Of a DNA stretch of 24,736 nt, positions 1 through 24,736 are shown one piece after another. The stretch is from contig CACZQU010000332.1 of NCBI GenBank assembly GCA_902783305.1, positions 1-24,736 of the forward strand, written 5' to 3'. Under the pieces are notes generated by a model that worked only from the letters and a program-made list of their open reading frames with translations, had not been told where the DNA came from and made no database searches. This DNA is from an uncultured Lachnospiraceae bacterium. Its GTDB lineage: Bacteria > Bacillota > Clostridia > Lachnospirales > Lachnospiraceae. Positions within the stretch are counted from its first letter, which is position 1. Each line of letters starts with the position of its first letter. The translations under genes and the position numbers were made by a program.

Positions 1-79
1 GAATAATTCATTTCGTCCTTCAGGACCTCCTGATACAAAAACGTAATAAAATTGAACAGGTTCTTTAAGATTTTCAGGT

Positions 80-85
80 TATAAT
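80..85 (+). promoter_or_regulatory. Probable -10 element for the aldo/keto reductase gene
   Basis: A perfect TATAAT lies 65 bp upstream of the TTG start of the aldo/keto reductase. There is no good -35 at 17 bp; the nearest candidate, TTGAAC at 52-57, is 22 bp away, which is too long. The rest of the 1-149 leader is AT-rich and shows no gene that can be supported. Confidence 0.4.
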
Positions 86-149
86 ATGTCTTTCCATGAG
101 CACTCCAAAAAAACAATACCCGTGCTGGCATTAAAGGAGGAACAGAAGA

Positions 150-1001
150 TTGGATCATGAGATCAGTTTAAACACCGGGACAAGGATGCCGATTCTCGGC
201 CTGGGTGTATATAAGATATCGGAGCAGGAAGCGGAAACGGCTGTTCTCACCGCAATCAGGGAAGGATACCGTCTGATCGATACCGCGCCAGTCTATAAAA
301 ACGAAGAATGGATCGGTAAGGCAATCGAAAAAAGCCCTGTGCCCCGCAGCAAACTGTTTATTACAAGCAAGATCTGGAATACCGCCCAGCGCATGGGGGA
401 TATCGACGGCGCATTGAAGCGGAGCCTTGAGCGGCTGCGGCTGGATTATGTAGACCTGTACCTGATCCACTGGCCGGTTCCGGGCTGTTATCTGGGAACC
501 TACAAGGAAATGGAAAAGCTTCTGAGCTCCGGCAGAACAAAGGCAATCGGGGTAAGCAATTTCGGTATCCATCAGCTGGATGAGTTAAAGAGCATCTCCG
601 GGATCGTCCCGGCTGTCAATCAGATCGAGGTTCATCCTCTGTGCTTTCCCCACCGCCTGATCGAATACTGTCTTTCCAGCAATATCGCTGTCCAGGCTTA
701 CGCTCCCTTAGCCCGGGGCGCTTACCTTGACAATGACATCGTGTGCGTTCTGGCGACGAAATATGCCAGAACACCGGCTCAGATCGGGCTTCGCTGGGCT
801 GTACAGAAAGGCTTTGGCGTAATTCCCAAGTCTTCCCGTCCGGAAAGAATCGCCGTCAACTCTGACCTGTGGAGCTTTGAACTCGAGCCCTCAGAGATGA
901 GCCTGCTGGACCAGCTGAACGAAAATCTCCATACCTCCGGAATGCCGGAGGATCTGAAGGATATTCTGAAATGGGACGACACGGGAATTATCGTGCCATA
1001 A
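150..1001 (+). CDS. Aldo/keto reductase family oxidoreductase
   Basis: A 283-residue NAD(P)H-dependent carbonyl reductase of the aldo/keto reductase superfamily, a cytoplasmic (beta/alpha)8 barrel that reduces aldehydes or ketones to alcohols. The catalytic tetrad is visible: Asp44 and Tyr49 (LIDTAPVYKNE), Lys74 (ITSKIW) and His107 (YLIHWP). The C-terminal half keeps the GVSNFG and IPKSSRPERI segments that bind the cofactor. The start is TTG at 150, chosen because AAAGGAGG (133-140) stands at the correct distance; the next ATG is far inside the conserved N-terminal hairpin. Length is normal for the 2,5-diketo-gluconate reductase-like branch. The physiological substrate cannot be read from sequence. 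It stands alone, is convergent with gpsA, and is followed by a strong hairpin, so it is probably monocistronic. Confidence 0.93.
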   Translation: MDHEISLNTGTRMPILGLGVYKISEQEAETAVLTAIREGYRLIDTAPVYKNEEWIGKAIEKSPVPRSKLFITSKIWNTAQRMGDIDGALKRSLERLRLDYVDLYLIHWPVPGCYLGTYKEMEKLLSSGRTKAIGVSNFGIHQLDELKSISGIVPAVNQIEVHPLCFPHRLIEYCLSSNIAVQAYAPLARGAYLDNDIVCVLATKYARTPAQIGLRWAVQKGFGVIPKSSRPERIAVNSDLWSFELEPSEMSLLDQLNENLHTSGMPEDLKDILKWDDTGIIVP

Positions 1002-1018
1002 CCCTCTGAAACATTGAG

Positions 1019-1068
1019 TCAGCCCCAGATCCTCGTAAATCAACATGGATCTGGGGCTGAAGCTTTCC
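1019..1068 (+). terminator. Hairpin terminator after the aldo/keto reductase
   Basis: A perfect 14-bp stem (1019-1032 pairing with 1047-1060, TCAGCCCCAGATCC and its complement) with a 14-nt loop begins 17 bp after the stop codon. The tract after it (AGCTTTCCTC) has only a short T run, so termination strength is uncertain, but position and stem quality fit a terminator for the rightward gene. Confidence 0.65.
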
Positions 1069-1105
1069 TCTCATCTGTAAACGAAGGTTTATATCTGACC
1101 AGGAT

Positions 1106-1150
1106 AAACGCATCCTCCATAACCCCAACGGGTGAAGGAAGAATGCGTTT
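1106..1150 (-). terminator. Inverted repeat downstream of gpsA, possible terminator
   Basis: AAACGCAT (1106-1113) pairs exactly with ATGCGTTT (1143-1150), and the pairing extends imperfectly inward through a CCTCC/GGAAGAA region. It lies 66 bp beyond the gpsA stop and between two convergent genes. No clear U tract follows on the minus strand (TTTATCC); on the plus strand TTTTCCC follows. It may end leftward transcription of the DUF512-der-plsY-gpsA operon. Confidence 0.35.
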
Positions 1151-1215
1151 TCCCGGATATCTGACATAAATCCTTTTCAGCTGCTCCCGGATCCCGCCGT
1201 TTCAAGGCTTCCGGC

Positions 1216-2223
1216 TCACCAGGGAAGCAGAGGGGTCTCCACCTTGGGATCTCTGATCATCAGATCACGAACAGCATCCCTGGCACTTTTCCCCTCGAAA
1301 AGGATCCTGTTTACTTCAAAGACGATCGGCATTTCCACCTGATACTTGTCAGCAAGCTGTCTGGCGGCTTTGGCGCTGTAAACCCCCTCCACCACCATCT
1401 GTACCTCATCCATTGCTTCTTTCATCGTCTTTCCCTGCCCCATCAGAAAACCGGCTTTCCGGTTCCGGCTGTGAACGCTGGCACAGGTGACGATAAGGTC
1501 GCCGATGCCGGAGAGTCCATAGAAGGTCTCTCTTTTCGCTCCCATCCGGATACCAAGGCGGGTGATCTCGGCAATTCCCCGGGTAATCAAGGCAGCTTTG
1601 GTGTTATCTCCATACCCCAGTCCATCAGCCATACCGGAGGCCAGGGCGATCACGTTTTTCAGCGACCCTCCCAGCTCCACGCCCAGAGTATCCGGAGTCG
1701 TATATACCCGGAAAACAGGGCTGAGGAAGATTTTCTGCAGATACAGCGCCACGTCCTTCTCTTTCGCGCTGATCACACAGGTCGTCGGAATAGCCCGGCT
1801 GACCTCCTCCGCGTGGCTGGGTCCGGAAAGAACCGCCGGACGGCACTGAGGAATTTCCTGGGCAATGATCTGGCTTAACGTCATCAGCGTGGATTCCTCT
1901 ATTCCCTTCGCCACGTCAACGATGATCTGATCCTGGCGGATGAAAGAGGATACTGCCCGGGCAGTGCTCCTGACAAAGGGAGACGGAACCGCCATCACGA
2001 CGATATCCGGTGTGCGAAGCGCTTCCCCGCAGTTTCCGGTAACCGCGATCTCGTCAGGCAGCTCTATACCCGGAAGCTTTCCCGGGCTCCTTCTGGTCTC
2101 GGTTAACATCTTCACTTCATCGGGCAAAGCGGACCAAAGTGTCACCTGGTGGCCATTCGTATGAAGCAGAATGGCGAGCGCCATTCCCCAGCTGCCGGCT
2201 CCCAGTACAGTGATTTCAGCCAT
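1216..2223 (-). CDS. gpsA: Glycerol-3-phosphate dehydrogenase [NAD(P)+]
   Basis: GpsA makes sn-glycerol 3-phosphate from dihydroxyacetone phosphate, the backbone for all membrane phospholipids. The 335-residue cytoplasmic protein opens with a Rossmann fold (VLGAGSWG, residues 7-13), has the conserved VAKGIE segment (Lys106) and the catalytic lysine in GSLKNVIALASG (Lys189), followed by the substrate-binding DNTKAALITRG motif. The start is ATG at 2223 because AAAGGAG sits 7 bp before it; an in-frame ATG at 2247 would add eight residues ahead of the conserved N-terminal strand and has no comparable site. It is the last gene of the leftward operon, 58 bp after plsY. The pairing is functionally coherent because PlsY acylates the product of GpsA. 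Confidence 0.97.
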   Translation of the reverse strand: MAEITVLGAGSWGMALAILLHTNGHQVTLWSALPDEVKMLTETRRSPGKLPGIELPDEIAVTGNCGEALRTPDIVVMAVPSPFVRSTARAVSSFIRQDQIIVDVAKGIEESTLMTLSQIIAQEIPQCRPAVLSGPSHAEEVSRAIPTTCVISAKEKDVALYLQKIFLSPVFRVYTTPDTLGVELGGSLKNVIALASGMADGLGYGDNTKAALITRGIAEITRLGIRMGAKRETFYGLSGIGDLIVTCASVHSRNRKAGFLMGQGKTMKEAMDEVQMVVEGVYSAKAARQLADKYQVEMPIVFEVNRILFEGKSARDAVRDLMIRDPKVETPLLPW

Positions 2224-2281
2224 ATCGGACTCCTTTCCTATGTACATTTCTGCTGTTCAGCCAGGCTGAACCTTCCCGGAT

Positions 2282-2947
2282 TCATTTTTCTTCCTGTCTG
2301 TGCCTGCTGCCCAGATAAGTTTTTCGCTCTGTACCATTCAGCAGTCTCTGGATGTTTCCTCTGTGCTTCCAGATCGTCAGACAGGCCAGCAGCGCCATAA
2401 TCCCATCCATTTCGACGGTATGACGCAGATCCATTCCGTAATACCCTGCCGCGCCAAAAACCGTTACCAGGAGGAAAGCGGCAATATAAGCACAAATTGA
2501 CCCAAGAGAAACATAATGAGTGGTAAAAAGGATGACAAGGAACAACGCAAAGCAGCTAAGCCCGATTCTCCAGTCGACCGCAAGAAACATCCCAAGGGTC
2601 GATGCAATACCCTTTCCTCCCCGGAAATTCATGTAGAACGGATAATTATGGCCAAGAATGCAGCCCGCACCGGTATACATTTCCAGCAGCGGCAAAAGAT
2701 CCCCGGCCCGGGAGGAAAACAGCAGCTTTACTGCCGTTACCGCCAGAAGACATTTGAGGACATCCCCGGCAAGAGCCGCAAGCCCGGCCTTCAGTCCGAA
2801 GGTCCTGAGGGTATTGGTCGTTCCCGCGTTCCCGCTCCCCACATTCCGGATGTCCATATGGTGAAGCTTACCGATAATAAATGACGTCTGAAACAATCCA
2901 AACACATAACCAATCAGGAGGCATAAAAGCCGATAACCAATCATCAT
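2282..2947 (-). CDS. plsY: Acyl-phosphate:glycerol-3-phosphate acyltransferase
   Basis: PlsY is a polytopic membrane enzyme that transfers an acyl group from acyl-phosphate to position 1 of glycerol 3-phosphate, giving lysophosphatidic acid. The 221-residue protein has about five hydrophobic segments and the three family motifs: NVGSGNAGTTNTLRTFG near residues 36-52, GHNYPFYMNFRGGKGIAST in the middle, and the KHRGNIQRLL segment near the C-terminus. Its first ATG overlaps the der stop codon by one base (TAATG), with AAGGAG about 8 bp upstream inside the end of der; a second ATG follows immediately, so the start is uncertain by one codon. The C-terminal tail is a little longer than in the typical protein of about 200 residues. 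It sits directly before gpsA, which supplies its substrate. Confidence 0.96.
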   Translation of the reverse strand: MMIGYRLLCLLIGYVFGLFQTSFIIGKLHHMDIRNVGSGNAGTTNTLRTFGLKAGLAALAGDVLKCLLAVTAVKLLFSSRAGDLLPLLEMYTGAGCILGHNYPFYMNFRGGKGIASTLGMFLAVDWRIGLSCFALFLVILFTTHYVSLGSICAYIAAFLLVTVFGAAGYYGMDLRHTVEMDGIMALLACLTIWKHRGNIQRLLNGTERKTYLGSRHRQEEK

Positions 2948-4272
2948 TATTCTTTCTCCTTGCGTTCACGGATGATAAACTTGAGCGAGGTTCCCCCAAA
3001 TCCAAAGGTATCGCGGATTTTGTTCTCCAGATATCTGGTATACGAGAAATGCATCAGTTTTTTTTCATTGACAAACAGAACAAATGTGGGTGGCTTCACT
3101 GCCACCTGCGTCATATAAAAAATCTTGAGCCTGCGCCCTTTGTCTGAGGGAGGCTGCTGCAAGGCAACGGCTTCTGCAAGGATTTCATTCAGAACTCCTG
3201 TCTGAACTCTCAGGTTCTGGTTCGCGATCACCGTGTCCACGGTCTCGAAGAGCCGGTTTATCCTCTGCCCGGTTTTTGCGGACAGGAAGACGATCTCTGC
3301 ATAGGGCATGAAGGAAAGCACCTGCCGGATTTTTTCGGTGTAACGATAAATCGTCTTGTCATCCTTCTCGACAGCATCCCATTTGTTGACCGCAATTACG
3401 ATTCCTTTTCCCTTCTCATGGGCTATTCCGGCGATACGGGCATCCTGTTCGCTGACACCCTCTGCCGCGTCGATCATGATAACGGCGATATCTGCCCTGT
3501 CTACTGCTGTCACTGTGCGAAGGACAGAATACCGCTCGATCTCTTCTTTGATTTTCGCCTGGCGGCGGAGCCCGGCCGTGTCAATAAAGACATATTCCCT
3601 GCCGTTATAAAGCACCCGGGTATCTACCGCGTCCCGCGTCGTTCCGGCAATGTCGGAAACCAGGAGACGGTTTTCCCCAAGAATCTTATTGATCAGGGAG
3701 GATTTTCCCACATTCGGTTTTCCGACAATGGCGATCCGCGGAAGATCGTCCTCTTCCTCAGAGGGCTCAGGCACAGGGAGCATTCCGGTCAGAATATCCA
3801 GCATGTCTCCCAGACTTTGCATATTGGCAGAGGAGATCGGAACCGGTTCACCGATTCCGAGGTTATAAAATTCATAAACATCCATCTCAAATTTACGGAT
3901 GCTGTCTACCTTGTTCACCACCAGAAGCACCGGTTTCTGGCTTTTGCGGAGCATATCCGCTACTTTGTCATCCGCGTCCACCACTCCCTGACGCACATCC
4001 GTCATAAAAAGAATGACATCCGCCATATCGATGGCCATCATCGCCTGTTCTCTCATCTGGGAAAGGATCACGTCCTTTGCGTCCGGCTCGATTCCTCCGG
4101 TATCGATCAGGGTAAAAGACCGGTCCAGCCAGGTGACATCCGCGTAGATTCTGTCTCTCGTCACCCCCGGGGTATCCTCGACAATGGCAATCCTGCTTCC
4201 CGCAAGAGCATTGAAGAGCGTCGATTTCCCCACGTTAGGCCTTCCTACGATGGCTACCACTGGTTTGCTCAT
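2947..4272 (-). CDS. der: Ribosome-assembly GTPase Der (EngA)
   Basis: Der is an essential GTPase with two GTP-binding domains that acts late in 50S ribosomal subunit assembly. Both domains are complete in this 441-residue protein. Domain 1 has GRPNVGKST (residues 10-18), DTGG (57-60) and NKVD (120-123); domain 2 has GKPNVGKSS (184-192), DTAG (231-234) and NKWD (296-299). An acidic linker (EEEDD, about 172-176) separates them, and a KH-like domain fills the last 90 residues. AAAAAGGAG precedes the ATG at 4272. The first 38 bases overlap the end of the DUF512 gene in another frame, so translation is probably coupled. plsY follows with a one-base overlap. Confidence 0.98.
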   Translation of the reverse strand: MSKPVVAIVGRPNVGKSTLFNALAGSRIAIVEDTPGVTRDRIYADVTWLDRSFTLIDTGGIEPDAKDVILSQMREQAMMAIDMADVILFMTDVRQGVVDADDKVADMLRKSQKPVLLVVNKVDSIRKFEMDVYEFYNLGIGEPVPISSANMQSLGDMLDILTGMLPVPEPSEEEDDLPRIAIVGKPNVGKSSLINKILGENRLLVSDIAGTTRDAVDTRVLYNGREYVFIDTAGLRRQAKIKEEIERYSVLRTVTAVDRADIAVIMIDAAEGVSEQDARIAGIAHEKGKGIVIAVNKWDAVEKDDKTIYRYTEKIRQVLSFMPYAEIVFLSAKTGQRINRLFETVDTVIANQNLRVQTGVLNEILAEAVALQQPPSDKGRRLKIFYMTQVAVKPPTFVLFVNEKKLMHFSYTRYLENKIRDTFGFGGTSLKFIIRERKEKE

Positions 4273-5629
4273 AGCTTTGTCTCCTTTTTCTGTCGGTTTC
4301 CCTCTCTGCCGCCGGTTTCACGCTCAAAGCAGCCTCCAGCAGCCGATCTCCGCCCCGGTCCACTACCCGGACCCGGGTCCCAAGCTCCTGCTCTACGAAA
4401 GATACCGTGATGTCATCCAGAAATACATCCTCCTGGCTTCGAAGCATATTGCAAGGTACAAGCAGCTCCTCGCCCAGATCCTTACCCTTTAACTGAGCAA
4501 TCAGGTCCTGTCCGGTGATCAGTCCGGAAACCGTGATTCTCTCGCCGAAAAACCGGTTTTCAATCCCCTCCACGAAGATCTCTACCCCGGGAAACCGTTC
4601 CCGCATGCGCTCCATCAGCTTTTCGATCACAGGAGCAGCAAGCAGTCCGGTAGCTATGGTTTTGCGGATCTTTCTGTCATCCGCCTTTCTTCCGGCAAGT
4701 GCTTTTGTAAATTCTTCCTCCTGCAGGCGAAGCATCCCGACCCCGTTTTCAAGCTGCGGATATCCGTCATAGGATTCCTCATCCGGCAGAGGTTCCCCCG
4801 CCATCAGATACCATTCGTCGGAGGCGTGAACAAAGTTCAACCCGCTTAGGGCTTTCATCTTCTGCTGCCAGATCCGGACCTGCCGGATCAGCTCCTTCGC
4901 GTCCTGTCTGTCAAACGGTTCAAGAGGATATAGTCCCTCACGGTATTTTGTAAGTCCCACAGGAACAATGGAAAGACTTTTCAGTACCGGAGCATATCCG
5001 GAGAGATCCCGTATGGTTCTCTCCAGCTCCGCCCCGTCATTGATCCCCTTGCAAAGAACGATCTGACCATTCATGGTAATCCCGGCTTCATATAGTCTTC
5101 GGGCAATTTTCAGGGCCCGGCCGGCAAAACGGTTGTGGAGCATCCGGCACCGAAGCTCCGGATTGGTGGTATGAAAGGAAATATTGACCGGCTCCAGATG
5201 AAACCGGATCATCCGTTCCACATCATGATCATGTAAATTGGTCAGCGTAATATAATTGCCCTGGAGAAAGGATAACCGGGAATCATCATCCTTGAAGTAC
5301 AAGGTTTCCCTCATCCCCGGCGGCATCTGGTCAATGAAACAGAATAAGCAGCGGTTGGAGCAGGAGCGGTAATCATCCATCAGTCCGGAAGCGAATTCGA
5401 TGCCGAGATCCTCCTCGTATTCCTTTTCGATCTCCAGCTCCCAGACCTCGCCGTCCGGTTTCTCGATTTCCACAGTAATAAGCTCGTCATTCATCAGATA
5501 ACGATAGTCAAAAACGTCCTCGACCTGCATTCCGTTGATGGTAAGCAGGCTGTCCCCGGCTTCGAGCTCAAGCTCTCCGGCGATACTGCCCTCCAGTACT
5601 CTGGTAATCACATGTTTTTTTTGCGCCAT
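4235..5629 (-). CDS. DUF512 radical SAM-like protein with N-terminal PDZ domain
   Basis: A 464-residue protein of the DUF512 family, whose biochemical role is not established. Residues 1-65 resemble a PDZ-like domain (the EAGDSLLTINGMQVEDV segment). A CxxxCxxC cluster follows at Cys90, Cys94 and Cys97 (SCSNRCLFCFID), the signature that binds the 4Fe-4S cluster in radical SAM enzymes. The middle region (ITLTNLHDHDVERMIRFHL, INGQIVLCKG-like strands) fits the partial TIM barrel, and the C-terminal part is the DUF512 domain. It is first in the operon with der, plsY and gpsA, has its own divergent promoter, and its 3' end overlaps der by 38 bases. The start ATG at 5629 has GGGAG about 10 bp upstream. 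Family placement is by recognition; no substrate can be assigned. Confidence 0.9.
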   Translation of the reverse strand: MAQKKHVITRVLEGSIAGELELEAGDSLLTINGMQVEDVFDYRYLMNDELITVEIEKPDGEVWELEIEKEYEEDLGIEFASGLMDDYRSCSNRCLFCFIDQMPPGMRETLYFKDDDSRLSFLQGNYITLTNLHDHDVERMIRFHLEPVNISFHTTNPELRCRMLHNRFAGRALKIARRLYEAGITMNGQIVLCKGINDGAELERTIRDLSGYAPVLKSLSIVPVGLTKYREGLYPLEPFDRQDAKELIRQVRIWQQKMKALSGLNFVHASDEWYLMAGEPLPDEESYDGYPQLENGVGMLRLQEEEFTKALAGRKADDRKIRKTIATGLLAAPVIEKLMERMRERFPGVEIFVEGIENRFFGERITVSGLITGQDLIAQLKGKDLGEELLVPCNMLRSQEDVFLDDITVSFVEQELGTRVRVVDRGGDRLLEAALSVKPAAERETDRKRRQSYEQTSGSHRRKA

Positions 5630-5727
5630 TCAAGGACAGCTCCCTTCTGTCAGGATTTGTACAGGACAATGCCAGGAAGGAAATGATCCGCCTTCCCGCT
5701 GCCATTGTGCTTCGCCCGGCGTTCCAT

Positions 5728-5739
5728 ACGGTTAACCGT
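5728..5739. promoter_or_regulatory. 12-bp palindrome just inside the DUF512 transcript start
   Basis: ACGGTTAACCGT is a perfect palindrome centred about 17 bp downstream of the DUF512 -10 element. That is a classic position for a repressor operator, but no cognate regulator is visible here, and a single 12-bp palindrome may be chance. Confidence 0.3.
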
Positions 5740-5749
5740 GAACAGTAAC

Positions 5750-5777
5750 ACTATAACATGTTTTCAGGAAAAATCAA
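5750..5777 (-). promoter_or_regulatory. Promoter of the DUF512-der-plsY-gpsA operon
   Basis: Read leftward: TTGATT (-35, 5777-5772), 16-bp spacer, TATAGT (-10, 5755-5750), preceded by TG one base before the -10 (extended -10). Start of transcription is expected near 5743, giving a leader of about 115 nt before the DUF512 ATG. It is back to back with the prs promoter, in a 314-bp spacer (5630-5943) that holds only these control elements. Confidence 0.7.
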
Positions 5778-5788
5778 TTGCAACCTCC

Positions 5789-5817
5789 TTGACGCTCAGG
5801 CGTACTAATGGTATAAG
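5789..5817 (+). promoter_or_regulatory. Strong sigma-A promoter of prs
   Basis: TTGACG (5789-5794), exactly 17 bp, then TATAAG (5812-5817): one mismatch in each box against the vegetative consensus. Transcription should begin near 5824, leaving a leader of about 120 nt before the prs ATG. Confidence 0.85.
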
Positions 5818-5823
5818 TTATAT

Positions 5824-5849
5824 GGGAATCGGATTTTTCCGATGATCCC
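5824..5849 (+). promoter_or_regulatory. Hairpin at the 5' end of the prs mRNA
   Basis: GGGA-ATCGG (5824-5832) can pair with CCGAT-(GA)-TCCC (5839-5849), loop ATTTTT, with a two-base bulge. It coincides with the predicted transcription start, so the mRNA would begin in a stem-loop, an arrangement known to protect 5' ends from decay in Firmicutes. No riboswitch or purine-box pattern was recognised. Confidence 0.4.
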
Positions 5850-5943
5850 GGAAGACGTTATCATCAGGAACCTATGCCAGATTCTGGCGGATCTGCATGG
5901 CTTTTCATCTGTTGTTTACGGAACCGCCTGCAAGGAGGAAAAC

Positions 5944-7113
5944 ATGGCAAACGTAGATTTACTGGCCAAGTCTACCCCATCCGCTCCGATCAAGATTGCC
6001 GCTTTGGAAGGCTGTATCGATCTTGCCCGGGAGGTGGATAAGAAGCTTGTGAAATACAGGAGGCATCTTGTCACCCGCAAAAAATTGGGCAACATCCCTC
6101 AGGGATATTGTGACTCCACCTTTCTGGTTGAGACAGAATGCACAAGATTCGGAACAGGCGAGGGCAAGGGCTATATCAAAGAGTCTGTCCGTGGCTGTGA
6201 TCTTTTCATCATGGTGGACATCACGAATTATAGTCTCACGTATACCGTCTGCGGCAAAACAAATCACATGTCTCCGGACAACCACTTTCAGGATCTGAAA
6301 CGGATCATTTCTGCCGCAATGGGAAAAGCCCACAGGATCAATGTCATTATGCCTTTTCTCTATGAGGGAAGGCAGCACCGGCGCTCCAAAAGAGAGTCTC
6401 TGGACTGCGCGGTCGCGCTGCGGGAGCTGGGGCAGATGGGAGTGTCCAATCTGATTACCTTCGATGCCCATGATCCCCGGGTGCAGAATTCCATTCCGCT
6501 GACCGGTTTTGACAACTATTATCCCACCTACCAGTTTCTCAAGGCACTGGTGAACCATGTTCCTGATTTCCACGTGGACAACGATCATCTCATGATCATC
6601 AGTCCTGACGAGGGAGCAATGTCCCGTGCCGTTTACTTCTCTACCATGCTCGGCGTCGATATGGGTATGTTTTACAAGCGGAGGGACTATTCCACCGTCA
6701 TCGGCGGAAAGAATCCCATTGTCGCCCACGAATTCCTGGGAGACTCCGTGGAGGGGAAAGACGTCGTGATCATTGACGATATGATTTCCTCCGGAGAAAG
6801 CATGCTCGATGTCGCCATGCAGCTCAAAAAGAGAAATGCCGGACGGGTTTTTATCTGCTGCACCTATGGACTTTTTACCGATGGTCTTCAGAAGTTCGAT
6901 GAATATTATGAGAAGGGCTGGATCAATAAGGTCATCACCACCAACCTTAACTACCGGATTCCGGAGCTTCTGACGCGTCCCTATTATATCGAAGCCAATA
7001 TGAGCAAATATCTTGCCAGTATCATCGACATCATCAACCATGACGTTTCGGTGGAGAAGGTCCGCTCCTCCAATGAAAAGATCATGCAGCTGATGAAGCT
7101 CGTCAGGCAATGA
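5944..7113 (+). CDS. prs: Ribose-phosphate pyrophosphokinase (PRPP synthase), long form
   Basis: PRPP synthase transfers pyrophosphate from ATP to ribose 5-phosphate, supplying purine, pyrimidine, histidine, tryptophan and NAD synthesis. Family hallmarks are present: SVRGCDLFIMVDI (residues 81-93), GRQHRRSKRESLD (142-154), LITFDAHDP (170-178), an ISPDEGAMSRA segment, and the PRPP-binding loop VVIIDDMISSGES (274-286). At 389 residues it is about 75 longer than the usual 315-residue enzyme; the extra sequence lies mainly in the first 80 residues and the C-terminal end. The start is ATG at 5944 because AAGGAGG (5932-5938) stands 5 bp before it; the in-frame ATG at 5842 lies inside the 5' hairpin with no ribosome binding site. 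It is convergent with pgeF, 30 bp apart, with no hairpin between them. Confidence 0.92.
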   Translation: MANVDLLAKSTPSAPIKIAALEGCIDLAREVDKKLVKYRRHLVTRKKLGNIPQGYCDSTFLVETECTRFGTGEGKGYIKESVRGCDLFIMVDITNYSLTYTVCGKTNHMSPDNHFQDLKRIISAAMGKAHRINVIMPFLYEGRQHRRSKRESLDCAVALRELGQMGVSNLITFDAHDPRVQNSIPLTGFDNYYPTYQFLKALVNHVPDFHVDNDHLMIISPDEGAMSRAVYFSTMLGVDMGMFYKRRDYSTVIGGKNPIVAHEFLGDSVEGKDVVIIDDMISSGESMLDVAMQLKKRNAGRVFICCTYGLFTDGLQKFDEYYEKGWINKVITTNLNYRIPELLTRPYYIEANMSKYLASIIDIINHDVSVEKVRSSNEKIMQLMKLVRQ

Positions 7114-7143
7114 TTCCTTCCGCCTCACCAGGAAAACACGCGG

Positions 7144-8022
7144 TCAGTCCCTGGTATCCTTTATCCCGATGAAGGATGCCAGGGTTCCCCTTCGCCCTCC
7201 GGTTGCCCTGTGGGAAAAGAGAAAATCCGGATTGCAGCAGGTGCAAAGCTCCGGAAGGATAATATTCTCTTCCCTGAGTCCTGCTTCCAGAAGGATTCTC
7301 CGGTTCATCTCCCATAAATCCAGCTGGTATTTCCCCTCTTTTTTCCCTTCTGTATACAGCTTCAGCTCCCGGCCTCTTCCTCCGAATGCCTTTTCCGTTT
7401 CTTCGATGACATCTGTGCTTACCTCATAGCAATCCGCACAGATCGATGGTCCGATTGCCGCAACGATATTCTCAGGCCGGCACTGCCAGAGCTTCTCCAT
7501 CGTTCTGACGACTTCCCGCCCGATCTTTGCAACGGTACCTCTCCATCCGGAATGTGCCGCGCCGACGCAATGGAGCACCGGATCGGCAAACAGAATCGGA
7601 ACACAGTCCGCCGTCATGATCTCCAGCACTATCCCACAGTCCTTTGTCACCATGGCATCTGCCTTCTCCTTCACCGGCTTCGTCACGCCGCTTCCCGCAT
7701 CCTGTCCCGTTACTTCCACAACCCTGGAAGAGTGGATCTGGGAAAACGCAATTGCCTGATCCGGCTCAAATCCGATCGCGTTTCCGATTCGAAGATAATT
7801 CTCACGCACATTTTCCGGCAGATCGCCGTTCCCCCGGCTCAGGTTCATCGAACGATGGATTCCCGTACTGACCCCGCCCTCTCTGGTGGAGAATCCGTGA
7901 ATCAGCCAGTCCCAGTCCTCCCATCTCCTCTGAACCGTATAAATGACATTCCCTGATTTTCTCAGAATCATTTCTCCCGGCCCGCCATTTTTCCACCGGA
8001 TCAACGGAAAATCATTCTCCAT
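7144..8022 (-). CDS. pgeF: Peptidoglycan editing factor PgeF (YfiH/laccase-domain family)
   Basis: A 292-residue member of the YfiH/DUF152 family, long annotated as a polyphenol oxidase or laccase. In E. coli it is known as PgeF, which removes peptidoglycan precursors carrying L-Ser in place of L-Ala; some homologues act on purine nucleosides. The family's metal/substrate triad is intact: His97 (SQIHSSRV), Cys140 (MTADCVPILFAD) and His157 (AAHSGWRGT), followed by IGPSICADCYEV and the C-terminal CTCCNPDFLFSHR segment. The ATG at 8022 has GAAGGAG 7 bp upstream in a purine-rich tract. The N-terminus, before the laccase domain, is slightly longer than in small family members. It is divergent from yraN across 157 bp. 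Confidence 0.9.
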   Translation of the reverse strand: MENDFPLIRWKNGGPGEMILRKSGNVIYTVQRRWEDWDWLIHGFSTREGGVSTGIHRSMNLSRGNGDLPENVRENYLRIGNAIGFEPDQAIAFSQIHSSRVVEVTGQDAGSGVTKPVKEKADAMVTKDCGIVLEIMTADCVPILFADPVLHCVGAAHSGWRGTVAKIGREVVRTMEKLWQCRPENIVAAIGPSICADCYEVSTDVIEETEKAFGGRGRELKLYTEGKKEGKYQLDLWEMNRRILLEAGLREENIILPELCTCCNPDFLFSHRATGGRRGTLASFIGIKDTRD

Positions 8023-8108
8023 ACTTTTTCTCCTTCTCTTCCTTCTCCTGTTGCGGTCTTATTCGTTACCCAGCTTTCTGAAGAAATCCCTGGCAATCCA
8101 GATCTAAA

Positions 8109-8155
8109 GGTTATTGATCCATTACCCCCTCAGCCTGCCGGAGGGTTCGCCGGCA
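8109..8155. promoter_or_regulatory. Two inverted repeats in the pgeF-yraN divergent spacer
   Basis: GGTTATTGATCCATTACC (8109-8126) is an 18-bp near-palindrome. TGCCGG (8136-8141) pairs with CCGGCA (8150-8155) and would form a hairpin in the yraN leader. I could not find a convincing promoter for either gene in the 157-bp spacer, so these repeats are the only structure to report. Confidence 0.3.
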
Positions 8156-8179
8156 AAGAATCGTCATGGAGGACCTTGA

Positions 8180-8557
8180 ATGATGAATCAATCGCAGAAA
8201 ATCAATAAAAGAAAGGTCGGTGCCTTCTATGAGCAGGCCGCCGCACAGCATCTGATGGAAAACGGCCTCATCATTGTCGAAAAAAACTACCGCTGCTCTG
8301 TCGGGGAAATCGATATCATCGCACTGGACCGGGATACTCTCGTATTTGTGGAGGTGAAATACCGCAAGACCACATGGTCAGGCGGCGCCCTGGCTTCGGT
8401 CAATCAGACAAAGCAAAGAACGATCAGCAAAACGGCCATGATCTATCTGCTTTCTCACGGCTGGTATCCGGATTATCCCTGCCGCTTCGATGTCATCGGC
8501 TTTAACGGGGATACCCTGCTCTGGATCCGGAATGCATTTGATACCCGGTTCAACTGA
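8180..8557 (+). CDS. yraN: YraN/UPF0102 family nuclease-fold protein
   Basis: A 125-residue protein of the YraN (UPF0102) family, which has a restriction-endonuclease-like fold and no firmly established function. The conserved pattern is present: Glu18 in GAFYEQAAAQ, then NYRCSVGEIDIIALD with the catalytic-type Asp, then VFVEVKYRK with the ExK pair, and TISKTAMIYL near the C-terminal helix. It starts at one of two adjacent ATGs at 8180/8183; GGAGG (8168-8172) favours the first. The gene is tail-to-tail with rnhB and their stop regions overlap by 8 bases. The rnhB-yraN neighbourhood is common in Firmicutes, usually codirectional, which hints at a shared role in nucleic acid maintenance. Confidence 0.92.
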   Translation: MMNQSQKINKRKVGAFYEQAAAQHLMENGLIIVEKNYRCSVGEIDIIALDRDTLVFVEVKYRKTTWSGGALASVNQTKQRTISKTAMIYLLSHGWYPDYPCRFDVIGFNGDTLLWIRNAFDTRFN

Positions 8558-9305
8558 AATGGGTGATAAATGATCTCCTGTGCACAGGACAAGGCCCATA
8601 TTTCTTCAGAGCCGCTATATGAGATGCCGATCCATATCCTTTGTTGGCGGCAAAACCATACTCCGGATATTCCCGGTCCAGCTCTTCCATCATCCGATCC
8701 CTGGTTACTTTGGCGATAATGCTTGCTCCCGCGATGCAATAGCATTTTGCGTCTCCCTTGACGACAGGAACCTGGGGAATCCCGATTCCGGGAATGCGGA
8801 CAGCGTCATTGAGCAGCACACCCGGCTCCACGGTAAGGGAACAGACGGCCTGTTTCATGGCTTCATATGTCGCCTGCAGGATATTGATCTCATCGATTCT
8901 CTCCGGAAAAATGATTCCCACACCAAAGCTGACGGCATCATGAGTGATCTGTTTGTAAAGCTCTTCTCTTTTTCCGGCGCTAAGCTTTTTGGAATCATTG
9001 ACATACAGGATCTGACTGTCCTGGGGAAGGATCAGGGCACAGGCAACCACCGGTCCTGCCAGCGGTCCCCTTCCGGCTTCATCTATACCGCAGACCAGTC
9101 CCATCTTCCCATATTCCCTCTCCATCGTTTTCATCTGCCGGATCCGGTCCTTCTCATCGGAAAGCTTTCGCATTCCGGACTGCGCAGCCCTGACAAGAGC
9201 TTTGACTCCTGCTCTCTCATCTGAACCATAACGGGAGCACAGCATGACAAGCTCATCGCCGCAGGAAGAACGAAACTTTTCCTTAATCTGGCTTATCGTC
9301 TCCAT
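8550..9305 (-). CDS. rnhB: Ribonuclease HII
   Basis: RNase HII cleaves RNA in RNA/DNA hybrids and starts removal of single ribonucleotides from DNA. The four active-site acidic residues can be placed in this 251-residue protein: Asp75 and Glu76 (GIDEAGRGPLAG), Asp167 (LLNDAVR) and Asp185 (KGDAKC), followed by GASIIAKVTRDR. About 70 residues precede the catalytic domain, a common Firmicutes N-terminal extension. The start is ATG at 9305, with AAGGAG 5-6 bp upstream; a GTG at 9326 in the same frame would add seven residues. The first 23 bases overlap the end of rbgA, and the last 8 overlap the end of yraN on the other strand. Confidence 0.96.
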   Translation of the reverse strand: METISQIKEKFRSSCGDELVMLCSRYGSDERAGVKALVRAAQSGMRKLSDEKDRIRQMKTMEREYGKMGLVCGIDEAGRGPLAGPVVACALILPQDSQILYVNDSKKLSAGKREELYKQITHDAVSFGVGIIFPERIDEINILQATYEAMKQAVCSLTVEPGVLLNDAVRIPGIGIPQVPVVKGDAKCYCIAGASIIAKVTRDRMMEELDREYPEYGFAANKGYGSASHIAALKKYGPCPVHRRSFITHFS

Positions 9306-10167
9306 CCGTTCTCCTTCCCCTCTCACCGTCCGGTGTCTCCAGGGTGATTCTGCCCAGCCTTCCGGACCGGAAATCGTCCAGAATCAGTCTGGCCGCTTTT
9401 TCCTCATCAATCTGGTCCCCCTTTTTCAGGCATCCTCTAGAACGGGCGGTTTTCTCAAGGATCGCCATCTCGTCTCCCGTCTCCTCCACCTGGTACCTGG
9501 CATAAAGGACTCCAGGGTAAGAGGCCTGAAGGAACCGGATTAACTGCAGGGAGAGCTCTTCCAGATTCAGAATCTGGTCATTGACAGCTCCGGTCATGGA
9601 CAAGCGCTCTCCCACCATGGAATCCTCAAACTTCGGCCACAGAATCCCCGGAGTATCCAGCAGTTCCACCTCTTTGTTGAGGCGGATCCACTGCTTTCCC
9701 TTTGTCACGCCCGGCTTATCTCCTGTTCTGGTACATGCTTTACCCGCAAACGAATTGATAAAAGTGGATTTTCCCACATTCGGAATTCCCGTCACCATCG
9801 CCCGCACCGGACGGTTCCTGATCCCTCTGGCAAGGTCCCTGGCGGTTTTCTGTGCGGAAAGCTTTCGGATCAGGGAATTCACCTCTTTCATCCCGGATTT
9901 GTTCCGCGAGTCCAGAAGAGCAACCTGAAGCCCCCGCTCCTGAAAATATGCCTTCCATTCCGCATTGATTTTTTCATCCGCCAGATCTGCTTTGTTCATC
10001 ACCATCAGACGGAGCTTGTTTTTTCCCAGGGCATCGATATCCGGATTGCGGCTGGAGAGGGGAGCCCTTGCATCCGTCAACTCAATCAGGAGATCGATCA
10101 GCTTCAGATCCTCCTGCATCTGCCTTTTTGCCTTGGTCATATGCCCGGGATACCATTGTATATTCAT
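9283..10167 (-). CDS. rbgA: Ribosome biogenesis GTPase RbgA (YlqF)
   Basis: RbgA is a circularly permuted GTPase needed for late 50S assembly in Gram-positive bacteria. The permuted motif order is clear in 294 residues: G4 NKAD (58-61) comes first, then the G5 region (about 86-91), then G1 GIPNVGKST (127-135), G2 PGVTKGKQW and G3 DTPG (171-174). A C-terminal ANTAR-like RNA-binding region follows. The start is the ATG at 10167, giving the family's invariant opening IQWYPGHM; it overlaps the stop of the signal-peptidase homologue as ATGA. The in-frame ATG 14 codons upstream lies inside that gene and lacks conservation. It shares its cluster with rplS, whose product belongs to the same subunit that RbgA assembles. 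Confidence 0.97.
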   Translation of the reverse strand: MNIQWYPGHMTKAKRQMQEDLKLIDLLIELTDARAPLSSRNPDIDALGKNKLRLMVMNKADLADEKINAEWKAYFQERGLQVALLDSRNKSGMKEVNSLIRKLSAQKTARDLARGIRNRPVRAMVTGIPNVGKSTFINSFAGKACTRTGDKPGVTKGKQWIRLNKEVELLDTPGILWPKFEDSMVGERLSMTGAVNDQILNLEELSLQLIRFLQASYPGVLYARYQVEETGDEMAILEKTARSRGCLKKGDQIDEEKAARLILDDFRSGRLGRITLETPDGERGRRTDGDDKPD

Positions 10168-10754
10168 CCTGCCAGTCCTCTTTTTTCTTTCGGATAAACC
10201 TGAAACCACAGCTTTCCCGCAATATATTTTTTTCGGACCTTGCCGATATCGCTGTATCTGCTGTCATCGCTGTTGTTTCGGTTGTCTCCCAGAACAAAAT
10301 ATTCTTCTTCGTCCATCGTGATGCCTCCGGATGCCAGACCGGGATTGTTGATAATCGGATAGCTGGCATTCTCCTGGTAAAGAATTTCATTGATATAGAT
10401 TCTTCCGTTGGAGATCCGGACGGTTTCCCCGGGCAGGCCGATCACCCGGCTGATATGAAGAGCCGCATCATCGCTTCCGTTTGTGCGGAACACAATAATA
10501 TCTCCTCGCTGAGGCTCTGTGAAATGATAGATCAGCTGATTCATGTAATAAATATCACCGATGGCAATGGTCGGCTCCATGGCATTTTCCTGGATCGTCA
10601 CTTTCTGAAACAACAGTATTGCCACCAATGCGCCGAATACGACAGCCACAGCGAGCTGGAAAAAAAACGACAGCCTGCTGCGCACTGCAGCATTCTCCAG
10701 CTTTGAAACCGGCTCCGGTATTCCCAGAGGACTTCCATAATATAACGGTTCCAT
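10164..10754 (-). CDS. Signal peptidase I homologue lacking both catalytic residues (S26 pseudo-enzyme)
   Basis: A 196-residue protein with the layout of type I signal peptidase: a cytoplasmic stretch, one membrane helix (about 30-50) and an extracytoplasmic domain. Box B normally reads SMxPT, with the nucleophile Ser; here it reads NAMEPT with Ala58. Box D normally reads KRxIGLPGD, with the general-base Lys; here it reads SRVIGLPGE with Ser102. Other motifs remain intact: RGDIIVFR (83-90) and GDNRNNSDDSRYSDIG (156-171). No stop or frameshift interrupts the gene and its ATGA overlap with rbgA is tidy, so it looks maintained, not decaying. S. aureus SpsA is a known member lacking the same two residues. 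A real protease elsewhere must do the processing; this one may be regulatory or a binding partner. GAGGAGG precedes the ATG. Confidence 0.88.
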   Translation of the reverse strand: MEPLYYGSPLGIPEPVSKLENAAVRSRLSFFFQLAVAVVFGALVAILLFQKVTIQENAMEPTIAIGDIYYMNQLIYHFTEPQRGDIIVFRTNGSDDAALHISRVIGLPGETVRISNGRIYINEILYQENASYPIINNPGLASGGITMDEEEYFVLGDNRNNSDDSRYSDIGKVRKKYIAGKLWFQVYPKEKRGLAG

Positions 10755-10843
10755 CGATCCTCCTCATCTTTCCATATGATATCTGACTGTTCCGCTCATC
10801 AGCCAGCCTGCTGCGGCTTCAGGCGGCAGATCACAGACCCGGG

Positions 10844-10881
10844 CAAACAAAAAAGGACAATACGAAAGAACCGTATTGTCC
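10844..10881 (-). terminator. Intrinsic terminator after rplS
   Basis: On the minus strand a perfect 10-bp stem (GGACAATACG, complement at 10872-10881 and 10855-10864, 7-nt loop) is followed by TTTTTTGTTT. On the plus strand the same stem is followed by TTTT, so it may work both ways. It separates rplS from the signal-peptidase homologue, which must use read-through or a weak promoter of its own between 10755 and 10843. Confidence 0.88.
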
Positions 10882-10917
10882 CTTTTGGATCACAGCGCGA
10901 AATGAAATTGATCCTTG

Positions 10918-11265
10918 TCAGCGAACGCGCTCTTTGACCTTGGCGGATTTTCCGACGCGGTCTCTGAGATAATACAGCTTCGCGCGGCGGGCTTTACCAT
11001 AACGGATGACCTCGATATCCTTGACATGCGGGGAATGAAGCGGCCAGGTTTTTTCCACTCCTACGCCGTTGGATGTCTTACGGACAGTAAAGGTCTCCCT
11101 GTTGCTGCCGCCCTGTCTCTTCAGAACCGTACCCTCGAAGATCTGAATTCTCTCACGGTTACCTTCCTTGATGAGAGCATGTACGCGAACGGTATCGCCT
11201 ACACGGAACTCCGGAACTTCCTTTTTGGTCTGTTCTGCTTCGATGTCTCTGATAATGCTGTTCAT
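10918..11265 (-). CDS. rplS: 50S ribosomal protein L19
   Basis: L19 sits at the interface between the 30S and 50S subunits. The 115-residue length is typical, and the sequence is recognisable throughout: [55 protein letters not shown] and the basic C-terminal [24 protein letters not shown] precedes the ATG by 5 bp. The gene has its own strong promoter, a structured leader of about 137 nt and a dedicated terminator, so it is mainly expressed as a single-gene transcript. This is common for rplS in Firmicutes, where the leader is thought to mediate autogenous control. Confidence 0.98.
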
Positions 11266-11402
11266 TTTTACTCTCCTGTCTTGAAGAGGAACCGCGGTTC
11301 TACCTTCCTTGCGGCTCCCGGATGGGGACAGTCATCCTGCCTTAACAAGGACAGCAGGTCAGAAGATGCCTGCCAGGCACAGCGGACTGTCTTTTTGCAA
11401 CA
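11266..11402 (-). ncRNA. Structured 5' leader of rplS, candidate L19 leader
   Basis: The leader can fold into several helices. The outer stem pairs GACTGTC (11385-11391) with GACAGTC (11327-11333). Inside it TGCCT/AGGCA (about 11366-11378) and CCTGC/GCAGG form further hairpins. A 12-bp palindrome GAACCGCGGTTC (11289-11300) lies 24 bp before the start codon. Firmicutes rplS genes are known to carry an L19 leader motif, but I cannot align this to the covariance model by eye. The region 11281-11310 recalls a T-box core but fails the test (see rejected items). Confidence 0.45.
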
Positions 11403-11408
11403 GCAAAT

Positions 11409-11437
11409 AGTATACTCCGCTGCAGGTAAAAATGCAA
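11409..11437 (-). promoter_or_regulatory. Promoter of rplS
   Basis: Read leftward: TTGCAT (11437-11432), exactly 17 bp, TATACT (11414-11409). Transcription is expected near 11402. The -35 lies only 21 bp beyond the map stop codon, so the promoter fills the map-rplS junction. Confidence 0.82.
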
Positions 11438-11457
11438 GCAGAAAAATAGTATTCCTT

Positions 11458-12327
11458 TTACCAGGTCGTCACTTCGCATCCGTCCTGCGTGACAAGAACC
11501 GTGACCTCCCACTGGGCAGAGGATAGGCCGTCTGCAGTCCGGACCGTCCATCCATCCTCTTCATCGACATAGACATCACTGGTTCCCATATTGATCATCG
11601 GTTCAATGGTAAACATCATGCCGGGAACCATCAGCACCCCTTTGCCCCGCTCAGAGACATAGCTGACCCAGGGATCCTCGTGAAATTCAAGGCCAACCCC
11701 GTGTCCTCCGATTTCTTCCACGACAGAGAATCCATTTGCTTTCGCATGCTCATGAACGGCACTGCCCATATTACCAATCGGCTCCCATGGACGGACCTGC
11801 TCCACGCCAAGCTTCACGCATTCCCGGGTTACCTCCACCAGCCGCTTTTTCTCTGGTGAGACTTCTCCGATACAAAACATCCGGGAAGAATCCGAAAAAT
11901 AACCATTCAGAATCGTAGAGACATCCACATTGACAATATCTCCAGACTGCAAAATCACACTGTCATCCGGAATCCCATGGCAGACGACTTCGTTAATGGA
12001 AGTGCAGACGCTTCTGGGATATCCCTGAAAGTTCAGAGGAGCAGGGACTGCTCCGTATTTTTCACTGATCCGGCTGACCCACCGGTCGATCTCGCCGGTA
12101 GAAATCCCTTCCCGGATATGATTCTCCACATAGTCCAGGATTTCAATATTGATTTTACAGCTTTCCCGGATTTTTTCGATCTGAGCAGACGTTTTTATCC
12201 AGCTGCGCTCAGGCACGGGAATTCCGGCCAGAGCGTATTTTTCCAGCTTCTCGTCAAACGCCGCATGACATTGCTTGTATTTCCTCCCGCTGCCGCACCA
12301 GCAGGGTTCATTTCTTCCTGTTTTCAT
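11458..12327 (-). CDS. map: Methionine aminopeptidase with N-terminal SEC-C zinc motif
   Basis: Type I methionine aminopeptidase removes the initiator Met from nascent proteins. In 289 residues the five metal ligands are found: Asp135 (VDVS), Asp146 (YFSDSS), His209 (GGHGVG), Glu242 (TIEPM) and Glu274 (SAQWEVT). The substrate-contact residues His117 (VVCHGIP) and His216 (EFHEDP) are also present. Residues 1-22 form a SEC-C motif, CxCGSGRKYKQCH (Cys9, Cys11, Cys20, His21), a zinc-binding element also found at the end of SecA that probably helps the enzyme dock at the ribosome. The start is placed where the SEC-C motif begins; the ribosome binding site is weak (ACAGAAG), suggesting coupling to the OmpA-domain gene 9 bp upstream. 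Confidence 0.95.
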   Translation of the reverse strand: MKTGRNEPCWCGSGRKYKQCHAAFDEKLEKYALAGIPVPERSWIKTSAQIEKIRESCKINIEILDYVENHIREGISTGEIDRWVSRISEKYGAVPAPLNFQGYPRSVCTSINEVVCHGIPDDSVILQSGDIVNVDVSTILNGYFSDSSRMFCIGEVSPEKKRLVEVTRECVKLGVEQVRPWEPIGNMGSAVHEHAKANGFSVVEEIGGHGVGLEFHEDPWVSYVSERGKGVLMVPGMMFTIEPMINMGTSDVYVDEEDGWTVRTADGLSSAQWEVTVLVTQDGCEVTTW

Positions 12328-12336
12328 CTTCTGTAC

Positions 12337-13359
12337 TCAGGACCCCATAATATCATTCAATTCCTGGATCATTTCGTCATCCTTCAGGCGGAACTTCACT
12401 TCGACACGCCTGGAGGCATCCTTATTAACACTTCCGTCGGCGTTCAGGATCGGATTGGACATAGAATGACCGTTGACGGTCAGATAATCCTCCAGATCCG
12501 CGGATTCCCTCCGGCTCAGGAACTCATCCTGAATATCCAGCAGATATTCCGCCACAGCAAGCGACCGCTGCTGGGAAAGCTCCAGGTTGTAGCCATAATC
12601 ACCATCGGTATCGGTATATCCGTCGATAATGATCTCTGCCAGATACCCTTTGTAATCATCGCTAAGCAAGACCTTGCAGTAAATCGGAAGAACATCCCTG
12701 AGCGCTTCTTCTCCTTCTTCCGTCAGTTCGGCATCGTCGACATCAAACATGACGTTGGCATCCAGAGTCAAGGCTCCGGTTTTGGAATCGATGTTTACAT
12801 TGACATCCTGAGCGCGGAATTCCTTCTTCAGGGATTCCACCACCTCTGATTTCACGCCGATGATCCGGTCGATTTTGGTCTGCTGTTCTCTGAGTAAAGC
12901 CGTCTTTTCATCGATTTCCGCCTGAGAGACCGCCAGCAGCGCCTCCTGTTCATTTAATGTCGTTTCCTGATTCGTCAGCTGCACAGCCTGGGCATTCAGC
13001 TTTTCCTCCAATGCACTAAGCCTCTCCTGCTGCTCTTTAAGCCGGGCGGCCTGCTCTGCCAGAAGGCCGCTCTGCTCCGACAGCTTGTCCTCCTGATCCC
13101 TGAGCTGTTCATCCTGATCCTTCAATAATCCTTCCTGCTCGTCAAGAGCATTCTGCTGCGCAAGCAGTTCTGCGGTATATTGTTCCTGAAGGGCTATTTT
13201 CGCATCCCGCTCTTTGATGCTCTCATCGTAGCTTTTCTGCGCCTGGAACAGCTCAACGCACATAATCAGGACAAACAGGAGAAGAATGCCGGCCATCATG
13301 TCCGAGTAGGAACGCCAGACATTAAATCCGCTGTCATCAGGCCTTCTTCTTTTACGCAT
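12337..13359 (-). CDS. OmpA/MotB-type protein with long coiled coil (ZorB-like motor subunit)
   Basis: A 340-residue inner-membrane protein built like MotB and ZorB. A short basic cytoplasmic end leads into one membrane helix (about 16-38) that begins SYSDMMAGILLLF; Asp20 is at the position of the proton-carrying aspartate of MotB. Residues 65-163 form an unbroken coiled coil with Leu or Ile exactly every seven residues and Gln at most +3 positions. Residues 190-326 are an OmpA-like peptidoglycan-binding domain (IIDGYTDTDGDYGYN, LSQQRSLAVAEYLL, KDASRRVEVKF). AAAGGAGG precedes the ATG, 11 bp after the channel subunit gene. It probably anchors the motor to the cell wall. The biological purpose is unknown; flagellar MotB is less likely because the partner has a very long tail and no flagellar genes are present. 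Confidence 0.85.
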   Translation of the reverse strand: MRKRRRPDDSGFNVWRSYSDMMAGILLLFVLIMCVELFQAQKSYDESIKERDAKIALQEQYTAELLAQQNALDEQEGLLKDQDEQLRDQEDKLSEQSGLLAEQAARLKEQQERLSALEEKLNAQAVQLTNQETTLNEQEALLAVSQAEIDEKTALLREQQTKIDRIIGVKSEVVESLKKEFRAQDVNVNIDSKTGALTLDANVMFDVDDAELTEEGEEALRDVLPIYCKVLLSDDYKGYLAEIIIDGYTDTDGDYGYNLELSQQRSLAVAEYLLDIQDEFLSRRESADLEDYLTVNGHSMSNPILNADGSVNKDASRRVEVKFRLKDDEMIQELNDIMGS

Positions 13360-13370
13360 GACCGCCTCCT

Positions 13371-15044
13371 TTATTTTCTAAACAGGCCGCTCTTGCTTTT
13401 CGTCATGGCCTTGGTCAGAGCAAGGATATTGTTATTCATTTCAGCCAGCTGCGCCTGCTGCGCTTCCATCTGTTCCGTGATGACTCTCTCGAGCCTCTCA
13501 AATCCTTCATTACGGGAGCTGCTCCCTACCAGTACGACATCATCCCCGCCCTTCGCCACGGAAATATCCGAGAGCAGAATTCTTACCTTTTCCATGGTCT
13601 TGTATGTCTGGGACTGATACTGGACATATTCCTTCATATTCTCATTAAAGGCTTCGGCAATCTCTTTATTGGAACGGTTGAGCTCCTGGTTGGAGCGGAT
13701 CATCTCCTCATTGGTATGGATCAGATCCTGGCTTTGTTCTCCGGTCTCAATAGCCTTTTCCATGGACTCCGCCGCAGCCTCCAGATACTTCTGCATTGCC
13801 TGGTTGCAGGCCACCCAGAATTTTGACGAGGTTTTCTCGGATTCTCTCATGTAATCCACGATGTGCTGATAATCCATCTGCTGCTGCTTCTGAATATCCT
13901 GGTTGTCCTTCAGAACCCGGCTGGCGGATGCAATATAATCATCCTGTGCCTGCATCAGCTCAGTGCTCATTTTCTGCAAGGAGCGTTCCTGGGCATTGTA
14001 CGCCTCTGCCAGCTGTTCACAAAGGGTCTGATAAAGACTGGCCGTATATTCTGTATTGTCTTTCTGCGCCTTCGTCATCTGGGCAAGGGCTGCATTGAAG
14101 TCACTGAACTGCATTTTGAAGGACTGATTCATCTGCCGCAGAAATTCATTGAGAATCGAACGGACAGCGTCCTCCTGAAACTGATTGACATTGCTGATCA
14201 TGACGTCGATGGACTCGCTCATTTTCTGGAAGGCAGGCGTAATTACCTTCTCAAAGCTGTCTGCCAGCGAGCTTGAAAACTGAGTCATCATCACATTGAG
14301 CATGTTTGTCTGCAGCTTCTGGCTGGCAATCAGCAGATTTCTTGACTCATTTTCCGCCGTCGGAAAAACATAAGCATGGAACCGCTCCATAAATGCCGTA
14401 TAGCTTTCCGACATTCTTGAGTAGGCGTTTTTGATACTGACCGTAAACGCAATCGAAAACGAGATCCCATAGATGGATGTCAGAAAGGCAACCTTGATCC
14501 CATCCACCAGAGACTCCACCGACGAAGTCATGGCACTGTAATTGGATGGATTAAACGCCTTCAGTCCCCATACCAGTCCAAGAAAAGTTCCCAGGATTCC
14601 CAGACTGGTAAAAATATCCGGAATGATCTCCATCGTCTTTTTGTGAATATGGATGTCGATCTCGTCTTCGTTGATATACTCTTCAAGATCCTCGATCCCT
14701 TCCACGCTGGCCGAGATGCTGTTTACAAAGCTGTCCATTCTGCGGTCGAGATAACGGTTGGAAAAGATCCCGTCCAGAACAGCCAGGCTGTGCATCTCAG
14801 CGCGCCCGGGTTTTTTAAAGATGGTTTTGAGCTCCTCCTGAGCTCTGCGGAAAGCCGAGCTGAAGGAAATGAGCCGGAATGTACCCGCAAACATGCCGCC
14901 CAGATAGATGACCGCCATGAAGACGAGAAAGACAAAATTATATATCATAACACCCGGCTGATCTCTGCCTATGTAGAAGGTCATGGCTGCCAGAGCGGCA
15001 GTGACCAGGAGAAAGAGTAATAAATTTGACAATTTTTTTCCCAT
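13371..15044 (-). CDS. MotA/TolQ/ExbB-type proton channel subunit with long tail (ZorA-like)
   Basis: A 557-residue membrane protein. Helices are predicted at about 5-25, 30-55, 143-163 and 183-205. The last pair (IFTSLGILGTFLGLVWGLKAF and GIKVAFLTSIYGISFSIAFT) matches the MotA/ExbB channel core. About 350 residues of mostly helical, Gln/Met/Ser-rich cytoplasmic tail follow (206-557), the distinguishing trait of ZorA, whose tail projects into the cell. Flagellar MotA lacks this tail. The start is ATG at 15044, because GGAGG stands 6 bp before it; an upstream in-frame start would add seven residues. With the OmpA-domain partner 11 bp downstream it should form a 5:2 proton-driven stator complex. 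No ZorC, ZorD or other Zorya effector lies in the window. Function in this setting is not known. Confidence 0.85.
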   Translation of the reverse strand: MGKKLSNLLLFLLVTAALAAMTFYIGRDQPGVMIYNFVFLVFMAVIYLGGMFAGTFRLISFSSAFRRAQEELKTIFKKPGRAEMHSLAVLDGIFSNRYLDRRMDSFVNSISASVEGIEDLEEYINEDEIDIHIHKKTMEIIPDIFTSLGILGTFLGLVWGLKAFNPSNYSAMTSSVESLVDGIKVAFLTSIYGISFSIAFTVSIKNAYSRMSESYTAFMERFHAYVFPTAENESRNLLIASQKLQTNMLNVMMTQFSSSLADSFEKVITPAFQKMSESIDVMISNVNQFQEDAVRSILNEFLRQMNQSFKMQFSDFNAALAQMTKAQKDNTEYTASLYQTLCEQLAEAYNAQERSLQKMSTELMQAQDDYIASASRVLKDNQDIQKQQQMDYQHIVDYMRESEKTSSKFWVACNQAMQKYLEAAAESMEKAIETGEQSQDLIHTNEEMIRSNQELNRSNKEIAEAFNENMKEYVQYQSQTYKTMEKVRILLSDISVAKGGDDVVLVGSSSRNEGFERLERVITEQMEAQQAQLAEMNNNILALTKAMTKSKSGLFRK

Positions 15045-15187
15045 TTCAAACCTCCAGAAGATCACAATGGAATGCCTTGCCTTTCAGCATAACATATCCC
15101 CATAAAGCAGATGTAATCCGGACTGTCCTTCAGCCCCTTGCGGACGTTACGTTTTTTCCCTTTACCTCCCGTCATTCCAGAGCCTGT

Positions 15188-15222
15188 CCCGCCGCCAAAT
15201 CCCTGAAGAAGCCTGCGGCGGG
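15188..15222 (-). terminator. GC-rich hairpin between pheT and the motor operon
   Basis: CCCGCCGC (15188-15195) pairs with GCGGCGGG (15215-15222), with a loop of about 19 nt, 38 bp beyond the pheT stop. No U tract follows on the minus strand, so it may be a weak or factor-dependent terminator, and the motor genes may be partly co-transcribed with pheST. In the rest of 15066-15259 I see only weak -10-like sites for the motor operon. Confidence 0.35.
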
Positions 15223-15259
15223 GCAGTTATGAACTTTCCTGTCATCTCAGTTAAGTTGT

Positions 15260-17677
15260 TCAGGAACGGAGCTCGATTCCCATCGCTCCAAGTCCATTCA
15301 TGATCTTTTTCATCGCCGCGGTAATATCCGCTTCCTCCAGCGTGCGGTCCTTCGCTCTGAAGACAAGGGAGTACGCAAGAGATTTGAAGCCCGGACGGAT
15401 CTGAGAGCCTTCATAAAGATCAAAGAGGATACAGCTTTCCAGAATCTTCCCACCTCTTTGAATAAGGATTTCTTCAATCTGGCCTGCTGTCACCTCCTTC
15501 GGAACCACAAGGCTCAGGTCCCTGGTCACCGACGGAAAACGGGCAATCCCGGTATATTTACGGTCGTAGCTTGCAAAAGGAAGGATGCTCCCGATATCGA
15601 TCACCGCAAAATAAACTCTCGTCCCGATACGATAGTTTTCTGATACCTGAGGATGAATTTCACCCAGGAAACCGACCCTGGTTCCGTCATAAATGATGTC
15701 CGCCTGTCTTCCCGGATGCAGGAAAGGCTTTTTGTCGGAAGGGTCATACTTCACCTTGTCGTGCATTCCTGCCTTTTCAAAGAACTCTTCGCACACTCCC
15801 TTCATGTCAAAGAAATCACCGTCTCCGTACATGCCAAGGGTAAACAGGGTCCGCTCATCCGGGAGAGATTTGATCGGAAGCTCCCTGGGCAGATAGACAT
15901 TCCCCACCTCATACAGCCGGACGTTTTTGTTCTGGCGGTTGAAGTTCGTGGAAAGGGAGGTCAGCATACCGTTCAGCGTGGTCGTACGCATGATGCTGTA
16001 GTCTTCTCCAAGCGGATTGCTGATGGTGACAACTTTGCGCAGAGGACTGTCCTGTCCGATCAGAAGCTTGTCGAAGACCTTCGGGCTTTCAAAGGAATAG
16101 GTCATTCCTTCGGAGAAGCCGCAATACTCGGCTACATCTCTGGCCTGGTTCTGGATGCGAAGCTTAAGCGGCATCTTTCCTGTAGTCGCTTCTCCTGTCG
16201 GAAGAGTGACCGGAATCTTATCATATCCATAAAACCTTGCGACTTCCTCTGCAAGGTCTGCCATACAATGAATGTCCTGGCGGAAGGTAGGCGCCACAAT
16301 CTCACCGGTGCTCTCATCGTAAGCCAGCTCCACCCGGGCAAGATACCCGAGCATTTCTTCTCTGGAAAGATCCGTTCCCAGAAGCCGGTTGATTTTGTCG
16401 GCGTCAAAATAAACCCGTGAAGGCTGCGGAAGGCTTTCACATACATCCACCATACCGCCGACCACTTCACCGGCGCCAAGCTCCTCCATGAGCTGGCAGG
16501 CACGGTCGATTGCCGCGGAGGCATTATTGGGGTCAAGTCCTTTTTCAAATTTACCGGAAGCGTCTGTCCTCAGACCGATCCTCTTGGCTGACAGACGGAT
16601 GTTTGCCCCGTTGAAATTTGCCGATTCGAACAAAACCGTTTTCACTTTATCGGTAATCATGGAGTTTTCTCCGCCCATGATTCCCGCAATACCTACGGCC
16701 TTTTCCGCATCGCAGATCATCAGGACATCGTGATCCACAGCTCTCTCCTGTCCGTCCAGCGTGACAAACTTCTCGCCGTCATCGGCACGGCGCACCACAA
16801 TCTCATGTCCCGCGATGGTGTCCAGGTCAAAGGCATGCATGGGCTGGCCATATTCCTCCATGACATAGTTGGTAATGTCGACAAGATTGTTGATCGGGCG
16901 GATTCCGTTTGCGGCGAGGCATCGCTGCATCCATTTCGGCGAAGGTCCGATCTTCACATTTTTCACAACCCTGGCCGTATATCTGGGGCAAAGCTCCGGT
17001 GCTTTCACGGTAACCTTGATATAGTCATTGACATCTTCCGTGTTTCCGGTTTTTTTCACCTCTGGCGGGACAAACCTTTTCCCGAAGGTCGCAGCAGCTT
17101 CTCTCGCAATCCCGATGACTCCGTAGCAGTCTACCCTGTTAGAGGTTATTTCATATTCAAATACGACGTCTCTCAGTCCGAGAGCGTGAACCGCGTCTTC
17201 TCCCGGAGCATGCTCCTCCTGAAAGATGTATATTCCGTTTTCAGGAGCTTCCGGAAACATCTCCCGGCTGCTTCCCAGCTCCTCGATGGAGCAAAGCATT
17301 CCGGCAGAGTCGACCCCCCGGAGCTTTCCTGCGTTGATCACAATGCCTCCTTCTGTCTTCTTTCCGTCATGACTGCCGGCTACCCTGCCGCCATCCAGCA
17401 CTACCGGGACAACCGCTCCCTCAAAAACATTGGGTGCTCCTGTCACAATCTGCACCGTTTCCGTTCCCACATCGACCTGGCACACGACCAGCTTGTCGGC
17501 ATCCGGATGGGGCTCAATTTTCAGGATCTTACCGATGACAATCCTGTCCAGATCGGCATCAAGCTTACTGTACCCTTCCACCTTGGTGCCGGAGAGCGTC
17601 ATAGCGTCCATATACTCCTGTGCATCCACATTCAGATCCGGTACATACATCTTTATCCAGGACATTGAAGTATTCAT
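15260..17677 (-). CDS. pheT: Phenylalanine--tRNA ligase beta subunit
   Basis: The large subunit of the alpha2-beta2 phenylalanyl-tRNA synthetase. The 805-residue length is standard. Domains run in the usual order: N-terminal part, EMAP/OB-fold tRNA-binding domain (about 40-150, IGKILKIEPHPDADKLVVC), B3/B4 editing domain that hydrolyses Tyr-tRNA(Phe) (about 205-395, RPINNLVDITNYVMEEYGQP), B5 domain (about 405-475), catalytic-like core (LAEEVARFYGYDKIP onward) and C-terminal ferredoxin-like anticodon-binding domain (PSVTRDLSLVVPKEVT to the end). The ATG at 17677 has AAAGGA about 13 bp upstream, longer than usual; an ATG four codons later is an alternative. It follows pheS after an unusually long 194-bp gap. 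Confidence 0.98.
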   Translation of the reverse strand: MNTSMSWIKMYVPDLNVDAQEYMDAMTLSGTKVEGYSKLDADLDRIVIGKILKIEPHPDADKLVVCQVDVGTETVQIVTGAPNVFEGAVVPVVLDGGRVAGSHDGKKTEGGIVINAGKLRGVDSAGMLCSIEELGSSREMFPEAPENGIYIFQEEHAPGEDAVHALGLRDVVFEYEITSNRVDCYGVIGIAREAAATFGKRFVPPEVKKTGNTEDVNDYIKVTVKAPELCPRYTARVVKNVKIGPSPKWMQRCLAANGIRPINNLVDITNYVMEEYGQPMHAFDLDTIAGHEIVVRRADDGEKFVTLDGQERAVDHDVLMICDAEKAVGIAGIMGGENSMITDKVKTVLFESANFNGANIRLSAKRIGLRTDASGKFEKGLDPNNASAAIDRACQLMEELGAGEVVGGMVDVCESLPQPSRVYFDADKINRLLGTDLSREEMLGYLARVELAYDESTGEIVAPTFRQDIHCMADLAEEVARFYGYDKIPVTLPTGEATTGKMPLKLRIQNQARDVAEYCGFSEGMTYSFESPKVFDKLLIGQDSPLRKVVTISNPLGEDYSIMRTTTLNGMLTSLSTNFNRQNKNVRLYEVGNVYLPRELPIKSLPDERTLFTLGMYGDGDFFDMKGVCEEFFEKAGMHDKVKYDPSDKKPFLHPGRQADIIYDGTRVGFLGEIHPQVSENYRIGTRVYFAVIDIGSILPFASYDRKYTGIARFPSVTRDLSLVVPKEVTAGQIEEILIQRGGKILESCILFDLYEGSQIRPGFKSLAYSLVFRAKDRTLEEADITAAMKKIMNGLGAMGIELRS

Positions 17678-17819
17678 AATGACAATTCGTTTCCTTTCTT
17701 TATCGTAAATGACCGCAGCTATTCAGTCGTGCCTCGTCCTCCCTGCCGGGCAGATCTACAAATGAGCACCGCAAGACAACCACGCAGGGGGCACTTCCAT
17801 TACGGCTCCCCGGGCTGGG

Positions 17820-17839
17820 CCTGCCGCCGTAACGGCAGG
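17820..17839 (-). other. Hairpin in the pheS-pheT intergenic gap
   Basis: CCTGCCG and CGGCAGG form a 7-bp stem with a 6-nt loop, 32 bp beyond the pheS stop codon. It is not followed by a U tract on either strand, so it is more likely a processing or partial attenuation element than a full terminator. The remaining 150 bp before pheT contain no further recognisable element. Confidence 0.4.
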
Positions 17840-17871
17840 GGCCTGCAACTGAACACTCAGGATTGATCCGT

Positions 17872-18897
17872 TTAAAACTGCTTCAGGAACCTGATATCAT
17901 TCTCATAAAGCAGGCGCATATCATCGATCTCATATTTCAGGAGAGCGATCCTCTCCAGACCGACACCAAACGCAAATCCGGTATACTCCTCCGGGTCGAT
18001 CCCGCACATACGCAGGACATTGGGATGAACCGTGCCGCACCCAAGGATTTCAATCCAGCCGGAGCCTTTGCAGAAACGGCAGCCCTTTCCTCCACATTTG
18101 AAGCAGGAAACATCCACTTCAGCACTGGGCTCGGTAAAGGGGAAATGATGCGGACGGAATTTTGTCTTCGTCTCCGGTCCGAAAAGCTCTTTGGCAAACT
18201 CCTCCAATGTCCCTTTCAGATCCGCGAAGGTAATGTTCCTGTCGATAACCAGTCCTTCGATCTGATGGAAGGAGGGAGAATGAGTCGCGTCCACTTCGTC
18301 TGAACGGAACACTCGTCCAGGCGCAATCATACGGATGGGAAGGACTCCTTCCTCCATCTTTCTGGCCTGAACCGGAGATGTCTGGGAGCGGAGAAGAATT
18401 TCATCCGTGATGAAAAAGGTATCCTGCTCATCCCTGGCCGGGTGATCCTCAGGGATATTCAGCTTGGTAAAATTATAATCGGCATATTCCACTTCCGGTC
18501 CTTCCACGACTTCATATCCCATGCCAATGAAAATCCTCTCCACCTCATCAAGAGCAATGGAATTGGGATGTCTGTGGCCAAATCTGGCTTTTCTGGCCGG
18601 AAGGGTCACATCGATCACTTCTGATTTCAGTTTTTCTTCACGGATCTTTGCTTCAAAGGCGGTACGGGACTCATCCAGCCATTTCTCGATCTTTTCCCTT
18701 GTGTCATTGACGAGCTGGCCTACCTCCGGCCGGTCCTCCGGTTTTACATTCTTCATTCCTTTCAGAATCGAAGTCAGTTCTCCCTTTTTTCCCAAAAAGG
18801 CAATCCTTGCTTCATTCAGCTTGTCCGGTCCTTCCGCCTCTTCAATTTTTGCCTTGGCTCTGAGCGAGAGCTCCATCAGCAAGTCTTTCATTTCCAT
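17872..18897 (-). CDS. pheS: Phenylalanine--tRNA ligase alpha subunit
   Basis: The catalytic subunit of phenylalanyl-tRNA synthetase; it activates Phe and charges tRNA(Phe). The 341-residue protein starts with the N-terminal coiled coil that binds tRNA (residues 1-90). It then shows the class II motifs: GHRHPNSIALDEVERIF, motif 2 FRSDEVDATHSPSFHQIEG, and motif 3 GFAFGVGLERIALLKYEID. The Cys-rich loop CFKCGGKGCRFCKGSGW lies before EILGCGTVHPNV, as in many Gram-positive PheS proteins. AAAGGAG precedes the ATG by 11 bp. Upstream there is no T-box, but a 16-bp palindrome and small hairpins occur in the 149-bp gap after the recombinase gene. Confidence 0.98.
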   Translation of the reverse strand: MEMKDLLMELSLRAKAKIEEAEGPDKLNEARIAFLGKKGELTSILKGMKNVKPEDRPEVGQLVNDTREKIEKWLDESRTAFEAKIREEKLKSEVIDVTLPARKARFGHRHPNSIALDEVERIFIGMGYEVVEGPEVEYADYNFTKLNIPEDHPARDEQDTFFITDEILLRSQTSPVQARKMEEGVLPIRMIAPGRVFRSDEVDATHSPSFHQIEGLVIDRNITFADLKGTLEEFAKELFGPETKTKFRPHHFPFTEPSAEVDVSCFKCGGKGCRFCKGSGWIEILGCGTVHPNVLRMCGIDPEEYTGFAFGVGLERIALLKYEIDDMRLLYENDIRFLKQF

Positions 18898-18933
18898 GAA
18901 ATTTATTTCTCCTTTCTCATCAATAAACGCAGG

Positions 18934-18949
18934 TTCATCTTAAGATGAA
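18934..18949. promoter_or_regulatory. 16-bp perfect palindrome upstream of pheS
   Basis: TTCATCTTAAGATGAA is self-complementary over all 16 bases and lies 37 bp upstream of the pheS ATG. It could be a binding site for a dimeric regulator or a stem in the leader RNA. CAGGAT/ATCCTG and ACCG/CGGT hairpins lie just before it, giving a structured leader. No regulator is identifiable. Confidence 0.35.
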
Positions 18950-19046
18950 TCCGTTCAGGATGCTGATCCTGCTATTTACCGCTTCACGGTTCTCAAACGA
19001 TATCCGGCCTGACATCATGCAGGCAGTGTAAACCATCCGCTTCGTG

Positions 19047-20108
19047 TCAGTCTGCTTTTTCTCTCAGTTTTACCGCTCCGGCTGCCTGCCTTCTCCGGTA
19101 ATCATCCAGAGCGGCATAATGAGCCCGGGTAGTATTGACATCGTTGTGTCCGAGTACCTGGGCAACCAGGTAGATATCTCCGGTCTCACGGTACAATGAC
19201 GTTCCATAAGTACTCCTAAGCTTATGAGGAGTAATCTTTTTCGTTGTTGTCACCTGCCGGGAGTACTTTTTCACGAGATTTTCCACAGCCTGAATCCCGA
19301 TTCTTTTCTTCTGTGTGGAATAAAACAAAGCATGCTCATGTCCTTCCTGAGCGGTTATGTTCTTTCTGACAGCCAGATAAGCCTTTAATGCCAGCTCCAC
19401 CTCGTCTCCAAAGTAAACGGTCATCTGCTTTCCGCCTTTTCGGGTGACCAGGATTCCATTGGTTCTGAAATCGACGTCCTCCACATCCAGTCCTACACAT
19501 TCCGAAACCCGGATACCGGTACCCAGCAAAAGAGTGATGATGGCCAGGTCTCTCTCCTTTGTCTTTTCATAATAGACTTTTTTCTGGCCGGTGAGGCTGT
19601 CTCCGGCATGCTCGACATAGTCAAGCAAGACAGCCACCTCGTCCGGATCCAGACGGATGATTTCCTTCTCGTGGATTTTGGGCATATCCACCAGAACCGT
19701 GGGATTTGTGGTAATCCTCTCCCGCTTATAGTAATAGGAATAAAAGCTCCGCAGGGCGGAAAGCTTTCTCTTCAGCCCCCGCTCCCCGTTGGTCTCCTGG
19801 CGGTCTCCGTTCTCATATAATTTCAGATACAGGATATATTCCTCCAGGTCAGCTGCCTTGATCTGGTCCAGAATTCCCACATCAAGATCTTTCAGTGTCT
19901 TTCCCTTAAGGGAAGGATTTTCCTTCAGCATAAATTCAAAAAAAACCCGCAGATCATAGGCATACGACAGCTTTGTCCGCGCAGAGGTCGTCTGGTCTAC
20001 TCCGCGGAAATACTCTCTGGCGAAGTCCGGAAGCGTACCCAGAACCTCCCTGAGCTTCAACGTATAGTCGATCATCATCTGATCATGATAAGTGACCCGT
20101 TTCTCCAT
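19047..20108 (-). CDS. XerS-like tyrosine recombinase
   Basis: A 353-residue site-specific recombinase of the integrase family. Residues 25-130 form the SAM-like core-binding domain and 150-345 the catalytic domain. Catalytic residues: Arg200 (GTGIRVSE), Lys224 (RKGGK hairpin), His295 and Arg298 (HKLRST), His321 (LGHNDVNTT) and Tyr331. Length and segments such as KERDLAIITLLL resemble XerS, the single chromosome-dimer recombinase of streptococci, more than XerC/XerD (about 300 residues). The nucleophile is unusual: His330 stands at the common Tyr position and Tyr331 is one residue later. The start is ATG at 20108, with GAGAGGA just upstream, only 10 bp after the beta-mannosidase stop. The setting is housekeeping, with no phage genes or att repeats, so a chromosomal role is favoured over an integrase. 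Confidence 0.85.
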   Translation of the reverse strand: MEKRVTYHDQMMIDYTLKLREVLGTLPDFAREYFRGVDQTTSARTKLSYAYDLRVFFEFMLKENPSLKGKTLKDLDVGILDQIKAADLEEYILYLKLYENGDRQETNGERGLKRKLSALRSFYSYYYKRERITTNPTVLVDMPKIHEKEIIRLDPDEVAVLLDYVEHAGDSLTGQKKVYYEKTKERDLAIITLLLGTGIRVSECVGLDVEDVDFRTNGILVTRKGGKQMTVYFGDEVELALKAYLAVRKNITAQEGHEHALFYSTQKKRIGIQAVENLVKKYSRQVTTTKKITPHKLRSTYGTSLYRETGDIYLVAQVLGHNDVNTTRAHYAALDDYRRRQAAGAVKLREKAD

Positions 20109-20118
20109 CCTCTTCCTC

Positions 20119-22683
20119 TCACAGATCATAATTGCTGCGAAGCCGAAGCCTTTTCTGCAGCATCTCCGCGCTGTACTCACCCTCCTCGCGGATCTCTTCA
20201 ATGGCAATCCAGCGGGAAATAGAAGGTTCGATATCAAAGAAATTATCCGACAGAATCACTTCTATACCGTCAAAGCTGATCTGGACCCTTCTGGCATAGT
20301 GACAGGCAGATACACGGATTTTATACCCGTTTTTCCCGCCGACAATTGTCCCTTCCAGTTCAGGATCATGGAAGAAGAAATATTTGGGGGCGCAGAAGAG
20401 CCGGATACCTCCGCCCATGGTGGAAGCGGTATTCTGGATCGAGTAGCTGAAATAGCTGTTTCTGCGTGCCTTAGACGGGAGAGCGGTAGCCGGTTTACCA
20501 TAGGCATTGTCGAGGAGGCTTTCCGGAAGGCGCACTCTGAGCGCCAGACCGCTCGAAAAGGCTTTGAGACGAACGGTTCCCGTTTTCTGGACAAGAATAC
20601 CCTGATCCTGATCAATCACCCATGCGATGACATCCGCCTGCACCGGATCCGGACTGTCGTTTGAGACATATACCAGATAATGGTTTCCGGACTCCTCCGC
20701 TTCAGCATATGCAATCAGCGGTTCATAGCTTCTTCGTACGGCATACTGCGCTCCCTTCCATCTCCCATAGTAATCAATGGTAGACCAGGAAACTGCCGGC
20801 CAGCAATCATTGATCTGCCAGTAAATACTTCCCGCACAGCACGCAGAGTGGCTCCTGAGATGACGGATTGCCATTTCCAGATAATCGCTCTGGAGGCATT
20901 GAGCAGCATAGATCATCTGTTCAAAATCAGAGGGAATGCGGTAATACCTGGCAAGATAATACATCAGAATCGCGCTGCCGTTCTCGCATTTCTGGTGGTT
21001 CTCCATCTGGCAGGAGGTCAGGTTCATCTGCCCGGGCTCAACCACCGTCTGCAGCGTCCGGATATCCGGCAGCGATTCAAAACCGTATTCACTGAAAAAC
21101 CGGAAATATTTTTTCTCGATTTCTTCAAACAGCTGGCGGCTTCCATGCCAGATATCCCAGTAATGGGCATCTCCGGCCGTCTCACTGGAAGGATCCACAA
21201 AGCCTCCTCCCGAGGAAGGAGATGAAGGCCAGTAGAATCTGTCCGGGTCTTCTTTTCTGAGAATCTCCGGGATCATCCTTTCGAACATCTCAATGTAATC
21301 CTGCCGAAGCTTCTGATCCTGTGGTATCCCCCAGCTTTCCCAGGCTGACTCCATCTCATTGTTTCCACACCACAATCCCAAAGACGGATGCGTGCGAAGC
21401 CTTCTTACATTATCCACACACTCCTGCCGGATATTTTCCCTGAAGGCTTCATCCAGGTCGTAAACACCACAGGCAAACATGAAATCCTGCCAGACAATCA
21501 GACCCATCTCATCACACAGGTCATAAAACCAGTCGTCAGGATAACAGCCTCCTCCCCATACCCGGATGCAGTTAAAGTGTGACCGCACACAGTCTGCCAG
21601 AAGCTTCCTGGTTTTCTCCGGGGACCGGCGGCCAAAGATCGCATCCTCGGGGATATAATTCGCCCCCTTTGCAAAGATCCTGCACCGGTTGATCTGAAAG
21701 GCAAAGCTCTCTCCCCACCGGTCTTTATTCCTGATAATGCTGAATTCTCTCAGGCCGATCCGGAACTCCCTGGTGTCAAGGATTTCCTTTCCCCGGACAA
21801 GCTGAAGCTTCACCAGGTACAAAGCCTGTTCGCCGTACCCGTTTGGCCACCACAGACGGGGCTGCGGGATCTGGACGGTCAGGGTCTGGTTCTCCTCAGC
21901 CCTCTCACGCGCCTTTGCGGCCAGTTCTCCCTCAGGATCCGTGATCCGAAGCCGAAGCGTACAATCCGGCCCCGCAAGCTCCTGATCAAGAAACTCGTTT
22001 GTTATCCGGAAATGAATAAAACTGGTTCTCTCCGCCCGTTTAACGCCTTCCATGAAAAGGAGGGAATTGTCCTGACGGAAAGAGACATCGGCAATCCGGC
22101 CGAAGCAAACCTCTTCGATGTAAATATCCCTCCAGATCCCAAGATCCGGAAGCTGCGGGCCACAGTCCCACCCGAACTGGCAATGAGCCTTCCGGATATA
22201 CTGGTAACCGGGAATTGTCGTAGCCGTAACACCCCAGACCGGTTTTCTCTCATCCATCCTTTTCACATAGTCCAAAGGTGAATATATCGTAACGGTCAGG
22301 ACATTCTCTCCTTCCTTCACCAGGCCGGTAATGTCAAAGCGGTAGGTTCGATGCATATTCGCGCACTCTCCCGCTGCTGATCCGTTTACCTTAATTTCTG
22401 CCAGGGTGTCGATTCCTTTGCATACGAGAATCAGCGCACATCCGGCGGAGGGCAGCTCTGAAACGCAAAACCGCCTCTCAAAGAGATAATCCTTCCCGGA
22501 ATACTCCAGTGCTTTCCTCTCGTTTTCCCCGCAAAACGGATGTGAGGGATCCGCGTCTTCATATAAACTCCCATACAGTGTACCGGGTACCGTAACGCTC
22601 ATCTCATCCGGCAGCGCACCCGCATCAGGGCGGCATTGTCCTCGTCTCTCCCGCAAAACCCAGGATCCGTTCAGTTTAATCAT
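20119..22683 (-). CDS. Glycoside hydrolase family 2 beta-mannosidase
   Basis: An 854-residue enzyme expected to release terminal beta-linked mannose from manno-oligosaccharides or N-glycan cores. The GH2 domain order is evident: N-terminal jelly-roll sugar-binding domain (about 1-185), immunoglobulin-like domain (about 190-310), TIM barrel (about 315-640) and C-terminal Ig-like domains. The acid/base Glu443 lies in LWCGNNEMES and the nucleophile Glu532 in FSEYGFESLP; RVWGGGCYPDDWFYDLCDEMG is typical of beta-mannosidases, not beta-galactosidases. No signal peptide is present, so the enzyme is cytoplasmic and presumably acts on imported sugars. GAGGAG lies 11 bp before the ATG. No transporter or regulator is adjacent, and it is closely followed by the recombinase gene, an odd pairing. 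Confidence 0.93.
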   Translation of the reverse strand: MIKLNGSWVLRERRGQCRPDAGALPDEMSVTVPGTLYGSLYEDADPSHPFCGENERKALEYSGKDYLFERRFCVSELPSAGCALILVCKGIDTLAEIKVNGSAAGECANMHRTYRFDITGLVKEGENVLTVTIYSPLDYVKRMDERKPVWGVTATTIPGYQYIRKAHCQFGWDCGPQLPDLGIWRDIYIEEVCFGRIADVSFRQDNSLLFMEGVKRAERTSFIHFRITNEFLDQELAGPDCTLRLRITDPEGELAAKARERAEENQTLTVQIPQPRLWWPNGYGEQALYLVKLQLVRGKEILDTREFRIGLREFSIIRNKDRWGESFAFQINRCRIFAKGANYIPEDAIFGRRSPEKTRKLLADCVRSHFNCIRVWGGGCYPDDWFYDLCDEMGLIVWQDFMFACGVYDLDEAFRENIRQECVDNVRRLRTHPSLGLWCGNNEMESAWESWGIPQDQKLRQDYIEMFERMIPEILRKEDPDRFYWPSSPSSGGGFVDPSSETAGDAHYWDIWHGSRQLFEEIEKKYFRFFSEYGFESLPDIRTLQTVVEPGQMNLTSCQMENHQKCENGSAILMYYLARYYRIPSDFEQMIYAAQCLQSDYLEMAIRHLRSHSACCAGSIYWQINDCWPAVSWSTIDYYGRWKGAQYAVRRSYEPLIAYAEAEESGNHYLVYVSNDSPDPVQADVIAWVIDQDQGILVQKTGTVRLKAFSSGLALRVRLPESLLDNAYGKPATALPSKARRNSYFSYSIQNTASTMGGGIRLFCAPKYFFFHDPELEGTIVGGKNGYKIRVSACHYARRVQISFDGIEVILSDNFFDIEPSISRWIAIEEIREEGEYSAEMLQKRLRLRSNYDL

Positions 22684-22717
22684 CGGGCATTCATCTCCTC
22701 TGTATACACAGATTTAT

Positions 22718-22755
22718 AAAAAGAAACCAGAAGGCCGCTGAAAACGGTCTTCTGG
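22718..22755 (-). terminator. Intrinsic terminator after the P-loop gene
   Basis: On the minus strand CCAGAAG-A-CCG pairs with CGG-C-CTTCTGG (22727-22755; one A-C mismatch), followed by TTTCTTTTT. It is 11 bp beyond the stop codon of the small P-loop gene and isolates it from the beta-mannosidase gene. Confidence 0.85.
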
Positions 22756-22765
22756 CAGGGTGTGA

Positions 22766-23185
22766 TCACAGGTTGGTAACGATATTTCCATAAAGAGTTT
22801 CCGGTATATATTCTTTGTCAAGAGACACGCTTATTATGATGGAGAGGTTGTAGTTTTTGCTGATACGGTCAAGCTGCTCTACTGTGGAAGTAATATCTGC
22901 CTCCTCCAGCTTTGCTACCTTCAGGAAGCTGTCGAGATAGATGGCCTCAAGATCATGATCCTGGGAAATAATCCCGCAGATAAATCCAACGAATTCATCA
23001 GCGTTTTTCAGCGGATAAGCGGAAGCATCGATCAGTCTGATCTTATTATTGAGCTCATACATATGTTTCTTGCTCTTGTCAATATAGACGATACTGCCGT
23101 TTGCTTCCTTGATCTGAGCATTGACACGATCCAGAAGAATTTTGGTTTTTCCTTTTCCCTTGCAGCCTACAATCAATTCAACCAT
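22766..23185 (-). CDS. Small P-loop NTPase-like protein, function unknown
   Basis: A 139-residue soluble protein that I do not recognise by name. It opens with a strand and a complete Walker A motif, GCKGKGKT (residues 7-14), followed by a helix. Later features are a second strand SIVYIDKSKK (31-40), a Walker B-like strand LEAIYLDSF with Asp85, and a C-terminal strand LSIIISVS (114-121). This is a minimal RecA-like NTPase core without any effector or membrane domain. GAGGAGG precedes the ATG. The gene has its own near-consensus promoter, a leader hairpin and an intrinsic terminator, so it is a strongly expressed single-gene unit. It could be a regulatory ATPase or a cargo-binding switch; nothing in the neighbourhood settles this. 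Confidence 0.8.
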   Translation of the reverse strand: MVELIVGCKGKGKTKILLDRVNAQIKEANGSIVYIDKSKKHMYELNNKIRLIDASAYPLKNADEFVGFICGIISQDHDLEAIYLDSFLKVAKLEEADITSTVEQLDRISKNYNLSIIISVSLDKEYIPETLYGNIVTNL

Positions 23186-23215
23186 AGCGTTTTTCCTCCT
23201 CGAAATGATGGTTTA

Positions 23216-23234
23216 GCCCTTCTCTCCTAAGGGC
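23216..23234 (-). promoter_or_regulatory. Leader hairpin with AGGAGAG loop before the P-loop gene
   Basis: GCCCTT and AAGGGC form a 6-bp stem around a 7-nt loop reading AGGAGAG, a ribosome-binding-like sequence. The functional site GAGGAGG lies about 20 nt further downstream. The hairpin falls in a leader of about 80 nt between the promoter and the start codon. Confidence 0.4.
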
Positions 23235-23274
23235 AGCATCAGAAAACACACTAAATATCACAATCCCTTCGCTT

Positions 23275-23303
23275 ATTATAGAGTACCCGGTCAGGTATTT
23301 CAA
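23275..23303 (-). promoter_or_regulatory. Strong promoter of the P-loop gene
   Basis: Read leftward: TTGAAA (23303-23298), exactly 17 bp, TATAAT (23280-23275). This is the closest match to the vegetative consensus in the window. Confidence 0.9.
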
Positions 23304-23355
23304 GGTTTTTTGCACATCCCGTTTCTCTGCGCGGCTTTACGTGTTACTACTCACG

Positions 23356-23395
23356 GATTAACCGTAAAGCCACGCGCGTGGCTTTTCGGTTAATC
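23356..23395. repeat. 40-nt palindrome containing the stop codon of the carboxypeptidase gene
   Basis: GATTAACCG-T-AAAGCCACGC (23356-23375) is followed directly by its reverse complement (23376-23395), with one mismatched pair (23365/23386). The TAA stop of the upstream gene is inside it (23390-23392). Part of it (23363-23371) can pair instead with GGCTTTACG at 23333-23341, so two exclusive hairpins exist. No U tract follows, so it is not a textbook terminator, yet it is well placed to end or process the transcript. Confidence 0.7.
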
Positions 23396-24652
23396 ATTTA
23401 TCACCTGCAGCAAAAGCCCCATCTCGTCGTAAAGAACTTCCTTTTCAACAGCTCCCATGACGATGGAAACAAAGGGCTGTCCGTACGCATTCTGGCAGAT
23501 CAGAGCCAGGCAGTAACCGGCTTCATTGGTATATCCGGTCTTTCCTCCAAGAATCGTAACGTTTTTGGGCAGCGTTGCTTCCCCCGTAAGATAAAGATCA
23601 GTAGAATCCAGCAATGTCTTTACAAATGTGCCATCCGCCCGGTAATACTCCACCGTATAGGAGCTGAGCTGTGAAATTTCCGTAAATTCAGGAAACTTTG
23701 CCGCTTCCTTCAGAATCAGATAGATATCGTAAGGTGTGGAATAATGATTTTCATCCTGAAGCCCGTGGGGATTCATGAAATGAGTCCCGGTACAGCCAAG
23801 GCTGGCCGCGTAATCATTCATCATTTTGACAAAGTTGTCGATCGTGCCTCCGATATGCTCCGCAATCGCCATCGCGGCGTCATTGCCGGAATACACCAGC
23901 AGACAGTGCAGGAGCTGGTCCATCGACAGCTTGTCTCCCGGCATAAACCCACAGACCTGGGAATATGCCTCCAGATTGACATCTTCTTCCGAAATCGTCA
24001 CGGTTTCGTTCAGGTTTCCGTATTCCAGAGCCATGATCGCTGTCACCAGCTTGGTGATGCTGGCGGGAAAGCTCTGGCTGAAGGCATTTTGTGAAAAGAC
24101 CGTTTTCTGGTTGGACAGGTTCAGAAGCAGTCCTCTTTCCCTGGCCGGAATGACAATTCCTTCATATGCCTTGTCTTTTCCCACCACACACAGCTTTTTT
24201 GCAAAAGGATCCGCACGCAGGTTCTCCTTGGCCGCGGTTCCGGTTTCAAATTCCTTTGCAATACTGAAGGGTTTGGGCAGATAGGAGAAGGATTCTCCTC
24301 TCTTGAGATAAATCAGGGATCCAGCCGCGCCTGCCAGCAGAAGCAGCAGGATAAGAAGCACGACAGTAAGCAGGATTCTCCGGTTTCTCAGCTCCCGTTT
24401 GATGGAGGAGGACCGCTTTTTTTTCGGTGCGGAAGACGGATGTCTTCTCTCCTGCGTCCTTACCGAAGCTTTCTTCCGGCTGTCTGTCTTCTGGTTCTTT
24501 GTCTTTTCGCTTTCTTTCTTCTTTACCGGAATCTGCTCCTCTTGTCCGGCAGCTTCAGCAGGCTCCTGATCTGCCGCAAATTCCTTCCTCGCTTCTGCCT
24601 CCAGGGAAGCAATAAGCTCATCCAGGTTGATCTCCTCCGGGCTGTTGTTCAT
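23390..24652 (-). CDS. D-alanyl-D-alanine carboxypeptidase (S11 family) with N-terminal membrane anchor
   Basis: A penicillin-binding D,D-carboxypeptidase that trims the terminal D-Ala from peptidoglycan stem peptides. The active-site motifs are complete: SITK with nucleophile Ser198 and Lys201, SGN (255-257) and KTG (371-373), set in the usual FPASITKLVTAIMALE and GGKTGYTNEAGYC contexts. The membrane arrangement is unusual. Instead of a cleavable signal peptide and C-terminal amphipathic anchor, residues 1-91 are charged and probably disordered (acidic, then very basic), and one helix at 92-116 anchors the protein. The catalytic domain is about 260 residues and ends shortly after it, with no beta-rich C-terminal domain. 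The ATG overlaps the stop of the upstream gene as ATGA, so translation is probably coupled. Confidence 0.92.
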   Translation of the reverse strand: MNNSPEEINLDELIASLEAEARKEFAADQEPAEAAGQEEQIPVKKKESEKTKNQKTDSRKKASVRTQERRHPSSAPKKKRSSSIKRELRNRRILLTVVLLILLLLLAGAAGSLIYLKRGESFSYLPKPFSIAKEFETGTAAKENLRADPFAKKLCVVGKDKAYEGIVIPARERGLLLNLSNQKTVFSQNAFSQSFPASITKLVTAIMALEYGNLNETVTISEEDVNLEAYSQVCGFMPGDKLSMDQLLHCLLVYSGNDAAMAIAEHIGGTIDNFVKMMNDYAASLGCTGTHFMNPHGLQDENHYSTPYDIYLILKEAAKFPEFTEISQLSSYTVEYYRADGTFVKTLLDSTDLYLTGEATLPKNVTILGGKTGYTNEAGYCLALICQNAYGQPFVSIVMGAVEKEVLYDEMGLLLQVIND

Positions 24653-24735
24653 AGATACTCTTCTTTCCTCTCATATTCTGACATCTGAAGCTGCTTATTG
24701 TATGCGCTGCTCTGCAAGCCGATATTGATCACCAG
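24649..24735 (-). CDS. 3' end of an unidentified gene cut by the window edge
   Basis: From the right edge one minus-strand frame stays open for 28 codons to a TGA that overlaps the carboxypeptidase ATG by four bases (ATGA). The visible end reads LVINIGLQSSAYNKQLQ, then a charged tail ending in KEEYL. The overlap, and the AGAGGA tract of the next gene lying inside it, support a real cotranscribed gene. Too little is visible to name it. Confidence 0.5.
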   Translation of the reverse strand: MVINIGLQSSAYNKQLQMSEYERKEEYL

Positions 24736-24736
24736 C

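Follow-up and report, generated by a model that had tools for sequence, protein, structure and literature searches.

A resident ZorAB-family motor gene pair with a long B-subunit coil and no adjoining effector gene in Blautia

The stretch of DNA analysed here over its whole length of 24,736 nucleotides (the window) corresponds to contig C332, from an assembly with 614 contigs, 82% complete and 6% contaminated; its host genus is Blautia. At positions 12337-15044, on the minus strand, it carries a motor gene pair encoding a 557-residue channel protein of the MotA/ZorA type (A) and a 340-residue partner of the ZorB type (B), in the order A then B. The features of the locus are as follows, from upstream to downstream:

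15260..17677, minus strand: pheT, the upstream neighbour, outside the motor; in 31 of 39 loci it lies at most 2 kb upstream with the same orientation
13371..15044, minus strand: A subunit (ZorA/MotA-like), 557 residues from the ATG at 15044
14385..14693, minus strand: channel core of A, MotA_ExbB domain, residues 118-220 (Pfam, 33 bits)
13374..14366, minus strand: cytoplasmic helical tail of A, residues 227-557 (predicted helices, low pLDDT; purifying selection)
13800..13820, minus strand: tail motif FWVACNQ, residues 409-415 (conservation in the alignment)
13374..13394, minus strand: extreme C-terminus of A, KSGLFRK, with basic and aromatic residues (comparison of 14 C-termini)
12337..13359, minus strand: B subunit (ZorB-like), 340 residues (PADLOC ZorB1 match and ZorB fold match)
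13300..13302, minus strand: Asp20 of B, the presumed ion-carrying residue (D in 79 of 79 aligned rows)
12856..13224, minus strand: long coil of B, from the membrane helix to the OmpA domain, residues 46-168 (predicted helix and row comparison)
12529..12750, minus strand: OmpA-type peptidoglycan-binding domain of B, residues 204-277 (Pfam OmpA, 44 bits; fold match)
11458..12327, minus strand: map, the downstream neighbour, 9 bases past the B stop (linkage not conserved, 10 of 30 loci)

Open reading frames, Pfam, structure models and alignment agree on the arrangement described in the earlier note, namely two genes with an 11-bp gap, a MotA/ExbB core, a membrane Asp, a long coil and an OmpA domain. 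The start of A is placed at the ATG at 15044, which matches the starts of its orthologues in the alignment, in place of the GTG at 15065 given by the mechanical list of open reading frames; as judged by eye, a GGAGG-like site precedes both the A and the B start. The end of pheT lies 215 bases upstream of the motor, and this gap could form a GC-rich hairpin (z -2.2; 4 of 200 shuffles equally good), a T-run being absent by reading. Promoter and terminator scans of the window gave scores near those of shuffles, and an Rfam search of it gave no match.

The channel core of A contains four residues, T146, T153, T189 and S190, that are each conserved in at least 90% of 61 rows of the large clade described below. 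It is followed by a tail from about residue 227 to 557, predicted to be helical at low confidence in the monomer model (mean pLDDT of the whole protein 62); a helical tail had been claimed before, at about 350 residues, and its length is nearer 330. W410, C413 and N414 of the tail are invariant in 13 aligned sequences, and all 14 C-termini compared have both basic and aromatic residues close to the end, the exact letters of which vary (in L130 and L135, an aromatic residue precedes the basic run). Against the NCBIfam ZorA models, A scores under the cut-offs.

B is predicted to form a single helix over residues 16-167, followed by an OmpA fold (mean pLDDT 84). Its best fold match is ZorB (8qyd_F, E 1.7e-9), and the PADLOC model ZorB1 (PDLC00609) gives it 222 bits, as compared with 261 bits for a true clostridial Zorya I ZorB; it scores 96 bits with the NCBIfam ZorB1 model, against a cut-off of 400, and 13 bits with Pfam MotB_plug, under the cut-off of that model. 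The coil of B covers 87-171 residues (median 111) in 61 rows of the clade, 122 in the window, and 55 in L059, which also lies inside the clade; in seven Zorya-type rows it covers 15, 15, 16, 17, 17, 25 and 32 residues, in sister groups 80-94, and in four further divergent rows 37, 78, 79 and 126. At 0.15 nm per residue, a coil of 87-171 residues would span 13-26 nm, a calculated length that matches the range of Gram-positive periplasm values obtained by cryo-sectioning (16 nm in S. aureus and 22 nm in B. subtilis, according to a review, PMC8141598); the review also relates that other cryo-EM work saw no periplasm in most species. The short coil of clostridial Zorya I counts against the idea that the coil acts as a simple ruler.

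Comparisons of sequence, fold and anchored blocks all side the pair with ZorAB and away from MotAB, TolQR and ExbBD, in line with the ZorA/ZorB-like identity first proposed for it. The anchored blocks of the A core are nearer to ZorA than to MotA, TolQ or ExbB, in an ungapped comparison of 60 columns that resolves few forks, has a very long end branch for MotA, and answers the Mot/Tol/Exb grouping only. The MotA, TolQ and ExbB references in the sequence grouping are those of E. coli, with one MotA; the full-length A alignment with E. coli MotA was left out of rooting because MAFFT misplaced the third helix of MotA, and the refined fold comparison took in only chains already ranked by Foldseek.

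These comparisons bear on two alternatives, a flagellar stator and a Tol/Ton-type energiser, with both of which the pair has the MotA/ExbB core in common; MotAB and PomAB, moreover, share with it the channel core, the membrane Asp and the OmpA-type anchor. Against them the sequence score of the pair is however low, and MotA has a compact cytoplasmic domain where A has a long tail. FliG_C occurs in one of 64 Blautia genomes (G008), which shows no motor, leaving 63 of the 64 with no FliG; it was not found in the source genome (82% complete), which has a single MotA_ExbB protein. Unlike the pair, the reference ExbBD and TolQR have a short B subunit, and block scores against them are low; ExbBD and TolQR act at the outer membrane, and Blautia is not expected to have one. 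Given the missing FliG and the sequence and block comparisons, we reject both the stator and the energiser, which we hold to be extremely improbable. The phylogeny check proposed in the earlier note, placement inside flagellar MotAB or ExbBD, puts the pair outside both.

In an unrooted tree of 79 concatenated A and B cores (IQ-TREE quick search, with SH-aLRT as the sole support measure and nine branches flagged as long), the 14 Blautia-type rows form one clade (SH-aLRT 99), nested in a clade of 62 of the 79 rows (SH-aLRT 99) that comprises Lachnospiraceae and unplaced relatives. Of the seven Zorya-type rows in this unrooted tree, no bona fide Zorya I or II row falls in the 62-row clade: Zorya I (clostridial L068 and L164; proteobacterial L177 and L179) and Zorya II (L178) lie outside it; L163 and the plasmid row L180, the latter at first taken for Zorya I, fall with Zorya II. 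Within the clade is L059, the second pair of a Blautia genome, which has a HerA-type ATPase as a neighbour, and just outside the clade stand the same-family rows L150, L151, L152, L154, L159 and L161. Eight neighbour genes of five of these sister rows (L151 left out) include no Zorya effector; they are metabolic, transport, HDOD and glycosyltransferase genes. The pair is best read as a relative of Zorya that works like ZorAB and that is, by the tests of effector at the locus and of tree position, not a Zorya system. Of the earlier wording 'ancestor or relative', only the second term can be upheld, because the tree is unrooted and the clade a separate one. The tree of Puente-Lelievre et al. excluded ZorAB (PMC12505986), and a literature search by title and abstract, with subscription papers mostly outside its scope, returned no paper about pairs of the ZorAB kind from Blautia or Lachnospiraceae.

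An orthologue of the pair is present in 58 of 64 Blautia genomes, four times as contig-end fragments only (G027, G663, G007, G648); the search matched 59 genomes in all, G023 with an EAL-type paralogue only. Of the 34 good genomes (completeness of 90% or more, contamination of 5% or less), 32 have the orthologue, and in the two that lack the pair, G036 and G645, pheT is followed by a histidine-phosphatase gene; among the 39 loci whose upstream sequence is long enough, 30 have this gene between pheT and the motor. Of the 41 unique Blautia-type loci, 39 could be assessed upstream and 30 downstream: 31 of the 39 have pheT no more than 2 kb upstream, and on the downstream side 21 of the 30 have rplS at up to 4.5 kb and 10 of the 30 have map. 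The remaining loci have rearranged flanks; of the pheT-motor-map order proposed for this site, the pheT side thus holds and the map side does not. In 29 loci, the distances of A and B follow those of PheT (r 0.76 and 0.72; 0 of 5000 permutations). The pair is resident, as had been supposed, being found in nearly all Blautia species sampled and mostly at stable sites.

Across the large clade, residence was followed by pairwise comparison of 60 rows, in which BLAST was used to find gene families common within two genes of the motor. A neighbour family is shared by 34 of 35 row pairs at tree distances below 0.3, by 85 of 122 at 0.3-0.6 and by 35 of 77 at 0.6-0.9, as against 12 of 171 at 0.9-1.2, 7 of 203 at 1.2-1.6 and 8 of 1162 beyond; the pair has thus kept its place in each lineage and changed it from one lineage to another. 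A labelling of neighbourhoods by eye, made with the tree already seen (54 rows, 11 types; 8 of the 62 clade rows unlabelled), requires 10 changes, which is the minimum, where shuffles require at least 30. A secreted transglutaminase-like gene, a single shared neighbour, had been split into two types by eye, and with the split undone, 10 types require 10 changes, one over the minimum; for that reason, the conclusion on neighbours is drawn from the automatic pairwise test.

Outside Blautia the pair is sparse: 16 of 299 genomes of the same family matched (two of this genus, seven in the clade, six in sister groups and one EAL-type), as did 7 of 291 genomes of the class, one of which is the source genome. 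Wall proteins occur among the neighbours in other genera (choline-binding repeats in 5 of 80, NlpC/P60 in 3 of 80), for which no enrichment is claimed since a background rate is lacking. PADLOC defence matches among the neighbours (AriA, PtuA and the like) were rejected, as they resemble housekeeping SbcC or ABC ATPases, some of the sequences having been read.

In 11 informative sequence pairs, dN/dS is 0-0.13 in every part of the motor pair and 0.03-0.08 in the A tail, in a set where many dS values exceed 1 and are saturated, three sequence pairs reuse a row, and a twelfth (L144/L158) is identical. Every part of the pair, the tail included, is under purifying selection, and with orthologues in 58 of 64 genomes the pair is far beyond chance. 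It could have been taken for a decaying Zorya remnant with its effectors lost, given the absent effector gene and the two good genomes that have lost the pair; this is contradicted by dN/dS, as well as by zero internal stops in the matches of the Blautia genome search, and we reject it as having next to no probability.

In the Zorya loci examined here, the effector genes lie directly after zorB. At the window locus, as the earlier note had it, no known effector gene adjoins the motor and the other genes are, by reading, housekeeping genes; nor did any Zorya effector appear among the 80 genes that flank 30 loci outside Blautia, in the 25 of 35 families listed. In 60 Blautia genomes the ZorE model found no full ZorE, its matches being short pieces over the last 110 positions in 6 of the 60 (at most 44 bits; the source genome has none). 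Nor was a full ZorD found in the 60: the ZorD model matches in 25 of them at E 1e-60 or better, twice in the source genome, over the helicase stretch only and at up to 275 bits, as compared with 1168 bits for a true ZorD. The ZorC model gave one 27-bit fragment in 64 Blautia genomes, in G027; since it gives only 59 bits even to a true clostridial ZorC, a divergent ZorC could escape the search. DUF2894 (ZorG) is found in 0 of 64, and in the source genome (82% complete) a search that covered ZorE, full ZorD, ZorC and DUF2894, with ZorF outside it, found none of these.

The pair may nevertheless be part of a Zorya-type phage defence whose effector is encoded away from the motor locus or belongs to an as yet unrecognised kind, the motor sensing a breach of the wall at phage entry and the tail recruiting the effector in trans. 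Its A/B plan is that of Zorya, its ZorB1 score is little under that of the true ZorB, and the effector search was confined to known kinds; however, nearly all Blautia genomes have it and its sites are stable, unlike the patchy loci of defence systems, and the effectors that would be expected directly after zorB were not found in Blautia beyond the weak ZorC fragment. We consider this explanation unlikely. A further one dispenses with the effector: wall damage would pull the long B arm, the A ring would open, and the leak of ions would keep a cell that is damaged or infected from growing. The absence of a partner gene and an OmpA anchor on a long arm, a natural strain gauge, would suit such a stand-alone protector, which has no obvious need, though, of a constrained 330-residue tail. 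In the tested Zorya systems, moreover, the motor pair alone gives no protection: according to two papers, ZorAB is insufficient (PMC8565338), and protection is lost on deletion of each component, the peptidoglycan domain and the ZorA extension being required (PMC11890865). This second explanation appears distinctly unlikely.

That the pair is resident, belongs to the ZorAB family and comes without an effector is highly probable. Its function in the envelope is about evenly balanced between holding and failing, and so is the full reading that we favour, namely a ZorAB-family rotary motor, ion-driven and resident, without an effector gene of its own, that serves envelope upkeep rather than phage defence. 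A near-universal motor with no known defence gene alongside suggests that the motor family also has an everyday envelope job; from the OmpA domain, the very long coil and the few wall-protein neighbours in other genera, we infer wall sensing or remodelling. By analogy with ZorAB and MotAB, whose structures are solved, two B subunits would sit inside a ring of five A subunits, and ions would pass at Asp20 of B against a Ser/Thr ring of A. The B pair would form a fixed axle, its OmpA domains seated in the peptidoglycan at the end of the coil, and the A ring with its tail would rotate in the cytoplasm; with lower confidence, the tail may relay the state of the wall, or force, to the membrane or to the product of an unlinked gene.

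The nearest known systems share this plan. Zorya type I ZorAB (Shewanella, E. coli, clostridial L068 and L164) has the MotA-type core with a long helical tail, a B subunit with membrane Asp and OmpA domain, and the A-then-B order; unlike the pair, it has zorC and zorD after zorB and a B coil of 17-32 residues (four rows measured). Type II ZorAB-ZorE (E. coli L178; Sulfuricurvum 8VVI) has the motor plan, the membrane Asp and a peptidoglycan-binding domain, but ZorE follows zorB, and the B coil of L178 measures 15 residues. The ZorAB plan itself is already known; what is shown here is a resident Blautia motor of this type with a B coil several times the Zorya length.

Some Blautia carry, in an exopolysaccharide locus, a paralogue of the motor in which the A subunit has a terminal EAL domain in place of the rod. 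It shows that the tail can be swapped for a signalling domain, and the tail is therefore treated as a module in a wider, more tentative reading that we think possible but somewhat doubtful: the ZorAB-type motors of Lachnospiraceae would be a resident class of envelope-anchored rotary motors with an exchangeable cytoplasmic tail (a free helical rod in the Blautia pair, an EAL domain, of c-di-GMP type, in the paralogue, effector-recruiting rods in Zorya), Zorya defence would be one specialised use, and the Blautia pair would be a mechanosensor reading the state of the Gram-positive wall across the periplasm.

If an envelope role holds true, ZorAB motors serve beyond defence, a gut genus without a flagellum keeping one as a near-core gene, and Zorya would be one among several uses of a single class of envelope motor; the pair would then offer a system in which to ask what a wall-anchored rotary motor does without a flagellum or a phage effector. 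For tools that find defence systems, the 222 bits that PADLOC ZorB1 gives to a resident protein are a caution. Lastly, where the pair has Thr at T146, Zorya II L178 has Gly; T146 is possibly the polar residue that is missing from Zorya II, which, as a guess, would hint at sodium as the ion.

Alongside the main motor, some Blautia genomes contain a second motor type, which is recognized by an EAL domain fused to its MotA-like A subunit.

Loci L060-L066, L156 and L162: EAL-type second motor
L061:9137-10696: A subunit of this motor

By score, it occurs in 9 of the 64 Blautia genomes (7 of these 9 were fetched) and in two genomes besides these 64. The EAL domain was found in all eight of the A subunits scanned, with scores of 99-187 bits; its DDFG motif looks degenerate, as read in three sequences, and the domain is therefore likely to act as a c-di-GMP receptor. 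In the B subunit, the Asp of the membrane helix is kept in 9/9 sequences printed, and the C-terminal end reads as a second membrane helix; in L061, the one B subunit scanned, SpaA/Cna-B repeats take the place of the OmpA domain. The pair is followed by a Wzz/BY-kinase-like gene and, in L060 and L061, is preceded by a GGDEF gene. The whole looks like a c-di-GMP-controlled ion motor within an exopolysaccharide locus, an arrangement for which the 10 literature matches listed, of 111, contain no counterpart.

Further MotA/MotB- or ZorAB-like genes occur in other settings.

L059:2560-10890 (genome G030): ZorAB-like pair, the second in this Blautia genome
L067:176-10498 (genome G014): short MotA-like gene and ZorB-like gene, then three further genes
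L069:111-4164 and L166:10971-14372: MotA/MotB-like pairs of other families, highly divergent

The L059 pair adjoins a HerA/DUF87-type ATPase (905 aa) and proteins of 587 and 361 aa without a Pfam match, and is a candidate defence locus. In L067, the three downstream genes encode a vWA-FHA protein, a phosphatase that by reading is PP2C-like, and an FtsK/SpoIIIE protein of 1493 aa, a set that calls to mind type VII secretion loci. The two divergent pairs adjoin large proteins (1009, 334 and 1133 aa), again without a Pfam match.

Within the genus, the flagellar rotor protein FliG is found in a single genome, G008, where no motor was seen; this genome may be mis-binned, or else represent a motile lineage.

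In the window, the intergenic stretch from pheT to the motor holds a further feature, which by reading is not accompanied by a T-run.

15045-15259, minus strand: potential GC-rich hairpin

L068 and L164 are Zorya type I loci that carry ZorC- and ZorD-like genes; they come from genomes within the same order and class, and their ZorB coils are short, at 32 and 25 residues, respectively.
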